Assembly: GCF_015160855.1 (NCBI RefSeq)
Contig: NZ_CP063373.1
Location: 9,771,001 to 9,835,000 of the forward strand
DNA from: Streptomyces ferrugineus
Lineage (GTDB): Bacteria > Actinomycetota > Actinomycetes > Streptomycetales > Streptomycetaceae
Direction: 5' to 3'
Length of the DNA stretch: 64,000 nt
Shown here: in pieces, positions 1 through 64,000 of the stretch
Layout: the number at the start of each line of letters is the position of its first letter
Position numbering within the stretch: the first letter of the stretch is position 1
The notes under the pieces: model-generated
What the model saw: only the letters and a program-made list of their open reading frames with translations
What the model was told of the DNA's origin: nothing
The model's database searches: none
Program-made: the position numbers and the translations under genes

Positions 1-1
1 G

Positions 2-127
2 AACTTCACCTGGCAGTACAACGGCAACACCTTCACCAAGTGCTTCCACTACCCCTTCGACACCCCGTACAAGACGAACTACGTCGGGGTCACCGCGAAG
101 AAGGTCGTCTGGCGCGGCGAGTGCTGA
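2..127 (+). CDS. C-terminal end of an unidentified protein (partial)
   Basis: Only the last 41 codons are in the window; the reading frame begins at base 2 and stops with TGA at 125-127. The visible part is rich in Thr, Tyr, Asn and Lys, has a Trp near each end and two Cys residues (in TKCFHY and at the final position, GEC), a composition typical of small exported actinobacterial proteins with a disulfide. No domain can be named from this fragment. A strong hairpin follows it. Confidence 0.6.
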   Translation, partial: NFTWQYNGNTFTKCFHYPFDTPYKTNYVGVTAKKVVWRGEC

Positions 128-150
128 GCCGCTGACCCCTCCATCGCCCA

Positions 151-189
151 AGGGCCGGTCAAGGACACCCATGTCCCTTGACCGGCCCT
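151..189. terminator. Bidirectional hairpin terminator between converging genes
   Basis: A perfect 14-bp stem (AGGGCCGGTCAAGG paired with its complement) encloses an 11-nt loop. It lies between the stop of the plus-strand gene at 127 and the stop of purA at 212 on the minus strand, so it can serve both. There is no long T run, as is usual in Streptomyces. Confidence 0.85.
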
Positions 190-211
190 GTGGCCTGCCC
201 TATGGCCCGCC

Positions 212-1495
212 CTACAGGAACGAGTTGATCTCGATCGTCTCGTCCCGGCCCGGACCCACGCCGATCGCGGAGATCGGGGCGCCGGACATCTCCTCCAGCG
301 CCTTGACGTAGTTCTGGGCGTTCTTCGGCAGGTCGGAGAAGGACTTGGCGGACGTGATGTCCTCGGACCAGCCGGGCAGGGTCTCGTAGACCGGCTTCGC
401 GTGGTGGAAGTCGGACTGCGAGTACGGCAGCTCCTCGACGCGCTTGCCGTCGATCTCGTACGCCACGCAGACCGGGATCTCCTCCCAGCCGGTGAGCACG
501 TCGAGCTTGGTGAGGAAGAAGTCGGTCAGGCCGTTCACGCGGGTCGCGTAGCGGGCGATGACCGCGTCGAACCAGCCGCAGCGCCGGTCACGGCCGGTGG
601 TGACACCCCGCTCGCCGCCGATGCGGCGCAGCGCCTCGCCGTCCTCGTCGAAGAGTTCGGTGGGGAAGGGGCCGGCGCCGACGCGGGTCGTGTAGGCCTT
701 GAGGATGCCGATGACGCGGCTGATCTTCGTCGGGCCGACGCCCGCGCCGGTGCAGGCACCGCCGGCGGTGGGGTTGCTCGACGTCACGAACGGATACGTG
801 CCGTGGTCGATGTCGAGCAGGGTGCCCTGGCCGCCCTCGAAGAGGACCACCTTGTCGTCCTCCAGGGCCTGGTTGAGGACCAGGACGGTGTCGGCGACGT
901 ACGGCTCGATCTTGGCCGCGTAGCCGAGCAGCTCCTCGACGACCTGGTCGACGGCGATCGCGCGCCGGTTGTAGAGCTTGGTGAGGACCTGGTTCTTGAC
1001 GTCGAGGGCGGCTTCGACCTTCTGGGTGAGGATCGACTCGTCGTACAGGTCCTGCACGCGGATGCCGACGCGGTTGATCTTGTCGGCGTAGGTCGGGCCG
1101 ATGCCGCGGCCGGTGGTCCCGATCTTCCGCTTCCCGAGGAAGCGTTCCGTCACCTTGTCCACCGTCACGTTGTACGGCGTGATGATGTGCGCGTTTCCGC
1201 TGATGAGGAGCTTGGACGTGTCAACGCCGCGCTCGTTCAGACCGCTCAGCTCGGAGAGCAGGACCGACGGGTCGACGACGACGCCGTTGCCGATGACCGG
1301 GGTACACCCCGGCGAGAGGATGCCGGAGGGGAGAAGGTGGAGGGCATACTTCTGGTCGCCGACGACGACCGTGTGGCCGGCGTTGTTGCCGCCCTGATAG
1401 CGGACCACGTAGTCGACGGATCCGCCGAGCAGGTCGGTGGCCTTGCCTTTACCCTCGTCACCCCACTGAGCACCGAGCAGCACAAGTGCGGGCAC
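212..1495 (-). CDS. purA: Adenylosuccinate synthetase
   Basis: The 427-residue protein catalyses the GTP-dependent condensation of IMP with aspartate to adenylosuccinate, the first committed step from IMP to AMP, in the cytoplasm. The family signature GDEGKGK is at residues 12-18 right after the N-terminal strand [11 protein letters not shown]; the IMP-binding stretch [14 protein letters not shown], the [12 protein letters not shown] segment, [12 protein letters not shown] and the C-terminal guanine site GPGRDETI are all present. Length and start match the family. It is transcribed alone, away from the divergent gene at 1693, and ends at the shared hairpin at 151-189. Confidence 0.98.
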
Positions 1496-1631
1496 GCGCG
1501 TACACCCCTTCCGGGCGGGGCATGTCCAAGGTCAGGGGTGCACGCGTAAGGTGTTCCGCCGCGTGCACCAGCACCGGCCGCGACCTTCGTTGGCCGCGAA
1601 CCGTCGGACCGGATGGCCCCGGAATAGACGA

Positions 1632-1659
1632 AGCCCCTGGCGCAATAGCGCAAGGGGCT
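1632..1659. other. Stable hairpin between divergent purA and the kinase-like gene
   Basis: The arms AGCCCCT and AGGGGCT enclose an inner GCGC-AATA-GCGC stem, giving a near-continuous 28-nt hairpin. It is 34 bp before the plus-strand start at 1693 and 137 bp before the purA start. It could be a terminator, or part of the purA mRNA leader if the purA promoter lies beyond it. The sequence does not decide between these. Confidence 0.5.
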
Positions 1660-1692
1660 CTTGCACAAAGATGCTACCCGAGGAAGCGAGGC

Positions 1693-2556
1693 ATGGCCGA
1701 GGTGGCGACTTTCGCGATATCCGATCAGCTGCTGGTGGTGATCGATCCGATCGCCCGGAGGACGGACGGAGAGTCCGTGAGGATCGCGAAAGACGTGCTC
1801 AGCGCGGGTGCGGCGACGAAGGTGTGTCTACCGGAGGGCCCGGACGAATTCGCCCGGGCGCTGGCGCGGCGCGGCGCTCGCCGGCCGGTGGTGATAGGCG
1901 ACGACGGGGCGCTGACCCGTGCGGTGGCGCTGCTGCACCGGCAGCGGCAGCTGGCGGAATGCGTGCTGTCGGTGGTGCCGGTCGGGGGCGCGCTGGCGCT
2001 GGCCGGATCCCTCGGGGTGCCGACGGGCGCGGTCGCGGCGGCGCGGGCGGTGCTGGACGGGGTGGAGCGGCGGCTCGATCTGCTCGTGGACGACAGCGAC
2101 GGGGTGGTGCTGGGCGCGCTGCGGATCCCGCCGATACGCGACCCCGGCGCGCCGGCCGGGGCGAGCGCGGTGGGGCCGGGTGCGGGGCGGCCTTGGCTGC
2201 GTACGTGCCAGTCACTCGTACGGACCCTGGTGCCGGCCCGGGGCACCCCCGAGACCGCTGCGGCGGGGCCGTCCCGGCTGCGGGTCGAGGTCGACGGGGC
2301 GACGCTGGTGGACCTCGGCCATCCGGTGGAGGCGGTGTCGGTGACGCCGGGGTCCTCGGGAGTGGCCGCGGTGGAGGTACGCCCGGCCTCGGTGGGCGCG
2401 GAGGCGTCGCCGCTGCGGGCCGAGGGGCGGACGGTGACCGTGTCGGGGGCGCATTTCCGGTACCGGGCGGACACGGCGGTGTCCGGGCCGGTGCGCCGGC
2501 GGACGTGGACGGTGGGGGAAGGCGCGCTGCGGTTGGTGTTGCCGGGGGCCGGGTGA
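1693..2556 (+). CDS. Diacylglycerol kinase-like protein
   Basis: This 287-residue protein resembles the actinobacterial diacylglycerol/sphingosine kinase-like family: an N-terminal alpha/beta part with LVVIDPIARRTDGESVRIAK, then a central segment and a C-terminal beta-rich domain (RLRVEVDGATLVDL... FRYRADTAVSG) like the second domain of lipid kinases of the YegS/DgkB type. The classical GGDGT nucleotide loop is not obvious; its place is taken by RPVVIGDDGALTRAV, so activity is uncertain. The start at 1693 follows AGGAAGCGAGG; the frame is open further upstream only because of the GC bias. It neighbours purA in what I recall of the S. coelicolor gene order. Confidence 0.65.
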   Translation: MAEVATFAISDQLLVVIDPIARRTDGESVRIAKDVLSAGAATKVCLPEGPDEFARALARRGARRPVVIGDDGALTRAVALLHRQRQLAECVLSVVPVGGALALAGSLGVPTGAVAAARAVLDGVERRLDLLVDDSDGVVLGALRIPPIRDPGAPAGASAVGPGAGRPWLRTCQSLVRTLVPARGTPETAAAGPSRLRVEVDGATLVDLGHPVEAVSVTPGSSGVAAVEVRPASVGAEASPLRAEGRTVTVSGAHFRYRADTAVSGPVRRRTWTVGEGALRLVLPGAG

Positions 2557-2591
2557 GCCGTCGGGCCGTGGGGCCGTCGGGCCGCCAGGCC

Positions 2592-3086
2592 TCACGTGCC
2601 GAAGGTCGCCTCCCGGTGTTCCCGCCACCGTTCCATCAGCTTGCCGAACTCGCCCTCCAGGAACTCGAAGAAGGCCAGCGTCTCGGCGATGCGCCGGCCG
2701 CCGGGGGTCGCGGCGCCCAGGCTGTCGACGCCCTCGCGCAGGGTGGCCTCCCAGCGCCTGAGTATGGCGTCGCGGTTGGTCATCGCCTCGTACCACTGGT
2801 CGCTGTGCACCCGGTAGCGCTCGCGCCGCGAGCCCGGTTCGCGTTCGCGGGAGACCATGTGGACCTGGGCGAGATAGCGCACCGCGCCGGAGATCGCGGC
2901 CGGGCTGACCCGGAGCTGTTCGCCGAGCTCGGCGGAGGTCAGGGCGCCGGCGTCGGACGCGAGCAGCGCGGCGAACACGCGCGCGGCCATACGCTGCATC
3001 CCGGCCTCGACCAGCTGCGCCGCGAACGCCTCCACGAACTTCGACACCGCTTCGGGATCCCGGCCCGCCTCACTCGGTTGCGTCAT
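2592..3086 (-). CDS. GbsR/MarR-type transcriptional regulator of the adjacent exporter
   Basis: The 164-residue protein has a winged-helix domain of the GbsR/MarR type: the recognition region LTSAELGEQLRVSPAAISGAVRYL (cited here only as residues about 51-74) is followed by a wing with REREPGSRRERYRV and a C-terminal helical dimerisation part ending in EGEFGKLMERW. The start at 3086 has AGGGAG ten bases before it. It is divergent from the ABC exporter genes at 3201-5791, and the perfect palindrome at 3163-3182 lies in the 114-bp gap, so it most likely represses the exporter and perhaps itself. The inducer is unknown; exporter substrates are the natural guess. Confidence 0.85.
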   Translation of the reverse strand: MTQPSEAGRDPEAVSKFVEAFAAQLVEAGMQRMAARVFAALLASDAGALTSAELGEQLRVSPAAISGAVRYLAQVHMVSREREPGSRRERYRVHSDQWYEAMTNRDAILRRWEATLREGVDSLGAATPGGRRIAETLAFFEFLEGEFGKLMERWREHREATFGT

Positions 3087-3162
3087 CCGTAGATCATCTC
3101 CCTTGCGTTCGCCCAGCTCGCGCGGCACCCCCGAGCCTATCCGCGATTTATACGCTTCCTTA

Positions 3163-3182
3163 ACTTCACAAATTTGTGAAGT
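3163..3182. promoter_or_regulatory. Perfect 20-bp palindromic operator candidate
   Basis: ACTTCACAAATTTGTGAAGT is a perfect inverted repeat. It is AT-rich in a GC-rich chromosome and lies 18 bp before the ABC ATPase start at 3201 and 77 bp before the divergent GbsR/MarR start. Position and symmetry fit the binding site of the adjacent dimeric winged-helix regulator. Confidence 0.8.
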
Positions 3183-3200
3183 CAACGTACGTTCTGAAGC

Positions 3201-4136
3201 ATGACGAAGGCAATCACCGTCTCCGGACTGCACAAGTCGTTCGGAAAGACGCGCGCGCTCGACGGCCTCGACCTGGACGTCGAGACCGGCGAGGTCCACG
3301 GCTTCCTCGGCCCCAACGGCGCCGGCAAGTCCACCACGATCCGGGTCCTGCTGGGCCTGCTGCGCGCCGATTCCGGTGCCACCCAGGTGCTCGGCCGGGA
3401 TCCGTGGGCCGACGCGGTCGAGCTGCACCGGCATCTCGCCTACGTCCCCGGCGACGTCGAGCTGTGGCCCAATCTCACCGGCGGCGAGGCCATCGACCTG
3501 CTCGCGCGGCTGCGCGGGGGCATCAACAAGCAGCGCCGGGCCGACCTCATCGAGCGCTTCGACCTGGACCCCACCAAGAAGGGCCGCGCCTACTCCAAGG
3601 GCAACCGGCAGAAGGTCGCCATCGTCGCCGCGCTCGCCTCCGACGCCGAGCTGCTGCTGCTCGACGAGCCGACCGCGGGCCTGGACCCGCTGATGGAGGT
3701 CGTCTTCCAGGACGTCATCGTCGAGGCCAAGGCCGCCGGCAAGACCGTGCTGCTCTCCAGCCACATCCTGGCCCAGGTGGAGAAGCTCGCCGACCGGGTG
3801 AGCATCATCCGGCTCGGGCGGATCGTGCAGTCCGGCACGCTCACCGAGATGCGCCACCTGACCCGTACGACGATCGAGGCCGAGACCGAGCGCCCCGCCA
3901 CCGGCCTGGACGCGCTGCCCGGCATCCACGACCTGCAGACCGCCGACGGCCGCGTCCGCTTCGCGGTCGACGGCGCCCAGGTCGACGGCGCCGTGCGCAA
4001 GCTCACCGAGTTCGGCATCCGCAGCCTGGTCAGCCACCCGCCGACGCTGGAGGAGCTCATGCTCCGCCACTACGGCGACGAGCTGGCCGCCAACGGGCAC
4101 TCCGGCAACGGCCACAGCAACGGAGCGGCGAAATGA
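3201..4136 (+). CDS. ABC transporter ATP-binding protein (drug-exporter type)
   Basis: This 311-residue ATPase energises the permease encoded next to it. Walker [10 protein letters not shown] is at residues 37-45, the Q-loop region is replaced by a [14 protein letters not shown] segment typical of DrrA-like exporters, the signature is YSKGNRQKV (131-139) rather than LSGGQ, Walker B LLLLDEPT is at 151-158, and the H-loop SSH ends at about 188. The C-terminal 90 residues carry the extra DrrA-type domain. Its stop overlaps the start of the permease (ATGA), so the two are translationally coupled. The palindrome at 3163-3182 just upstream suggests control by the divergent GbsR/MarR protein. Confidence 0.93.
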
Positions 4137-5791
4137 CCACCGCCACCACCGCCAAGGCCCCGGCCCCCGCCGCTCCCGTCACCGGCGGCAACACCCTGGC
4201 CGGCACCCGCACCCTGATCCGCTTCGCCCTGCGCCGGGACCGCATCCGGCTCCCGGTGTGGATCCTGGCGCTGTTCCTCGGCACCCTGTCCACGGCCCAG
4301 AACTACAAGCAGCTCTACGGCGACCCCAAGGATCGCGCGAACGTCGTCAAGACCATGGACAGCCCGGCCGGCCTCGCCATGTCGGGCCCCCGCCACTACC
4401 TCGACGACTACAACTTCGGCTCGATGCTGGGCCACCAGATGCTCGGCTTCATGGCCGTCCTCGTCGGCCTGATGAGCGTGCTGATCATCACCCGGCACAC
4501 CCGCGCCGAGGAGGAGACCGGCCGCGCCGAGCTGGTGCGCTCGACGGTCGTGGGCCGCCACGCCCACCTCGCCGCCGCCCTGTCGGTCGCGGTCCTCGCC
4601 AACCTGGTCCTGGCCCTGCTGCTCGCCTTCGGCCTGTCCGGCGCGGGCATCGAGGGCATCGGCGGCACCGGGTCGCTGCTCTACGGCCTCGACCACGCGG
4701 CCGTCGGCGTCGTCTTCGCCGCCGTCGCCGCGATCACCGTCCAGATCACCGCCCACACGCGCGGCGCGAGCGGCATGGCACTCGCGGTCATCGGTGTCGC
4801 GTACGTGCTGCGCGCCGCCGGCGACAGCGGCTCCAGCGGCGCCCTGTCCTGGCTGTCGCCGATCGGCTGGGCGCAGCGTACGTACCCGTACGTCGACAAC
4901 GCCTGGTGGCCGCTGCTGCTGTGCCTCGCGTTCGCGGGGGTCTGTGCGACGGTCGGCTTCGTGCTCTCCACCCGGCGGGACGTGGGCGCGGGACTGCGCC
5001 CGGAGAAGCTGGGCAGCCCGGCCGCCTCCGACGCGCTCACCACACCGGTCGGCTTCGCGCTGCGGCTGCACCGCGGCATGCTGGTCGGCTTCGGGGTCGG
5101 CCTGTTCGTGATGGGCGCGATGTACGGCTCGATCCTCGGGGACGCCGAGGACATGCTGAAGGACATCGACGAGATCCAGGAGGCCCTGGACCGCATCGGC
5201 GGCTCCAGCATCGCCGAGTCGTTCGCCTCGATGGTGATGGTCGTCATCACGGTCGTCGCGGCGGTGTACGTGGTGATGGCCGCCCTGCGCCCCCGCTCGG
5301 AGGAGACCGCGGGCCGCGCCGAGCCGCTGCTCGCCACCGGCCTCTCGCGCAGCCGCTGGGTCGGCAGCCACCTGGCGACGGCCATGGGCGGCGGCACGCT
5401 CGTGCTGCTGCTGGCCGGGCTCGGCTTCGGCGTCTCGGGCGCGGCCTCGACCGGCGACGGCGGGCTGCTGCTGAAGCTGGTCGGCGCGGCCCTCGCCTAC
5501 GCACCGGCCCTGTGGGTCACGGTCGGTGTGGCGGTCGTGCTCTTCGGCTGGTTCCCGCGCGCGAGCGCCGCGGCCTGGGTCGTCCCCGTGTACGCCTTCG
5601 TCGTCGGCTACCTCGGCCAGATCCTCCAGTTCCCGGACTGGATGAACAACCTCTCCCCCTTCGGCCACGTCCCGCAGCTTCCCGCCGCGGAGATGTCCTG
5701 GACCCCGCTGCTGGTGCTGACGCTGGTCGCCGCGGGCCTGGTGTGGCTGGGGCTCGAGGGGTTCCGGCGCCGGGATCTGGAGACGAAGTAG
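4133..5791 (+). CDS. ABC exporter permease of the polyketide/antibiotic exporter type
   Basis: The 552-residue membrane protein has about twelve hydrophobic segments in two similar halves, starting near [17 protein letters not shown] and repeated from [16 protein letters not shown]. Each half has an [14 protein letters not shown] or [15 protein letters not shown] motif between helices, the recurring feature of COG3559 exporters that carry polyketide-like drugs. It forms an exporter with the ATPase at 3201-4136, whose stop it overlaps by four bases. The start ATG at 4133 is fixed by this overlap. The substrate is not predictable from sequence. Confidence 0.85.
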
Positions 5792-5816
5792 CCCATCGCC
5801 GTGGGGGGCGCCCCCA

Positions 5817-7037
5817 TCAGGCCACTGATACCTCCAACCCTGACAAGCCCCGGATGACGAAGTTCGGCTTCCGCTCCGGCTCGGCCGCCAGGCGCAGGGC
5901 CGGGGCCCTCTCCAGCAGGGCCGTCATGGAGGCCGCGAGTTCGATGCGGGCCAGCGGGGCGCCGATGCAGTAGTGGATGCCGGCGCTGAAGGAGATGTGC
6001 GGGTTCTCCTTGCGGGTCAGGTCCAGACGGTCCGGGTTGGTGAAGACCTCCGGGTCATGGTTCGCGGAGCCGAACAGCATCGCGATCTCCGCGCCGCGCG
6101 GGATCGTCGTGCCGGCGATCTCGATCTCGTCCAGGACCCAGCGCTCGAAGAGCTGGAGCGGGGTGTCGTAGCGCATCAGCTCCTCGATCGCCGACGGGAT
6201 CAGGGAGTGGTCGGCGCGCAGCGCGGCCAGTTGGCCGGGGTTGCGGAACAGCGCGTACCAGCCGTTGACCGTGGCGTTCACCGTGGCCTCGTGGCCGGCG
6301 TTGAGGAGGAGGACCGCCGTGGAGATCATCTCCTGCTCGGTGAGTCGGTCGCCCTCGTCGTGGGCCTCGATCAGGCCGGAGATCAGGTCGTCGCCCGGCT
6401 CCTTGCGGCGGGCCGCGATCAGCTCCCGCAGGTAGTCCGAGAACCCGACCGAGGCACGGACCGCCCTGGTCGCCGTCTCCCGCGACGGGTTCAGCTCGTA
6501 CATTCCGCAGATGTCCGCCGACCAGGGCCGCAGCTGCCCCCGGTCCGCCTCGGGGATGCCCAGCATCTCGGCGATCACCGCGACCGGCAGCGGCTCGGCG
6601 ACATCCGCCAGCAGATCGCCGCCGCCCGCCTCGACCAGATCGGCCACCAGCTCGCCCGCCAGCCCCTGCACATACGGCTTCAGCCGCTCCACCGTGCGCG
6701 GTGTGAAGGCCTTCGACACCAGCCGGCGGATCCGTGTGTGGTCCGGCGGCTCCAGGTCGAGCATCCCGTGGTCGTTGAGGACGTGGAACGGCTCGTGCTC
6801 GGGCGGCGGCGCGGTGCGGCCGAAGTCCTCATGGGTGAAGCGGTGCTGATACGTCCGGCCCAGCCGCCGGTCCCGCAGCAGCGCCGAGACATCCGCGTGG
6901 TGCGGGACCAGCCACTGGTCGGTGGGCTCGTAGTAGTGCACCCGGCCCCGGTCCCGCAGCTCGGCGTAGGCCGGGTACGGGTCGGCCAGGAACGCCGGGT
7001 CCCAGGGATCGAAAGCGAGGTCGAAAGGAGCTGCCAT
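5817..7037 (-). CDS. Cytochrome P450, CYP107-like
   Basis: The 406-residue protein is a soluble class I bacterial P450. The I-helix has AGHEATVN, the K-helix ExxR is in EELMR, the PERF-like stretch is NPDRLDLTR, and the haem-binding loop FSAGIHYCIG has the thiolate at Cys357. The loop has Ser-Ala where most family members have Gly plus a variable residue (FGxGxHxC). Overall similarity and position recall the CYP107T1 gene of S. coelicolor. No ferredoxin gene is adjacent, so electrons must come from partners elsewhere. It is separated from the convergent permease gene by only 25 bp. The substrate is unknown. Confidence 0.93.
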   Translation of the reverse strand: MAAPFDLAFDPWDPAFLADPYPAYAELRDRGRVHYYEPTDQWLVPHHADVSALLRDRRLGRTYQHRFTHEDFGRTAPPPEHEPFHVLNDHGMLDLEPPDHTRIRRLVSKAFTPRTVERLKPYVQGLAGELVADLVEAGGGDLLADVAEPLPVAVIAEMLGIPEADRGQLRPWSADICGMYELNPSRETATRAVRASVGFSDYLRELIAARRKEPGDDLISGLIEAHDEGDRLTEQEMISTAVLLLNAGHEATVNATVNGWYALFRNPGQLAALRADHSLIPSAIEELMRYDTPLQLFERWVLDEIEIAGTTIPRGAEIAMLFGSANHDPEVFTNPDRLDLTRKENPHISFSAGIHYCIGAPLARIELAASMTALLERAPALRLAAEPERKPNFVIRGLSGLEVSVA

Positions 7038-7078
7038 GCGTGGACGTTAGAACGCCTTCCCCCTCCCTGACCAGGGGT

Positions 7079-8287
7079 CTAGAAGGCGAGTGCGGCCGAG
7101 TCCCCGGGCAGGGTGAGGGCCGTGTGGGCCGGGCGACCGGTCGCCGGTGGCAGGGCGGTCAGGCCGCGAAGCCTGTCGTTGCGTCTCTCAAGGGCTTCGG
7201 CGGTGGTGGGGAAGAGCGCCGCGTCGCCGTCACCGACCTGTGCCTGGTTCAGTTCGACGAATCCGCGGATGTCGCGTTCGTAGGCGGCGAAGGCCGCGGT
7301 GTGGTCACGGTGGACGGCCAGCGAGCGGGCGAGCATGTAGGCGCCGACGAGGGCGAGGCTGGACCCCTGACCGGTCAGGAACGACGGGGCGTGGGCGGCG
7401 TCGCCGACGAGCGCGACCCGGCCGCTGGACCAGCGCGGCATGCGGATCTGGCTCACGGTGTCGAAGAACGGCTCGTCCGCGTCGCGCATCGCGGCGACCA
7501 TGGCCGGGATCTCCCATCCGTCGTGGGCGAAGGCGGCGGCGACGAGGTCCCGTTGTGCCTCGGGGTCGCGAAGGACCTCGTGCGGTGGTTCGGGGTCGGC
7601 GAAGTTGAGGAACGCGTGCAGCTCCTCGCTGTCTCTGACGGCGTAGAGCGCCGCGGCCCTTCCGGGGGTGTTCCAGATGAGTACTTCGTGGGAGAGCCCA
7701 TAGGTGTTGGGCATGGCGAACACGGCGAAGCGGTATCCCAGATGGCGGTGGAACTGCCGCTCGGGGCCGAACACCAGCTTCCGGGTGTGCGAGTGCAGCC
7801 CGTCCGCGCCCAGGACCAGGTCGAAGCCGCGCCGGACGCCGCTGCGGAAGGTGACGTCGACACCGTGCTCGTGTTCCGTGAGCACCTCGACGGAGTCGTC
7901 GAACACGAACTCCACCTCGTCCCGGACGGCCCCGTACAGGGCGTCCGTCAGATCCCCGCGGGGCACCTCGACGTCACGTCCCTCGACCCCGCCGGCCACC
8001 GCCTGTGGATGCACCACCGCCGCCTGGCTGCCATCGGCGTTGAGGAAGGTCAACCGGCGCGACTCGATATGCGCCTCGCGGAGCCTCGGCAGGATTCCCA
8101 TCCGGCGGGCCACCTCCACCGCGGTGCCCCGCACGTCGATCGGGTAGCCGCCGCCGCGCGGTCCGGCGGACTTTTCCACCACCGTCACCGCGAACCCGAA
8201 CCGGTGCAGCCAGAACGCCACGGCGGGACCCGCGATGCTCGCGCCGGAGACCAGGACCGTGCCTTTCGAAGCGGTTCTCAGGTCCAT
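7079..8287 (-). CDS. FAD-dependent monooxygenase, TetX/aromatic hydroxylase type
   Basis: This 402-residue flavoprotein has the N-terminal dinucleotide fold TVLVSGASIAGPAVAFWL, an Arg-containing PIDVRG segment, the DG-type motif LVLGADGLHSHTR near residue 160, and the FAD motif VALVGDAAHAPSFLTGQGSS near 290, the layout of PF01494 hydroxylases such as TetX and PHBH. It would use NAD(P)H and oxygen to hydroxylate a small molecule. The ATG at 8287 overlaps the stop of the MFS gene, so both are made from one message under the divergent TetR. The setting points to inactivation of a toxic compound, though an anabolic role is possible. Confidence 0.85.
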   Translation of the reverse strand: MDLRTASKGTVLVSGASIAGPAVAFWLHRFGFAVTVVEKSAGPRGGGYPIDVRGTAVEVARRMGILPRLREAHIESRRLTFLNADGSQAAVVHPQAVAGGVEGRDVEVPRGDLTDALYGAVRDEVEFVFDDSVEVLTEHEHGVDVTFRSGVRRGFDLVLGADGLHSHTRKLVFGPERQFHRHLGYRFAVFAMPNTYGLSHEVLIWNTPGRAAALYAVRDSEELHAFLNFADPEPPHEVLRDPEAQRDLVAAAFAHDGWEIPAMVAAMRDADEPFFDTVSQIRMPRWSSGRVALVGDAAHAPSFLTGQGSSLALVGAYMLARSLAVHRDHTAAFAAYERDIRGFVELNQAQVGDGDAALFPTTAEALERRNDRLRGLTALPPATGRPAHTALTLPGDSAALAF

Positions 8288-9741
8288 CACACCGCCTCCC
8301 GCTCGAGGTCGGGCGAGGACGAGTCGCGGCTGAGGCGGGTGCTTCGCACGAGCATCACGGCCAGCACCGCGGCGATCGCGAACGCGCCGGAAGCGACCGC
8401 GATATAGCCGTACACGCCCGTGGCCGAGTTCGTCGTCTCGCCGTCGACGACCACGGCGGTCGACTTGAGCACGGCCGCGCCCGCGAAGTCCAGCACCACG
8501 GACCCGATCGAGACCATGACCATGACCAGGCTGGACACGATGCCCTGCCGTTCGGCGGGCGCCAGGCTCCCCGCCATGTTGAAGCCGGACGTCCCGAGCG
8601 CTCCCACCGTGACGCCCAGCAGGAACCCGCAGGCGAGCGCCGCGAGAAGCTGGGAAGCGCCGAGGAACATCCCGACGGTCACCACCGTTCCGAGCATGAT
8701 CGCCCCGGCCAGCGTCAGGGCCGGTCCGATGCGTGCGGCGATCCATCCGGCCCCCGGACCTCCGAGCGTGACGCCGACTCCGGGCGCCGCGAGCAGCAGG
8801 GCCACGGATCCCTGGTCGGCCAGTCCGTACCCGAGTCGCTGATCCGCCGAGACGTCGCCGATGAGCGGGATGAGCTGAAGCATGCTCTGGTACGAACCGG
8901 CCGCGAGGAAGACGACGAGGAGCGTGAGCACCAGCGGCCCACCGAGGTCCCTGACGTCGATCAGGGGGTCGGGCTTTCGGCTCGAGACCAGGAACCACCT
9001 GGCCAGTGCGGCGACGCCCCCGACGAGGAGGGCCAGCGGACCGGGGGCGAGCCAGCCGAAGTCCGAGCCCAGACTGACGTAGCCGAGCACCCCGGCGAGA
9101 CCTCCGCCGAGCAGGAGGGCACCACCGATGTCGATCCTGCCCGGTGTCCTGATCGGGGACTCGGGAAGGACCTTGTGCACACAGATCGCCATCACGGCCG
9201 CGACGACGGCCGAGAGGAAGAACAGGATCTGGAAGCCGAACTCCACGGCCAGTTTCTCGATGAGGAAACGGGACGCGATGTTGAGCACCGCGGAGCCGGA
9301 GGTCACGATGCCCACGATGATCATCGCGATCCGGGGTGCGCAGATCCCTCGAACGATGGCGACGGAGAGAAACACGCTGGCCAGTGCCGCTCCCTGCAGC
9401 ATGCGCCCCGGCACGAACACCCAGATGCCGGGAGCCACCGCGCACAGGACGGCGCCCGCGCAGCTCAGGCATAACGTCAGCACGAGCACTTTGCGCCTGC
9501 CGTAGATGTCGGCGCTCTTTCCGAGCAGGGGCGCCCACAGCACGCCCGCCAGCATCGCGGTGGCGTTGAGCCACGCCGCCTGGTCGGTGTCGAAGTGGTC
9601 GAGCATCTCCGGGAGGACGACCAGCGGCGCGGTGATGGCCGAGTCGACCACGAAGTTCACCATGGCCAGGACGGCCACCAGGCCGATGAGCCGCCCGTTC
9701 CATCTCGTGTGCAGTCCGGTGTCGGTGTGTCCGGTGCTCAC
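8287..9741 (-). CDS. MFS drug efflux transporter (14-helix type)
   Basis: The 484-residue membrane protein begins with a helix in LIGLVAVLAMVNFVVDSA and has the MFS loop signature GKSADIYGRRKVL between helices 2 and 3; about fourteen hydrophobic segments follow, as in the DHA2 group of proton-driven drug exporters. I place the start at GTG 9741, which has AAGGGGG five bases upstream; the in-frame GTG at 9747 overlaps that ribosome site. It is the first gene of a two-gene message with the FAD monooxygenase and is divergent from a TetR gene 86 bp away, with an inverted repeat between them. Confidence 0.88.
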   Translation of the reverse strand: MSTGHTDTGLHTRWNGRLIGLVAVLAMVNFVVDSAITAPLVVLPEMLDHFDTDQAAWLNATAMLAGVLWAPLLGKSADIYGRRKVLVLTLCLSCAGAVLCAVAPGIWVFVPGRMLQGAALASVFLSVAIVRGICAPRIAMIIVGIVTSGSAVLNIASRFLIEKLAVEFGFQILFFLSAVVAAVMAICVHKVLPESPIRTPGRIDIGGALLLGGGLAGVLGYVSLGSDFGWLAPGPLALLVGGVAALARWFLVSSRKPDPLIDVRDLGGPLVLTLLVVFLAAGSYQSMLQLIPLIGDVSADQRLGYGLADQGSVALLLAAPGVGVTLGGPGAGWIAARIGPALTLAGAIMLGTVVTVGMFLGASQLLAALACGFLLGVTVGALGTSGFNMAGSLAPAERQGIVSSLVMVMVSIGSVVLDFAGAAVLKSTAVVVDGETTNSATGVYGYIAVASGAFAIAAVLAVMLVRSTRLSRDSSSPDLEREAV

Positions 9742-9766
9742 ACGCACCCCCTTAAGATACGTTTTG

Positions 9767-9817
9767 GTTTCTTATTCTGGAGAGTAGAGTACACCGATAA
9801 GAAACGCCAAGGTTTCT
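9767..9817. promoter_or_regulatory. Inverted-repeat operator candidate in the MFS/TetR gap
   Basis: GTTTCTTAT at 9767-9775 is repeated in inverted form as ATAAGAAAC at 9797-9805, with 21 bp between, and a third half site GGTTTCT is at 9811-9817. The segment is far more AT-rich than its surroundings and spans the gap between the divergent MFS and TetR genes. Spacing between arm centres is 30 bp, three helical turns, which suits two dimers or a looped arrangement of the adjacent TetR protein. Confidence 0.65.
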
Positions 9818-9827
9818 AAGGAGTGTT

Positions 9828-10394
9828 GTGGGACGACGGCGCGGCGAAGCGCTCGAGGCGGCGATCCTCGAAGCGGCCTGGGACGAGTTGAGCGAGCGGG
9901 GTTACACGCACCTGACCGTCGACTCCGTCGCCCGGCGGGCCGGCACCAGCAAACCGGTGCTCTACCGGCGCTGGGCGGACAAGCAGCAGCTGGTCGAGGC
10001 GGCGGTCGTACGCCGCAATGCCCTCCAGCGGGTCACCCCGCCCGACACCGGGTCCCTGCGCGGCGACCTGATCGCCACCCTCACCGAGTTGAGCGAGAAG
10101 CAGGGGCCGTTCCTCGTCCAGCTCAGCCTGCTGCTCACCGGCTACTTCGCCGAGACCGACACCAGCTTCGCCGAGCTGCGCGAGATGTTCGTCGCCGGGC
10201 GCCGCTCCGGACGCGACGAGATCATGGAGCGCGCCATCGAGCGCGGCGAGATCGATCCGGCCAAGCTCACGCCACGGATCGCCTCACTCCCCTTCGACCT
10301 GCTGCGAGGCGAGACGATGATGACGCTGCGGCCGGTCCCACCCGAGGCGATCGAGGAGATCGTCGACACGATCTTCCTGCCGCTGGTCCGCTGA
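9828..10394 (+). CDS. TetR family repressor of the efflux/monooxygenase pair
   Basis: The 188-residue protein has the N-terminal TetR DNA-binding domain (ERGYTHLTVDSVARRAGTSK then PVLYRRWADKQQLVEAAV) at about residues 20-60 and a helical ligand domain after it. The GTG start is supported by AAGGAG five bases upstream. It is divergent from the MFS and FAD monooxygenase genes and probably controls them through the inverted repeat at 9767-9817. The C-terminal domain resembles TetR_C proteins that sense aromatic or drug ligands, but no ligand can be named. Confidence 0.9.
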   Translation: MGRRRGEALEAAILEAAWDELSERGYTHLTVDSVARRAGTSKPVLYRRWADKQQLVEAAVVRRNALQRVTPPDTGSLRGDLIATLTELSEKQGPFLVQLSLLLTGYFAETDTSFAELREMFVAGRRSGRDEIMERAIERGEIDPAKLTPRIASLPFDLLRGETMMTLRPVPPEAIEEIVDTIFLPLVR

Positions 10395-10452
10395 GCGCTC
10401 CGCCGGAATCGCCGCGATGGGCCGTCGATCGACTGCGGCGCCATCGTGGCGT

Positions 10453-10887
10453 TCAGGCCGCGCCGAAGTCGGGGAGGGTGACCGAGCCGTCCTCGGCGAG
10501 AGGGAAGGCGGGGTTGTGGGCGACCTCCCAGGCGTGGCCGTCGGGGTCGACGAAGGCGCTGGAGTAGAAGCCGATCTCATTGACGGCCGCGGGCTTGGTG
10601 ACCGTCCCGCCGGCCCGCTCCACCGCCGCGAGCAGCGCGTCCACCTCGGCCTCGGAGCGGACGTTGTGCGCGAGGACGATCCCGCCGAACCCGCCCGCCG
10701 CCCCGGGCTCCAGACCGCAGTCCCGGGCCAGCTTGTCCCGGCTCCACAGCACCAGCCCCAGACCGCCCGCCTGGAAGAAGACGGTCTCCTCGACCTCCTG
10801 CCCCCGCCAGCCCAGCCCCTCGTAGAAGGCCTTGGAACGGGCGAGATCGGAGACCCCCAGCGTGATCAACGTGATGCGCTGTTCCAT
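10453..10887 (-). CDS. VOC superfamily (glyoxalase/dioxygenase fold) protein
   Basis: The 144-residue protein is a single-chain vicinal-oxygen-chelate protein with two beta-alpha-beta-beta-beta units: RITLITLGVSDLARSKAFYEGLGW, VFFQAGGLGLVLW, and a second unit ending in SSAFVDPDGHAWEVAHN. The metal ligands are not all clear; the Glu of HAWEVAHN and the His of the same segment are candidates. Members include resistance proteins and metabolic lyases, and many have no known substrate. It lies 22 bp before the response-regulator gene start on the same strand but is transcribed towards it from the other side of 10909, so it follows that operon. Confidence 0.85.
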   Translation of the reverse strand: MEQRITLITLGVSDLARSKAFYEGLGWRGQEVEETVFFQAGGLGLVLWSRDKLARDCGLEPGAAGGFGGIVLAHNVRSEAEVDALLAAVERAGGTVTKPAAVNEIGFYSSAFVDPDGHAWEVAHNPAFPLAEDGSVTLPDFGAA

Positions 10888-10908
10888 CCCCTCACCGTAG
10901 CCCCGGTG

Positions 10909-11574
10909 TCAGCCCGGCGTGACCAGCCGCGCCTCGTACGCGAACACCGCCGCCTGCGTACGGTCCCGCAACCCCAGCTTCACCAGGATCCGGCTGACAT
11001 GGGTCTTGATCGTCGACTCGGCGACCACCAGCCGCTCGGCGATCTCCGAGTTCGACAGGCCCTGCGCGATCAGCACCAGCACCTCCGTCTCCCGCTCGGT
11101 CAGATCCCCGTACGCCGCGTGCGCGGACGGCATCAGGCGTGGGGAGTCGGACAGCTTGGAGAACTCCGTGATCAGCCGCCTGGTGACCGAGGGGGCGAGC
11201 AGCGCCTCGCCGGCCGCCACCACCCGCACCCCGTCGGCGAGCTGGCGCGCCGAGGCGTCCTTGAGCAGGAAGCCGGAGGCTCCCGCGCGCAACGCCTGGT
11301 ACACGTACTCGTCGAGGTCGAAGGTGGTCAGCACCAGCACCTTGGCCGCGCCGTCCGCCGCGACGATCTCCCGGGTCGCCTCGATGCCGTTCAGCTCCGG
11401 CATACGGATGTCCATCAGCACGACGTCCGGGGTGAGCTCACGGACCCGGTCCACCGCCTCGCGGCCGTTGACCGCCTCGCCGACGACCTCGATGTCCGGC
11501 ATCGCGTTCAGCAGGACCGAGAAGCCCTCGCGCACCATCATCTGGTCGTCCGCGATCAGCACACGGATGGTCAT
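10909..11574 (-). CDS. NarL/LuxR-type response regulator (second two-component system)
   Basis: The 221-residue regulator has a receiver domain with the acidic pair DD at residues 9-10, the phospho-acceptor Asp in VVLMDIRMPE near residue 55, a Thr in LVLTTFDL and Lys in FLLKDAS, followed by a LuxR helix-turn-helix (LTERETEVLVLIAQGLSNSE, then ERLVVAESTIKTHV). It is the partner of the kinase at 11571-12911, whose stop it overlaps by four bases. It is closely similar to the regulator at 13041-13715 along the whole length, which indicates a tandem duplication of the system. Confidence 0.95.
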   Translation of the reverse strand: MTIRVLIADDQMMVREGFSVLLNAMPDIEVVGEAVNGREAVDRVRELTPDVVLMDIRMPELNGIEATREIVAADGAAKVLVLTTFDLDEYVYQALRAGASGFLLKDASARQLADGVRVVAAGEALLAPSVTRRLITEFSKLSDSPRLMPSAHAAYGDLTERETEVLVLIAQGLSNSEIAERLVVAESTIKTHVSRILVKLGLRDRTQAAVFAYEARLVTPG

Positions 11575-12911
11575 GACGCGTCCTCAGTCGTCACCGCGAC
11601 CGGCAGGAACACCGTCACCTCGTAGCCTCCGTCGTCCGTCGGGCCGGCCGTCATCTCGCCGTTCAGCATGGTGACCCGCTCCCGCATGCCGGTGATGCCG
11701 TGCCCGGCGCCGGGTGAGGGTTTCACCAGGCCCGGTGCGGGCGGCGGGCCGTTGACTATGCGCAGGCCCAGCCCGCCGAGGACATACGCGATCTCCACTC
11801 GGGCGCTCGCGCCCGGCGCGTGCCGCAGGCTGTTGCTCAGCGCCTCCTGCACGATCCGGTACGCCGACAGCTCCACGCCCTGTGGGAGTGCGCGCACCGC
11901 TCCGGTCACCGTCTTCTCGACGCTCAGTCCGGTGTCCCGCACGTTCGCCAGCAGTCCGTCCAGGTCTGCGAGGGTGGGCTGCGGGGCGTCCGGGGCCTCG
12001 TAGTCCTCGGCGCGGACGACGCCCAGGACCCGGCGCAGCTCGGTCAGTGCCGCCACCGCGTTCTCCCGGATGGTGGCGAAGGCCCGCTCCAGCTCCGGCG
12101 GCGGGTTCTCCACCCGGTAGGGGGCGGCCTCCGCCTGGATGGCGACGACCGACATGTGATGGGCCACCACGTCGTGCAGCTCACGGGCGATGTTGGTGCG
12201 CTCCTCCAGCCGGGTGCGCCGGGAGCGCTCGTGCGCGGTCACCGTCTGCTGGGCGGTCACCTCCTGGCGGGCCTCCCTGCGGGTGTGCCAGATGGCGACC
12301 ACGAGCAGGATGAGCGCGGAGAACACCAGCATGGGGGCGGTGTCGTCGCTGTAGTAGTAGGACGGGCCCAAGATCACGTCGGCCACGAAGCCGTATGCCG
12401 CGGTGAGCGCCCACATGTACCCCGCCGTGCGCGGTCGGGTGCGTATGGCCACGACCGTGAGCACGGTCAGATGGCAGGCGAAGTTCGCGGGCTGCCACGG
12501 CCAGCCGTCGTCGGTGCTGCCGAAGACCTGGCTGACCGGGGTGGCCGCCATGGACAGCCAGAACGCGCCGATGGGCCGGAGCATGGTCAGCAGGATGGGG
12601 AACGCGGCGAGCGGACCGATCATGGCGGCCACACCGTCGTTGTCCACGGCGCCCATGAACAGCGTGATCACGGCGATCCCGGTGATCAGGGTGTGCGGTG
12701 TCCAGGCCGCGTACTCCCGCAGCCGGCCCGGCAGCCGCCGGGTCACCGGTCCGTCCACGCTCATGCGGGCCAGCGGGTGGTAGGCGAAGGCGTCGTGGAA
12801 CAGGTCCTGCCGCAGCCCGCGCAGGGCGTCCGCGGCGATCCGGAACTCCGGGCTGCGCGGTTTGGCCTCGTCCCCCGGCGGCGGGGTCGGCATCTGGGTC
12901 GTCTCGGTCAC
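11571..12911 (-). CDS. Sensor histidine kinase, NarL-partner (HisKA_3) type
   Basis: The kinase has four to five membrane segments in its first half (from HTLITGIAVITLFMGAV onward), a linker with HTRREARQEVTAQQTV, the H-box ERTNIARELHDVVAHHMSVV with phospho-His in ELHDVVAHH, and a short HATPase domain with SAYRIVQEALSNSLRHAPG and GHGITGMRERV. This is the HisKA_3 class that pairs with NarL-type regulators. The start is uncertain: GTG 12911 is preceded by TACCGT at a distance that fits a leaderless message, ATG 12893 is an alternative, and no ribosome site is visible for either. The shared motif at 12979-12995 lies 67 bp upstream. Confidence 0.9.
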   Translation of the reverse strand: MTETTQMPTPPPGDEAKPRSPEFRIAADALRGLRQDLFHDAFAYHPLARMSVDGPVTRRLPGRLREYAAWTPHTLITGIAVITLFMGAVDNDGVAAMIGPLAAFPILLTMLRPIGAFWLSMAATPVSQVFGSTDDGWPWQPANFACHLTVLTVVAIRTRPRTAGYMWALTAAYGFVADVILGPSYYYSDDTAPMLVFSALILLVVAIWHTRREARQEVTAQQTVTAHERSRRTRLEERTNIARELHDVVAHHMSVVAIQAEAAPYRVENPPPELERAFATIRENAVAALTELRRVLGVVRAEDYEAPDAPQPTLADLDGLLANVRDTGLSVEKTVTGAVRALPQGVELSAYRIVQEALSNSLRHAPGASARVEIAYVLGGLGLRIVNGPPPAPGLVKPSPGAGHGITGMRERVTMLNGEMTAGPTDDGGYEVTVFLPVAVTTEDAS

Positions 12912-12978
12912 GTACAGAACGGTAGGCGCCAAGGGGAGTCGCGGTCGTCCCCACGGAGAGGGGTTCCGGCGGGTCCAT

Positions 12979-12995
12979 CTCAGGTACTACGGGTA
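12979..12995. promoter_or_regulatory. Shared motif upstream of second two-component operon
   Basis: CTCAGGTACTACGGGTA occurs here, 67 bp before the start of the kinase gene at 12911, and again with one change at 17696-17712 upstream of the paralogous operon. Inside it GGTAC-TACGG-GTATC is a near-perfect 5-5-5 inverted repeat, suitable for a dimeric regulator. It is probably the operator of one or both NarL-type response regulators. Confidence 0.65.
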
Positions 12996-13040
12996 TCACC
13001 GCTGGTCGGGACCGGTCAGTGTCCCCCGACACGTGCTCCG

Positions 13041-13715
13041 TCAGTACCCCGAGGGCCGCACGACGCCCGACTCGTACGCGAACACCGCCGCCTGCGTGCG
13101 GTCGCGCAGCCCCAGCTTCACCAGGATCCGGCCCACGTGCGTCTTCACCGTCTGCTCGGCCACGACGAGCCGCTCGGCGATCTCCGCGTTCGACAGGCCC
13201 TGCGCGATCAGGGCGAGGACCTCGGTCTCGCGCTCGGTCAGGTCCCCGACGCGCTCCTTCAGCGGGGCGCGGGGACGGTCCTTCAGCCGGGAGAACTCGG
13301 TGATCAGGCGGCGGGTGATGACGGGCGCGAGCAGCGCGTCACCGGCCGCCACGACCCGTACCGCCTCGGCGAGCTGGTCGGCGGAGGCGTCCTTGAGCAG
13401 AAAGCCCGAGGCGCCCGCGCACAGCGCCTCGTAGACGTACTCGTCGAGGTCGAACGTCGTCAGCACCAGCACCTTGATGTGCGGTGCCGCGGCCGTGATG
13501 CGGCGGGTGGCCTCGATGCCGCCGAGCTCGGGCATGCGGATGTCCATCAGGACGACGTCGGGAACCAGCTCGGCGACCTTCGCGACCGCGTCCAGGCCGT
13601 CGACCGCCTGGCCGATCACGTCGATGTCGGGCTTGGTGTTGAGCAGCACGGAGAATCCCTGCCGGACCATCTGCTGGTCGTCGGCGATGACTACACGGAT
13701 CGAGCTGCTCGTCAT
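13041..13715 (-). CDS. NarL/LuxR-type response regulator (first two-component system)
   Basis: The 224-residue protein has a receiver domain with ADDQQMVRQGFSVLLNT at the start, Asp in VVLMDIRMPELGG, and Lys in GFLLKDASADQ, and a C-terminal LuxR-type helix-turn-helix with LTERETEVLALIAQGLSNAE. It overlaps the stop of its kinase gene by four bases (ATGA) and has AGGAGAA before the ATG. It is the last gene of the four-gene operon that starts at 17586. It differs from the regulator at 10909-11574 mainly in the linker and the extreme C-terminus, so the two may bind similar sites. Confidence 0.95.
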   Translation of the reverse strand: MTSSSIRVVIADDQQMVRQGFSVLLNTKPDIDVIGQAVDGLDAVAKVAELVPDVVLMDIRMPELGGIEATRRITAAAPHIKVLVLTTFDLDEYVYEALCAGASGFLLKDASADQLAEAVRVVAAGDALLAPVITRRLITEFSRLKDRPRAPLKERVGDLTERETEVLALIAQGLSNAEIAERLVVAEQTVKTHVGRILVKLGLRDRTQAAVFAYESGVVRPSGY

Positions 13716-15163
13716 GGAGTCGGTTCTCCTGTCGGGGGGTGGGAAGGTGCCGGGGTGTCGCCCCGCGGGAGGAAGGCCGAGACCGCGAACCCGCCGTGCT
13801 GGGTAGGGGCCGCGGTGAGGTGGCCGCCGAGCATGGCCGCGCGCTCGCGCATGCCGAGCAGGCCGTGTCCCGCGCCCGGGGTGGCCGGAGCGGGGTGCTG
13901 CGGGCGGGAGTTGACGACGCCCAGATGCAGGCCGCGGAAGTCGTGGGAGACCTCGACCCGCACCTCCGAGCCCGGTGCGTGCCGCAGCGCGTTGCTGAGC
14001 GCCTCCTGGATGATCCGGTACGCCGACAGTTCCACGCCCGTGGGGTACGGGGGAGCCTCGCCCCTGATGTCGGTGACGACGTCCAGTCCGGCGGCACGGG
14101 TGTTCTCGATGAGGGCGTCCAGCCGGTCCAGCACGGGCTGCGGGGCGTCGGGAGCGGCTCCGGTGCCGGGTCCGCCGAGTCCGTAGGGGTCCTCCGTGCC
14201 CTCGGGGGTCTCGGAGCGCAGGACGCCCAGCACACGGCGCAGCTCGGTGAGAGCGTCCAGGGCGTTCTGCCGGATGCCGGCGAGGTTCTCCCGCAGCTCC
14301 TCGGAGGGGTTCTCCACCAGGTGCGGGGCCACCTGGGCCTGGATGGAGATCACCGACATGTGGTGGGCGACCACGTCGTGCAGCTCGCGGGCGATGCGGC
14401 TGCGCTCCTCCAGCAGGGTGCGCCGGGCCCGCTCCTCGGCGGTGAGTGTCTCCTGCTCGACGAGTTGGGTGCGGGCCTCCCTGCGGCCGCGCAAGGCGGT
14501 GCCGACGAGGACGGCCACGGCGAAGACGGCGACCGCCGTCACTCCCGTCGACGAGTACTGCCCCCCGCCGATGATCCCCTGCACGACGAATGTCGCCAGG
14601 CCGGTCGCCGCCAGGGCGGCGAGCGCCATGCGCGTCGTCGGTCTCAGGGCGAGCAGAAGGAGGATGGCGGCATGGGCGAGGATCTCCGATGTGCTCCAAG
14701 GCCAGTTGGGGCCCGGCTGGCGGGGCGGGAGCATCTCGCGGACGGCCAGCGCCGTGACGACCGCGCCGCCCAGTGACAGGGCCCAGGCACGACCCGGCCA
14801 GCGCAGGGCGAGGACGACCGCCACACCCTGGACACCACTGGCCAACAGGCCCTGAGCGACGCCGAGTCCGTAGTCGTAGCTCATGTCGCTGCCGCCGGCG
14901 AGGAAGACGCCGAGAGCGATCCAGCAGGTCAGCAGGACCGTCAGCCAGCGCAGCCAGCGGTACCTGGACAGGTGCGGGAACGTCGGGGAGGGGGATGCGC
15001 CGAGGGCCTTGCGCAGACGGCGGCGGGGCCTGGACGCGGGTTCGTCGCCGAGTGCGGGCGACCCCTGCGGGGGCCGAGCGCCGTCGGCGACCGCGGGAAC
15101 AATGCGCCTCTCCTCGGACTCGGGGCCGGACTCCTCGCCGTTCACGCGGTCAACCCTAGACAT
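13712..15163 (-). CDS. Sensor histidine kinase, HisKA_3 type (first two-component system)
   Basis: The 483-residue kinase has a long charged cytoplasmic N-terminus of about 65 residues, then five or six membrane helices (from LRWLTVLLTCWIALGVFLAG), a REARTQLVEQETLTAEERAR linker, the phospho-His motif ELHDVVAHHMSVIS, and a compact ATPase domain with SAYRIIQEALSNALRHAPG and GAGHGLLGMRERA. Its first eight bases overlap the end of the acyltransferase gene and its last four overlap the regulator gene, so expression is coupled to both. The absence of a large extracellular domain suggests sensing within or at the membrane, as in envelope-stress kinases of the LiaS/VraS type. Confidence 0.92.
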   Translation of the reverse strand: MSRVDRVNGEESGPESEERRIVPAVADGARPPQGSPALGDEPASRPRRRLRKALGASPSPTFPHLSRYRWLRWLTVLLTCWIALGVFLAGGSDMSYDYGLGVAQGLLASGVQGVAVVLALRWPGRAWALSLGGAVVTALAVREMLPPRQPGPNWPWSTSEILAHAAILLLLALRPTTRMALAALAATGLATFVVQGIIGGGQYSSTGVTAVAVFAVAVLVGTALRGRREARTQLVEQETLTAEERARRTLLEERSRIARELHDVVAHHMSVISIQAQVAPHLVENPSEELRENLAGIRQNALDALTELRRVLGVLRSETPEGTEDPYGLGGPGTGAAPDAPQPVLDRLDALIENTRAAGLDVVTDIRGEAPPYPTGVELSAYRIIQEALSNALRHAPGSEVRVEVSHDFRGLHLGVVNSRPQHPAPATPGAGHGLLGMRERAAMLGGHLTAAPTQHGGFAVSAFLPRGDTPAPSHPPTGEPTP

Positions 15164-16388
15164 GGTGGTGTGCCTTCGCTTCCGTGCCGCGAGCGGCCGG
15201 GCGGGAACGGATCACTCGGGACGCACGGCCGGTCGGGCGGCGCGGGCCCTGCTCATACCCGCGGAACGCCGTCCAGCACAGCGCCAGGGCCAGAGTGAAC
15301 ACCGGGAGCCAGAGCACACGGGAGGCCACCCAGGCGAGGTGGTCGGGGACCGTGTGCAGGCCGGGGAGGTGACCTGCCGTCAGGGCCGTGGCCGTGGTGG
15401 CCATCAGCGCCGTCTGGTGCCACAGGAAGATCGTCATCGCGGAGAGGTTGAGCAGGGCCACCGCCGCCCAGGCCAGGGGGCGGCGCATCACGCGGCGCAG
15501 CGGTGCGCGCAGCAGCAGCGCCAGGCCGCACTGCGCCAGCCCGAAGGTGACCGCGGCCAGCGTCGGTGGGTTGAGGTTGGAGACACCGGCACCGGGGACG
15601 CCGACCATCGACGCCGGATAGCCGGCCCAGGCGATGAGCGCGGCCGTCGCCGCCGCGCCGCCGGTCAGCAGGATCCAGCCCGCCCGCCGCCGCTCCAGCT
15701 CGCCCCGGGTCCAGGCCGCGCCCAGGGTGAACGGCACCAGCCAGCCCGCCGCCACGTTCACCCAGCCGAGCCAGTGCGGGCCGCCCAGGCCGAAGCGGAT
15801 GAGGTCCACATGGAGGACGACTGCCAGCGGCCACAGCGGGTTGAGGCGCAGCAACAGGGGCGTCGCCGCCGTCAGCGCGGCGAAGACCAGGAGGAACCAC
15901 AGCGGGGACAGCGCCAGTTTGCACAGGGTGTGGACGGTGTCGGCGTCCGTGCCCGACAGGAGCAGCAGCGCCGACGCCACCGTCCACAGGACGAGGACCG
16001 CCGCCACCGGTTTGAACAGGCGGGACAGCCGGGATCTCAGCCACTGCCCGTATGTCGTGCCGCGCTCCCGGGCCGAGGTGTAGCCGCGGGTGGCCACATG
16101 GCCGCCGACCAGGAAGAACACGGCGAGGGTCTGGAAGAGCCAGGAGATCGGGGCCAGCCAGGGCAGGTAGTGGAGCGGGCTCGCGGTGTGCAGGCCCGCC
16201 CCTCCGTCGTCCGCCACCAGGGCCGTCACCAGCCAGTGGCCCAGGACCACGCCGAGGATGGCGAAGGCCCGCAGGGCGTCGACCGCCCGGTCGCGGTCGG
16301 CGGGGGTGGCGGCATCGACCTGGGCGGCGCCCCGGTGTACGCCCTTCCACGCGCCACGCAGGCGGGCTGTCGCCGTCGACTCAGCCAT
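15156..16388 (-). CDS. Membrane acyltransferase (acyltransferase-3 family)
   Basis: The 410-residue protein has about ten membrane helices. It begins with RDRAVDALRAFAILGVVLGHW, the conserved arginine and histidine region of acyltransferase-3 (PF01757) proteins, which move acyl groups onto sugars or cell-wall polymers at the outer face of the membrane. Later segments SPLWFLLVFAALTA and NLSAMTIFLWHQTALM also fit the family. It overlaps the upstream hydrolase and the downstream kinase by eight bases each, so it belongs to one operon with them. The acceptor is unknown; a cell-envelope polymer is an inference from the context of a membrane-sensing kinase and an exported hydrolase. Confidence 0.85.
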   Translation of the reverse strand: MAESTATARLRGAWKGVHRGAAQVDAATPADRDRAVDALRAFAILGVVLGHWLVTALVADDGGAGLHTASPLHYLPWLAPISWLFQTLAVFFLVGGHVATRGYTSARERGTTYGQWLRSRLSRLFKPVAAVLVLWTVASALLLLSGTDADTVHTLCKLALSPLWFLLVFAALTAATPLLLRLNPLWPLAVVLHVDLIRFGLGGPHWLGWVNVAAGWLVPFTLGAAWTRGELERRRAGWILLTGGAAATAALIAWAGYPASMVGVPGAGVSNLNPPTLAAVTFGLAQCGLALLLRAPLRRVMRRPLAWAAVALLNLSAMTIFLWHQTALMATTATALTAGHLPGLHTVPDHLAWVASRVLWLPVFTLALALCWTAFRGYEQGPRRPTGRASRVIRSRPAARGTEAKAHHHV

Positions 16389-17586
16389 GGGTCACCTCCG
16401 AGGTCTCGCCCAGGACGATGCGGGTCAGGTTCGCCAGGGACGTCGACCCCGGCCTGAAGTAGTCGCTGTGGCCGCCGTCGCCCGCCGCGAAGACATGGGC
16501 GCCGAACGACGGGGAGATCGGGTCGGTGCCGAAGCCGACGGTCGTGCCGAGCAGGTCGACGCTGACGTGCGGCACCTCCGCCACCCAGTCGTCACCGCCG
16601 CGGCCCGCCCAGACCCGGGCCGGGGTGTGCAGGGCCGCGGCGGTGTCCGCGCCGGTGCCGGGGCTGCCGACCAGGGCGATGTCGTCCACGTCCAGGTGGG
16701 AGGCGGCGCGGCCGCACACCACCGAGCCGTAGGAGTGGCACAGGAGCGAGAGGTGGGCCTCCCGGCCGGTGACGGCGCGCAGCCGCCGTAGGAACTCCCG
16801 CAGCTTCGGGGCGGCCTGTTCGGCTCGGCCGGTCGTCGTGACCGTGGTGCTGACCGTGCCCGGGGTCTCGTAGCCGAGCCAGGCCACCACGGCGGTGCTC
16901 GTGCCTCGCGGGGCCTCCCGGGTGAGCCGCTCGTACAGGGCGCGGGCGGCGTCGCGGAAACGGTCGTAGGTGTCGATGGACGTGTCGGAGCCCGGGACCA
17001 GGACCGCGACGCGGTCGGCGTGGGCCAGGTCGCCGAAGACCTCCGTCGCGAGGCCGGCACCGCGGCCGTCGAAGGTGAGGAACTGACGGGACGCGTCGGC
17101 CATCTCACGATCCGCGGCGGCGCGGTCCCGGTTGCCGTGGGCCGCGGCCATGCGGGACGCCTCGGCGGCGTTGGCCCGGTTGGCCTCGTACGTCTCGTCC
17201 AGCGTCGTCGCCGTCACGGGTGGGAGGGCGGCGGGGGCCGGGGCGGGTATCTCCGGGCGGGCGGCACCGGACAGGGGGACGACCACGGCGGCGGTGATCA
17301 GGGCGGCGAGGAGAGCCCGGCGCCGACGGTGGGTACGGCGGGGCGTCTTGCACTCACCGGTCCGCTCGGCCTCACCGGCCCGCTCGCCCCCGCCGGCCCG
17401 CTCGCCCCCGTAGGTCCGCCGCCCGGCGCGCGGGCCCTGCGCCAGACTCGACCCGCTCGACCTGGTCGACCCGCCTGGCCCACTCGACCCGCCTGGCCCA
17501 CTCGACCCGCTTGGCCCACTCGACCCGCTCGCCTCGAACGCCTTGCGCGACCCGCTCGCCGCGGCGGCCCCCGTCGTACGCCCCAT
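16381..17586 (-). CDS. Exported alpha/beta hydrolase, DUF1023 type, with low-complexity N-terminus
   Basis: The catalytic part (from about residue 125) has the DUF1023 layout: VAVLVPGSDTS oxyanion region and the nucleophile elbow LCHSYGS with Ser285. A hydrophobic stretch ALLAALITAAVVVPLSGAA (residues 91-109) behind RRTHRRRR is a signal sequence or anchor. Unusually it is preceded by about 85 residues rich in Ser, Gly and Arg, partly encoded by four 18-bp repeats at 17468-17539. The start at ATG 17586 has AAGGGAAG upstream and there is no later in-frame start before the hydrophobic stretch, so the extension seems real. It is the first gene of the four-gene operon. Confidence 0.85.
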   Translation of the reverse strand: MGRTTGAAAASGSRKAFEASGSSGPSGSSGPGGSSGPGGSTRSSGSSLAQGPRAGRRTYGGERAGGGERAGEAERTGECKTPRRTHRRRRALLAALITAAVVVPLSGAARPEIPAPAPAALPPVTATTLDETYEANRANAAEASRMAAAHGNRDRAAADREMADASRQFLTFDGRGAGLATEVFGDLAHADRVAVLVPGSDTSIDTYDRFRDAARALYERLTREAPRGTSTAVVAWLGYETPGTVSTTVTTTGRAEQAAPKLREFLRRLRAVTGREAHLSLLCHSYGSVVCGRAASHLDVDDIALVGSPGTGADTAAALHTPARVWAGRGGDDWVAEVPHVSVDLLGTTVGFGTDPISPSFGAHVFAAGDGGHSDYFRPGSTSLANLTRIVLGETSEVTHG

Positions 17587-17695
17587 GGTCGTCTTCCCTT
17601 CCAGTCCGCCCGGCCATCGGGCTTGCCTGGATGGGAAATTACGGATCCGGACTCGTCGTCCGCGTCACGCCAGGGAGCTCACCTGCGACGTAGCT

Positions 17696-17712
17696 CTCAG
17701 GTATTACGGGTA
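17696..17712. promoter_or_regulatory. Shared motif upstream of the four-gene two-component operon
   Basis: CTCAGGTATTACGGGTA is 110 bp before the ATG at 17586 and matches 16 of 17 bases of the motif at 12979-12995, which sits before the paralogous kinase gene. Both lie in short non-coding gaps and in the same orientation relative to the downstream operon. This is a likely binding site for the response regulators. Confidence 0.65.
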
Positions 17713-17741
17713 GGAGGGGATCAACCCCGAGGAAGACGCGG

Positions 17742-18641
17742 TCACCACGCCAACTGCGCGATCTCCTCCACCACCACCGCACACGCGTCCGCCGCCGGAT
17801 CGATCAGCGGAAAGTGGCCGACGTCCTCCAGCAGCGTCAGACCGACGACCTCCCCCGCCTTCGCCGCCGCGTCCGCGTACGACTCGGCGACGGCCAGCGG
17901 GACCACGATGTCGGTGCGGCCCTGGACGAGCGTGGTGGCGATGCCCGTCGGGAGCAGGAACGCGGGGTCCGCGTACGGCTGACGCTCGGCGAACTCCACC
18001 TCGCCGCCCAGGAGTTGCCGCGCCGCGCCGCCGCAGACGTCCAGCTTGTCGGCGACCGCGAAGTCGGCGATCGGGGCGAGGGCGACCACACCGCGCAGGG
18101 GCGCGGGCCGGTCGATGCGCCAGGGCGCGTCCGCCGGGAGGACGTGGCGGGCAGCCGCCCAGAGGGCCAGGTGGCCGCCGGCGGAGTGGCCGGTGAGCAC
18201 CGTCCGGCGCGGATCGGCCTGCGGGAGCGCCTCCCGTACGAGCGCGGGCAGCGCGTCCACGGCCGCGGCGACATCGTCGAAGGTCTCCGGCCAGCGCCCG
18301 GCGACCGGACCGCCGCCACCCGAAGCGCCCTCGGCACCGCCGGCCCCCGCCGCCCCCCGCCGGTACTCCACATTGGCCACGGCGAACCCCCGCCGCGCCA
18401 GGAAGTCCGCGAACGGCGTGACGTGCCGGCGGTCGTAAGGGGACCGCCACGCCCCGCCGTGCAGGACGACGACCAGCGGGGCCGGAACGCCGGCGGCGGT
18501 CTCCCCGCGGGGCGCGTAGAAGTCGATCACCTGGTCGGGGTGGTCGCCGTAGGACGCGATGGCGTCGGGATCGACGGGCGGGTGCGAGAAGGCCGACTGC
18601 TCCTTGGCGGCGTCCCGGGCAGCTGCGGCGTCGTCCGGCAT
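17742..18641 (-). CDS. Alpha/beta hydrolase, probable kynurenine formamidase
   Basis: The 299-residue hydrolase has the oxyanion motif HGGAW at 61-65, the nucleophile elbow GHSAGG with Ser153, an Asp in GRTDIVVP and a His in EDVGHFPLID near the end, the arylformamidase/carboxylesterase layout. It lies near kynureninase and tryptophan 2,3-dioxygenase genes, with which it would complete the route tryptophan to N-formylkynurenine to kynurenine to anthranilate; from memory an equivalent S. coelicolor gene has this role. GAGAGG seven bases before the ATG supports the start. A loop of about 20 Gly/Ala/Ser residues at 97-116 interrupts the domain. A generic esterase cannot be excluded. Confidence 0.8.
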   Translation of the reverse strand: MPDDAAAARDAAKEQSAFSHPPVDPDAIASYGDHPDQVIDFYAPRGETAAGVPAPLVVVLHGGAWRSPYDRRHVTPFADFLARRGFAVANVEYRRGAAGAGGAEGASGGGGPVAGRWPETFDDVAAAVDALPALVREALPQADPRRTVLTGHSAGGHLALWAAARHVLPADAPWRIDRPAPLRGVVALAPIADFAVADKLDVCGGAARQLLGGEVEFAERQPYADPAFLLPTGIATTLVQGRTDIVVPLAVAESYADAAAKAGEVVGLTLLEDVGHFPLIDPAADACAVVVEEIAQLAW

Positions 18642-18851
18642 GCTCCAACCTCTCAGCAGCGAAACGGATTTGTGGGAACAAGGCGGCGTGGCGGACCAAG
18701 AGGGAACCGGCCGTTGGCGGGGACGGTACCAGGCCCCTCACATGCGCGGACACGTGGATGTCACGCTCGGTGAGGGGTAAACGGTTCTGCTGTTTCGTTA
18801 CGCTGACCCCGGAGATCGCACCGCACCGCGCCGTGCACCAAGGAGGCCGAT

Positions 18852-19460
18852 ATGTCCGCCGAACCCGGCACCCTACGTCCCGGAGGGCGTACCGCGCGTG
18901 TCCGTACGGCCGTGCTGCGGGCGGCCGGAGACGTGCTGGCCGAGCAGGGTTTCGCCGGCCTCGACCTCGCCGACGTCGCCCGCCGCGCGCAGGTCGGCAA
19001 GACGACCGTGTACCGGCGGTGGGGCTCGGTGACGGGGCTGGTGGCCGACCTGCTCGCCGACATGGCCGAGCAGTCGCTGCCGCGCGAGGAGACCGGATCC
19101 GCGCTGGGCGATCTGCGGGCCAACGCGGCGCTGGTGCAGCGGACGCTGGCGGACCCCCGGCAAGGGGCGCTGTTCCGCGCCGTCATCGCCGCCGCGACCT
19201 GCGACGAACGTACGGCGCAGGCGCTGCGGCGGTTCTACGAGGTGCGGGTGGCCGAGTGGGCGCCGTGCGTGGAACAGGGCGTCGCCAGGGGGGAGTTGCC
19301 GGCCGGGACGGACGCGGAGGCCGTCGTACGGGCGGTGTCGGCGCCCCTCTACTACCAGTTGCTGACGACCGGGGTGGTCCCCGACGCCCCCGCCGCGGAG
19401 CGCGCCGCGCGGGCCGCGCACGCTGCCGCCGTGGCGGGGGCGTACGTCACCGGGACGTGA
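18852..19460 (+). CDS. TetR family regulator within the kynurenine gene group
   Basis: The 202-residue protein has the TetR DNA-binding domain at about residues 15-60 (AEQGFAGLDLADVARRAQVG, then KTTVYRRWGSVTGLVADLL) and a C-terminal TetR_C-like domain. AAGGAGG before the ATG at 18852 gives a clear start. It is divergent from the formamidase-like gene (211-bp gap) and faces the kynureninase/dioxygenase operon tail to tail, so it is a candidate regulator of tryptophan catabolism. I see no convincing palindrome in the divergent gap, so the target is unproved. Confidence 0.85.
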   Translation: MSAEPGTLRPGGRTARVRTAVLRAAGDVLAEQGFAGLDLADVARRAQVGKTTVYRRWGSVTGLVADLLADMAEQSLPREETGSALGDLRANAALVQRTLADPRQGALFRAVIAAATCDERTAQALRRFYEVRVAEWAPCVEQGVARGELPAGTDAEAVVRAVSAPLYYQLLTTGVVPDAPAAERAARAAHAAAVAGAYVTGT

Positions 19461-19512
19461 CCGGGGCATGACCGCGGGACGTGACCGGGACGTGACCGGG
19501 ACGTGACCGGGC

Positions 19513-20721
19513 TCAGCGCAGCACCTCTCCCAGCACCCGCGCCGCCCGCTCCACATCCGCGAACCCCACGTACAGCGGCGTGAAACCGAACCGCAGCACG
19601 TCAGGATGCCGGAAGTCGCCCACGACCCCCCGCTCGATCAGCCGCTTCATCACGTCCCCGGCGTCCTCGCACCGCAGCGCCACCTGGCTGCCGCGCTCCG
19701 CGTGGGCCACCGGAGTCACCGACTCCACCCGCCCCTCGGGCGCATACGCCGCGACGCACTCCAGGAAGAAGTCCGTCAGCGCGAGCGACTTGGCCCGTAC
19801 CGCCTCGATCGGCACGCCGTCCCAGACCTCCAGAGCCGCCTCCAGGGCGAGCATGGAGAGGATGTCGGGCGTGCCGACGCGACCGCGCGGCGCACCCGCC
19901 GCCGGCTCGAAGTCGGTTCGCATGCCGAACGGCTCGGCGTGCGAGTTCCAGCCGGGGAGCGGGGAGTCGAAGCGGTCCTGGAGATCCCGTCGCACGTACA
20001 GGTAAGCCGGTGAACCGGGGCCGCCGTTCAGGTACTTGTAGGTGCAGCCGACCGCCAGGTCCACGCCGTGCTCGTCGAGCCCGACCGGAAGCGCGCCCGC
20101 GCTGTGACACAGGTCCCAGACGGCGAGGGCGCCCGCGGCGTGCACGGCGGCGGTGAGGGACGGCAGGTCGTGCAGCCGCCCGGTGCGGTAGTCGACGTGG
20201 TTCAGCAGGACGGCGGCGGTACGGTCGCTCAGCGCGCCCGGCACCTCGGCGGGCACCACCGGTCGCAGCGTACGGCCGGTCATGCGCGCCGCCGACTCGG
20301 CGATGTAACCGTCGGTGGGGAAGGTGGTCGCGTCGACGAGGATCTCGTCGCGGCCGGAACCGGTGGGCTCGGACTCCGCCATCCGCACGGCGGCCACAAG
20401 CGCCTTGAAGACATTGACACTTGTGGAGTCGCCGACCACGATCTGGCCCGCCGCCGCGCCGACCAGCGGGGCGATCCGGTCGCCGATCCGCTCGGGCGCG
20501 GTCCACCAGCCGCTCTCGTCCCAGGACCGGATCCGCAGCTCGCCCCACTGCCGCCGTACGACGTCCTCGACGCGGCCGGGGACGTGCGCGGGCAGGGCGC
20601 CCAGGGAGTTGCCGTCGAGGTAGACCACGTCGTCGAGGACGAACTGCTTGCGGGTGCCGGCCAGTTCGTCGGCGGCGTCCAGCGCACCCGCCCTCGTCAC
20701 GAGCGTCGAGTGCTCAGACAT
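19513..20721 (-). CDS. kynU: Kynureninase
   Basis: The 402-residue pyridoxal-phosphate enzyme cleaves kynurenine to anthranilate and alanine. Diagnostic segments are VVYLDGNSLGALP near the N-terminus, WWTAPERIGDRIAPLVGA, the Asp of AVWDLCHSAGALP, and the cofactor lysine in AVGCTYKYLNGGPGSPA at Lys229. The ATG at 20721 overlaps the end of the dioxygenase gene by eight bases, so the two enzymes are made together. Four copies of a GTGACCGGGAC-like repeat follow between 19460 and 19511, in the gap to the convergent TetR gene. Confidence 0.96.
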   Translation of the reverse strand: MSEHSTLVTRAGALDAADELAGTRKQFVLDDVVYLDGNSLGALPAHVPGRVEDVVRRQWGELRIRSWDESGWWTAPERIGDRIAPLVGAAAGQIVVGDSTSVNVFKALVAAVRMAESEPTGSGRDEILVDATTFPTDGYIAESAARMTGRTLRPVVPAEVPGALSDRTAAVLLNHVDYRTGRLHDLPSLTAAVHAAGALAVWDLCHSAGALPVGLDEHGVDLAVGCTYKYLNGGPGSPAYLYVRRDLQDRFDSPLPGWNSHAEPFGMRTDFEPAAGAPRGRVGTPDILSMLALEAALEVWDGVPIEAVRAKSLALTDFFLECVAAYAPEGRVESVTPVAHAERGSQVALRCEDAGDVMKRLIERGVVGDFRHPDVLRFGFTPLYVGFADVERAARVLGEVLR

Positions 20722-21598
20722 GGGACCTCGCCGTCCACAGCTCGGGGAAGACGTTCTTGCGGGCCCGCTTCTCCAGCCAGGCCACGCCGGCCGAACCGCC
20801 CGTGCCGGGCTTGGCACCCATCGCGCGGCGGGTGGCGACCAGGTGGTCGTTGCGCCAGCGCCACACCAGTTCCGCGACGTCGGTCAACGCCTCGCCGAGG
20901 CGGGCGAGCTCGGCGTTCTGGTCGCCCGCGTAGATCGCGGTCCAGGCCGCCTCTACGGCGTCCGAGGGCTCGTAGCGCTGCGAGACGTCGCGCCTGAGAA
21001 CGGACTCGGGGATGTCGCAGCCGCGCCGGGCGAGGAAGCGGAGCACCTCGTCGTAGAGGCTCGGCTCGTGCAGGGCCTTCTCCAGTTCCGCGTGGACGCG
21101 CGGGGCGCCGCGGTGCGGGACGAGCATGGACGCCGACTTCTCGGCGAGCAGGAACTCCATCCGGCGGTACATCGCCGACTGGAAGCCGGATCCCTCGCCG
21201 AGGGCGCTGCGGTACGCGTTGAACTGGGCCGGGGTGAGCTGGCCGAGCGGCTTCCAGGAGGCGTTCAGGGCCTCCAGCTCCCGTACGGAACGCTTCAGGG
21301 CGTCGATCGCCACGCCCGGCCGGTCCTCGCGCAGTGCGTGCGCCGCGGTCTCCCACTCATGGACGATGACCGTGAACCACAGCTCCATGACCTGGGTCGT
21401 GACCAGGAAGACCATCTCTCCCGGGTCGTCGGAGAGGGTGTGCTGGAGGTGGGTGAGCACGTCCGCCTTGACGTAGTCCTCGTAGGGCGTCGTGCCGGCG
21501 AAGTCGAGATGCGGGGTCTCGGGCTCTTGAGTCTCCGTGGAATTCCCCGTGGAATTCCCCGTGGAATTCTCCGCGGACCGATGAGCCTGCTGGGACAT
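20714..21598 (-). CDS. kynA: Tryptophan 2,3-dioxygenase, with substituted distal residue
   Basis: The 294-residue haem enzyme opens the indole ring of tryptophan to give N-formylkynurenine. It has the PYEDYVKADVLTHLQ start, EMVFLVTTQVMELWF, FQSAMYRRMEFLLAEKS, and the proximal haem histidine region VWRWRNDHLVATRRAMG, followed by GTGGSAGVAWLEK. In well-studied family members the segment reads THQxxELWF or QHQxxELW with a distal His near the substrate; here Thr68 stands in its place. The first 25 residues contain NSTGNSTGNST, encoded by 12-bp repeats with GAATTC. It is the first gene of the operon with kynureninase. Confidence 0.95.
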   Translation of the reverse strand: MSQQAHRSAENSTGNSTGNSTETQEPETPHLDFAGTTPYEDYVKADVLTHLQHTLSDDPGEMVFLVTTQVMELWFTVIVHEWETAAHALREDRPGVAIDALKRSVRELEALNASWKPLGQLTPAQFNAYRSALGEGSGFQSAMYRRMEFLLAEKSASMLVPHRGAPRVHAELEKALHEPSLYDEVLRFLARRGCDIPESVLRRDVSQRYEPSDAVEAAWTAIYAGDQNAELARLGEALTDVAELVWRWRNDHLVATRRAMGAKPGTGGSAGVAWLEKRARKNVFPELWTARSHV

Positions 21599-21700
21599 TG
21601 CTGTCTCCTGTGTAACTCCGGGTAGCGGTCCGCCCTGCCGTTATCGGCAAAGGGGCCCCGGTCCCCACCCGGCATCCTCAGGGATCGCCCCGGACGGCGC

Positions 21701-21730
21701 AAGGCCCGCCTGGTCACACGGGCGGGCCTT
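21701..21730 (-). terminator. Hairpin terminator after the DUF3151 gene
   Basis: AAGGCCCGCC and GGCGGGCCTT form a perfect 10-bp stem around a 10-nt loop, 30 bp beyond the stop of the minus-strand gene at 21760. It separates that gene from the dioxygenase operon that starts at 21598. Confidence 0.85.
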
Positions 21731-21759
21731 ACGGGGGCGGTGCCCGAAGTGGCTAGTGG

Positions 21760-22173
21760 CTAGCCCAGGGTCTGGGCCGCCGTCGGCGAGGAGTCCTTCA
21801 GGAACTGCGTGCAGCGCTCGTACTCCTCCTGCTCGCCGATGGTGCCGGCGGCGCGGGCGAGGGCGTGCAGGGCGCGCAGGAAGCCCCGGTTGGGCTCGTG
21901 CTCCCAGGGGACGGGGCCGTGGCCCTTCCAGCCGCTCCTGCGCAGGGCGTCCAGGCCGCGGTGGTAGCCCGTACGGGCGTAGGCGTACGACTCCACGACG
22001 CTGCCCCGCTCGAAGGCCTCGTCGGCCAGCTGGGCCCAGGCCAGGGAGGAGGTCGGGTGCTTCGCGGCGACGTCCGCGGGGGCGGTGCCGGCGGCGAGCA
22101 GCTCGCGCGGCTCGGGGTCGTCGGGGAGGTGGGTCGGGGGCGGGCCCCCGAGGAGGTTTTCGTGAATGGCCAT
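21760..22173 (-). CDS. DUF3151 family protein
   Basis: The 137-residue protein is a recognisable actinobacterial DUF3151 (PF11349) member: MAIHENLLGGPPPTHLP at the start, then SSLAWAQLADEAFERGSVVESYAYARTGYHRGLDALR, the highly conserved core WKGHGPVPWEHEPNRGFLRALHAL, and a helical tail. It is predicted all-alpha and cytoplasmic with a TPR-like look. Its function is not known; it is typically found near fructose-bisphosphate aldolase, as here. It ends at a strong hairpin and is preceded by about 740 bp of repeat-rich non-coding DNA. Confidence 0.9.
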   Translation of the reverse strand: MAIHENLLGGPPPTHLPDDPEPRELLAAGTAPADVAAKHPTSSLAWAQLADEAFERGSVVESYAYARTGYHRGLDALRRSGWKGHGPVPWEHEPNRGFLRALHALARAAGTIGEQEEYERCTQFLKDSSPTAAQTLG

Positions 22174-22289
22174 GGGGTCCAGTCTGGCCCATGGGGTGGT
22201 GCGGCGGGGTGGGCCGGGGCCTTGGGCGACGGCCGGGTCCTTCTCGCCCCCGCCGCTGGTGACGACCGGGTTTCCTCGCCCCCGCCGCC

Positions 22290-22399
22290 CCTACCCGTCC
22301 CATCCCCAGGGGCGCTGCCCCTTCGACCCCCGCTGGGGCTGCCGCCCCAGACCCCGCTCCGGCCCTGAAGGGGCCTTGTCCTCAAACGCCGGACGGGCT
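22290..22399. repeat. Streptomyces-type intergenic repeat with nested hairpins
   Basis: The stretch contains a GGGGCTGCCGCCCC hairpin, then CCGGCCCTGAAGGGGCC and CTCAAACGCCGGACGGGCTG. I recognise these strings as part of a family found many times between Streptomyces genes, often beyond 3' ends. They form several short stem-loops and probably act in transcript ends or are a REP-like element. No reading frame here is supported. Confidence 0.7.
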
Positions 22400-22888
22400 G
22401 GGGGGTGCCGACCGGCGCCGAAAGGTCACGGCCGGCGGGTGGGTGGGGGCTGGGGATGGTGAGAGCCCGCACTCGGACACCCCGGGCGGGGCGGATTGTG
22501 ACGACCGGCGCCGAAGGCGACGGCCAGCGCGAGGGTGGGGGCTCGGGACGGGGAGAACCCCCACTCGGACACCCCGGGCGGGGCGGATTGTGACGACCGA
22601 CGCCGAAAGGCGACGGCCAGCCAGTGGGTGAGGGCTCGGGACGGGGAGAACCCCCACTCGGACACCCCGGGCGGGGCGGATTGTGACGACCGACGCCGAA
22701 AGGCGACGGCCAGCCAGTGGGTGAGGGCTCGGGACGGGGAGAACCCCCACTCGGACACCCCGGGCGGGGCGGATTGTGACGACCGACGCCGAAAGGCGAC
22801 GGCCAGCCAGTGGGTGCGGGCTCGGGACGGGGAGAACCCCCACTCGGACACCCCAGGCCGGCCGGATTGTGGTGAGCGGTGCTGAGAG
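22400..22888. repeat. Tandem repeat, five copies of about 93 bp
   Basis: The marker GGATTGTG recurs at 22493, 22585, 22678, 22771 and 22864, so the period is 92-93 bp. Units 3 and 4 are practically identical; the outer ones are diverged, as expected for unequal crossing-over. Each unit contains ACGCCGAAAGGCGACGGCCAG, GGGCTCGGGACGGGGAGAAC and CACTCGGACACCCCGGGCGG. The array fills the gap between the stop of the MFS gene at 22913 and the DUF3151 gene. Several frames are open because 93 is a multiple of three, but none has a start with a ribosome site. Confidence 0.9.
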
Positions 22889-22912
22889 GCGATCCTCCGC
22901 CTCGCACGACCC

Positions 22913-24388
22913 CTACTCCCCCACCTGCAATCTCCCCTTGCTGCGCTCCCCCTCCAACGGCGGTGCCGTCACGCTGCCGTGGGTGACGCACTCCGGGTGA
23001 CGGCAGTCCGGCGGCAGGGGCCGTACCGTCGCGAAGGCGACCGCCGCGCCCGCCACCAGTACGCCGGTACAGATCACCATCGCCCTGCCGAACGCGTCGT
23101 CGAAGGCGTCGGCCGAGCGGTACGCCTCCTCGCCCATGCCGGCCAGCAGCGGCAGCGCGGCCACCGCGACCAGGCCCGCCGCCCGTGCCGCCGCGTTGTT
23201 GATGCCGCTGGCCAGGCCCGCGCGGGCGGTGTCGACGGAGGCGAGGACCGTGGCCGTCAGAGGGGCGACCAGGGTGACCATGCCCAGGCCCAGGACCAGC
23301 AGGGCCGGGAGGACGTCGGCGAGGTACGAGGCGTTCGGGCCCACGCGCAGCATCAGGAGGGTTCCGGCCGCGCACAGCAGGGGGCCGGCCGTCAGCGGGA
23401 TGCGCGGGCCGATGCGGTCGGCGAGGGCGCCCGAGCGGGCCGAGAACAGCAGCATCAGGGCGGTCGTCGGCAGCAGGGCCGTGCCGGCGCCGAGGGCCGA
23501 GTAGCCGGCCACGACCTGGAGCTGGAGGGCGGCGAGGAAGAAGAAGCCGCCGAAGGCCGCGTAGACGCAGAGGGTGACCAGGTTGACCGCCGTGAACTGG
23601 CGGGAGCCGAAGATGTCCAGCGGCATCATCGGGTCCGGGCGGCCGCGCTCGACGTACACGAAGGCGATCCCGGCCGCAACGCCGCCCACCGCGGCGAGGA
23701 GCACCACCAGCGAGCCCTGCCGGGCCTCGATCAGCGCGTAGGTCACCAGGGCGAGAGACGCGGCGCCCAGGGTCGCGCCGAGCACGTCGAAGCGGCCGTG
23801 CTTGGTGCCGTCGCCGGACTCGGGGACGTGCCGTACGGCGATCGGGGCGCACAGCAGCGCCAGCGGGACGTTGAGCAGGAACACCCAGCGCCAGCCCGGA
23901 CCGTCCACCAGCCAGCCGCCCAGGAAGGGGCCCACCGCCGCGCCGATGCCCCCGAAGCCGGACCACAGGCCGACCGCCCGCGCCCGGTCGTCGGGGTGGA
24001 AGGACGCCTGGATCAGGGCCAGGGAGCCGGGAGTGAGCAGGGCGCCGCCGATCCCCTGCAGCGCCCGTGCGGCGACGAGCACGCCGACGTTCGGGGCGAG
24101 GCCGCACAGCAGCGAGGCCGCGGCGAACCACACCACCCCGATGACGAAGATCCTCCGCCGCCCGTACCGGTCCCCCAGCGAACCGCCGAGCAGGATCAGC
24201 CCGGCCAGCGCCAGCATGTACGCGTTGACGGTCCACTGGAGCGCCGCGAGGTCGGCGTCCAGGTCACGGCCGATGCGCGGGAGGGCTACGTTGACGACGG
24301 TCGAGTCCAGCATCGCCATGCTGGAGCCGAGGACGGTGGTGAGCAGGATCCATCTGCCCTGCGGTGAGGCCAGCCGGACATCGGGCAT
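22913..24388 (-). CDS. MFS transporter, DHA2 (14-helix) type
   Basis: The 491-residue membrane protein has the DHA2 hallmarks: first helix WILLTTVLGSSMAMLDSTVV with the Asp typical of the group, motif GDRYGRRRIFV between helices 2 and 3, and motif C-like GGIGAAVGPFLGGWLVD in helix 5. It would export drugs or metabolites by proton antiport. The start MPDVRLAS at 24388 comes right before helix 1; the frame is open further upstream across the fba terminator, which argues against a longer form. The C-terminus is a short His/Cys-containing tail. The tandem repeat array begins 25 bp after its stop. Confidence 0.9.
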   Translation of the reverse strand: MPDVRLASPQGRWILLTTVLGSSMAMLDSTVVNVALPRIGRDLDADLAALQWTVNAYMLALAGLILLGGSLGDRYGRRRIFVIGVVWFAAASLLCGLAPNVGVLVAARALQGIGGALLTPGSLALIQASFHPDDRARAVGLWSGFGGIGAAVGPFLGGWLVDGPGWRWVFLLNVPLALLCAPIAVRHVPESGDGTKHGRFDVLGATLGAASLALVTYALIEARQGSLVVLLAAVGGVAAGIAFVYVERGRPDPMMPLDIFGSRQFTAVNLVTLCVYAAFGGFFFLAALQLQVVAGYSALGAGTALLPTTALMLLFSARSGALADRIGPRIPLTAGPLLCAAGTLLMLRVGPNASYLADVLPALLVLGLGMVTLVAPLTATVLASVDTARAGLASGINNAAARAAGLVAVAALPLLAGMGEEAYRSADAFDDAFGRAMVICTGVLVAGAAVAFATVRPLPPDCRHPECVTHGSVTAPPLEGERSKGRLQVGE

Positions 24389-24404
24389 GACCTCAGGTAT
24401 ACAG

Positions 24405-24437
24405 CGAGCCCGGCGCCGTAGACAGACGCCGGGCTCG
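24405..24437 (-). terminator. Hairpin terminator after fba
   Basis: CGAGCCCGGCG pairs perfectly with CGCCGGGCTCG across an 11-nt loop. It lies 37 bp beyond the fba stop at 24474 and just before the MFS start at 24388, so the MFS gene must have its own promoter or depend on read-through. Confidence 0.85.
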
Positions 24438-24473
24438 GAAGATCCGCGAAGGTCCGCGGGACACTCGCGGGAA

Positions 24474-25496
<1,023 letters not shown>

Positions 25497-25651
25497 CTGT
25501 CCGCTCCTTGGAGTGTGCGGGTTGACGTGCTGCGTTACTGCTTGTTTCTTACGGCCCTGACCTAGACCTTGGGGGGTGTGACGTCATCGTCGGCCCCATC
25601 TTTCCAGACTTGGCCGGATGCTCCCGCCCCCGTGTCCAACCTGTGGATAAC

Positions 25652-26200
25652 TCAGTCGAGGCCCAGGTCATCCTTGGAGTACGCGAACAGGTACGGCACC
25701 CCCGCACCCTCCTGGATCTTCTCGGCGGCGCCGGTGGCCCGGTCGACGATCGTCGCCACGGCCACGACCTCGCCGCCGGCCTCGCGCACGGCCTCGATGG
25801 CGGTGAGGGGGGAGCCGCCGGTGGTGGAGGTGTCCTCGACGACGAGCACCCGCCGCCCCGCGATGTCCGGGCCCTCGACCCGGCGCTGCAGCCCGTGCGC
25901 CTTGGCGGCCTTGCGGACGACGAAGGCGTCGAGCCGCTTCCCGCGCGCGGCGGCGGCGTGCAGCATGGCGCCGGCGACGGGGTCGGCGCCCATGGTGAGC
26001 CCGCCGACCGCGTCGAACTCCAGCTCGGAGGTCAGGTCGAGCAGCACCTGCCCGACGAGCGGCGCGGCCTGCCCGTCGAGGGTGATGCGCCGAAGATCGA
26101 CGTAGTAGTCGGCTTCCAGACCCGACGACAGGGTCACCTTGCCGTGCACCACGGCCTTGTCCTTGATCTGCTGCAGCAGCTCGCCGCGTACGTCAGTCAT
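25652..26200 (-). CDS. pyrE: Orotate phosphoribosyltransferase
   Basis: The 182-residue enzyme joins orotate to PRPP to make OMP in pyrimidine synthesis. The PRPP-binding loop VLVVEDTSTTGGSPL is near residues 118-132, the flexible catalytic loop with VVRKAAKAHG is at about 92-101, and VTLSSGLEADYYVDLRR is the N-terminal substrate region. Length matches the short actinobacterial form. It starts 11 bp after the epimerase gene and is the last gene of an operon with it and the aminotransferase. Confidence 0.96.
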   Translation of the reverse strand: MTDVRGELLQQIKDKAVVHGKVTLSSGLEADYYVDLRRITLDGQAAPLVGQVLLDLTSELEFDAVGGLTMGADPVAGAMLHAAAARGKRLDAFVVRKAAKAHGLQRRVEGPDIAGRRVLVVEDTSTTGGSPLTAIEAVREAGGEVVAVATIVDRATGAAEKIQEGAGVPYLFAYSKDDLGLD

Positions 26201-26210
26201 GCCGCCCAGC

Positions 26211-26999
26211 TTAGAGGCGCCGCCAGCTCCAGACCGTCGTGGCCTCGAGCGGCTCCAGGGGCGTGACCAGGCGGGGCTGGGTGTTGAGCCCGTTGGGCGG
26301 CCCGGTCTGCGGCTCGACGCACACGGCGGCGTCCTGCTCGTCGTACACCACCACCCACTCCTCGCGGCTGGTCACCTTCAGCTCCAGCTCTCCCGGCCAG
26401 GTGAGCGTGACGTCGACGCCGCCGGGCATGCCGAAGCAGTCGTCCCAGGGGCCGGGCTTCGGGTCGATGCGGTTCCCGGTGGGGAGGTGGTCGTCGCCGC
26501 GCTCCTCCTGCCAGGCGGGGCTGAAGTCGAGCACCACGTCCTCGCCGCCGAGATTCCGGTTGAACCAGGGGTGCCAGCCGATCTGTGCCGGGAAGGACGT
26601 CTCGTACGTCTCGACGGACATGGTGAGGCTGAGGCTGTCCTCGGTGAGCGCGACGACGTGGGTGACGCGAGCGGCGTAGGGCCACGGCTCGACCAGGTCG
26701 TACGTGATGACGGCCTCGTCCCGGGTGACCCGGGCGACGTCCCAGGCACCGTCGCGGGCGGTGCCGTGGATGGCGTTCGGCGGGGCGTTGAGCGGCATCT
26801 GCCGCACCACGGCACCGTCGAGGAACCGGCCGTCCCGGATCCGCCCGCACCAGGGAACCATCGGAAAGCAGCCGAACCGCTCCCCCTGCCGCAGCAACTC
26901 CGTCCCCCCGACGCGCAGCCCCGCGACCCGCCCGCCGTTGCCCGGCAGCACGTCCACCTCCGCGTCACCCGCGGTCAGCGTGATGTGTTCGTTACTCAC
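26211..26999 (-). CDS. Aldose 1-epimerase-like protein
   Basis: The 262-residue protein has the galactose-mutarotase beta fold: GGRVAGLRVGGTELL, then GCFPMVPWCGRIRDGRF, the His in NAIHGTARDGAWDV, the second His in IGWHPWFNR, and the late acidic residue in AVCVEPQTGPPN that acts as the general base in the family. It would convert anomers of hexoses. It starts with GTG 22 bp after the aminotransferase gene and is 10 bp before pyrE, so all three are probably co-transcribed, although there is no metabolic link that I can see. Confidence 0.88.
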   Translation of the reverse strand: MSNEHITLTAGDAEVDVLPGNGGRVAGLRVGGTELLRQGERFGCFPMVPWCGRIRDGRFLDGAVVRQMPLNAPPNAIHGTARDGAWDVARVTRDEAVITYDLVEPWPYAARVTHVVALTEDSLSLTMSVETYETSFPAQIGWHPWFNRNLGGEDVVLDFSPAWQEERGDDHLPTGNRIDPKPGPWDDCFGMPGGVDVTLTWPGELELKVTSREEWVVVYDEQDAAVCVEPQTGPPNGLNTQPRLVTPLEPLEATTVWSWRRL

Positions 27000-27021
27000 G
27001 GGGACGACCCTACTGGGGCGA

Positions 27022-28242
27022 TCAAGAGCGGGGCAGGCTCAGTTTGAGCAGCCTCTCGATCGCCTCCTGAAGGATCTCCCCGCGCTTGCAGAACGCGAAC
27101 CGCACGAACGGCGCCCCCGCCTCCCGGTGGTCGTAGAAGACCGCGTTGGGGATGGCGACCACTCCGGCCCGCTCCGGCAGCGCGCGGCAGAAGGCGAAGC
27201 CGTCCCCCTCCTCGGCCAGTGCGGCGCCCAGGGGGCGGATGTCGGTGGTGATGAAGTAGGTGCCGGCGGGCTTGAACACCTGGAAGCCGGCCTCCGTGAG
27301 CCCCGCCGCCAGCAGGTCGCGCTTGGTCTGCATGTCCTCGCGGAAGGCCGTGAAGTAGCGGTCGGGCAGCGCCAGCGCCTCGGCGACGGCGTACTGGAAC
27401 GGCCCCGAGGAGACATACGTCAGGAACTGCTTCGCCGAGCGCACGGCCGTGAGCAGGGGGGACGCCGAGGTTACCCAGCCGACCTTCCAACCCGTGAACG
27501 AAAAACTCTTCCCTGCGGACCCGATCGTCACCGTCCGCTCGCGCATGCCGGGGAAGGTCGCCAGCGGCAGGTGCTCGGCGTCGTCGAAGACCAGGTGCTC
27601 GTACACCTCGTCGGTCACCACCAGCAGGTCCCGTTCCACGGCCAGCTCGGCGATCGCGGCCAGCTCCGCCCGGGTGAGGACGGTGCCGGTGGGGTTGTGC
27701 GGGGTGTTGATCAGCAGCAGGCGGGTGCGGTCGGTGACCGCGGCGCGCAGCTCGTCGAGGTCGAGGCGGAAGCTCGCGCCCTCGACCTCGTCGAGGTGCG
27801 GGCGCAGGGTGACCGGCACGCGCGCGGCGCCCGCCATGGCGATGCAGGCCGCGTAGGAGTCGTAGTACGGCTCGAGGGCGATGACCTCGTCGCCGGGCTC
27901 CAGCAGGGCGAGCAGCGCGGCCGCGATGGCCTCGGTGGCGCCCGCGGTGACCAGGACCTCGGTGTCGGGGTCGTACGACAGCCCGTAGCGCCGCTCCTGG
28001 TGCGCGGCGATCGCCAGGCGCAGCTCGGGGATGCCGGGGCCCGGCGGGTACTGGTTGCCGCGCCCGTCCCGCAGCGCCCGCACGGCCGCCTCGCGGACCT
28101 CCTCGGGCCCGTCGGTGTCGGGGAAGCCCTGACCGAGGTTGATGGACCCGGTGCTCAGGGCGAGCGCGGACATCTCCGCGAAGATCGTCGTCCCGAACTC
28201 GGCGAGCCGGCGGTTGAGCAGGGGGCGGGTGGTGGAGGTCAT
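27022..28242 (-). CDS. Class I/II aminotransferase (kynurenine/methionine aminotransferase type)
   Basis: The 406-residue pyridoxal-phosphate enzyme has SINLGQGFPDTDGPEEV at the N-terminus, a signature of the kynurenine/glutamine/methionine transaminase group, GATEAIAAALLALLEPGDEV, NTPHNPTGTVL with the cofactor-binding Asn, and the Schiff-base lysine in GSAGKSFSFTGWKVGW. I prefer the ATG at 28242, which has AGGA at a good distance, over the one at 28251. The substrate is uncertain; annotated relatives are often called DapC-like or methionine aminotransferase. Its presence 6 kb from the kynurenine genes may be coincidental. It is the first gene of the three-gene operon. Confidence 0.88.
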   Translation of the reverse strand: MTSTTRPLLNRRLAEFGTTIFAEMSALALSTGSINLGQGFPDTDGPEEVREAAVRALRDGRGNQYPPGPGIPELRLAIAAHQERRYGLSYDPDTEVLVTAGATEAIAAALLALLEPGDEVIALEPYYDSYAACIAMAGAARVPVTLRPHLDEVEGASFRLDLDELRAAVTDRTRLLLINTPHNPTGTVLTRAELAAIAELAVERDLLVVTDEVYEHLVFDDAEHLPLATFPGMRERTVTIGSAGKSFSFTGWKVGWVTSASPLLTAVRSAKQFLTYVSSGPFQYAVAEALALPDRYFTAFREDMQTKRDLLAAGLTEAGFQVFKPAGTYFITTDIRPLGAALAEEGDGFAFCRALPERAGVVAIPNAVFYDHREAGAPFVRFAFCKRGEILQEAIERLLKLSLPRS

Positions 28243-28391
28243 GCCGGCCATCCTGCGCCCAAGCTCTGGAGTTCCTCAACTCTGCTTTGGGCCGCGAGAC
28301 GACCGGGCATCTGACTGCCACGCACCGAGCGGGAGGCGCCCACGGGGGGACGTCTCGGTCCGCTTCGGGGGAACGGAAGGAGGCTGACGCC

Positions 28392-28658
28392 ATGGCCACA
28401 GTCATCGTGGGGGCGCTGGTCGCAGTGGTGTTCGTCGTGATCGTGGTGTCCGTCGCGCGCCGGAGCGCACGTCCGGCCCGCCGTGCGCACGGCAGCCGGT
28501 CGGGCTCGTACGACAGCGGAGGCGGTGCCGCGGCCGGCAGCTGGTGGGTCGGTGGAGACAGCGGCTCGGGGGGTTCGTCCTGTGGTGGCGGCTCGTCATG
28601 CGGAGGCGGGTCGTCCTGCGGAGGGGGCGGGGGCGGATGCGGTGGCGGAGGCAGCTGA
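28392..28658 (+). CDS. Small membrane protein with Cys/Gly-rich tail
   Basis: The 88-residue protein starts with one membrane helix (TVIVGALVAVVFVVIVVSVA), followed by a basic stretch RRSARPARRAHGSRS and a tail composed almost wholly of Gly, Ser and Cys in which SSCGGG occurs three times before a final Cys. GGAAGGAGG upstream of ATG 28392 and a strong terminator after the stop show a genuine gene. Similar CGGG tails occur on many actinobacterial and other membrane proteins, but I know of no established function; metal binding or a redox role of the four cysteines is conceivable. Confidence 0.8.
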   Translation: MATVIVGALVAVVFVVIVVSVARRSARPARRAHGSRSGSYDSGGGAAAGSWWVGGDSGSGGSSCGGGSSCGGGSSCGGGGGGCGGGGS

Positions 28659-28706
28659 CACGGGGCAGCTGAGCTCCCCCAGCAGGGGGAACCGCATCCG
28701 GGAGGG

Positions 28707-28740
28707 AGCGGGGCCGGTGCCTGGGACCGGCCCCGCTTTC
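28707..28740 (+). terminator. Hairpin terminator with short T run
   Basis: AGCGGGGCCGGT and ACCGGCCCCGCT form a perfect 12-bp stem around a 7-nt loop, followed by TTTCGT. It ends the gene for the Cys/Gly-rich membrane protein, 48 bp after its stop. Confidence 0.9.
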
Positions 28741-29056
28741 GTGTCCTGTGGTGCACGGCTTCCGGCGCGGTCGGCCGCGCCCCGGCGCACGCCCTGTCGC
28801 CATCGGCGCACGCCGGAGTTGAACAGTTGAGCTGATAAGCCCTCTGAGGGATGGAAACCCTCCGAACTTGGGTAAAAACGCTGTGGCGGCGCCCTAGTTC
28901 ATGATTCAGTGAAAATCACCAACGCAGCCCCTCGGACGTCCCGCGGACACCTTCTGACCGGCCGACTGGGCTGCCCGAGCCGATTCCTGGTGTCGGCCGG
29001 GGTGCGCCGGAGACCGACACCTCCCTCCTTTCTTTGCGTGCTTGCGGAGCCGACCC
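28741..29056. other. Non-coding gap of about 315 bp with two small hairpins
   Basis: The gap holds GAGGG-ATGGAAA-CCCTC at 28845-28861 and an 8-bp hairpin GGTGTCGG/CCGACACC at 28989-29021 with an inner CCGG pair. The second one lies 36 bp before the start of the DUF2617 gene, so it may be in its leader RNA. Bases 28855-28920 are less GC-rich than the rest and may contain the promoter. I could not match this to a known riboswitch. Confidence 0.4.
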
Positions 29057-29629
29057 ATGCTCACGACCCTGAACACCGCTTATACCGACACGCGCGCGGC
29101 CGACCTCGCCTGGGCCCTGGGGCGCGAGCCGCTGCCCGCGCTGGCCTCGCTCGACCTCGAACTGACCGGTGCGAAGCTTCAGTTGAGACTGCTCGGCGCG
29201 TCCCACCAGGTGCTGTTGGACGAGGAGCGCGGCATCTGCTCGGAGACGGTGGCCTGTATGCCCGGCAGCAGCACACCGCTGCCGCTGGGGGTGGCCAAGC
29301 GGGTGGGCGACTGGGAGTACGAGTTCGCGGCCCGGGTGGAGATCCTGTCGCCGGGTCAGTTCGCGGGCCGTGCCCAGGAGTTGCTGGCGCTGGTCGCCGA
29401 TCATCCGCACGGCCTCGCCGGCGTCTTCCCCGGCAGCCCGCACGCCTTCACCGCGCTGCTGGCCCAGCATCACGAAGGGCAGGTCCACTGGCGTACGTGG
29501 CACGCCTACCCGCAGGACGGGCAGTTGGTGGCGACGCGGACGAGGGTGGGGCCGAGGGTGGGGACGCGGTCGCCGGCGGTCGCCGGCGGTCGGCGCCGGT
29601 CGGTGTCCTTCAGCCCGTCCGGCATCTGA
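29057..29629 (+). CDS. DUF2617 family protein
   Basis: The 190-residue protein matches the actinobacterial DUF2617 (PF10936) pattern: [22 protein letters not shown] at the start, [19 protein letters not shown], the conserved SETVACMPG with a single Cys, and [18 protein letters not shown]. Family function is unknown. It regularly precedes a membrane-bound spermidine-synthase-like gene, as it does here with an 86-bp gap. The last 30 residues are basic and low in complexity ([19 protein letters not shown]). GGAG upstream supports the start at 29057. Confidence 0.85.
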
Positions 29630-29715
29630 GGATTCCGCGGGCGCAAACGTCCAGCGCCTCAACACCACACGTGTGGGTGACGAAGCGTACCCCGGCAGTG
29701 ACGTACGGTCGCAGC

Positions 29716-31359
29716 GTGATCGAACCGCACGCGCCCGCCCCACCCGGCACACCGCCGCCCTGGGCAGGCCCCGCGCGGCTTCCGGTCCGGCCCGGCACCG
29801 GGCGGCTCCTGGTCCTGGCGGGCGTCTTCGTCTGCGCGGCCTGCGGACTCGTGTACGAACTCGAACTCGTCGCTCTCGCCTCGTACTTGATCGGCGACTC
29901 CGTCACCCAGGCCTCCGTCGTGCTGGCCGTCATGGTGTTCGCGATGGGCATCGGCTCCCTCGCCGCGAAGCGGCTGCGTTCGTACGCCGCGGCCGGCTTC
30001 GGCGCCATCGAGGCCGTCCTCGCCCTCGTCGGCGGGTGCAGCGCGCTCGCCCTGTACGCCGTCTTCGCCTGGACCGGCGACTGGGGCGGGATGTGGGCCC
30101 ACGGCCCGCGCGCCCTCCTCGTCGCCTTCTCCCTCACCATCGGCCTGCTCATCGGCGCCGAGATCCCGCTGCTGATGGAGCTCATCCAGCGCATCCGGCG
30201 CCAGGACGCGGGCGGCGCGGTGGCCGACCTGTTCGCCGCGGACTACGTCGGCGCGCTCGTCGGCGGCCTCACCTTCCCCTTCCTCCTCCTGCCGCTGCTC
30301 GGCCAGTTGACCTCGGCCCTGATCACCGGAGCCGTCAACGCCGTGGCGGGCGGCGCGCTCGTCCTCGGCCTGTTCCGGCGTGACCTCACCCGCCGCGCCC
30401 ACTGGCTGCTGGTGATCGCCAACGTCACCGTGCTCGGCGTCCTCGCCTCCGCCGCCGTACTCGTCGACGACTTCGAACGGGCCGCACGGCACGCGGTGTA
30501 CGGACGGGACGTACGCGTCGCCCTCCAGACGGACGTCCAGGAGGTCGTCATCACCGGCGGCACCGAAGGTCGGCCCCTCGACCTCTTCCTCGACGGCCGG
30601 CTGCGGGTCAGCGGACGCGACGCCCGCCGCTACCACGAGGCGCTGGTGCACCCCGCGATGAGCGGCGAGCACACCCGCGTGCTGATCCTCGGCGGCGGTG
30701 ACGGGCTGGCGGCGCGTGAGGTGCTGCGCCATCCCGGGGTGCACCGGGTCGACGTCGTCGAGGTCGACCCCGAGGTGGTGCGCCTGGCCCGCCGGGATCC
30801 GCCCCTGTCCCGCCTCAACGGACACGCCTACGACGACGACCGCGTCCACATCATGACGGGCGACGCCTTCCACTGGCTGCGGACGGCACCGTCGGCGACG
30901 TACGACGTCGTCATCTCGGACCTCCCCGACCCCGGCATCACCGCCAGCACCAAGCTGTACTCGCAGGAGTTCTACGGCCTCACCCGCCGCGCCCTGGCCC
31001 CGCACGGCCGCCTCGCCGTGCACGCCGGCCCGGTCGCCTCCCGCCCCCGCGTCTTCTGGACGGTCGACACGACCCTGCACGCCGCGGGCCTGCGCACGGC
31101 TCCCTACCGCGTCCGGGGCCAAGGCTCCGGCTTCACGGCGGGCCCCGACCGCTCGACCGGCCCGACCCGCGCACCGCAGGACTGGGGGTTCATCCTGGCG
31201 GCACGGGGGGAGTCACCGCGGCTGCGGCTCGGCACGGGAGAGGGGGTGCCGCGGTTGGCGACCTTGACTCAGTCGGAGCTGCTGGCGGACGCGAGGGCGG
31301 CGGAGGGGACGCGGGTGGCGGGGCTGGGGGCGTCGACGTTGGTGCATCCGCGGTACTGA
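29716..31359 (+). CDS. Membrane-anchored spermidine-synthase-like protein
   Basis: The protein has two parts. The N-terminal half has about seven membrane helices (from [22 protein letters not shown]) and the C-terminal half has the spermidine-synthase Rossmann fold: [31 protein letters not shown], the SAM-binding [31 protein letters not shown] and a DLPDPG motif in place of the catalytic D(S/A)(S/T)DP. Such fusions are common in actinobacteria; the change in the catalytic loop makes it uncertain that it makes polyamines. I chose GTG 29716 because the membrane part follows at once, but no ribosome site is visible. It follows the DUF2617 gene. Confidence 0.85.
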
Positions 31360-31485
31360 GGGGGCGCGATGGTACCGCTCGGGGGCCTGCGTGAGCGGGG
31401 AGAGTACGCCCGGCGGGCGGGTGTGCGCCGAGAAACCCGGGATGTGTGGGTGCGGTTCGCGCCATGCTGGGTAGGCTCGATCGGC

Positions 31486-32349
31486 ATGGAGCAAGAGGTG
31501 TTCGTTCCGGTTGCGGCGGAGCGTCTCAGGGAGGTGCTGGCCGATCCCGCACGGGTCGCCCGGGCGGTCCCCGGGCTCCAGCAGGACGCCGGGGCCGAGC
31601 CGGTCGCCGGGCGGCTGAGGATGCGGATCAGCGGTCACACCATCACCTATCGGGGTGCGGTGCGGGTCTCCGCGCGGGAGGACGGTTCGTACGCCGTCGA
31701 GGGCGACGCCGTCGAGGCGCGCGGGAACGGTTCCGTGAAGCTCGCGCTCACCCTGCGGGTCATGGCGGCCGAGGGCGGGGCCACGGTGGCGTTCTCGGGG
31801 ACCGCGTCGGCGGACGGGCGGATCGCGGAGTTCTCGGCTCAGGCCGTGTCCTCTGCCGTCGGCCGGCTGCTGAACCGGGTCGGGGAGCAGCTGGGGGCCG
31901 TGGCGGGCGAGGCGCCGCCTCCCGAGCCGGAGGCCATGGAGGAAGCACTGGCGCCGGGAGAGTTCGAGACACGGGTGACCAGTGACTTCGAGACGACGCC
32001 GGACGCGGACGACGCGCCGGCGCCGGCGCCCGACGAGGGCAGCGAGTCGCCGTCCGTGTTCGATGCCGAGGTGCCGCCGCCGTCGCTGGAGCCACAGGGC
32101 GAGGAAGAGGTGTCCGAGGGCGACTCCGGGGAGGAAACGCCCGTCGCCGAGGCGGCGCATGCCCGGCGGACGATGATCGGGCGCAGCGCGGAGGAAGTGG
32201 ATCACGCCCCGCCTCGGGGCCGGTATGCCCCGGTGCCGGCGCCGCAGACCGTCGCGCCGAGCACCACCCTGCGGTGGGCGGCTCCGGCCGCGGCGCTGGT
32301 GCTGGCCTCGGCGATCGTGGTGGGGCGCATGCTGCGGCGCCGCCGCTAG
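31486..32349 (+). CDS. CoxG-like SRPBCC protein with C-terminal membrane anchor
   Basis: The 287-residue protein has an N-terminal SRPBCC/CoxG domain of about 145 residues (MEQEVFVPVAAERLREVLAD, ARVARAVPGLQ, GHTITYRGAVRVSAR, and the long C-terminal helix SAVGRLLNRVGEQLGAV). Then comes an acidic, proline-rich linker of about 100 residues and a final helix AAPAAALVLASAIVVGRML followed by RRRR, which anchors it in the membrane with the domain in the cytoplasm. CoxG proteins are linked to membrane attachment of CO dehydrogenase in other bacteria, but no such genes are here. ATG 31486 has no clear ribosome site; TAGGCT upstream could give a leaderless message. Confidence 0.82.
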   Translation: MEQEVFVPVAAERLREVLADPARVARAVPGLQQDAGAEPVAGRLRMRISGHTITYRGAVRVSAREDGSYAVEGDAVEARGNGSVKLALTLRVMAAEGGATVAFSGTASADGRIAEFSAQAVSSAVGRLLNRVGEQLGAVAGEAPPPEPEAMEEALAPGEFETRVTSDFETTPDADDAPAPAPDEGSESPSVFDAEVPPPSLEPQGEEEVSEGDSGEETPVAEAAHARRTMIGRSAEEVDHAPPRGRYAPVPAPQTVAPSTTLRWAAPAAALVLASAIVVGRMLRRRR

Positions 32350-32780
32350 GCCGTGTCGTCAGGCCGACCCACGGCGGACCGCGTCGCCCGTCGACAGGCC
32401 GGGCCACGGCGGGCCCCGTCGCCCGTCGACAGGCCGGGCCACGGCGGGCCCCGTCGCCCGTCGACAGGCCGGACCACGGCGGGCCCCGTCGCCCGTCGAC
32501 AGGCCGGACCACGGCGGGCCCCGTCGCCCGTCGACAGGCCGGACCACAGCGGGCCCCGTCGCCCATCGTCAAGCCGGACCACAGCGGGCCCCGTCGCCCA
32601 TCGTCAAGCCGGACCACAGCGGGCCCCGTCGCCCATCGTCAAGCCGGACCACAGCGGGCCCCGTCGCCCATCGTCAAGCCGGACCACAGCGGGCCCCGTC
32701 GCCCGTCGAGACCACGGCAGGCCCTGTGCCCGTCGACAGGCCAGACCACGGCGTGCCCCGTCGCCCGTCGCCGGCGCCGT
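32348..32780. repeat. Tandem repeat with a 35-bp period, about ten regular copies
   Basis: GTCGCCC recurs at 32383, 32418, 32453, 32488, 32523, 32558, 32593, 32628, 32663 and 32698, exactly every 35 bp, and degenerate copies continue to 32780. Two blocks of variants exist: the first carries GTCGACAGGCCGG and CCACGGCGGG, the second ATCGTCAAGCCGG and CCACAGCGGG, so each variant spread locally. The period is not a multiple of three and there are no unique spacers, so it is neither coding nor CRISPR. It lies between the stop of the CoxG-like gene and the stop of the convergent YbjN gene. Confidence 0.93.
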
Positions 32781-32857
32781 GAAAGGCGAGAGCCCGGCCC
32801 GGCACGCGGCCGTGGCGGCCGGTGCCCTGCCGGGCTCTGCTCGATGCGCGCCGAGGG

Positions 32858-33385
32858 CTACTCCTCGTCGCCCTCCGGCTTCTCCGCTTCGTTGATCTCC
32901 TGCTCCAGGCCGAGCTGCTCGACGAGCCACTTGTCGAACTCGATGGCGGCCCGCACCCAGCTCACCGTCGACGAGACGAAGTGCTCCAGGCTGACGCCGG
33001 TGCCGATCAGCATCTGCGCCTCGCCGATCAGACGGACGGTGCCGTCGTCGTGCGTGTGGCTGTAGACCTTGGGCCACAGCGTCCGGCGGTTCCAGTCGTC
33101 GATCGACTCCAGAAGCTGGGGCTTCTCGTCGATCTTGTGGGGCCGGTCGTAGAACGTCCGCACCGAGAAGACCTGCTGGTCACCCTCGCCGCGGAACATG
33201 AAGTACGTACGGAACTGCTCCCACGGCGCCGCGAGGTCCCCCTCGTCGTCGACGACGTACTTCAGCTCCATCTGGTCGAGGAGCTGCTTCACGAGGTCCT
33301 GATCCGGGACAACAGGGCCGGGCGGCGGCCCGGACTGCGGCTGCTGGCCCCCGAAGTTCGGAATCGAGGACGGGTCGATGCTCAC
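32858..33385 (-). CDS. YbjN domain protein
   Basis: The 175-residue protein has a YbjN (type III secretion chaperone-like) fold: DQDLVKQLLDQMELKYVVDDEGDL, then TYFMFRGEGDQQVFSVRTFYDRP, IDDWNRRTLWPKVYSHTHDDG and ISSTVSWVRAAIEFDKWL-like helices. The GTG start at 33385 is supported by GAAGGGA. Members occur throughout actinobacteria and are predicted to act as small folding helpers or sensors; the exact role is not known. It lies 140 bp before clpB in the reverse direction of reading, separated from it by the clpB terminator. An acidic tail EAEKPEGDEE ends the protein. Confidence 0.85.
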   Translation of the reverse strand: MSIDPSSIPNFGGQQPQSGPPPGPVVPDQDLVKQLLDQMELKYVVDDEGDLAAPWEQFRTYFMFRGEGDQQVFSVRTFYDRPHKIDEKPQLLESIDDWNRRTLWPKVYSHTHDDGTVRLIGEAQMLIGTGVSLEHFVSSTVSWVRAAIEFDKWLVEQLGLEQEINEAEKPEGDEE

Positions 33386-33494
33386 CGTGATTTTCCCTTC
33401 GTACGGATCCCGCCATCCTCCCCCATGCGGGGAGGGGGGTGGCAAGCCCTGACGGTCCTGTCAGCCCTCGGCTGACTCGATCCGGTCACCGAGT

Positions 33495-33521
33495 CGGGTA
33501 CCCGGCTTCACCGGGTACCCG
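33495..33521 (-). terminator. Hairpin terminator after clpB
   Basis: CGGGTACCCGG and CCGGGTACCCG form a perfect 11-bp stem around a CTTCA loop, starting only 4 bp after the clpB stop codon at 33526. Confidence 0.9.
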
Positions 33522-33525
33522 GACA

Positions 33526-36123
<2,598 letters not shown>

Positions 36124-36183
36124 GTGTCCGTTCTCCTCCTGGCGTCAGCCTCTCCCAGTACTGACTGAGTCAGCGTACACAAA

Positions 36184-36204
36184 GTTGAGTCTATTCCGCT
36201 CAAG
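36184..36204. promoter_or_regulatory. HAIR operator for HspR at clpB
   Basis: GTTGAGT-N7-GCTCAAG matches the HAIR consensus CTTGAGT-N7-ACTCAAG at 12 of 14 positions. It lies 61 bp before the clpB start and 39 bp before the divergent gene at 36243. In S. coelicolor HspR is known to control clpB through such sites. Whether the divergent gene is also affected is open. Confidence 0.85.
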
Positions 36205-36242
36205 GTAGTCGCGGGGGCCCCGCAACGGCTAGGTTCCGGGCC

Positions 36243-36656
36243 ATGGCCGCACACCCCCAGGATCCTGGCGCGCCGGACGCGCCGTACCTCACCTTCTGGC
36301 AGGAGAGGCACCTGTGCACCCTGACGACCCTGCGCCCGGACGGCACTCCGCATGTCGTACCCGTCGGAGTGACATACGACCCCAAGGCGCGGCTGGCTCG
36401 GGTGATCACGAACAAGTCCAGCGCGAAGGTGGGCCATGTGCTGGCCGCCGGCCCCGACGGGGCGCGGGTGGCGGTCTGCCAGGTGGAGGGCCGGCGGTGG
36501 GCGACGCTGGAGGGACGGGCGCGGGTGTGGACCGACCGGGAGCGGGTGACGGAGGCGGAACGGCGGTACGCGCAGCGCTACGGGCGGACCCCGCGGCCGA
36601 ACCCCGACCGTGTGGTGATCGAGATCGAGCTGACGCGGGCGATGGGGCGGGGGTGA
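36243..36656 (+). CDS. PPOX-type split-barrel protein, probable F420-dependent
   Basis: The 137-residue protein has the flavin/F420 split-barrel fold: FWQERHLCTLTTLRPDGTPHVVPVGVTYDP, ITNKSSAKVGHV, ARVAVCQVEGRRWATLEGRARVW and a C-terminal VVIEIELTR strand. This pattern is that of TIGR03618-type proteins that bind F420 rather than FMN in actinobacteria. The reaction is unknown. It is divergent from clpB and the start has no ribosome site; TAGGTT nine bases before the ATG suggests a leaderless message. It ends before the strong hairpin at 36764-36804. Confidence 0.82.
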   Translation: MAAHPQDPGAPDAPYLTFWQERHLCTLTTLRPDGTPHVVPVGVTYDPKARLARVITNKSSAKVGHVLAAGPDGARVAVCQVEGRRWATLEGRARVWTDRERVTEAERRYAQRYGRTPRPNPDRVVIEIELTRAMGRG

Positions 36657-36763
36657 CGGGGGGTGACGGCGGGGATAACCGGGATGACGGGGATGACGGG
36701 GCGGGCGACCGGTTTTCGGCCACCGCCGGAATACCCGGATACCGCGAAATATCCCGCAAAACT

Positions 36764-36804
36764 GCAGCGGCGTCACCGTGTTCAGGTCACGGTGACGCCG
36801 CTGC
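36764..36804. terminator. Bidirectional hairpin terminator
   Basis: GCAGCGGCGTCACCGTG pairs perfectly over 17 bp with CACGGTGACGCCGCTGC around a 7-nt loop. It lies between the stop at 36656 on the plus strand and the stop at 36848 on the minus strand, so it can end both transcripts. Confidence 0.92.
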
Positions 36805-36847
36805 GGGGGGAAGCACCTGAGCGATCTGTTACGACGGGGGAATCGCG

Positions 36848-37183
36848 TCAGGCACTGCGGGGGGTGGCTGAGATGGTCCTTGGGGCCGGGGCCTCCGGCT
36901 CCACCAGCCGGTGGTCGCGCTGGTCGAGGTTGACGAAGATCATTCCGTATCGGATGGCACACCTCACAGGCTGCGGCGCCCCCCGAGGCCGCCGCAGACA
37001 CCGGTACGCCCGTACGTCCTCATCCTCGTCCCGCGTGACGACGACCGGCTCACCGAAGACGGTCACCATCAACGAGTCACCGGGGTGGGGGATCGCGGTG
37101 ACGAGGTCGATGAAGTGCCAGCCGGAGCGGTACGCCGTGGCCATTTCGCGACGGAAGGAACGGTCGTCGGGTGGGGTGGTCAT
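36848..37183 (-). CDS. Small degenerate Rieske-like protein of unknown function
   Basis: The 111-residue protein reads like the N-terminal half of a Rieske oxygenase domain: YRSGWHFIDLVTAIPHPGD, VTVFGEPVVVTRDEDEDVRAY, then CLRRPRGAP where the family has CRHRGA, and CAIRYGMIFVNLD where it has CxxHGW and FVNLD. Both histidine ligands of the 2Fe-2S cluster are missing, so it can hardly bind a cluster. The ATG at 37183 comes 5 bp after the stop of the small exported peptide gene, so they are co-transcribed. The resemblance is my own reading and moderate only; it may be a fold used for peptide or ligand binding. Confidence 0.6.
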   Translation of the reverse strand: MTTPPDDRSFRREMATAYRSGWHFIDLVTAIPHPGDSLMVTVFGEPVVVTRDEDEDVRAYRCLRRPRGAPQPVRCAIRYGMIFVNLDQRDHRLVEPEAPAPRTISATPRSA

Positions 37184-37188
37184 CGCGA

Positions 37189-37392
37189 TCAGTCCCACGT
37201 GCTGTCGAGAGGGAAGACCGGCGTTTCATCGCCAGCGGCCCCGGCGGCAACGGACTGAGCACCACCCGCCTTGAACGCATCGCCCTTCACACCGGAGAGG
37301 CCAGTCAGTACTCCGAAGGCCACAACGGCGGAGAAGGCGGCGACAAGTACCGAGCGAAGCATTCTGTTACGCATAGTCGGCTTCGTCCTCAC
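37189..37392 (-). CDS. Small exported peptide, divergent from LuxR-type regulators
   Basis: The 67-residue product has a basic start (MRTKPTMRNRMLR), a hydrophobic core SVLVAAFSAVVAFGVLTGL and a hydrophilic remainder of about 35 residues that ends in TPVFPLDSTWD. This is a classical export signal with a short mature peptide. GTG 37392 has AGGGGA upstream; ATG 37374 is an alternative start with GAGGA. It is divergent from the regulator gene at 37506 with about 110 bp between, and is followed closely by the Rieske-like gene. I do not know a characterised relative. A signalling peptide or a modified-peptide precursor is a conjecture from context. Confidence 0.65.
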   Translation of the reverse strand: MRTKPTMRNRMLRSVLVAAFSAVVAFGVLTGLSGVKGDAFKAGGAQSVAAGAAGDETPVFPLDSTWD

Positions 37393-37505
37393 TTGAAGGT
37401 CCCCTCTTCCCCCGTCGAGTAAGACGATGGCTCATTCAGGCACGTCATGGCCACACGATCGGTGCATCATGTTCCTGCATGTTCAGGACCCTGGGGGGTG
37501 GAGAT
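37393..37505. promoter_or_regulatory. Divergent promoter region with CATGTTC direct repeats
   Basis: CATGTTC at 37468-37474 and again at 37478-37484 is a direct repeat with a 10-bp period, one helical turn, and ATGGCC/GTGCATCATG lies beside it. The stretch 37420-37480 is less GC-rich than the genes on both sides. It separates the peptide gene from the first LuxR-tailed regulator and is the likely site of autoregulation. If the regulator started at ATG 37479 the second repeat would be coding. Confidence 0.45.
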
Positions 37506-38519
37506 TTGGCAAAAAATGAGACAAGGGCGACACATCCCCATGCGGTGACCGAATTGTGTGAGGATGGAAGCCGCCTTTACGCGAGTGCCCTGCGCACAGG
37601 TCGCATTCTGCGGGCGGATGTGGAACCTGCTCCATGTCTGATGGAGTTCGCCCTCCTTCACCCTGATCCCGATGACGCCAACTGGCTGCGCCCCGTTCCG
37701 GCTTCCGTCGCCCTGGCCCAGCGACTCAACCCGATAGAGCGCGAGATCACGGCACAGCGGCGCACGTCGATCGCACTCGCCGAGCTCTTCGAGCCATTCA
37801 TGGCCCTCGGCGCCCAGGACGCCGCCCCCACCCACTCGATCACGGTGCTGGAGGGCCTCGACCGCATCAACGCGGCGCTCGACCTGGCGATCGCCCACTG
37901 CCAGACCGAGATGCTCACAGTCCAGCCGAGCGGCCACCGCCGCCCTGAGAACCGGCTCGTCGAGGCACTGGAACGGGACAGGCCGCTGATCGAGCGCGGA
38001 GTACGTATCCGGACCCTCTACCAACACACGGCCAGGTTCATTCCCGACCGGCTGGCCTATATGGACCACTTCACCGACGGCAAGGTGGAGTACCGCACCA
38101 TCGACGAGCTTGTCGAGCGCCTCATCGTCTGCGACGAGACCGTCGCCTTCATCCCCATCCGCGACGACCGTCAGGTGGCACTGGAGCTCCGTCACCCGGG
38201 TCTCGTCCGTTACCTGATCAAGGTCTTCGAGTTCATGTGGAGCCGTGCCGTCCCCCTGAGCGCCGGCGCCCCCTACGAAACCGCCCCTGACGGCATAACC
38301 GACATCCAGCACTCCATAGCCAAGCTCCTCGTCGACGGCCACGTCGACGAGGCCATAGCGCGCCGCCTGGGGATGAACGTACGTACCTGCCGGGCCCACA
38401 TAGCCAAACTCGCGACGGCCCTGGGCAGCGGCAGCCGTGCCCAGCTCGGCTACCTCATAGCTCAGTCGGGGATGCTGGAAAAAGATCACACGCCAACAGA
38501 GGGAGACAGCCGCCCATGA
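37506..38519 (+). CDS. LuxR-tailed regulator with PLD-like sensor domain, paralogue 1
   Basis: The protein has an N-terminal helical part with LCEDGSRLYASALRTGRI, a middle domain with EMLTVQPSGH, DRPLIERGVRIRTLYQHTAR, ELVERLIVCDETVAFIPIRDD and ALELRHPGLVRYLIKVFEFMW, which resembles the phospholipase D-like sensor of TrmB-type regulators without its catalytic residues, and a C-terminal LuxR-type helix-turn-helix (AKLLVDGHVDEAIARRLGMN, VRTCRAHIAKL). There is no receiver Asp. I place the start at TTG 37506 after GGTGGAG because this aligns with the start of the third paralogue; ATG 37479 is an alternative without ribosome site. It overlaps the next gene by four bases. Confidence 0.82.
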   Translation: MAKNETRATHPHAVTELCEDGSRLYASALRTGRILRADVEPAPCLMEFALLHPDPDDANWLRPVPASVALAQRLNPIEREITAQRRTSIALAELFEPFMALGAQDAAPTHSITVLEGLDRINAALDLAIAHCQTEMLTVQPSGHRRPENRLVEALERDRPLIERGVRIRTLYQHTARFIPDRLAYMDHFTDGKVEYRTIDELVERLIVCDETVAFIPIRDDRQVALELRHPGLVRYLIKVFEFMWSRAVPLSAGAPYETAPDGITDIQHSIAKLLVDGHVDEAIARRLGMNVRTCRAHIAKLATALGSGSRAQLGYLIAQSGMLEKDHTPTEGDSRP

Positions 38520-39487
38520 CCGAGGGGCACCCGCACGGACTGGAGGAACTGTGCGAGGCAGGTAAGAACCTGTACGCCCAGGCCCTGCGTGAAGGGCGCG
38601 TGCGTACAAAGGATGTCAACAGCGTGTCGTGCCTGGTCGACCTCAGGCTGCTGCAGCCCATGGTCGAGGACCTGGACTGGTTAGAGCCGGTCTCCCCCTC
38701 TGTCGCACTGCATCGGCTGCTGCGGGCGTCCGAGGAACGCATCGCAACAGAGCGGCGGCGCGAGGAGAAGCTAGCAGCCGCGTTCGAACCACTGATGAGG
38801 CACGCCTTCCCACAGACGACGGTGGACTCATCCGCGATCAGTGTCGTGAGCGGGCTCGACTCGATCAGGCTCAGCATCGCTCAAGCCACGGCTGGTGCGT
38901 CCCGGGAAGTCCTCACCATCCAGCCTTACTACGGCCAGACCATCTCATCCCGCATGGCGGAGTCCTTTGAACGCGACCAGGCCCTGCTGGATCGAGGTGG
39001 CCGCATCCGCACTCTCTACCAGCACACCCTGCGCCACTCGCCCGCCGTGATCGCCCGATACGAACATCTGACGGGCGACGCGGAGGTTCGCACTCTCGAC
39101 GAGGTCACCGACCGCCTTCTGGTGATCGACCGCACCGTCGCCTTCATACCCGCAAGCACGGACCGCACCCTCGCTCTCGAAGTCCGCCACCCCGCCCTGA
39201 TCTCCTTCTTTGTGACCACCTTCGAGCGGCTGTGGCAGCTTGCCACCCCGATGTATCCCGAAGCCGTCCAGCAACCTTCCCTGAACGGCATCACCCCCCG
39301 CCAACGCGCCATCGCAGCCCTCCTCGTCGAGGGTCACACCGATGCCGTCATAGCCGACCGTCTCGGCCTGAACGTCCGCACCGCCCGTGTCCACATCGCC
39401 AAACTCGCCGCCACCCTCGGCAGCGAAAGCCGCGCCCAACTCGGCTACCTCATCGGGCAGTCGGGGATCCTCGATCCGGAAAGCTGA
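38516..39487 (+). CDS. LuxR-tailed regulator with PLD-like sensor domain, paralogue 2
   Basis: The 323-residue protein has the same layout as its upstream neighbour: LEELCEAGKNLYAQALREGR, EVLTIQPYYGQT, DQALLDRGGRIRTLYQHTLR, EVTDRLLVIDRTVAFIPAST, ALEVRHPALISFFVTTFERLW, then the helix-turn-helix RAIAALLVEGHTDAVIADRL with NVRTARVHIAKLAATLGSES. ATG 38516 overlaps the stop of paralogue 1 (ATGA), so they are translated together and could form heteromers. It ends 38 bp inside the convergent third paralogue. Its GC content appears lower and its codon choice less biased than that of the surrounding core genes. Confidence 0.85.
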   Translation: MTEGHPHGLEELCEAGKNLYAQALREGRVRTKDVNSVSCLVDLRLLQPMVEDLDWLEPVSPSVALHRLLRASEERIATERRREEKLAAAFEPLMRHAFPQTTVDSSAISVVSGLDSIRLSIAQATAGASREVLTIQPYYGQTISSRMAESFERDQALLDRGGRIRTLYQHTLRHSPAVIARYEHLTGDAEVRTLDEVTDRLLVIDRTVAFIPASTDRTLALEVRHPALISFFVTTFERLWQLATPMYPEAVQQPSLNGITPRQRAIAALLVEGHTDAVIADRLGLNVRTARVHIAKLAATLGSESRAQLGYLIGQSGILDPES

Positions 39488-40499
39488 GTGGTGGCGACGA
39501 CGAAACATCCGCCGCCCCCGATGGCCTGTCCAGCCCCACCTGAGCGATGCGGACGCCCAGTTGCGTACGGCTCACTGCCCCCAGCGTCTCCGAGAGCCTG
39601 GCGATGTGGGCACGGCAAGTGCGGACGCTTATACCAAGCCGTTCCGCGATGACCGCGTCCTGGTGGCCCTCTGCCAGCAGCGCGGCGATGGACTGCTCGC
39701 GGTGGGAGATGCCCTCGATGCCGGTGTCAGGGAGGGGGGCCGTGAGCGGGATCGCCAGGCGCCAGAAGCGTTCGAAGACCGTCACCAAATAGTGGACCAG
39801 CCCCGGGTGGCGCAGTTCCAGCGCGATCGTGCGGTCCGCGTTCGCGGGAATAAAGGCGACCGTACGGTCGAAGACGATCAGCCGGTCGATCACCTCGTCC
39901 AGCGTGCGGGCCTCCACCGAATCGCCCATCAGCTCAAGGTAGTTGAGCAGGCCCTGGCCGTGCCGGGCCACATGTGTGTACAGGTCCCGCATCCGCACGC
40001 CCCGCCCGCGCAGCGCCATCGCCCGGTGCAGGCCCTCCGTCAGCTCGTGCTCGGGACGGATGCCGCCGGGCTGCACGGTCAGCACCTCCCTCGTGCACGC
40101 CTGGGTCGCCTCGTCCAGCGCGCCCTGGATGCGCGAGTCGCCGTCCAGCACCCGGATCGCGGTGCCCTCGGCGCCGGACGCCTGCGACAGCGGGGGACCG
40201 AGCCCGGCGTACCACTCGAACGCCGCCACCGCCGAGCCCATCCGCCCCTGGCTCGCGCTGACCTCGTCGTAGATCCCGCGCAGCAGCCGTGTCATGACCT
40301 CCTGCGGGGAGGTCGGCACCAGCCACTCCATGTCGTCGGGGTCGGGGTGCAGCAGGGCCAGCTCCAGCAGGCAGGGCACCGGCTCCGCGTCCCGGCGCGG
40401 CACCCGACCGCGGCGGACGGCCCGGGAATACACGCGATCCCCGGCCTCGCACAGCCGGTCGGCACCGTGTGGATGCTCCTTCGCCCCGTGCCCGGCCAT
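39450..40499 (-). CDS. LuxR-tailed regulator with PLD-like sensor domain, paralogue 3
   Basis: The 349-residue protein shares the architecture of the two genes it faces: ADRLCEAGDRVYSRAVRRGR, EVLTVQPGGIRPEHELTEGL, GRGVRMRDLYTHVARHGQG, EVIDRLIVFDRTVAFIPANA, ALELRHPGLVHYLVTVFERFW, and the helix-turn-helix QSIAALLAEGHQDAVIAERL with SVRTCRAHIARLSETLG. The ATG at 40499 has a GGGGGTGGA stretch upstream. The C-terminal 30 residues overlap the 3' end of paralogue 2 by 38 bp, so the two messages are complementary there. Inverted and not tandem, it probably arose by a separate duplication. Confidence 0.83.
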   Translation of the reverse strand: MAGHGAKEHPHGADRLCEAGDRVYSRAVRRGRVPRRDAEPVPCLLELALLHPDPDDMEWLVPTSPQEVMTRLLRGIYDEVSASQGRMGSAVAAFEWYAGLGPPLSQASGAEGTAIRVLDGDSRIQGALDEATQACTREVLTVQPGGIRPEHELTEGLHRAMALRGRGVRMRDLYTHVARHGQGLLNYLELMGDSVEARTLDEVIDRLIVFDRTVAFIPANADRTIALELRHPGLVHYLVTVFERFWRLAIPLTAPLPDTGIEGISHREQSIAALLAEGHQDAVIAERLGISVRTCRAHIARLSETLGAVSRTQLGVRIAQVGLDRPSGAADVSSSPPLSFPDRGSPTAR

Positions 40500-40882
40500 C
40501 GCCCGTCCACCCCCGGTCCTCGCCTCATCCGCCGGCTCGCTCACCTCCGGAGCGCGGTGTCGACACCCCTGCCGGAACACCCCGGCCGAGCGGGCCCCGG
40601 TCGACGGACCACCATGCTCGGCCGCGCCGGCCCGCGGCGCTCGCGCTTCCGCAGCGCAACTATGCGCGGACCTGCCGTGCTCCGCAACACGGCTCCCGCC
40701 GGAACGGCCGCCGTTAACCACCCTTACCTCCCGCTTTTTCCTGGCCTCCCTACGTCGAGTTGCAACAAGCTGGGGGGTGGGGCGCCACCCCCTCCCGGGC
40801 CACCGGAGGCCACCCTTCCGCGTGCACACCCCGGAAACCCCCCAGTGATCACCCCGTTACACACCCCACTTAACGTCAGCCC
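40500..40882. promoter_or_regulatory. Divergent gap of 383 bp before the ATP-grasp operon
   Basis: The gap separates paralogue 3 from the ATP-grasp gene and should hold both promoters. The last 45 bases before ATG 40883 (GTTACACACCCCACTTAACG) are AT-richer, and no ribosome site precedes that ATG, so a leaderless message is possible. I see GGAACACCCC-like and CTCCCGGGCCACCGGAGG short symmetries but no convincing operator. Confidence 0.4.
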
Positions 40883-42424
40883 ATGGCGGACATATTTGAC
40901 GCGTACGCGTTGGCCGACGCGTGGGACGAGATGTTTGAGCGGCCAGGTGAGGTCAGGACCGCCTATGAGCCGGTGCTGGCGGCGCTTCAGCCGATCGAGC
41001 CGAGCGAACTCCGGTTCCGGGCCGACCAGATGGCCCGGGCCTTCACCGACCGGGGCGTGACCTACGCCTTCGCGGGTGAGGAGCGGCCCTGGCCGCTGGA
41101 CCTGGTGCCCCGCATCCTCGACGCCCTCGAATGGGATCTCATACAACGCGGGGTCGGTCAGCGGGTCAGGGCGCTGGAGGCCTACCTCTCCGATGCCTAC
41201 GGACACGCCCGCGCCTTCGAGGACGGGGTCGTGCCCTGGCGGCTGCTGCTCAACTCCCCCCACTTCCACCGGGTGGCGCACGGGGTCGAACCACCGGGAG
41301 GCGTACGGATCCACGTGGCCGGGATCGACCTCGTACGGGACGAGGCCGGGGACTTCCGGGTGCTGGAGGACAACGTCCGGGTGCCCAGCGGGGTTTCGTA
41401 CGTCATCGAGAACCGGCGGGCCATGACCCGGATCTTCCCTTCTCTCTTCGCCGAGCAGCATGTGCTCCCCGTCGACGGATACGCGCAGCGGCTGCTCTCC
41501 GCCCTGCGCGCCGCCGCGCCCGCCGGGACCGCCGACCCGCGCGTCGTCGTGCTCACCCCGGGGCCCAGCAACGCGGCCTACTTCGAACACGCCCTGCTGG
41601 CCCGACTGATGGGCGTGCAGCTCGTCGAGGGGCACGACCTGGTGTGCCGCAACAACCGTGTCTGGATGCGGACCACCCGCGGCGAGGTCCCCGTCCACGT
41701 CGTATACCGACGCCTCGACGACGACTTCCTCGATCCCCTCCACTTCCGCCCCGACTCGGTGATCGGCTGCCCGGGGATCATGAGCGCCGCCATGGCCGGC
41801 AACGTCACACTCGCGAACGCCGTAGGGAACGGAATCGCGGACGACAAGCTCCTCTACACGTACGTGCCCGATCTCATCCGGTACTACCTCTCCGAGGAAC
41901 CGATTCTCCCCAACGTCGAGTCCTACCGGCCGGACGAGCCCGGGCAGTTGGAGGCCGTGCTCGATCAGATCGAGCAGCTCGTCATCAAGCCCGTCGACGG
42001 CGCCGGAGGGCAGGGCATCGTCATCGGGCCCAGGGCCGACCGCGAGACGATCGAACGCACTCGCAAAGCCGTCATCGCCGATCCCCGCGGCTTCATCGCC
42101 CAGCGGCCGGTCGCCCTGTCCACCTCCCCCACCCTCGCAGGCGAGCGCATGGCGCCGCGCCACATCGACCTCCGCCCCTTCGCCGTCAACGACGGCAACG
42201 ATGTCTGGGTGCTGCCCGGCGGCCTCACCCGGGTCGCCCTCCAGGAGGGCAACCTCATCGTCAACTCCAGCCAGGGCGGCGGCTCCAAGGACACCTGGGT
42301 GCTGGCCGAGGGACCGACGGAGCGACCGGCGGCTCCGGCCACGGCACCGCCCGAGGTCGCCCCGCGTCAGCTCGGACCCGACGGCACCCCCACCGTCGTA
42401 CAGGAAGGGGCGCAGCAGCAGTGA
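40883..42424 (+). CDS. Circularly permuted ATP-grasp protein (DUF404/DUF407 type)
   Basis: The 513-residue protein belongs to the circularly permuted ATP-grasp type 2 group (COG2308): MADIFDAYALADAWDEMFE at the start, GVEPPGGVRIHVAGIDLVRDE, FRVLEDNVRVPSGVSYVIENR with the metal/ATP-binding acidic residue and Asn, VIGCPGIMSAAMAGNVTLANAVGNG, and the nucleotide-binding EQLVIKPVDGAGGQGIVIGP. It is expected to activate a carboxylate and form an amide bond. With the alpha-E and transglutaminase genes it forms a very widespread three-gene operon, predicted by comparative genomics (Iyer and Aravind group) to act in peptide ligation or modification; no substrate is established to my knowledge. Confidence 0.93.
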   Translation: MADIFDAYALADAWDEMFERPGEVRTAYEPVLAALQPIEPSELRFRADQMARAFTDRGVTYAFAGEERPWPLDLVPRILDALEWDLIQRGVGQRVRALEAYLSDAYGHARAFEDGVVPWRLLLNSPHFHRVAHGVEPPGGVRIHVAGIDLVRDEAGDFRVLEDNVRVPSGVSYVIENRRAMTRIFPSLFAEQHVLPVDGYAQRLLSALRAAAPAGTADPRVVVLTPGPSNAAYFEHALLARLMGVQLVEGHDLVCRNNRVWMRTTRGEVPVHVVYRRLDDDFLDPLHFRPDSVIGCPGIMSAAMAGNVTLANAVGNGIADDKLLYTYVPDLIRYYLSEEPILPNVESYRPDEPGQLEAVLDQIEQLVIKPVDGAGGQGIVIGPRADRETIERTRKAVIADPRGFIAQRPVALSTSPTLAGERMAPRHIDLRPFAVNDGNDVWVLPGGLTRVALQEGNLIVNSSQGGGSKDTWVLAEGPTERPAAPATAPPEVAPRQLGPDGTPTVVQEGAQQQ

Positions 42425-43359
42425 ACGACGTGATCCTCTCCCGCATCGCCGAGGCCCTGACCTGGACCGGACGGTACGTCGAACGCGCCGACGCCACGGG
42501 GCGCATCCTCGACGCCTATCTCCACCGCATGCTGGAGGACCCCTGGCGCGACGAGGACGTGGCCTGCCGGTCGCTGTACGCGATCCTTGGGATCGACGCG
42601 GGCGACGAGCCGGTCGACATGCAGCAGGTGCTCGACCAGCTGGCCTTCGACGCCGGCTCGACCGGGTCGATCGAGGGCGCGCTGGGCGCCGCCCGGCTGA
42701 ACGCGCGCAGTGCTCGCGAGGCCGTCTCCTCCGAGATGTGGGAGTGCCTCAACTCGACGTGGCACGCGCTCGCCGATCAGCGCCTCGCGGCGCGCCGCAC
42801 GGGTCCGTATGCCTATCTGGAGCTGGTACGCCGCCGGGCGGCCCTCTTCTTCGGCCTCGCCGACTCCACCATGAGCCGGGACGACAGCTGGCGTTTCGTC
42901 GTCCTTGGCAGGAGTCTGGAGCGGGTGGACATGACCGTACGGCTGCTGTCGGTGCGGGTGCTGGACGCCGCGCACGCGCCCGACTGGCCGACCCTGCTGA
43001 GCGCGTCCGGCGCGGACGAGGCGTACGCGCGCGTGTACAGCGGTTTCGGCGACACCCCTCGGGTGGCCGAGTTCCTGCTCCTCGACCGGGACTTCCCGCG
43101 CTCGGCGCTGCACGCGCTGACCACGGCGGAGGAGTGCCTCACCGCGCTGGGCCGTCCCCGTCAGGATCCGGCGCGCCGCCCGATCGGCCGGCTGCGCACC
43201 CGCCTCGAATACCTGGACACCCAGGCCCTGGAGGATCAGCTCCCTGCCCTGCTGAGGGACTTGCAGCAGGCCTGCATGGCCTCGGCGGACGCGGTGGCCG
43301 ACCGGTTCTTCCCGTACCAGGGGCCCGTCGAGTGGGCCCAGGAAGGAGCGCGAGCATGA
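42421..43359 (+). CDS. Alpha-E domain protein (DUF403)
   Basis: The 312-residue, mainly helical protein is an alpha-E (COG2307) member: ILSRIAEALTWTGRYVERADATGRILDAYL at the N-terminus (positions 5-34) is the signature region, followed by Glu/Arg-rich helices such as SSEMWECLNSTWHAL, SMSRDDSWRFVVLGRSLERVDMTV-like helices and LRTRLEYLDTQALEDQLP. It has no known catalytic motif and is invariably linked with the ATP-grasp protein, so it is probably its partner subunit or a carrier of the substrate. GTG 42421 overlaps the upstream stop (GTGA) and its own stop overlaps the next start (ATGA). Confidence 0.92.
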   Translation: MNDVILSRIAEALTWTGRYVERADATGRILDAYLHRMLEDPWRDEDVACRSLYAILGIDAGDEPVDMQQVLDQLAFDAGSTGSIEGALGAARLNARSAREAVSSEMWECLNSTWHALADQRLAARRTGPYAYLELVRRRAALFFGLADSTMSRDDSWRFVVLGRSLERVDMTVRLLSVRVLDAAHAPDWPTLLSASGADEAYARVYSGFGDTPRVAEFLLLDRDFPRSALHALTTAEECLTALGRPRQDPARRPIGRLRTRLEYLDTQALEDQLPALLRDLQQACMASADAVADRFFPYQGPVEWAQEGARA

Positions 43360-44198
43360 CCCGCCGCCTCCGCATCAAGCACACGACGAGGGTCTCCTAC
43401 GCCCAGCCCGCCGCCTCGTCCCACAACGAGGTCCGCATGACCCCGCTCACGCTGCCCGGCCAGACCACCCTGGACGCCCGGATCGCCGTGAGCCCGTCGG
43501 CCACGACCTGGTCGTACTGGGACTACTGGGGCACCCAGGTCACCGGCTTCGACCTGATGGACCCGCACGGTCACCTCACGATCACTGCCTCCAGCCTGGT
43601 CGAGACGTCTCCGCCGGGGAACCTGCCGGAGCCGCCGAGCTGGACGGAGGTGTCCGAGCACATGGCGAACTCCCGTCTGTTGGAGTTCACAGGCGCCACA
43701 TCCCGTACGACGGTCCCGCCCGCGCTCGTCGACAAGGCGCGGGAGGCGGCGGCCGACCTCGACCCGCACGAGACGGCGGTCGCGGTGTCGGCGCTGGTCG
43801 CCGACCGGGTGTCGTACCTCCCCGGCGCGACAGGAGTGAACACCTCCGCCGCCGAGGCCTGGGACCAGGGAGCCGGTGTCTGCCAGGACATCGCCCACCT
43901 CACCCTCGCCCTGCTGCGCGGCCTGGGGCTGCCGGCCCGGTACGTCTCCGGCTATCTGCATCCCGAACGCGAGGCCGAACTGCACCGCCCGGTGGCCGGC
44001 CAGAGCCATGCCTGGGTCGAGTACTGGGCGGGCGACTGGTGCGGCTACGACCCCACGAACCGGACCCGGGCCGACGAGTCCCATGTGGTGGTCGGCCGCG
44101 GCCGCGACTACGACGACGTCACCCCGCACAAGGGCATCTACCGGGGTGTGCCCGGCGGTCCGCCGGAGGTGACGGTGGAGTTTACGCGGGTGGCGTGA
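43356..44198 (+). CDS. Transglutaminase-like protein of the ATP-grasp operon
   Basis: The 280-residue protein has an N-terminal beta domain (LRIKHTTRVSYAQPAASSHNEVRM in positions 5-28, typical Bact_transglu_N) and a papain-fold transglutaminase core with the catalytic Cys in GVCQDIAHLTLALLR, His in QSHAWVEYWAGDW and Asp in YDPTNRTRADESHV. All three catalytic residues are in place. Such enzymes can act as peptidases or amide transferases. It is the third gene of the operon and is coupled by the ATGA overlap at 43356, so the three products are made in step and probably act on one substrate. Confidence 0.93.
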   Translation: MTRRLRIKHTTRVSYAQPAASSHNEVRMTPLTLPGQTTLDARIAVSPSATTWSYWDYWGTQVTGFDLMDPHGHLTITASSLVETSPPGNLPEPPSWTEVSEHMANSRLLEFTGATSRTTVPPALVDKAREAAADLDPHETAVAVSALVADRVSYLPGATGVNTSAAEAWDQGAGVCQDIAHLTLALLRGLGLPARYVSGYLHPEREAELHRPVAGQSHAWVEYWAGDWCGYDPTNRTRADESHVVVGRGRDYDDVTPHKGIYRGVPGGPPEVTVEFTRVA

Positions 44199-44226
44199 AC
44201 GTGAACTCCCCGGCCGCCGACGGGGG

Positions 44227-45363
44227 CTACTTCAGTCCGAGCCTGCTGCAGTCCGCCTTGTACTCGCCCGTGCAGATGTCGGACACCTGGTAGATCCCGT
44301 CGGCGATGACGGTCTCCTTGATGTTCGACTTCGTCAGGGCGACCACCGGGACGAGGCGGGCCGGGATGTCCTTGTCGGTCGGGCTGTCGACCTGCTGCTG
44401 GGTGAGGGAGTCGAACTGGATGTCGTGACCCTGGACCTTGGCCACGGCCATCTCCGCGGCGCTCTCGGCCTCCGACGGGTACGACTTGTACACGCTCATG
44501 AACTGCTCGCCGGCCACGATCCGCTGAACGGCGTCCAGTTCGGCGTCCTGACCGGTGATCGGCGGCAGTTCGGTGACGCCCGCCGCCTCCAGGGCCTTGA
44601 TGATGCCGCCGGCCATGCCGTCGTTGGCGGAGTAGACGCCCTTGATGTTGTTGACGCCGATGGACTTGATCGCCTGGGCCATGTTGTCCTCGGCGTTCTC
44701 CGGCTTCCAGTCCTTGGTGTCATAGGACTTGGCGATGTCCACCGCGCCCTTGAGCTCGGAGAGGGCGCCCGCCTTGAACTGCTTGGCGTTCGGGTCGGTG
44801 GGCGAGCCGTTCATCATGATGATCTTGTCGGAGGAGTCGACCGGGCGCATGGCCTCCAGGAGCGTGCGGCCCTGGACCTCGCCGACGAGTTCGTTGTCGA
44901 AGGAGACGTACGCGTCGATCGGGCCCTCGGCCAGGCGGTCGTAGGCGATGACCGGGATCCCGGCCTCCTTGGCCTTCGCCACCCCGCCGGCGATGGCGTG
45001 CGCGTCGACGGCGTCCAGCAGGATGACGTCGACCTGGTCGTCGATCATCTGCTGGAGCTGGCTGGCCTGCTTGCTCGCGTCCGCGTCGGCGTTCTTGTAG
45101 ACGACCCGGCCCTGCTTGTCGGTGAGCTCCAGGACCTTGTTCCTGATGATGGGGAAGTCGAACTTGTCGTAGCGCGTGTTCGCCGTCTCCGGCAGCAGCA
45201 GCCCCACCGTGATGTCGTCGCCCTTGGTCGGGCTCGCCTCGGTGCTGTCCCCGGTGACGCCCAGGCCCCCGCACGCGGCCAGCGAGAGGGTCATCGTGGA
45301 CGCGGCGGCCACGGTGATGGCGGTACGGCGCAGGGGGCGCAAGGGACGCATAGAGGAGCTCAC
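44227..45363 (-). CDS. Sugar-binding lipoprotein of an ABC importer (xylose/ribose type), orphan
   Basis: The protein is a periplasmic-binding-protein family 1/4 lipoprotein. After RRTAITVAAASTMTLSLAAC the lipobox Cys is followed by a flexible linker and the binding core: ITVGLLLPETANTRYDKFDF, YKNADADASKQASQLQQMID, VDVILLDAVDAHAIAGG, IPVIAYDRLAEGP, KGVYSANDGMAGGIIKALE and PITGQDAELDAVQRIVAG. This is the XylF/ChvE group. GTG 45363 has GAAGG upstream; ATG 45351 is an alternative. No permease or ATPase genes adjoin it, so it must work with a distant transporter or with a receptor. Confidence 0.9.
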   Translation of the reverse strand: MSSSMRPLRPLRRTAITVAAASTMTLSLAACGGLGVTGDSTEASPTKGDDITVGLLLPETANTRYDKFDFPIIRNKVLELTDKQGRVVYKNADADASKQASQLQQMIDDQVDVILLDAVDAHAIAGGVAKAKEAGIPVIAYDRLAEGPIDAYVSFDNELVGEVQGRTLLEAMRPVDSSDKIIMMNGSPTDPNAKQFKAGALSELKGAVDIAKSYDTKDWKPENAEDNMAQAIKSIGVNNIKGVYSANDGMAGGIIKALEAAGVTELPPITGQDAELDAVQRIVAGEQFMSVYKSYPSEAESAAEMAVAKVQGHDIQFDSLTQQQVDSPTDKDIPARLVPVVALTKSNIKETVIADGIYQVSDICTGEYKADCSRLGLK

Positions 45364-45484
45364 TTCTGGTGCCTTCGGGACACGGGCGCGCCATTGCGCC
45401 CAGATGACTGAAAAGCCAACGCGCCGACGCCCCTCAGCGTCAAGCAAAACTACTTAACGAGTGCGCAACACCACGCTCCGCTTT

Positions 45485-45500
45485 GCATGTAAAGACATGC
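45485..45500. promoter_or_regulatory. Short palindrome in the sugar-binding-protein promoter region
   Basis: GCATGT-AAAG-ACATGC is a perfect 6-bp inverted repeat, 121 bp before the lipoprotein start and 152 bp before the divergent gene at 45653. The gap 45364-45652 is the least GC-rich non-coding stretch of this part and holds nothing else that I can name. It could be an operator for a sugar-responsive repressor. Confidence 0.4.
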
Positions 45501-45652
45501 CGGAACCTCTCCAAACACCCATTACACCCCGTCCACCAAATCCAGGAACAGCTTCACACCGCCGCCCCGCGCTCGACCAGGAGATCGAACGAACCCGGCC
45601 AGCCAGCCATCCGTCCGACCGCCGCGGGCACCCTGCTGCGAAGATCATCCGT

Positions 45653-46165
45653 ATGACCGTCACCGAATCCCCCGTCGAGGACACCGTGTCCGGCCCGCTG
45701 ACCGTCCGCCTGGACACCGAGCGCGGTGAAGTCGTCGTCGAAGGCGAGGCGGTGCCGCGGATCGTGCTGCGGCGCGCCGCCGGTACCGAGGCCGAGGAGC
45801 ACATCCCCGTCGGCACCCGGGACGGCGGGCGGCTCACGCTCACCGTCGACGGCGAGGAGGTGGGCGTACACCCGGCGAAGGGACGGCTGACCCGGCGGTC
45901 GTACGCCGTCGAGGTCCGCCGCGCCGGGCAGGTGTGGCGGCTGGTGCCCGACTCGATACCGAGCAGCCGCCTCCTGCGCGACGGGCGCCGCCTCGGGGAG
46001 TTCAGCTCCGAGGGCGACGGCGAGGTCGCCGTCGACTGGCGCCCGGGCGCCACGCCGGAGGCGATCGACGTGGCCCTCGGTTACGCCCTGGCGGCGGGGT
46101 TCGGCACGGGCGCGCAGCCGATGTGGATGCTGGTCGCGGACGCGATCGGTGACCTGCTCCCCTGA
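45653..46165 (+). CDS. Uncharacterised Streptomyces protein
   Basis: I do not recognise this 170-residue protein. It seems to be a soluble, beta-rich protein: VSGPLTVRLDTERGEVVVEG, RIVLRRAAGTEAEEH, GRLTLTVDGEEVGVHPAKG and SYAVEVRRAGQVWRLVPDS look like strands, with a C-terminal helical segment AIDVALGYALAAGFGTGAQPMWMLVADAIGDLL. There is no signal peptide or cysteine. The ATG at 45653 is the first that fits the third-position GC pattern; no clear ribosome site precedes it. The PA14/FN3 gene follows after 93 bp on the same strand. Confidence 0.65.
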   Translation: MTVTESPVEDTVSGPLTVRLDTERGEVVVEGEAVPRIVLRRAAGTEAEEHIPVGTRDGGRLTLTVDGEEVGVHPAKGRLTRRSYAVEVRRAGQVWRLVPDSIPSSRLLRDGRRLGEFSSEGDGEVAVDWRPGATPEAIDVALGYALAAGFGTGAQPMWMLVADAIGDLLP

Positions 46166-46258
46166 TATGCGCGGCGCCCGTACAACCAATCGGGGTGCCG
46201 GCCGGTCCTGTTCGGCGACGGTTGATCGCCACCGTCGCCGACCGGACCGAAGGACCGC

Positions 46259-48289
46259 ATGAACCCAGCCAGACGCACGACCGCGGCCACCGCGACCGCC
46301 GTCGTGCTCGCCACCGCGGGCGGCCTGCTCACCGCCCTCGCCGCGCCCGCCTCCGCCGCCGTGACCTGCAACTCGCCGGTGTTCAAGCGGCAGTTCTTCG
46401 CGAACACCGCGTTCTCCGGTACGCCGAAGAGGACCGACTGCGACGGCGTCATCGACCAGAACTGGGGCACGGGCGCCCCGGCCACCGGTCTGCCCGGGAA
46501 CTACTTCGGCGTCCGCTGGAGCCTGACCCGGGACTTCGGCTCCGGCGGCCCCTTCACCTTCAGCGCCTCCGGCCTTGACGGCATCCGGGTCTACCTCGAC
46601 GGCGTCCGCAAGATCGACCTGTGGCGGAACACCTCCACGACGGTCTACAGGACCGTCAACGTCACCATCCCCTCCGGCAAGCACTCCCTGCGCGTCGACT
46701 ACGTCAACTGGACCGGCAGCGCCAAGGTCAAGTTCGGCTACGCACCCAGGACTTCGGCCACCGTCGACAAGGTCAGGCCCCTGGCCCCGACCGGTGCCGC
46801 CGTGACCTACGACCAGGCCACGAGCAGGGCGAGGGTGACCTGGGCGAGGAACAAGGAGATGGACCTCGCGGGCTACCGCGTCTACCGGCGGCTGAAGGGA
46901 ACCGGTGACTACCGCGTGGTCAGCGGCGGTACCCTGCTGACCGGCACCTCCTTCACACAGGCCCTCGCGCCGACCGGCACCGCGTACTACTACGAGGTGC
47001 GGGCCGTGGACCGGGCCGGCAACGAGTCGGCGGGCAGCACCGACCAGCTCGTCACGACCGTGGACCGCACCGCGCCGCTGACGCCGGTCGTGTCCGCGAG
47101 CGACGATCCGGTGCGCGGGGTCACCCTCGACTGGCAGGACGACGCGTACGGCGTGACCTACGACGTCTATCGCGCCGCGGCCGCCGACGGGGAGTTCGTG
47201 AAGCTCGGAGTGTCGTACGGCTCCAGCCGCCTCGACGAGACCGCGCCCTACGGGGACACCTCGTACTACCGGGTCGTCGCCAGGGACGGCGCCGGCAACA
47301 CCGCGACGTCACAGGTCCTGGCCTTCGCCCGGCCGCTGGCGGTGCCCGCCATGGACACCCCGGGCACGAACGAGGCCGAGACCGGCATCGAGCTGCGCTG
47401 GACGACGTCGAAGGCGGCGCCGGCCGAGTTCCGGGCCTATCGCTGGGACCGCTCCGACCCGGACGCCGTCCCGGTACAGGTCACCTGCGAGCCGTACCGG
47501 GTGGGCAACGAGGCCGACTACTACCCGCAGTACGGCTGCACCGACCACTCCGCCGAGCGGCGCACGTCGTACGCCTACCACGTGACCAGCGTCGACGGTC
47601 AGGGCCGGGAGTCGGCACCCTCGCGAACGGTCTACGCGAGCCGCCTGGACACCACCCCGCCGCCCACGGTCACCGGCCTCACCCACGAGAGCACGGAGTA
47701 CGGCACGGTGCTCCAGTGGGACGACAGCACGGCCGAGGACCTCGCCTCGTACACCGTGTTCCGCGCCACCGACGCCCGTGACACCTCCACCTACGAGTGG
47801 ATGGCCTCGCTCCCGCCCGGCACGACTCGGTACGTCGACGTCGGCGTGCCGGACGACGAGAACTGGGTCTACCTCGTGGACGCGGTGGACACGTCGAACA
47901 ACTCCCTCTACACGCTGTCCGGCAACCCGGCGGACGTGGTCGCCAACGTGAGCGTCAACGAGTTCGACCTCACCCCGGGCCAGGTGCCCCCGAACACCGC
48001 CACCTGGGCCCTGTCCGCCGAGGCGGACGCGACCGGCCACGCGGTGCTGTCGTGGACCTGCGGCACCGGCTGTGACACCAGCGGATTCCACGTGTACCGC
48101 TGGGACCGCGCGACACAGCAGTACGTCCGCCTGACCGACCTGCCCCTGGCCGTCGACGCCCGCGGCTACACCGACCCGGCCACCCCGGCCGGGACCACCA
48201 GCCACTACGTCGTCTCGGCGGTCGCCGCCGACGGTTCGGAGGCGTACACCGGCCTCGCACCCGTCGTCGTCGCCCCGCAGGAGGGCTGA
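46259..48289 (+). CDS. Secreted PA14/fibronectin type III protein
   Basis: The 676-residue exoprotein has a signal peptide (ATATAVVLATAGGLLTALAAPASA, cut near residue 34), a PA14-like carbohydrate-binding domain at about 36-170 (ANTAFSGTPKRTDCDGVIDQNWG, SASGLDGIRVYLDGVRKIDLW), and five fibronectin type III repeats, each with a Trp in the B strand (RVTWARNKEMDLAG, TLDWQDDAYGV, ELRWTTSKAAP, VLQWDDSTAEDL, VLSWTCGTGCD) and a VYR-type C' strand. GAAGGA precedes ATG 46259. There is no catalytic domain and no sorting signal, so it is probably a free binding or adhesion protein acting on cell-wall or environmental glycans. Confidence 0.87.
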   Translation: MNPARRTTAATATAVVLATAGGLLTALAAPASAAVTCNSPVFKRQFFANTAFSGTPKRTDCDGVIDQNWGTGAPATGLPGNYFGVRWSLTRDFGSGGPFTFSASGLDGIRVYLDGVRKIDLWRNTSTTVYRTVNVTIPSGKHSLRVDYVNWTGSAKVKFGYAPRTSATVDKVRPLAPTGAAVTYDQATSRARVTWARNKEMDLAGYRVYRRLKGTGDYRVVSGGTLLTGTSFTQALAPTGTAYYYEVRAVDRAGNESAGSTDQLVTTVDRTAPLTPVVSASDDPVRGVTLDWQDDAYGVTYDVYRAAAADGEFVKLGVSYGSSRLDETAPYGDTSYYRVVARDGAGNTATSQVLAFARPLAVPAMDTPGTNEAETGIELRWTTSKAAPAEFRAYRWDRSDPDAVPVQVTCEPYRVGNEADYYPQYGCTDHSAERRTSYAYHVTSVDGQGRESAPSRTVYASRLDTTPPPTVTGLTHESTEYGTVLQWDDSTAEDLASYTVFRATDARDTSTYEWMASLPPGTTRYVDVGVPDDENWVYLVDAVDTSNNSLYTLSGNPADVVANVSVNEFDLTPGQVPPNTATWALSAEADATGHAVLSWTCGTGCDTSGFHVYRWDRATQQYVRLTDLPLAVDARGYTDPATPAGTTSHYVVSAVAADGSEAYTGLAPVVVAPQEG

Positions 48290-48302
48290 GCGGCACGCGC
48301 GA

Positions 48303-48337
48303 GGGGCCCGGAGGTTCTCACCGAACCTCCGGGCCCC
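48303..48337. terminator. Bidirectional hairpin terminator
   Basis: GGGGCCCGGAGGTTC pairs perfectly over 15 bp with its complement around a TCACC loop. It stands between the stop of the FN3 gene (48289) and the stop of hspR (48357) on the opposite strand. Confidence 0.93.
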
Positions 48338-48356
48338 CGCACGTACGGGCGTGCGC

Positions 48357-48803
48357 CTAGTCCCTGGGCTTCTTCGGCCGCCACACCACGAGCGCGCTGG
48401 ACTGCTGCACCTCCTGGTACGGGACCAGATCGCGGCGGTACGACGCGTGCACCGCCGCCTCGCGCTGCTGCATCGCCGCCGCGGCGCCGTCCAGGGCCGC
48501 CTGCAGTTCCACGACGCGGGACTGGAGCGCGGCGACCTGGTTCTCCAGTTCGATGATGCGCTTGATGCCGGCCAGGTTGATGCCCTCGTCCTGCGACAAC
48601 GCCTGCACCTGGCGGAGCAGTTCGATGTCGCGGGCCGAGTAACGGCGCCCGCGGCCGGGGGTGCGGTCCGGCGACACCAGGCCCAGGCGGTCGTACTGGC
48701 GCAGGGTCTGCGGGTGCAGGCCGGAGAGCTGGGCCGCCACCGAGATGACGTAGACCGGGGTCTCCTCGGTCAGTTCATACGGGTTGCGTCGACGGCCGTC
48801 CAT
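48357..48803 (-). CDS. hspR: Heat-shock repressor HspR (MerR family)
   Basis: The 148-residue protein represses the dnaK operon and clpB by binding HAIR sites, with DnaK as its co-repressor in Streptomyces. It has the MerR-type winged helix: YVISVAAQLSGLHPQTLRQY then DRLGLVSPDRTPGRGRRYS (residues about 20-58), and a coiled-coil dimerisation helix IELENQVAALQSRVVELQAA. I start it at ATG 48803, which has GGGAG ten bases before and is 5 bp after the dnaJ stop; a TTG nine bases earlier sits inside the ribosome site. It is the last gene of the dnaK operon. Confidence 0.95.
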   Translation of the reverse strand: MDGRRRNPYELTEETPVYVISVAAQLSGLHPQTLRQYDRLGLVSPDRTPGRGRRYSARDIELLRQVQALSQDEGINLAGIKRIIELENQVAALQSRVVELQAALDGAAAAMQQREAAVHASYRRDLVPYQEVQQSSALVVWRPKKPRD

Positions 48804-48808
48804 CTCGA

Positions 48809-49993
48809 TCAAGCTCCCTTCGCGGCCTGGAACAGCTCCGCCCGCGGGTCCTCGCCCGCGGTCGCCTCGCGATACGCCTCGAGCGCGTCACGAGCCTTCC
48901 CCGAAAGGTCCTTCGGGACACTCACCTCGACGGTGACCAGCAGGTCTCCGCGGGTGCCGTCCTTGCGGACCGCGCCCTTGCCCCGCGCCCGCATGGTGCG
49001 GCCGTTGGGCGTGCCGGGCGGCAGCTTCAGGGTGACCGGCGGTCCGCCCAGGGTGGGGACCCTGACCTCGCCGCCGAGGGCCGCCTCCGTGAAGGTCACG
49101 GGGACGGTCACCGTGAGGTTGTCGTCCTTGCGGCCGAACACCGGGTGCGCGTCGACGTGCACGGTGACGTACAGGTCGCCGGCCGGGCCGCCGCGCTCGC
49201 CGGGCGCTCCCTTGCCGCGCAGCCGGATGCGCTGGCTGTCCGACACCCCGGCGGGGATGCGGACCTGCATGGTCCGGGACGACTTCGCGCGGCCGCTGCC
49301 CTTGCACTCCATGCAGGGGTGCTCGGCCATCAGGCCGCGCCCCTTGCAGTCCGGGCACGGGTCGGTGAGGGAGAAGCCGCCGCCCGAGCCCCGCGCCACC
49401 TGGCCGGTGCCGACACAGGTCGGGCACACCCTCGGCGTGCCGTTCTTGTCGCCGGTGCCCGCGCACGCCTTGCACGGCGACTGCGAGGACATCCGCAGCG
49501 GGACCGTCGCGCCCTCGATCGCCTCGGTGAAGCTGAGGGTGACCTCGGTGTCGATGTCCTGGCCCCGGCGTGGCTGGGTACGGGTGGTGCCCGTGCCGCC
49601 GCGGTTGAACAGGCCCCCGAAGACGTCACCGAGTCCGCCGCCGAAGCCGCCGGCGCCGGACTGACCGCCCTGGGCGCCGCCTCCGAAGAGGTCGCCCAGG
49701 TCGAAGTTGAAGGAGCCGCCGCCCGCGCCGCCCGGCCCCGGGCGGAAGCCGCCGTTGCCGAAGAGGGCGCGTGCCTCGTCGTACTCCTTGCGCTTCTTGG
49801 GGTCGCCGAGGACGTCGTTCGCCTCGGAGATCTCCTTGAAGCGCTCCTCCGCCTTGGCGTTGCCCTTGTTGGCGTCCGGGTGGTTCTCGCGGGCGAGCTT
49901 CCGGTACGCCTTCTTGATCTCGGCCTCGGTGGCGTCCTTGGGGACGCCGAGGACCTTGTAGAAGTCCTTCTCGATGAAGTCCTTGGTGCTCAT
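48809..49993 (-). CDS. dnaJ: Co-chaperone DnaJ
   Basis: The 394-residue protein delivers substrates to DnaK and stimulates its ATPase. It has the J domain (residues about 10-75, KDFYKVLGVPKDATEAEIKK and the HPD motif in NHPDANKG), a Gly/Phe-rich linker (about 85-150, GGAGGGSFNFDLGDLFGGG), four zinc-binding CxxCxGxG repeats (CKACAGTGDKNG, CPTCVGTGQVARG, CPDCKGRG, CMECKGSG), and the C-terminal substrate domains with GVSDSQRIRLRGKG. It is a type I DnaJ. It lies between grpE and hspR in the classic operon; the 36-bp gap to grpE holds its ribosome site. Confidence 0.97.
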   Translation of the reverse strand: MSTKDFIEKDFYKVLGVPKDATEAEIKKAYRKLARENHPDANKGNAKAEERFKEISEANDVLGDPKKRKEYDEARALFGNGGFRPGPGGAGGGSFNFDLGDLFGGGAQGGQSGAGGFGGGLGDVFGGLFNRGGTGTTRTQPRRGQDIDTEVTLSFTEAIEGATVPLRMSSQSPCKACAGTGDKNGTPRVCPTCVGTGQVARGSGGGFSLTDPCPDCKGRGLMAEHPCMECKGSGRAKSSRTMQVRIPAGVSDSQRIRLRGKGAPGERGGPAGDLYVTVHVDAHPVFGRKDDNLTVTVPVTFTEAALGGEVRVPTLGGPPVTLKLPPGTPNGRTMRARGKGAVRKDGTRGDLLVTVEVSVPKDLSGKARDALEAYREATAGEDPRAELFQAAKGA

Positions 49994-50029
49994 CCTCGAC
50001 GTCCCTCCTCTCTCGTCGTCAGTTCAACG

Positions 50030-50688
50030 TCAGCCCTCGTCCGGGCCACCGCTCTCCTTGTCGTCGGCCGTCGCGGCGCTCTCCTCGGCCCCTTCGCCCT
50101 TGACGGTCTGCGCGCCCGGCTGGGGCTCGGCGACCGCCACCCGCGCGGGGCGGATGGTGCGCTCGCCGATGCGATACCCCGGCTGGAGGATCGCGACGCA
50201 GGTCGTCTCGGTGACGTCCGGCGCGTAGGAGTGCATCAGCGCCTCGTGGATCGTCGGGTCGAAGGGCTCGCCCTCCTTGCCGAACTGCTGCAGGCCCATC
50301 TTGGCGGCGACGGTCTCCAAGGACTCCGCCACCGACTTGAACCCGCCCACGAGTTCGCCGTGTTCCCGCGCGCGGCCGATGTCGTCGAGCACGGGCAGGA
50401 GCTCGGTCAGGAGGTTCGCGATGGCGATCTCCTTGACCGTGATCCGGTCGCGCTCGACGCGGCGGCGGTAGTTCTGGTACTCGGCCTGGAGCCGCTGGAC
50501 GTCCGCCGTGCGCTCGTTGAGCGCCGTGCGCACCTGGTCCAGCTGGGCCACCAGGCCGGCGTCCGCTGCTGCTGATCCGTCCCCGGCCGGGGCCGCTCCC
50601 TCCTGCGGAGCGGCCTTCGGCTCGGCGTCGTCGGGGGTCGCGCCGGAGGGGACGTCAGGCTTCTCCTCGAAGCCCGGGGTCTCCTCCG

Positions 50689-50692
<4 letters not shown>
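50030..50692 (-). CDS. grpE: Nucleotide exchange factor GrpE
   Basis: The 220-residue protein releases ADP from DnaK. It has a disordered acidic/proline N-terminus of about 45 residues, the long paired helix [20 protein letters not shown] with [12 protein letters not shown], and the C-terminal beta domain with [20 protein letters not shown] and [17 protein letters not shown], the conserved GrpE signature. A further unstructured tail of about 30 residues follows. GTG 50692 overlaps the dnaK stop (GTGA), so it is translated together with DnaK. Confidence 0.96.
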
Positions 50693-52536
<1,844 letters not shown>

Positions 52537-52555
52537 GGTTGATTCCTCCAGCTGA

Positions 52556-52576
52556 CTTGAGTGGAACGGACTCAAG
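52556..52576. promoter_or_regulatory. Perfect HAIR operator for HspR at dnaK
   Basis: CTTGAGT-N7-ACTCAAG matches the HAIR consensus at all 14 positions. It begins 19 bp before the dnaK start codon and overlaps the likely -10 region and transcription start. Confidence 0.95.
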
Positions 52577-52603
52577 TGTGCACGACGGCTCTCCAGGGGT
52601 CAA
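52575..52603 (-). promoter_or_regulatory. Probable dnaK promoter
   Basis: Read on the minus strand, TTGACC is followed after 17 bp by CACACT, a fair match to the vegetative sigma pattern of Streptomyces. It lies between the two HAIR sites, so HspR bound to both would cover it. Confidence 0.65.
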
Positions 52604-52607
52604 CAGA

Positions 52608-52628
52608 GCTGAGTCGACCCCGCTCAAC
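52608..52628. promoter_or_regulatory. Degenerate second HAIR site upstream of dnaK
   Basis: GCTGAGT-N7-GCTCAAC matches HAIR at 10 of 14 positions and keeps the 7-bp spacing. It is 52 bp from the perfect site, five helical turns, on the same face. In S. coelicolor several such sites are known at the dnaK promoter. Confidence 0.7.
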
Positions 52629-52630
52629 TC

Positions 52631-53695
52631 TTATCCGTTCCTTACACGCAACCGGGCCCCCACCTGCGACGATGCCGCCTGCGCGGGCGGCCGAACGGGG
52701 TCCCCCACGGGAAAATAGGGTTGACGCCGAGGCCCGTAGGGCTTGATGTGCAGCAGCGCGAGTACGGCGATCAGGGCACCCACCCCCACCCACAACGCCC
52801 CGGACCGCTCCATCCATCCCATGTGCACGAGGACGCCGACGAGCATCCCGGAGAAGCCCGCGATCCCCAGCAGGACGGCCGCACCCTGCGGGGTGAGGCC
52901 GATCCGGCGCAGTCGGTGGGCGAGATGGTCGGGCCCGCGCCGCAGCAGCGGCCGTCCGGCCAGCCGCCGGGACAGCGCCACCAGCAGGACGTCGGCGGTG
53001 GCGAGGGCGGTGAGCGAGTAGAGCACGCCCGCGGTCGACACCGGATCGTGCCCGGCCCGGGTCATCACGGCCGACGACGCCAGCACGAACCCGACGAAGA
53101 GCGACCCGCAGGCCCCGAGGCCGATCCGCGCGGGATGCCAGTTGTGCATGAGGAACCCGGTCAGCGCGGCGGCCAGCACGCTGAGCAGCACGGCGAGTTC
53201 GTCCATCACCTCGGCGGCCGCACAGACGCCGACCCCGAAGGCGGTGAGCACCCCGACGGTCCCGACCAGCCCGTCCGCGTGGTCCAGCGCCTTGAAGGCG
53301 ACGGCCACCAGGACGATCCAGCCGACGGCCACCAGCCCCAGCAGGATCCCGGTGTCGCCGTACGGCACCACACAGGCCGCCGCCACGGCCGTACCGCCGA
53401 CCAGGAACCTCGCCTTGACCCGCCGCACGTCGGCGACCAGCCCGAGCACGGCGACCGCGCCCGCGGCGACCAGCAGCCGCATGACCTCCGAGCCGAGCGG
53501 GGCGAACCTCGTCCACTGCCCGGCGGCGGCCACCAGACAGGTGACGAGCGCGACGGCCACACCGCCGAGCAGCGGCAGCGGACGCCGGCACCGCCGGTCG
53601 AGGACGCCGAAGCGCAGGGCGGGCAGGCGGAGCAGTGCCGCGAGGAGGGCGGTGAGGAGGAGGGCGGTGGTGGCGGCGGCGATCCCGTAAAGCAC
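52631..53695 (-). CDS. MraY/WecA-like undecaprenyl-phosphate sugar-phosphate transferase
   Basis: The 354-residue membrane protein has about ten helices and the family's cytoplasmic loops: DRRCRRPLPLLGGVAVA, LVADVRRVKARFLVGGTAVA, the acidic active-site loop VAFKALDHADGLVGTVGVLTAFG, and the histidine-containing loop RRGPDHLAHRLRRIGLTPQGA. It would attach a sugar phosphate to undecaprenyl phosphate for a cell-wall polymer. The active loop reads LDHADGLVG where classical members have N-x-x-D-G-(L/I)-D-G, so one acidic residue is missing and activity needs proof. GTG 53695 has no ribosome site; TAATCT eight bases before suggests a leaderless message. The dnaK promoter lies directly after it. Confidence 0.82.
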   Translation of the reverse strand: MLYGIAAATTALLLTALLAALLRLPALRFGVLDRRCRRPLPLLGGVAVALVTCLVAAAGQWTRFAPLGSEVMRLLVAAGAVAVLGLVADVRRVKARFLVGGTAVAAACVVPYGDTGILLGLVAVGWIVLVAVAFKALDHADGLVGTVGVLTAFGVGVCAAAEVMDELAVLLSVLAAALTGFLMHNWHPARIGLGACGSLFVGFVLASSAVMTRAGHDPVSTAGVLYSLTALATADVLLVALSRRLAGRPLLRRGPDHLAHRLRRIGLTPQGAAVLLGIAGFSGMLVGVLVHMGWMERSGALWVGVGALIAVLALLHIKPYGPRRQPYFPVGDPVRPPAQAASSQVGARLRVRNG

Positions 53696-53835
53696 GGGCC
53701 TAGATTAGTGGCGTATATACCATTTCGGGATGAATAACACGATCTGTTCTTAAGGCAAGCCTCAGCGACCCAGATCACCTCGCGCCTGGCTACAGTGCGA
53801 CGGAGGATGCGGGTAGTCTCAGAGGACTGCATAAG

Positions 53836-53849
53836 TTACCGCTTAGTAA
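53836..53849. promoter_or_regulatory. TTAC-N6-GTAA palindrome before the etfD-like gene
   Basis: TTACCGCTTAGTAA has perfect 4-bp arms and lies 34 bp before the ATG at 53883, in a stretch that is AT-richer than its surroundings. Position and symmetry suit a repressor site, perhaps of a fatty-acid-catabolism regulator, but I cannot assign the protein. Confidence 0.4.
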
Positions 53850-53882
53850 TGTCGCCCCCTCGCAGGCCCGAGGAGCCCCGAA

Positions 53883-56165
53883 ATGCAACTCGCCGCGATC
53901 ATCGTGTCGATGGTCCTCATGGCAGTCGGCGTAGCCCTGTTCGGCCGTGCCATCCTGCAGATTTTCCGCTTCGTGATGCTCGGCCAGCCCCTCCCCGCGG
54001 GGGCCCGGACCAATGACCCCGTCCTGCGCACCATCACCCTGGCCAAGGAGTTCCTCGGCCACACCAGGATGAACCGCTGGGGCATCGTCGGCATCGCGCA
54101 CTGGTTCGTGGCGATCGGCTTCTACACGCTGCTCCTGACGATCGTGAACGCCGTCGGCCAGCTCTTCCAGGCCGACTGGATCCTGCCGGTCATCGGCGAC
54201 TGGGCGCCGTACAACGTCTTCGTCGAGTTCATCGGCACGATGACGGTGGTCGGCATCCTCACGCTGATCGTCATCCGGCAGCTGTCCAGGCCGGGCAGGG
54301 CGGGCCGCAAGTCCCGGTTCGCGGGCTCCAACACCGGCCAGGCGTACTTCGTCGAGGCGATCATCATGATCGTCGGCATCTGCATCTTCATGCTGCACGC
54401 GCTGGAGGGCGCCCAGCACCACGTGGACGGCTACGAGGCCTCGTTCTTCATCTCGTACCCGGTGGTGTCGTGGCTGGAGGGCATGGACCTCTCCACCCTG
54501 CAGAACCTCACGTACCTCTTCGCGGGCCTGAAGATCGCGGCCTCGTTCATCTGGATGATCACGGTCTCTTTGAAGACCGACATGGGTGTGGCCTGGCACC
54601 GCTTCCTGGGCTTCCCGAACATCTGGTTCAAGCGCAACGCGGACGGCTCGACCTCGCTCGGCGCCCTGCTCCCGATGACGTCGGGCGGCAAGCCGATCGA
54701 CTTCACCGACCCGGGCGACGACGACGTCTTCGGTGTCTCGCAGGTCGAGCAGTTCTCCTGGAAGGGCCTGCTGGACTTCTCCACCTGCACCGAGTGCGGC
54801 CGCTGCCAGTCGCAGTGCCCCGCCTGGAACACCGGCAAGCCGCTCTCCCCCAAGCTGCTGATCATGTCGCTGCGCGACCACGCGCACGCCAAGGCGCCCT
54901 ACCTGCTGGCCGGCGGCGGCAAGGACATGGAGGGCGAGGAGAAGGCGTCGGCCGAGGCTCTGAAGGACGTCCCGGCGGCGGCGCTGGCGGAGGCCGAGCG
55001 TCCGCTGATCGGCACCGTCGAGGAGAACGGCGTCATCGACCCGGACGTGCTGTGGTCCTGCACCACCTGCGGCGCCTGTGTCGAGCAGTGCCCGGTGGAC
55101 ATCGAGCACGTCGACCACATCGTCGACATGCGCCGCTACCAGGTGATGATCGAGTCCGCGTTCCCGTCCGAGGCGGGCACGATGCTCAAGAACCTGGAGA
55201 AGAAGGGCAACCCCTGGGGGCTGGCCAAGAAGCAGCGCCTGGAGTGGCTCAAGGAGGTCGACTTCGAGGTCCCGGTCGTCGGCAAGGACATCGAGGACCT
55301 CACCGACGTCGAGTACCTGTACTGGGTCGGCTGCGCGGGCGCGTTGGAAGACCGCGCCAAGAAGACGACGAAGGCCTTCGCGGAACTCCTCCACATGGCG
55401 GGCGTGAAGTTCGCGATCATGGGCGGCGACGAGAAGTGCACCGGTGACTCCGCCCGCCGCCTGGGCAACGAGCCCCTGTTCCAGGAGCTCGGCATGGAGA
55501 ACGTCATGGCGCTGAACATGGCGTTCGGCGAGGAGATGGACGACGACGGCAAGGTGACGGAGGAGTCCCGCAAGCCCAAGTCGGCCAAGAAGATCGTGGC
55601 GACCTGCCCGCACTGCCTGAACACGCTCGGCAACGAGTACCCGCAGATCGGCGGCGACTACGAGGTCATCCACCACACCCAGCTGCTCCAGCACCTCGTC
55701 GACGAGGGCAAGCTGACCCCGGTCACCCCGGTCGAGGGCATCATCACCTACCACGACCCCTGCTACCTGGGCCGCCACAACAAGATCTACACGCCCCCGC
55801 GCGAGATCATCGCCAGCGTCCCCGGCATCCGCAACGAGGAGATGCACCGCCACAAGGAGCGCGGCTTCTGCTGCGGCGCCGGTGGTGCCCGGATGTGGAT
55901 GGAGGAGCGGATCGGCAAGCGCATCAACGACGAGCGTGTCGACGAGGCCCTGTCCGTGAACCCGGACATCGTCTCCACGGCCTGCCCGTTCTGCCTCGTC
56001 ATGCTCACGGACTCCGTGAACGGCAAGAAGAGCGACGGCAAGGCCAAGGAGTCCATCCAGGTCGTCGACGTCGCCCAGCTCCTGCTGGAGTCGGTCAAGA
56101 CCCCGGTGGACCCGCAGGACGCGGCGGAGACCGAGAGCGAGCCGGAGCCGGCCCCGGCGAAGTAG
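53883..56165 (+). CDS. Membrane Fe-S electron carrier, EtfD-like (heterodisulfide reductase type)
   Basis: The 760-residue protein has five N-terminal membrane helices with haem-type histidines in GIAHWFVAIGF, HALEGAQHHVDG and AWHRFLG, then two 4Fe-4S ferredoxin motifs (CTECGRCQSQCP and CTTCGACVEQCP) and two CCG-type domains: VGCAGALEDR with CPHCLNTLGNEYP, and HDPCYLGRHN with GFCCGAGGARMW and CPFCLVML. It resembles M. tuberculosis Rv0338c (EtfD), which passes electrons from the electron-transfer flavoprotein to menaquinone during beta-oxidation. CGAGGAGC precedes the ATG. It stands alone; its terminator has been split by the insertion element that follows. Confidence 0.9.
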   Translation: MQLAAIIVSMVLMAVGVALFGRAILQIFRFVMLGQPLPAGARTNDPVLRTITLAKEFLGHTRMNRWGIVGIAHWFVAIGFYTLLLTIVNAVGQLFQADWILPVIGDWAPYNVFVEFIGTMTVVGILTLIVIRQLSRPGRAGRKSRFAGSNTGQAYFVEAIIMIVGICIFMLHALEGAQHHVDGYEASFFISYPVVSWLEGMDLSTLQNLTYLFAGLKIAASFIWMITVSLKTDMGVAWHRFLGFPNIWFKRNADGSTSLGALLPMTSGGKPIDFTDPGDDDVFGVSQVEQFSWKGLLDFSTCTECGRCQSQCPAWNTGKPLSPKLLIMSLRDHAHAKAPYLLAGGGKDMEGEEKASAEALKDVPAAALAEAERPLIGTVEENGVIDPDVLWSCTTCGACVEQCPVDIEHVDHIVDMRRYQVMIESAFPSEAGTMLKNLEKKGNPWGLAKKQRLEWLKEVDFEVPVVGKDIEDLTDVEYLYWVGCAGALEDRAKKTTKAFAELLHMAGVKFAIMGGDEKCTGDSARRLGNEPLFQELGMENVMALNMAFGEEMDDDGKVTEESRKPKSAKKIVATCPHCLNTLGNEYPQIGGDYEVIHHTQLLQHLVDEGKLTPVTPVEGIITYHDPCYLGRHNKIYTPPREIIASVPGIRNEEMHRHKERGFCCGAGGARMWMEERIGKRINDERVDEALSVNPDIVSTACPFCLVMLTDSVNGKKSDGKAKESIQVVDVAQLLLESVKTPVDPQDAAETESEPEPAPAK

Positions 56166-56182
56166 CCGGCCCCGACAGCACG

Positions 56183-56202
56183 ACGGCGCCCCCTGTTCCG
56201 TA
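56183..56202 (+). terminator. Left arm of a hairpin interrupted by the IS element
   Basis: These 20 bases (ACGGCGCCCC...CCGTA) are complementary at 19 of 20 positions to 57518-57537 on the other side of the IS30 element, the only mismatch being a G-U pair in RNA. Placed 17 bp after the etfD-like stop, this was probably its terminator before the insertion. Confidence 0.75.
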
Positions 56203-56206
56203 CCTT

Positions 56207-57514
56207 GAGTTCTAGTGGTCGTCGCAACACCCCAGCTCAAGGGGTGCGATGGACTTCGAGATCCGCAAGGACAGACGTGGTGGGGGCGGCCGTCGGCTGA
56301 CGCGTGAGCGGGAGGTATATCTCCAGCTCATGCGTCAGGGGTACAGCAGCAGAGAAGCCTGCCGGATCGTCGGGATCAACCTGCGAACCGGCAAGCGGTG
56401 GCGCAACGGCCACCACTCACCGACCTACGGAAAGCCGAAGCCTCCCATCACCGTGGAGGCTTCGGCTTCCGGCCCGTCGCGGTACCTCCGGGAGGAGGAC
56501 CGCATCTACATCGCCGACCGGCTCCGCGAGAGGGCATCTGTCCGGCAGATAGCCGCTGAGCTGGGCCGCAGCCCGTCGACCATCAGCCGGGAGATACGCC
56601 GCAACGGCATGCCACTGCGCGGGGACGCCTCCCGCTGGGCCTACCGGCCGCACGCCGCCCACCGCCGCGCCGAGCAGCGCAGGCCCCGCCCCAAGGCGGG
56701 CAAGATCGGGCAGAACCCCGAACTGCGGGGCTTCATCCAGCACCACCTCACACTGCGCTGGAGCCCTGAGCAGATCTGCCAGGCTCTACGGACCGCCTTT
56801 CCCGACCGGCCGGAGATGCACGTGGTCCACGAGACGATCTACCAGGCCCTCTACGTCCAGGGCCGCGGTGAACTGCGCCGCGAGCTGACCCGCGCCCTGC
56901 GCTCCGGACGGGCCATGCGCCGGCCGCACCGGCAGTCCTACAAGCGCCAGCCCCGGAACATCAGAGACATGGTGATGATCAGCGAGCGGCCCGCCGAAGC
57001 CGCCGACCGGGCCGTCCCCGGGCACTGGGAGGGAGACCTCATCATCGGCAAGGAAGGCAAGTCGGCCATCGCCACCCTCGTCGAGCGCAGCACCCGCTAC
57101 GTCCTGCTCGCACCACTGCCCGAGGACCACAGCGCGGCCAGCACCCAAGACGCCCTGATCGAAGCCGTCACATCGCTTCCGCCGCACCTGAAGCGGTCCC
57201 TGACCTGGGACCAGGGCTCGGAGATGGCCACGCACAAGGCATTCACTCTCGCCACCGACATCCCGGTCTACTTCTGCGACCCAGCCAGTCCTTGGCAGCG
57301 CGGCTCGAACGAGAACACGAACGGCCTGCTGCGGCAGTACTTCCCGAAGGGCACCGACCTGTCCCGGCACAGCCGGGAGCACCTGGCTGCCGTCGCCGCC
57401 GAACTCAACAGCCGCCCACGCAAAACGCTCGGCTGGGAAACCCCAGCCGAGCGCCTCGCTAAGCTCCTGGCCACAGCCAGTTGATCACTTGTGTTGCAAC
57501 AACCCCTGGAATTC
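56207..57514 (+). mobile_element. IS30-family insertion sequence, apparently intact
   Basis: The element is about 1.31 kb. Its ends at 56207-56230 and 57491-57514 are imperfect inverted repeats of 24 bp with 19 matches; the inner parts GGTCGTCGCAACAC and GGTTGTTGCAACAC are the best conserved. It carries one transposase gene. I see no clear target duplication; the bases next to the ends are CCTT on the left and GCC on the right, both inside the loop of the interrupted hairpin. A small hairpin (CACCCC-AGCTCAA-GGGGTG, 56228-56246) covers the transposase ribosome site. Confidence 0.88.
56249..57484 (+). CDS. IS30-family transposase
   Basis: The 411-residue transposase has two helix-turn-helix regions (EVYLQLMRQGYSSREACRIV and ASVRQIAAELGRSPSTISRE, ending at EIRRNG) and the DDE core: first Asp in PGHWEGDLIIGKEGK, second Asp in LTWDQGSEMATH, Glu in WQRGSNENTNGLLRQYFPKG. 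All are in place and the frame is unbroken, so the element may be active. The family trait of a conserved WERGTNENxNGLxRxYFPKG region is clear. The ATG at 56249 follows GGGGTG, which is paired in the hairpin at 56228-56246. Confidence 0.95.
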   Translation: MDFEIRKDRRGGGGRRLTREREVYLQLMRQGYSSREACRIVGINLRTGKRWRNGHHSPTYGKPKPPITVEASASGPSRYLREEDRIYIADRLRERASVRQIAAELGRSPSTISREIRRNGMPLRGDASRWAYRPHAAHRRAEQRRPRPKAGKIGQNPELRGFIQHHLTLRWSPEQICQALRTAFPDRPEMHVVHETIYQALYVQGRGELRRELTRALRSGRAMRRPHRQSYKRQPRNIRDMVMISERPAEAADRAVPGHWEGDLIIGKEGKSAIATLVERSTRYVLLAPLPEDHSAASTQDALIEAVTSLPPHLKRSLTWDQGSEMATHKAFTLATDIPVYFCDPASPWQRGSNENTNGLLRQYFPKGTDLSRHSREHLAAVAAELNSRPRKTLGWETPAERLAKLLATAS

Positions 57515-57517
57515 GCC

Positions 57518-57537
57518 TACGGGACAGGGGGCGCCGT
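57518..57537 (+). terminator. Right arm of the interrupted hairpin
   Basis: This stretch is the complement of 56183-56202 (19 of 20). It now lies between the right end of the IS element and the zinc-ribbon gene, whose start is 46 bp further on. Confidence 0.75.
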
Positions 57538-57583
57538 GTTGCGGCAGGCTGTAGGGCAGGAACTGATCGGAAAGGACCACGGC

Positions 57584-57877
57584 GTGATCATCTTCGGCAC
57601 CAAGGGCTATCTGTACCAGCTCGCGATACTCACCCTGGTGTGCGGCCAGTGCGGCAACCCCGCGGCCCACACGCTGCGCAAGCGCGTCACGAAGTTCACG
57701 CTGTTCTTCGTGCCGTTGTTCCCGGTCTCGACCAAGTACGCGACGCAGTGCACCTTCTGCGGCGCGGAGCAGAAGGTGACGCCGGAGCAGGCCGAGCAGC
57801 TCCAGGCGCAGGCCACCGCCGGGGGCCCCGGCGGTCAGCAGCCGTACGGACAGCCTCAGCAGCCGTACCGGTCCTGA
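57584..57877 (+). CDS. Small zinc-ribbon protein
   Basis: The 97-residue protein has two CxxC pairs, CGQCG near residue 20 and CTFCG near residue 60, that would hold a zinc ion, with a short hydrophobic stretch TLFFVPLFPVST between them and the start MIIFGTKGYLYQLAILTLVC. The tail is Gln/Pro/Gly-rich (GGQQPYGQPQQPYRS). This pattern is that of the zinc-ribbon family protein common in actinobacteria, whose role is unknown. GTG 57584 follows AAAGGA; an ATG-less longer frame upstream runs into the IS element and is not real. The IS element sits only 70 bp before it and may have removed or changed its promoter. Confidence 0.85.
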   Translation: MIIFGTKGYLYQLAILTLVCGQCGNPAAHTLRKRVTKFTLFFVPLFPVSTKYATQCTFCGAEQKVTPEQAEQLQAQATAGGPGGQQPYGQPQQPYRS

Positions 57878-57910
57878 CCCGACCGGATTTCCGGAACCCC
57901 GGGCGACGGC

Positions 57911-58609
57911 CTACGACTTCGGCTGCTTGGGCCCGTTGATCGTGTCGGCGGCGTGCTTGGGGCCGGGGCGCGACGAGAACTGGCCGACAAGCTCGCGAAA
58001 GCAGACCAGTGCGGTGATCGGTGGAATTCCGACGATCACCATCGCCAGCAGGGAACCCGCGGACTGGCCGATGCACAGGGCGACCGCCACGCCGGAGGAG
58101 ATGAACATGACCGCCCAGGACCGCCGGGCGGTCCGGCGCTGGACGGATGCCCGGAGAATGGACAGACCTGCCAGCAGCCACGGCCCGTACACCGTCAGCG
58201 GCCACCAGTGCGCCAGCTCCGGCGAGACCACGAGCAGCGCGATGGAGCGCAGCTGATCGTACGAATATGAAATAGACCAGGTGAGCATTGTCACTGCACA
58301 CAGGGTGATGAGTGTGACCAGGATGGAGACGGTGAGAAATCTCGGGTTTCGGGTAAGGCTGTGGGCGCCGGGCTGCGGTCGCTTGCGGTGCACCGGACGG
58401 GTCGGCGGCGGGGGCGGCCGGTCCTTCTCCCGCCGGGGCGGAACGGGGTCCGCGACGTGCGTGGAACCCAGCATCTGCGCCAGCTCCCGGTCCAGATCCC
58501 ACCCCTCCGGCGAGAACGCCGCCGGATCGGACACCTGCCACAGGTTCTGCATGTCGAGCTGCTGTGTGTAATGGGGCTGTTCGTCTACCGCGTCATAGTC
58601 GGTCCTCAT
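57911..58609 (-). CDS. DUF2637 (SpdB-like) membrane protein
   Basis: The 232-residue protein has a soluble N-terminus of about 90 residues with a proline/arginine-rich end (PPPPPTRPVHRKRPQPG), then four membrane helices starting at RFLTVSILVTLITLCAVTML, with the characteristic SYSYDQLRSIAL and WWPLTVYGPWLLAGLSILRA segments of DUF2637. Such proteins are frequent near plasmid-spread (spd) genes and as chromosomal Streptomyces membrane proteins. The ATG at 58609 is only 2 bp after the stop of the small upstream ORF, and GGGGAGAA within that ORF is its ribosome site. Confidence 0.8.
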   Translation of the reverse strand: MRTDYDAVDEQPHYTQQLDMQNLWQVSDPAAFSPEGWDLDRELAQMLGSTHVADPVPPRREKDRPPPPPTRPVHRKRPQPGAHSLTRNPRFLTVSILVTLITLCAVTMLTWSISYSYDQLRSIALLVVSPELAHWWPLTVYGPWLLAGLSILRASVQRRTARRSWAVMFISSGVAVALCIGQSAGSLLAMVIVGIPPITALVCFRELVGQFSSRPGPKHAADTINGPKQPKS

Positions 58610-58611
58610 TT

Positions 58612-58797
58612 CTAGAAGTTCTCCCCTTCCATCGCGGCCCGGAGATATTCACGCTCCATCCGGCTGATGGTTTTCAGGAAATCGTCAAGCAGATCAGAGC
58701 AGTGCGTGACGCTTTCCGCAGCGGTCTGATCGGCTGCCTGAAGCGAACGGCCCGGAAGACCGTCAGCTGCGTATTTTTCCTGCCAAGTCACGCCCAC
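58612..58797 (-). CDS. Small helical protein upstream of the DUF2637 gene
   Basis: The 61-residue product (GTG at 58797, or 58791) is acidic and appears all-helical: WQEKYAADGLPGRSLQAADQ, then DLLDDFLKTISRMEREYLRA. It has one Cys and no signal. Its stop is 2 bp before the ATG of the DUF2637 gene, so the two would be co-translated, which is the main support; no good ribosome site precedes it. I do not recognise a family. Confidence 0.5.
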   Translation of the reverse strand: MGVTWQEKYAADGLPGRSLQAADQTAAESVTHCSDLLDDFLKTISRMEREYLRAAMEGENF

Positions 58798-58939
58798 ATA
58801 ACGAGTGTCATGCGGGGCAGGACATCTGGCATTCGGGGGAATATTGCGTCAACGGTGATTATCTGGAATATCAAATATCCAATGACCGGGCCCGGAAGCT
58901 GAAATTCAGAAGAAGTATGAATACCGATCATGGCCGACT
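58798..58939. other. AT-rich non-coding stretch
   Basis: These 142 bp are clearly less GC-rich than the rest, with ATATTGCG, ATTATCTGGAATATCAAATA and GAAATTCAGAAGAAG. Read on the minus strand, TTGACG near 58852 could be a -35 element for the small ORF and DUF2637 gene. The compositional shift also fits foreign or decaying DNA at the edge of the degenerate zone that begins at 58940. Confidence 0.45.
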
Positions 58940-59491
58940 TCAGGCCCCGTAGGTCCCGAACCGCGGAGTCCCCGCCGCTTCGAAGACGTGTACGGAGAGT
59001 CCGCCGGGCGTCGTCCGATGACTGACGAGGCGGAGACCCGCGGGCGCACCCCCGTCCGGGAACAGGCGCCGGCCCTGCCCCACCACGACCGGGGCGATGA
59101 CGAGGCGCAGGGTGTCGATCAGGCCGGCGGCCAGCAGGGACTGGGCGAGCCGGGCGCTGCCGTGGATCTGCAGCTCGCGGCCCGGCCGCCGCTTCAGCTC
59201 GGCGACCTGGGCCGGGACGTCCCCGGAGAGGATCGTGGTGGGACTCCAGTCGGCCCGGGTGAGGGTGTGGGTGGCCACGTACTTCGGGAGGCCGTTGAGC
59301 GTGGCGGCGGCCGGATGATCATGCATTTCCGGCCAGTCCCTGGCGAAGTTCTCATACGTACGACGCCCGAACAGAAACGCGTCCGCCTCGCGGAGCCAGG
59401 CACCGGCCAGCCGCTCGAACTCCCCGTCGACATACGGCACGAACCAGCCGCCCCGCGTGAACCCGTCACTGGTGTCCTCCGACGCGCGCAC
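58940..59491 (-). pseudogene. N-terminally truncated DHFR/RibD-like reductase
   Basis: The 183 codons cover most of a RibD C-terminal (dihydrofolate-reductase-like) protein: EDTSDGFTRGGWFVPYVDGE, ADAFLFGRRTYENFARDWPE, NGLPKYVATHTL, LQIHGSARLAQSLLAAGLID and APVVVGQGRRLFPDGG. The usual first strand and nucleotide-contacting segment of about 20-25 residues before EDTSDGF is missing; instead the frame begins at a GTG in a repeat. That removes the first beta strand of the fold. It may be a pseudogene, or the start may lie at an unrecognised site. Confidence 0.6.
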
Positions 59492-59688
59492 TCATCACTC
59501 GCCCGGCCGCTCCGCTACGGCCCCGGGTGTGCCCCCTCGGCGGCTCGCGAGCGACCAGGGCGGGCCGGCCGGCGAGGGCCACATGGCCTGCGCGCCTCGT
59601 CCAGCCCCCTGCGCGCCTCGTCCAGCCCCTGCGCGCCTCGTCCGGCGTGCGCTCAGCGCTCGCCCGGCCGCTCCGCTACGGCCCCGGG
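59491..59688. repeat. Direct repeats flanking the truncated gene's 5' side
   Basis: CTCGCCCGGCCGCTCCGCTACGGCCCCGGG-type sequence (30 bp) occurs at 59498-59527 and exactly again at 59659-59688, with partial similarity continuing 7 bp upstream. Between them GCGCGCCTCGTCCAGCCCC occurs about three times with a 20-21-bp period (59590-59650). The right copy encodes the last residues of the MFS remnant. This pattern suggests recombination or duplication that joined unrelated gene ends. Confidence 0.8.
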
Positions 59689-59817
59689 CGCAGCACCCCG
59701 TCGGGCCGCCAGGGTCAGGGCAGGGCCGAGGGCGATCAGGAGGGCGAGGGTCGCGTAGCCGTAGGTGAAGGTGGCTGTGGTGGCGAGGGCGGCTTCCGGG
59801 GGCCGTGTCGCACTCAT
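59653..59817 (-). pseudogene. Short remnant of a membrane transporter gene
   Basis: The 54-codon frame starts at ATG 59817, which overlaps the stop of the chrB-like gene (ATGA), and encodes a short N-terminus followed by one helix FTYGYATLALLIALGPALTLAA and a Pro/Gly/Arg tail. This looks like the first few residues of a transporter joined to its last helix, that is, an internal deletion; MFS genes commonly follow chrB-like genes in actinobacteria. A genuine 54-residue membrane protein cannot be excluded. Confidence 0.5.
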
Positions 59818-60455
59818 CGGCCGGTCTCCTCCGGCGCCCGCTGCTCCGGCACCTGGTGCAGTGCGGCGAAGACGCGCTCGGCGTAGTCCTCGCAGGCGGC
59901 GACGCAGCTCTTGAGCCGCTCGGTGGCCGCCGCGGCCTCGGGGGCGCCGAAGACGTCCCGGGCCGTCAGATCCCGGTGCCAGCGGCGCAGCCGTTCCAGT
60001 GACTGCTCCTCTTCCTCCAGTTCGGCGAGGGTGAACTTGGCGATGCGGCCGCATCCGTCAGCGCCTCCGCCGCGGGCTTTGGCCAGCTCCGCCTCGAACT
60101 TGCCGCAGTCGGCGAGGAACTCGGCCCAGTCGGTGGAGCGCGCGGCCGTGAACATCTCCCGCAGCCGCCGCCCGTCCTGGGCCCCGCGCCCGCTCGCCGC
60201 CAGCGACACCGCCTCGCCCCCGGCCCGCTCGGTCAGCTCCAGCGCCCGGGCGATCCCGGCGCCGAACACCGGCACGTCCGGTACGGCCCACACGCCCTGC
60301 CCGAGCGACAGCGCACCGATCTTCCGCAGCTCACGCCAGACGGCGACCCGGTGCCGGGAGGGTTCTGCGGGAACCTTGACGACGAGCACGATCCAGCGCG
60401 TACCGCTGCTGTCACTGTCAGTCACACACCAGAATGTATCAACCGTTACATCCAC
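59814..60455 (-). CDS. ChrB N-terminal domain protein (chromate-resistance type)
   Basis: The 213-residue protein corresponds to the ChrB N-terminal domain family: WIVLVVKVPAEPSRHRVAVWRELRKIGALSLGQGVWAVPD in positions about 21-60 is the signature region, followed by the helical part AEFLADCGKFEAELAKA and EEEEQSLERLRRWHRDLTAR. ChrB is described as a chromate-sensing regulator or reductase-like protein elsewhere, yet many actinobacterial members are stand-alone and uncharacterised. It is intact although both neighbours are degenerate. ATG or GTG start choice is uncertain; MDVTVDTFWC is the first. Confidence 0.8.
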   Translation of the reverse strand: MDVTVDTFWCVTDSDSSGTRWIVLVVKVPAEPSRHRVAVWRELRKIGALSLGQGVWAVPDVPVFGAGIARALELTERAGGEAVSLAASGRGAQDGRRLREMFTAARSTDWAEFLADCGKFEAELAKARGGGADGCGRIAKFTLAELEEEEQSLERLRRWHRDLTARDVFGAPEAAAATERLKSCVAACEDYAERVFAALHQVPEQRAPEETGR

Positions 60456-60482
60456 CAGCCAGAGGGCGCCGAGTCCGAGCGA

Positions 60483-60820
60483 CTACGGGCGTGCGGTGAG
60501 CCGCCGCGCCGACCGCTCGTACGCCGCCAGCTTGTCCGGCGCCGCATGGTGGCACTCACCAGGGCGACCGGGGCCCCGTCCCGGACGAGCAGCAGGCCGG
60601 GCTGCCCGTTGGCCTCGACGAGGCCGTACTCGGCACCGGGGAAGAACTTCTGGGCGAAGGCGGTGACCCTGGCCACGCGGTCGGCACCGACGATCAGCAC
60701 CCGCGCCACACCGCGCATGCCGTTGCCGTCCGCGTAGGCGACGACGTCGGCCGGCCCAGGATGCGGTAGGCGATGCCGAACAGCCGTGGCCGCAGCCGCT
60801 GGAACTCCTCCGCGGGTCGA
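60483..60820 (-). pseudogene. Degenerate ECF41-type sigma factor gene
   Basis: Three fragments in different frames can be aligned with an ECF41 (SigJ-like) sigma factor: region 2 start AEEFQRLRPRLFGIAYRILG (about 60755-60820), then after a large deletion the SnoaL-like C-terminal part VVAYADGNGMRGVARVLIVG and AEYGLVEANGQPGLLLVRDG (about 60555-60754), and in a third frame the very end PDKLAAYERSARRLTARP, which stops at 60483. The rest of region 2, region 4 and part of the C-terminal domain are missing. This is a clear pseudogene with at least two frame breaks. Confidence 0.8.
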
Positions 60821-61111
60821 CCACCGTGCAGTCCAGCGGGCACGCCTCCCGGCGCGGGGAGCGGCCCGCTCGTCGGATCCTACGGCGGCGGCGCCGGGCG
60901 GGCATGGGGTGCGTGCGGTGCTCGGTCCTGGCGGACGACGGACGGCGGACGGCGGACGGCGCCGAAGCCAGCCTGCCGAAAGGAACGCCGCTCGGGGACT
61001 TTCAGCCACACTCGGGCATCGCCGCACCCCGTCCCGGCACAGGACTGTCGCCCCACCTCGAACACGTGCATGATTACCCAGTTGTTGCCCCTGACACTGA
61101 CGAGGTGAGCG
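60821..61111. other. Non-coding gap of 290 bp with GGACGGC repeats
   Basis: The gap between the sigma pseudogene and the FG-GAP lipoprotein gene holds four tandem GGACGGC-like units at 60933-60962. The last 80 bp (GTGCATGATTACCCAGTTGTT) are AT-richer and probably contain the promoter of the gene at 61112. Nothing else is recognisable. Confidence 0.45.
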
Positions 61112-62428
61112 GTGCACGTGCGAAGAAGCGGGATGTGTACCGCGGCCCTGGCCTGCACCCTCGCCACCCTCGGCGCCCTGTCCCTCACGGCCTGCGGCGG
61201 CACCTCGCCCGACGGCTCCGAGTCCGCCCGGCACACCCCCGTCCAGGTGGCCGACGCCCCCGCGCCGCTGCCGGTCCCGCAGGGCAAGGGCAGCAAGGCA
61301 CCGGACGACTTCAACGGCGACGGCCACCGCGACCTCGTCCTCAACGACCTGGTCAAGGCACAGGCGCACGCGGACGACGCGGGCATCGGCATCGTCTACG
61401 GCAGCGAACGCGGACTCACCCCGGGCGCACGGCAGTTGCTCAGCCCCGAGCGGCAGGCCGCCCCGACCGGGGGCCAGCTCCCGGCCGTCTTCGACGCGGA
61501 GGCGACCTGCGACCTGGACGGCGACGGCTTCACGGACCTGGTCGTCTCCACCGACCCGCCCTACGACGGCCAGGGGCAGCCCCCGGTGCCGCTCCAGCTC
61601 CTCTTCGGCTCCCCCAAGGGCCTCACCGGCAAGGCGGTCAAGCTGGTGATCCCGCCGCGCGCCCGCGTCGGCAACGACTGGCCCGACCAGCCGGTGTGCG
61701 GCGACTTCGACGGCGACGACGCGCAGGACCTGGTGGTACACGCGTCGGGAGGCCAACTGAGCTTCCTGCGGGGCCCGTTCACCCGCAAGGGCGCCCCGCG
61801 CGCGGCTGCCGCCCCCATCCAGGCGCCCGGCAACGTCCCCACCGGCCCGGCGGCCGACGTCGACGACGACGGCTACGACGACCTGGTGGTCCGTACGGCG
61901 GCGGGCCGGGCCACCTCCGCGATCGTCCTCGGCGGCCCGACCGGCCCCACCCGCACCGGAGCGGCCCTGCCCGCCGGCATCGACGTGGCCCTCGGCGCCT
62001 TCGGCGAGGGCAAAACAGCCCTCGACGCGGCGATCGGCACCATGAACGGAACGTCCCTGCGCTACGACCTCCCGGCCCCGGCCGCACGCGGCACCCTCCC
62101 CTCCCCCGGCACAAAGCTCGACGCCGCCGACTTCGACGGCGACGGCCTGAGCGAACTCCTCTCCAGCGGCTCACGGTTGCGCATCTTCCACGGCCGTACG
62201 GCAGGACTCGCGACGACGGGCATGGTCACCGTCGAGCCCCCCGCCCCGGGCACCACCCGCGTCGTCTCCACCGGCGACTTCGACGGCGACGGCCGCGCCG
62301 ACCTGGTCGTGCGCACGTATGCCGGCGAGACGAAGGACACGGTGGCGGTGTACCCGGGCACGAAGAAGGGCCTCGTGGCGGCGAAGCCGTCCGTGACCTT
62401 CTCCAGCGCGGAGTTCCTGGCGCGGTAG
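61112..62428 (+). CDS. FG-GAP/VCBS repeat lipoprotein
   Basis: The 438-residue exported protein has a lipoprotein signal with lipobox LTAC (Cys about residue 28) and a seven-bladed propeller of FG-GAP type. Six calcium-binding loops of the form DxDGDGxxDL are visible: DFNGDGHRDL, DLDGDGFTDL, DFDGDDAQDL, DVDDDGYDDL, DFDGDGLSEL and DFDGDGRADL. Such proteins are anchored outside the membrane and bind proteins or glycans; some are called integrin-like. GTG 61112 follows GAGGTGAGCG. No neighbour suggests a partner. Confidence 0.9.
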   Translation: MHVRRSGMCTAALACTLATLGALSLTACGGTSPDGSESARHTPVQVADAPAPLPVPQGKGSKAPDDFNGDGHRDLVLNDLVKAQAHADDAGIGIVYGSERGLTPGARQLLSPERQAAPTGGQLPAVFDAEATCDLDGDGFTDLVVSTDPPYDGQGQPPVPLQLLFGSPKGLTGKAVKLVIPPRARVGNDWPDQPVCGDFDGDDAQDLVVHASGGQLSFLRGPFTRKGAPRAAAAPIQAPGNVPTGPAADVDDDGYDDLVVRTAAGRATSAIVLGGPTGPTRTGAALPAGIDVALGAFGEGKTALDAAIGTMNGTSLRYDLPAPAARGTLPSPGTKLDAADFDGDGLSELLSSGSRLRIFHGRTAGLATTGMVTVEPPAPGTTRVVSTGDFDGDGRADLVVRTYAGETKDTVAVYPGTKKGLVAAKPSVTFSSAEFLAR

Positions 62429-62448
62429 CCGGCGCCGCGCGTTCGGCG

Positions 62449-63069
62449 TCAGTCGGCGACGCGTGCGCCGATGGCGCGGGCCCGGGCACGGGCCTCGGGG
62501 CTCAGGCCCTTGCGGCGGGGGTCGGTGCGGGTGTCGAAGGCAGTGGGCTGGGCGGCGTACGTCAGGGTCCGCAGGCCGGGTTCGGCGATGACGCAGGCGA
62601 AGCGGGGGTCGCCCGCGTACCACAGGTCACCGTCGAGGCCCCGACGGGCGATGCGGTCCCAGGGCCGGAAGAAGAACCCGGAGATCTTCGGCGACACCGT
62701 CTTCTCCGGCCGGTCGGGGTCGGGCAGCACGAAGGATGCCTTGCGCCCCCGCGCGTCGTACCGCACGCCACCGGGCTGCTGACGCCACGGGTAGACCGTC
62801 AGGATCCGGCGCATCCGCCCGAACCTGCACAGCTTGATGAGGGACATCACGGCGTTGTACATGAGCACGGCCAGCACCACCGTCATCGGCACCACCGCCC
62901 CCACCGGCAACAGCACGACCGTGACGAACACCGCGCCGCACCACAGCGCCACCCAGCCGAGGAACCTGGCCAGCTGCCCCGCGGCCCAGCGGGACAGGGC
63001 GCCGGCCGTGCCGGCGTCGTCCCAGGCCACCGGGCCGTCGAAGCCGCCCTGCTTCGCATACGTGCTCAT
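62449..63069 (-). CDS. Unknown membrane protein, linked to two upstream unknown genes
   Basis: The 206-residue protein has a short N-terminal soluble part, two adjacent membrane helices (FLGWVALWCGAVFVTVVLLP and AVVPMTVVLAVLMYNAVMSL) and a cytoplasmic domain of about 110 residues with ILTVYPWRQQPGGVRYDARG, DRPEKTVSPKISGFFFRPWD and GDLWYAGDPRFACVIAEPG, which looks like a small beta domain. The start ATG 63069 follows GAGGTGAGCG. It is 13 bp after the stop of the next gene and so belongs to an operon with it. I do not recognise the family. Confidence 0.7.
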   Translation of the reverse strand: MSTYAKQGGFDGPVAWDDAGTAGALSRWAAGQLARFLGWVALWCGAVFVTVVLLPVGAVVPMTVVLAVLMYNAVMSLIKLCRFGRMRRILTVYPWRQQPGGVRYDARGRKASFVLPDPDRPEKTVSPKISGFFFRPWDRIARRGLDGDLWYAGDPRFACVIAEPGLRTLTYAAQPTAFDTRTDPRRKGLSPEARARARAIGARVAD

Positions 63070-63082
63070 TCGCTCACCTCGG

Positions 63083-63853
63083 TCATCCGAAGTCCGCCGT
63101 GATGCTCTTCGTGACGCGGTCGGAACCCACGTCCGCTCCATCACCGCGTACCGTCCGCTCGATCTCCGGCAGCGGGTCGTGGAAGGACACGGTGTGCGCG
63201 ACGCCCTTCATCAGGTCGCGGTAGTGCCCCCGCGCCGAGACGGCCGTGGTACTCAGCGAGAGGACGGCGAGCTGCGTCCCGGACGGCGCCGGAATGTACA
63301 CGTCGCACTGGTACAGCTCCTGCGCGGGCATGCCCGCAACGGCGGGCACGGTCACCAGGGTGTCGCAGAACGAACCGGGACGGACCCCCGGCAACGTCAG
63401 GAGCTCCACATTCGTCGCGTTCTCCCGCGACGAGACCGCGCGTACCGCGGTGAGCTTCGGGGGAGCCCACTCGATGTCCCGCAGAGCGGCCGTGATCACG
63501 GATGTCGCCGAGGAGCCGTCGTCCGCGAAGTGCATGCCGAGCGAGCAGCCGAGGACGCCCTCGCCGCGCATCCGCGCCACCATGAACCGCATGTCCCGCA
63601 GCGCGCCGACGTAGCGGTCGCGCTGCTCCTCGGGCGCACAGCTCAGGATGAGGGTCATCACGTTCGTGAACTGCTCCTCGTACTCGGTGCCCGGCGCCGG
63701 GTCGAGGGCCTCGAGTGGTACGTCGAGATAGCCGTCCGGCAGCGCGTACCAGAGCTTCGCGGTCGTGTCCCGGGCCGAGTCGTCGATCACCAGGCGCACC
63801 GGCCGCTCCGGCCGCTCCGCCTGCCCGGCCTCCGCCGTCTGCTGTTCCGTCAT
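63083..63853 (-). CDS. Unknown soluble protein in a three-gene operon
   Basis: The 256-residue protein has no signal or membrane helix. The middle contains NVMTLILSCAPEEQRDRYVG, VARMRGEGVLGCSLGMHFAD and PAQELYQCDVYIPAPSGTQL, and the end HDPLPEIERTV. It starts MTEQQTAEAGQAERPERPVR at ATG 63853, overlapping the stop of the upstream gene (ATGA). I cannot name the family; similar trios lie beside type VII secretion-like loci in Streptomyces as far as I remember, but nothing in the window proves that link. Confidence 0.7.
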   Translation of the reverse strand: MTEQQTAEAGQAERPERPVRLVIDDSARDTTAKLWYALPDGYLDVPLEALDPAPGTEYEEQFTNVMTLILSCAPEEQRDRYVGALRDMRFMVARMRGEGVLGCSLGMHFADDGSSATSVITAALRDIEWAPPKLTAVRAVSSRENATNVELLTLPGVRPGSFCDTLVTVPAVAGMPAQELYQCDVYIPAPSGTQLAVLSLSTTAVSARGHYRDLMKGVAHTVSFHDPLPEIERTVRGDGADVGSDRVTKSITADFG

Positions 63854-64000
63854 CGCAGCACCGCCCGCAGCGTGGCCTGGATCGGCCCGATCGCCCCCGG
63901 TCCGTCGAAGAGGCCCGCGCGGCCGCCGTCGATGCCGGTCGCCCCGTCCTTGCCGGGCTGGAGCGCGTCGATCTGGTCGGCCGCGAGCCCGAACCCCGCG
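63850..64000 (-). CDS. C-terminal end of an unknown protein (partial)
   Basis: The last 49 codons of a gene that begins beyond the window: it includes GLAADQIDALQPGKDG, GIDGGRAGLFDGPGAIG and ends IQATLRAVLR, with the TGA overlapping the next start (ATGA). The fragment is Gly/Ala-rich and too short to name. It is the first visible gene of the operon formed with 63083-63853 and 62449-63069. Confidence 0.65.
   Translation of the reverse strand, partial: AGFGLAADQIDALQPGKDGATGIDGGRAGLFDGPGAIGPIQATLRAVLR

Follow-up and report, generated by a model that had tools for sequence, protein, structure and literature searches.

A species-specific four-letter peptide word and a matching regulator residue point to peptide signalling in Streptomyces

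The 64,000-nucleotide stretch of Streptomyces ferrugineus DNA analysed here (the window) holds a small gene and a Rieske-like gene that diverge from a group of regulator genes, and it raises the question of whether the small product speaks to the regulators and, if so, to which one and in what form. A sequence-only reading had described two overlapping regulators and an inverted third, facing a divergent pair that encodes a 67-residue product with an export signal and a tail ending in PLDSTWD and a Rieske-like protein; this layout stands, all window ORFs being confirmed at the coordinates of Table 1. The Rieske-like gene lies 5 nt 3' of the peptide gene, and the ribosome-binding-site context suggests that the true start of R1 is probably the TTG at 37506. 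We consider it likely that the locus encodes a peptide signal and its receptor, the peptide being exported, trimmed, re-imported and bound by R1, and that such pairs occur across much of Streptomyces.

Table 1. Features of the peptide-regulator locus in the window
Feature	Coordinates	Strand	Remarks
Rieske-like ORF	36848-37198	-	full ORF span
Rieske-like protein, likely start	36848..37183	-	ATG 37183, 111 aa, as in many homologues
Peptide precursor gene	37189..37392	-	67 aa, GTG start, C-terminus PLDSTWD
Precursor parts			basic N-terminus, then hydrophobic export segment, then tail with a single DSTW(D) motif
Signal motif DSTWD	37192..37206	-	specificity residues S and T; position 5 is D
Intergenic block GCATCATGTTC with palindrome TCCTG-N6-CAGGA	37464..37488	+	between peptide and R1; candidate operator/promoter
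R1, predicted receptor	37479..38519	+	346 aa; transcribed away from the adjacent peptide gene
R1 codon 145 (Met in window)	37911..37913	+	specificity residue; partner is motif position 2 (Ser in window)
R1 codon 167 (Asp)	37977..37979	+	linked to Ser/Thr at motif position 2
R2, paralogue of R1	38516..39487	+	overlaps R1 by 4 bases
R3, inverted paralogue	39450..40499	-	convergent, overlaps the end of R2

The order clpB, Rieske-like gene, peptide gene and divergent R1 was found in every relative fetched, i.e., in 100/100 loci of a set chosen from Rieske-like matches, strong and weaker and including genomes without a peptide match, and in 80/80 of a second set (L147 to L226, the best 80 of 501 relatives). 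Of the 180 loci in all, at least 9 are repeats of another locus. Such a constant order in 180 relatives shows that the cassette is conserved far beyond chance. R1 was whole or partial at all of these loci (100/100 and 80/80); thus, the co-occurrence check proposed by the sequence-only reading was run, and the peptide and Rieske-like genes were not found widely without R1. One locus of the second set, L147, carries the name Kitasatospora aureofaciens. Among 28 genomes of the genus searched for both genes, 23 had the Rieske-like gene together with an R1 of orthologue strength (E<=1.4e-129) and five had neither (best R1 match, 7.9e-45). With the Rieske-like gene as marker, the system is present in at least 162 of the 199 Streptomyces genomes sampled, and the peptide was matched in 145 of the 199 at E<=0.01, some of the weak matches lying in unrelated long ORFs. 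Outside the genus, weak matches appeared in 5 of 93 genomes from other genera of the family, all in ORFs of 389 to 672 aa, which we rejected as examples of the system since these are oxygenases of ordinary size; the best R1 match in another family of the order (2.3e-45) was at paralogue level.

Every one of the 101 peptides read carries in its tail the tetrapeptide [D/E/N]-x-x-W, in 1 to 10 copies per precursor, with middle letters that vary from species to species. This key repeat had gone unseen because the window's peptide has a single copy. Where several copies are present, they are identical throughout the gene in 71 of 75 cases (mean of 2.6 and maximum of 9 in 2000 shuffles), the four genes with mixed motifs being those of L115, L118, L119, and L125. 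Over 479 copy pairs, motif positions 1 to 4 differed 0, 5, 2, and 0 times in amino acid and 38, 129, 213, and 0 times in codon, and the flanking residues differed in 42 to 76% of the pairs. DNA-level duplication was rejected as the source of this uniformity, as the residues remain constant although codons and flanks vary. The precursors begin with a basic N-terminus (median net charge, +5) followed by a hydrophobic segment (median, 2.35), after which a permissive small-x-small site was found in 177 of 178 precursors; the motif side should thus end up outside the cell, export being predicted from N-terminal charge and hydropathy only. A match of the peptide to microcin E492 (E 0.08) was under the cutoff and taken as chance.

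On the receptor side, R1 is built of a TrmB-like N-terminus, a TrmB/PLD-type sensor (residues 115 to 262) and a LuxR-type helix-turn-helix (HTH; about 270 to 336). Residues 20 to 261 match the archaeal regulator TrmBL2 (5box, 5bpd) in both sequence profile and fold, and the sensor, a PLD-like fold homologous to TrmB/TrmBL2, matches the sugar-binding domain of TrmB (2f5t) in fold. Superposition of R1 on TrmBL2 over the whole length is nevertheless poor (rmsd, 10 to 22), the domain arrangement being different, and while TrmB is a sugar sensor according to the title of entry 2f5t, R1 has a LuxR HTH in addition, and its ligand appears to be a peptide. At the C-terminus of the regulators, a GerE-type HTH was recognized by Pfam above the cutoff in R2 and R3 and below it in R1, and a profile of 58 R1/R2/R3-type sequences matched LuxR-type HTH structures. 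Pfam scans at E<=1 found no receiver domain in the regulators, no autoinducer-binding domain in R1, R2, or R3, and no TPR in the receptor. The fold, profile and Pfam results thus bear out the earlier view of regulators sharing a PLD-like sensor and a LuxR HTH with no receiver.

R1 is predicted to be the cognate receptor of the peptide, and the pairing of its residue 145 with motif position 2 argues for this role. R1 was present at 181 loci, the motif was read automatically at 178 of these, and 169 loci were non-redundant. Within these 169, residue 145 was Met wherever position 2 was Ser (81/81), Val where it was Thr (48/48), Leu where it was Pro (12/12), and Val or Ile where it was Ile, Leu, or Val (28/28). 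Three further loci were read by hand: L148 and L158 (DSVW with Met145) fit, but L184 (ITEW with Leu145) does not, and a looser R1 set that included tandem R1-like copies held one Pro locus with Ile145. Column 145 called Ser or Thr correctly at 129/129 loci, compared with 0.78 for the next R1 column, 0.71 for the best ClpB column and a baseline of 0.63. Asp167 accompanied Ser or Thr at position 2 in 129/129 loci and none of the 40 others, an association that amounts to one event on the R1 tree and is confounded by clade. Beyond position 2, motif position 5 was predicted by R1 column 159 at 0.71 (baseline, 0.23; best ClpB column, 0.38; 133 loci), and position 3 only partly, at 0.52 (baseline, 0.24; best ClpB column, 0.35).

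With the rule fixed beforehand, the pairing was followed in a held-out set of 89 new loci, of which 19 were set aside for duplicating an R1 from the earlier loci and 68 were counted; this set includes close relatives of training loci. Ser went with Met in 28/28, Thr with Val in 14/14 and Pro with Leu in 7/7 loci, and two peptides that had not been called automatically (L318 and L321, DPGW with Leu145) fit as well. Ala145, which the fixed rule does not cover, occurs in three held-out loci (DFGW, DFGW, and DLGW) that belong to a single clade. At four divergent loci, Leu145 pointed to Pro, a call that was not noted beforehand, and the peptides then read were DPAW and DPTW. Altogether, synteny, the uniform repeated motif and the covariation between R1-145 and motif position 2, together with its negative controls, have been shown at the sequence level, and they strongly support the peptide-signalling part of the earlier interpretation.

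We propose a model in which the small gene would yield a precursor with an export signal, whose tail would be trimmed outside the cell into a short linear D-x-x-W peptide (DSTW in the window strain). As R1 has a DNA-binding domain and would act in the cytosol, uptake of the peptide must be assumed, probably through an oligopeptide permease; likewise, a passage of PMC9640686 describes a 655 Da extracellular peptide signal of S. coelicolor that is thought to be imported by the BldK oligopeptide permease. The peptide would then be bound in the TrmB/PLD-type sensor of R1, with motif residue 2 recognized by the wall that residue 145 forms and positions 3 and 5 read with the help of residues in 152 to 198, and binding would alter the DNA binding of the LuxR-type C-terminus. 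Owing to the two middle letters that vary by species, each species would listen mainly to its own kind. Export, trimming and re-import belong to the inferred part of this model, as do direct binding and the choice of regulatory targets. The covariation itself indicates contact between motif and R1, not export, and the precursor could instead stay in the producing cell or its membrane, where its motif copies would bind R1 as an anti-regulator with no cell-to-cell signalling. Several copies would titrate several R1 molecules, and a precursor kept inside the cell would encounter R1 in the cytosol, where this DNA-binding regulator acts. We hold this improbable, given that the basic N-terminus, hydrophobic segment and small-x-small site place the motif outside, and species-specific drift of the motif would fit kin signalling better than a private inhibitor.

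It is still less probable, and in our view very unlikely, that the D-x-x-W core is modified into a RiPP or another small bioactive peptide, with the Rieske-like protein acting in maturation and R1 serving as pathway regulator or product sensor. Such a pathway would be in keeping with the repetition of the core motif and with a conserved gene coupled so closely to that of the precursor, and R1 could sense a modified core equally well, but the partner itself argues otherwise. The similarity of the Rieske-like protein to Rieske oxygenases is confined to their N-terminal part; the protein aligns with the N-terminal domain of the alpha subunits, from which it differs in having 111 aa only, no CxH and CxxH ligands and no catalytic domain; its Pfam Rieske score is below the cutoff. 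Both cluster histidines, already noted as lost in the window, are absent from 39/39 aligned members (the window's own and 38 chosen from 120 listed), and even the cysteines are not conserved, Leu, Thr, or Ser taking their place in some members. Moreover, in two relatives, S. tendae and S. violaceorubidus (L150 and L154), the genes around that of the precursor are clpB, those of R1 to R3, a lipoprotein gene, hspR and dnaJ, none of which encodes a core-modifying enzyme; such an enzyme may be encoded at a distance, and at all other loci the search covered just the genes of the window. A PPOX oxidoreductase and an ATP-grasp protein are encoded nearby in the window but are absent in other species. 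The idea of a minimal modified-peptide system is thus not upheld, owing to a Rieske-like protein without cluster ligands and two relatives without an adjoining modifying enzyme. Judged by its sequence, the Rieske-like gene product is a conserved partner lacking cluster ligands; speculatively, it may be an accessory factor in the cytosol that modulates R1 or the precursor. As a specificity partner it was rejected (best column, 0.69; baseline, 0.63; no covariation).

The genes for the peptide and R1 are adjacent and might move as one cassette, so that shared ancestry could correlate them without interaction. The minimum number of Ser/Thr changes was 32 on the ClpB tree, 23 on the tree of R1 without codons 145 and 167, 21 on that of its non-sensor part, 25 on that of its third positions and 33 on that of its HTH part (parsimony counts on single FastTree trees; the count was the same before and after collapsing weak branches, which is not taken as evidence). 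The excess of ClpB-tree switches over most R1 trees (32 versus 21 to 25) makes some cassette exchange likely, and R1 as a whole is more associated with the motif than the ClpB control (mean z of 1.65, 1.69, and 3.57 for motif positions 1 to 3). Together with high-scoring R1 columns outside the sensor, e.g., 14, 24, 83, and 271, this whole-protein association implies that the general signal is only in part pocket specific. Nevertheless, many switches persist on R1's own trees, and the change count of column 145 equals the Ser/Thr change count with no mismatching tips. Among nucleotides no more than 15 codons away from codon 145, the best one predicts Ser or Thr at only 0.72, so linkage does not explain the tracking; codon 145 alone separates the two, no other R1 column or nearby nucleotide doing so. 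R2, R3, and the Rieske-like protein are equally linked, yet none tracks the motif (best columns of 0.67 for R2 and 0.72 for R3, against baselines of 0.56 and 0.65). An explanation by linkage or shared ancestry, already disfavoured, is scarcely credible.

The same comparison led us to reject R2 or R3 as receptor of this peptide. R2 occurs in 0 to 4 tandem copies among relatives, and the pocket residues of R3 are nearly fixed; only R1 is always present and only R1 tracks the peptide, contrary to the suggestion that all three regulators might be peptide receptors. Beside other R1 paralogues of the same genome (L004 and L005), inspection by eye of 1.5-kb flanks gave no repeated D-x-x-W precursor.

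The peptide-receptor pair proposed here recalls the RRNPP peptide quorum sensing of Bacillota (Rap/Rgg/NprR/PlcR/PrgX, arbitrium), in which, as stated in PMC10075063, a short propeptide is encoded beside an intracellular receptor of 250 to 500 aa; R1, with 346 aa and divergent from the peptide gene, agrees in size and adjacency, and its sequence tracks that of the peptide. The differences are that R1 lacks tetratricopeptide repeats and has a TrmB/PLD sensor and a LuxR HTH instead, that precursors hold up to 10 signal copies, and that the system was found here in Streptomyces-type genomes. With LuxR solo regulators and LuxR-LuxI systems, R1 shares the C-terminal LuxR (GerE) HTH, whereas its sensor has the TrmB/PLD fold in place of the autoinducer-binding domain.

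Many Streptomyces thus appear to export a small protein with a four-letter word, spelled in a species-specific way and matched by one regulator residue, a pattern suggesting that the main antibiotic producers use a peptide signalling language. Peptide quorum sensing is a theme of Bacillota, and actinobacterial signals are described in PMC10075063 as typically small molecules; the present pair would extend the theme. On balance, we lean towards the view that a language of ribosomal peptides is widespread among Streptomyces and has at least 38 dialects of four letters, up to ten copies of the word per precursor, a new receptor class (a TrmB/PLD sensor fused to a LuxR HTH), one pocket residue setting the word heard (Met for Ser, Val for Thr, Leu for Pro, Ala for Phe), and control of antibiotic production. 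A description of the peptide family was not found in the literature searched, most subscription papers being outside its scope, and novelty is not proven. If true, a four- or five-residue peptide picked for each species from its genome would be a cheap, synthesizable switch by which strains could be induced, and a receptor code legible from sequence would make specificity, cross talk and kin recognition directly testable.

By gene order, R1 corresponds to SCO3664 of S. coelicolor, with SCO3663 as the predicted peptide gene and SCO3662 as the predicted Rieske-like gene. A passage of PMC6585502 places SCO3664 among the genes in which an insertion increased actinorhodin more than 50-fold; our model suggests a ligand for this regulator. 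The targets of R1 would very likely be the intergenic region shared with the peptide gene and antibiotic production genes. Within that region, the block listed in Table 1 may serve as operator or promoter, and its GCATCATGTT is kept in 100 of 101 loci.

All five open reading frames described by the sequence-only reading were found at the coordinates it had claimed. Three of them encode paralogous regulators (R1, R2, and R3) with a TrmB/PLD-type sensor and a LuxR helix-turn-helix (HTH). Altogether, our sequence comparisons show a one-column receptor code between the peptide, which is predicted to be exported, and R1, along with uniformity of a repeated peptide word and synteny. The code was confirmed on held-out loci, and the paralogues R2 and R3 served as negative controls.

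Genes of the locus and neighboring clpB (window positions)
Feature	Position	Strand
clpB, near the five genes	33526-36123	-
Rieske-like gene	36848-37183	-
Gene of the predicted exported peptide	37189-37392	-
R1	37479-38519	+
R2	38516-39487	+
R3	39450-40499	-

We fetched 100 loci from genus genomes and 80 named loci (the best 80 of 501 relatives), with at least nine repeats among the 180. The co-occurrence with PLD-LuxR regulators raised by the sequence-only reading held for R1, since clpB, the Rieske-like gene, and R1 stood in one order in 180/180 loci (R1 of L051 being a partial match only), but not for R2, present in 0 to 4 tandem copies, or R3, which was not found at some loci. The Rieske-like protein was matched in 167 of 199 genus genomes (E ≤ 1e-5), nine times weakly (E ≥ 1e-18); five weak matches were read, comprising four divergent members at the same locus and one full-size oxygenase, and with the four unread ones left out the gene occurs in at least 162 of the 199. 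Among 28 genus genomes searched for both the Rieske-like and R1 orthologues, 23 had both and 5 had neither. The near relatives of the window genome are Streptomyces, and the genomes of other genera that were searched gave no true Rieske-like orthologue; one named record with the locus, L147, bears a Kitasatospora name.

The small gene encodes the tetrapeptide [D/E/N]-x-x-W in 101/101 loci (the 100 genus loci and the window, whose peptide has a single DSTWD copy). Two or more copies occur in 75 of these genes and are all identical in 71, against a mean of 2.6 and a maximum of 9 uniform genes when middle letters were shuffled among genes (2,000 trials). Over 479 within-gene copy pairs, motif positions 1 to 4 differed 0, 5, 2, and 0 times in residue but 38, 129, 213, and 0 times in codon, with Ser codons switching between AGY and TCN inside single genes (L091, L095, and L098), and flanking residues differed in 42 to 76% of pairs. 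Residues being uniform while codons and flanks vary, selection holds the word constant inside each gene, whereas words vary among loci (38 distinct words in 169 non-redundant loci). Copies also agreed in 54 of 57 multicopy held-out genes, and position 5 was constant within 133 of 169 genes.

Each variable R1 column was tested against the motif, with entropy-matched columns of ClpB as control. R1 as a whole exceeded this control (mean z of 1.65, 1.69, and 3.57 for motif positions 1 to 3), indicating some general R1-motif association, and column 145 (R1 codon numbering) stood out against motif position 2. Ser at this position accompanied Met145 (81/81), Thr Val145 (48/48), Pro Leu145 (12/12), and Ile, Leu, or Val either Val145 or Ile145 (28/28). 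Column 145 alone separated Ser from Thr (next-best R1 column, 0.78; best ClpB column, 0.71; baseline, 0.63). By parsimony on single FastTree trees, the minimum number of Ser/Thr interchanges was 32 on the ClpB codon tree, 23 on the R1 tree without codons 145 and 167, and 21, 25, and 33 on trees of the R1 nonsensor part, third positions, and HTH part, respectively; column 145 changed equally often on the R1 trees, with no mismatching tips. Nucleotides within 15 codons of 145 predicted Ser/Thr at 0.72 at most, so that the match is not accounted for by a shared recombination tract. For example, L050 (DSHW) and L053 (DTHW) have 9 differences across 142 sensor residues, one of them Met145Val. Asp167 accompanied 129/129 Ser/Thr words and 0/40 others, which we count as weak support because it reflects a single event on the R1 tree. 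Column 159 predicted motif position 5 at 0.71 (baseline, 0.23; ClpB best, 0.38), and motif position 3 was predicted from R1 at 0.52 (baseline, 0.24; ClpB best, 0.35).

The rule for column 145 was fixed in writing before the held-out loci were read. Of 89 further loci, excluding 19 with an already known R1 and 2 not automatically called, 68 were counted and 65 agreed (Ser-Met, 28/28; Thr-Val, 14/14; Pro-Leu, 7/7). The three misses form one Ala145 clade (DFGW, DFGW, and DLGW), in which a larger motif residue faces a smaller wall. Four very divergent loci have Leu145, and their peptides, read afterwards, carry DPAW (two) and DPTW (two), the Pro expectation not having been recorded in advance. L184 violates the rule (ITEW with Leu145) and has also lost the acidic first residue; one Pro occurred with Ile145 in a looser R1 set.

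R2 and R3, as near to the peptide as R1, did not track the motif. R3 residue 145 is Val in 131/133 and, in the window and its orthologues, the R3 equivalents of R1 145/159/167/191 are nearly invariant (V/E/A/L), suggesting that R3 may have a fixed ligand that species share. R2 is tandemly amplified between R1 and R3, up to four copies (L075 and L209), without tracking the peptide.

In the ligand-free R1 model (mean pLDDT, 78.7; pTM, 0.47; relative domain positions uncertain), residues 20-261 are TrmBL2-like, the sensor at 115-262 has the PLD fold, and the LuxR HTH lies at about 270-336. The sensor contains column 145 and columns 155-159, the latter among the best predictors of motif position 5; of the top 20 columns by normalized association with position 2, the sensor holds 13 and the HTH part 2, while the other 5 precede the sensor.

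We propose a model in which the precursor would be exported through its N-terminal segment (with medians of +5 for charge and 2.35 for hydropathy, and a permissive small-x-small site in 177/178), trimmed, taken up into the cell, and bound in the R1 sensor, R1 then acting on the conserved peptide-R1 intergenic region and on antibiotic genes. In that region, the block at 37464-37488 is highly conserved (GCATCATGTT in 100/101 loci) and, with its palindrome TCCTG-N6-CAGGA, is a candidate R1 operator. Such working resembles imported-peptide quorum sensing; however, the TPR receptor that defines RRNPP (PMC10075063) is absent, and the system is therefore not an RRNPP member. No description of this peptide/R1 system was found in the literature searched.

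The Rieske-like protein aligns to only the first 70-odd residues of the aligned domain of Rieske oxygenases, and its model (pLDDT, 69.3) matches them weakly. The loss of both cluster histidines, noted earlier, extends to all members compared (ligand His in 0/39), and the cluster Cys is replaced by Leu, Thr, or Ser in some, while the Arg/Pro/Gly positions around the former ligands are invariant. Identity is 68 to 98% among the 120 relatives listed, and no covariation with the motif was seen. In our reading, it is probably not a redox enzyme but a conserved protein partner.

The genes of S. tendae and S. violaceorubidus run clpB, Rieske-like, peptide, R1, R2, and R3, followed by what we take from their sequences to be lipoprotein, hspR, and dnaJ genes. 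In S. coelicolor, published work gives clpB as SCO3661 and hspR as SCO3668 (PMC2631018) and places two further genes, SCO3665 (327 aa) and SCO3666 (394 aa), in the LuxR family (PMC3282765). Since gene order fits and S. tendae R2 is likewise 327 aa, SCO3664 is R1, on gene order and not sequence comparison.

The window locus lies near the end of a 9.96-Mb single contig but mid-chromosome in many complete relatives, possibly reflecting a rotated assembly. Between clpB and the Rieske-like gene, some species carry an F420-type PPOX oxidoreductase gene (36243-36656 in the window) that others lack. After R3, 40883-44198 holds genes presumably ATP-grasp-like, alpha-E-like, and transglutaminase-like; the first is present in some loci, S. 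tendae having the lipoprotein and hspR there instead. In the divergent clade L325-L328, the Rieske-like protein is shortened further, and the peptide has little visible similarity apart from its final DPAWD or DPTWG.
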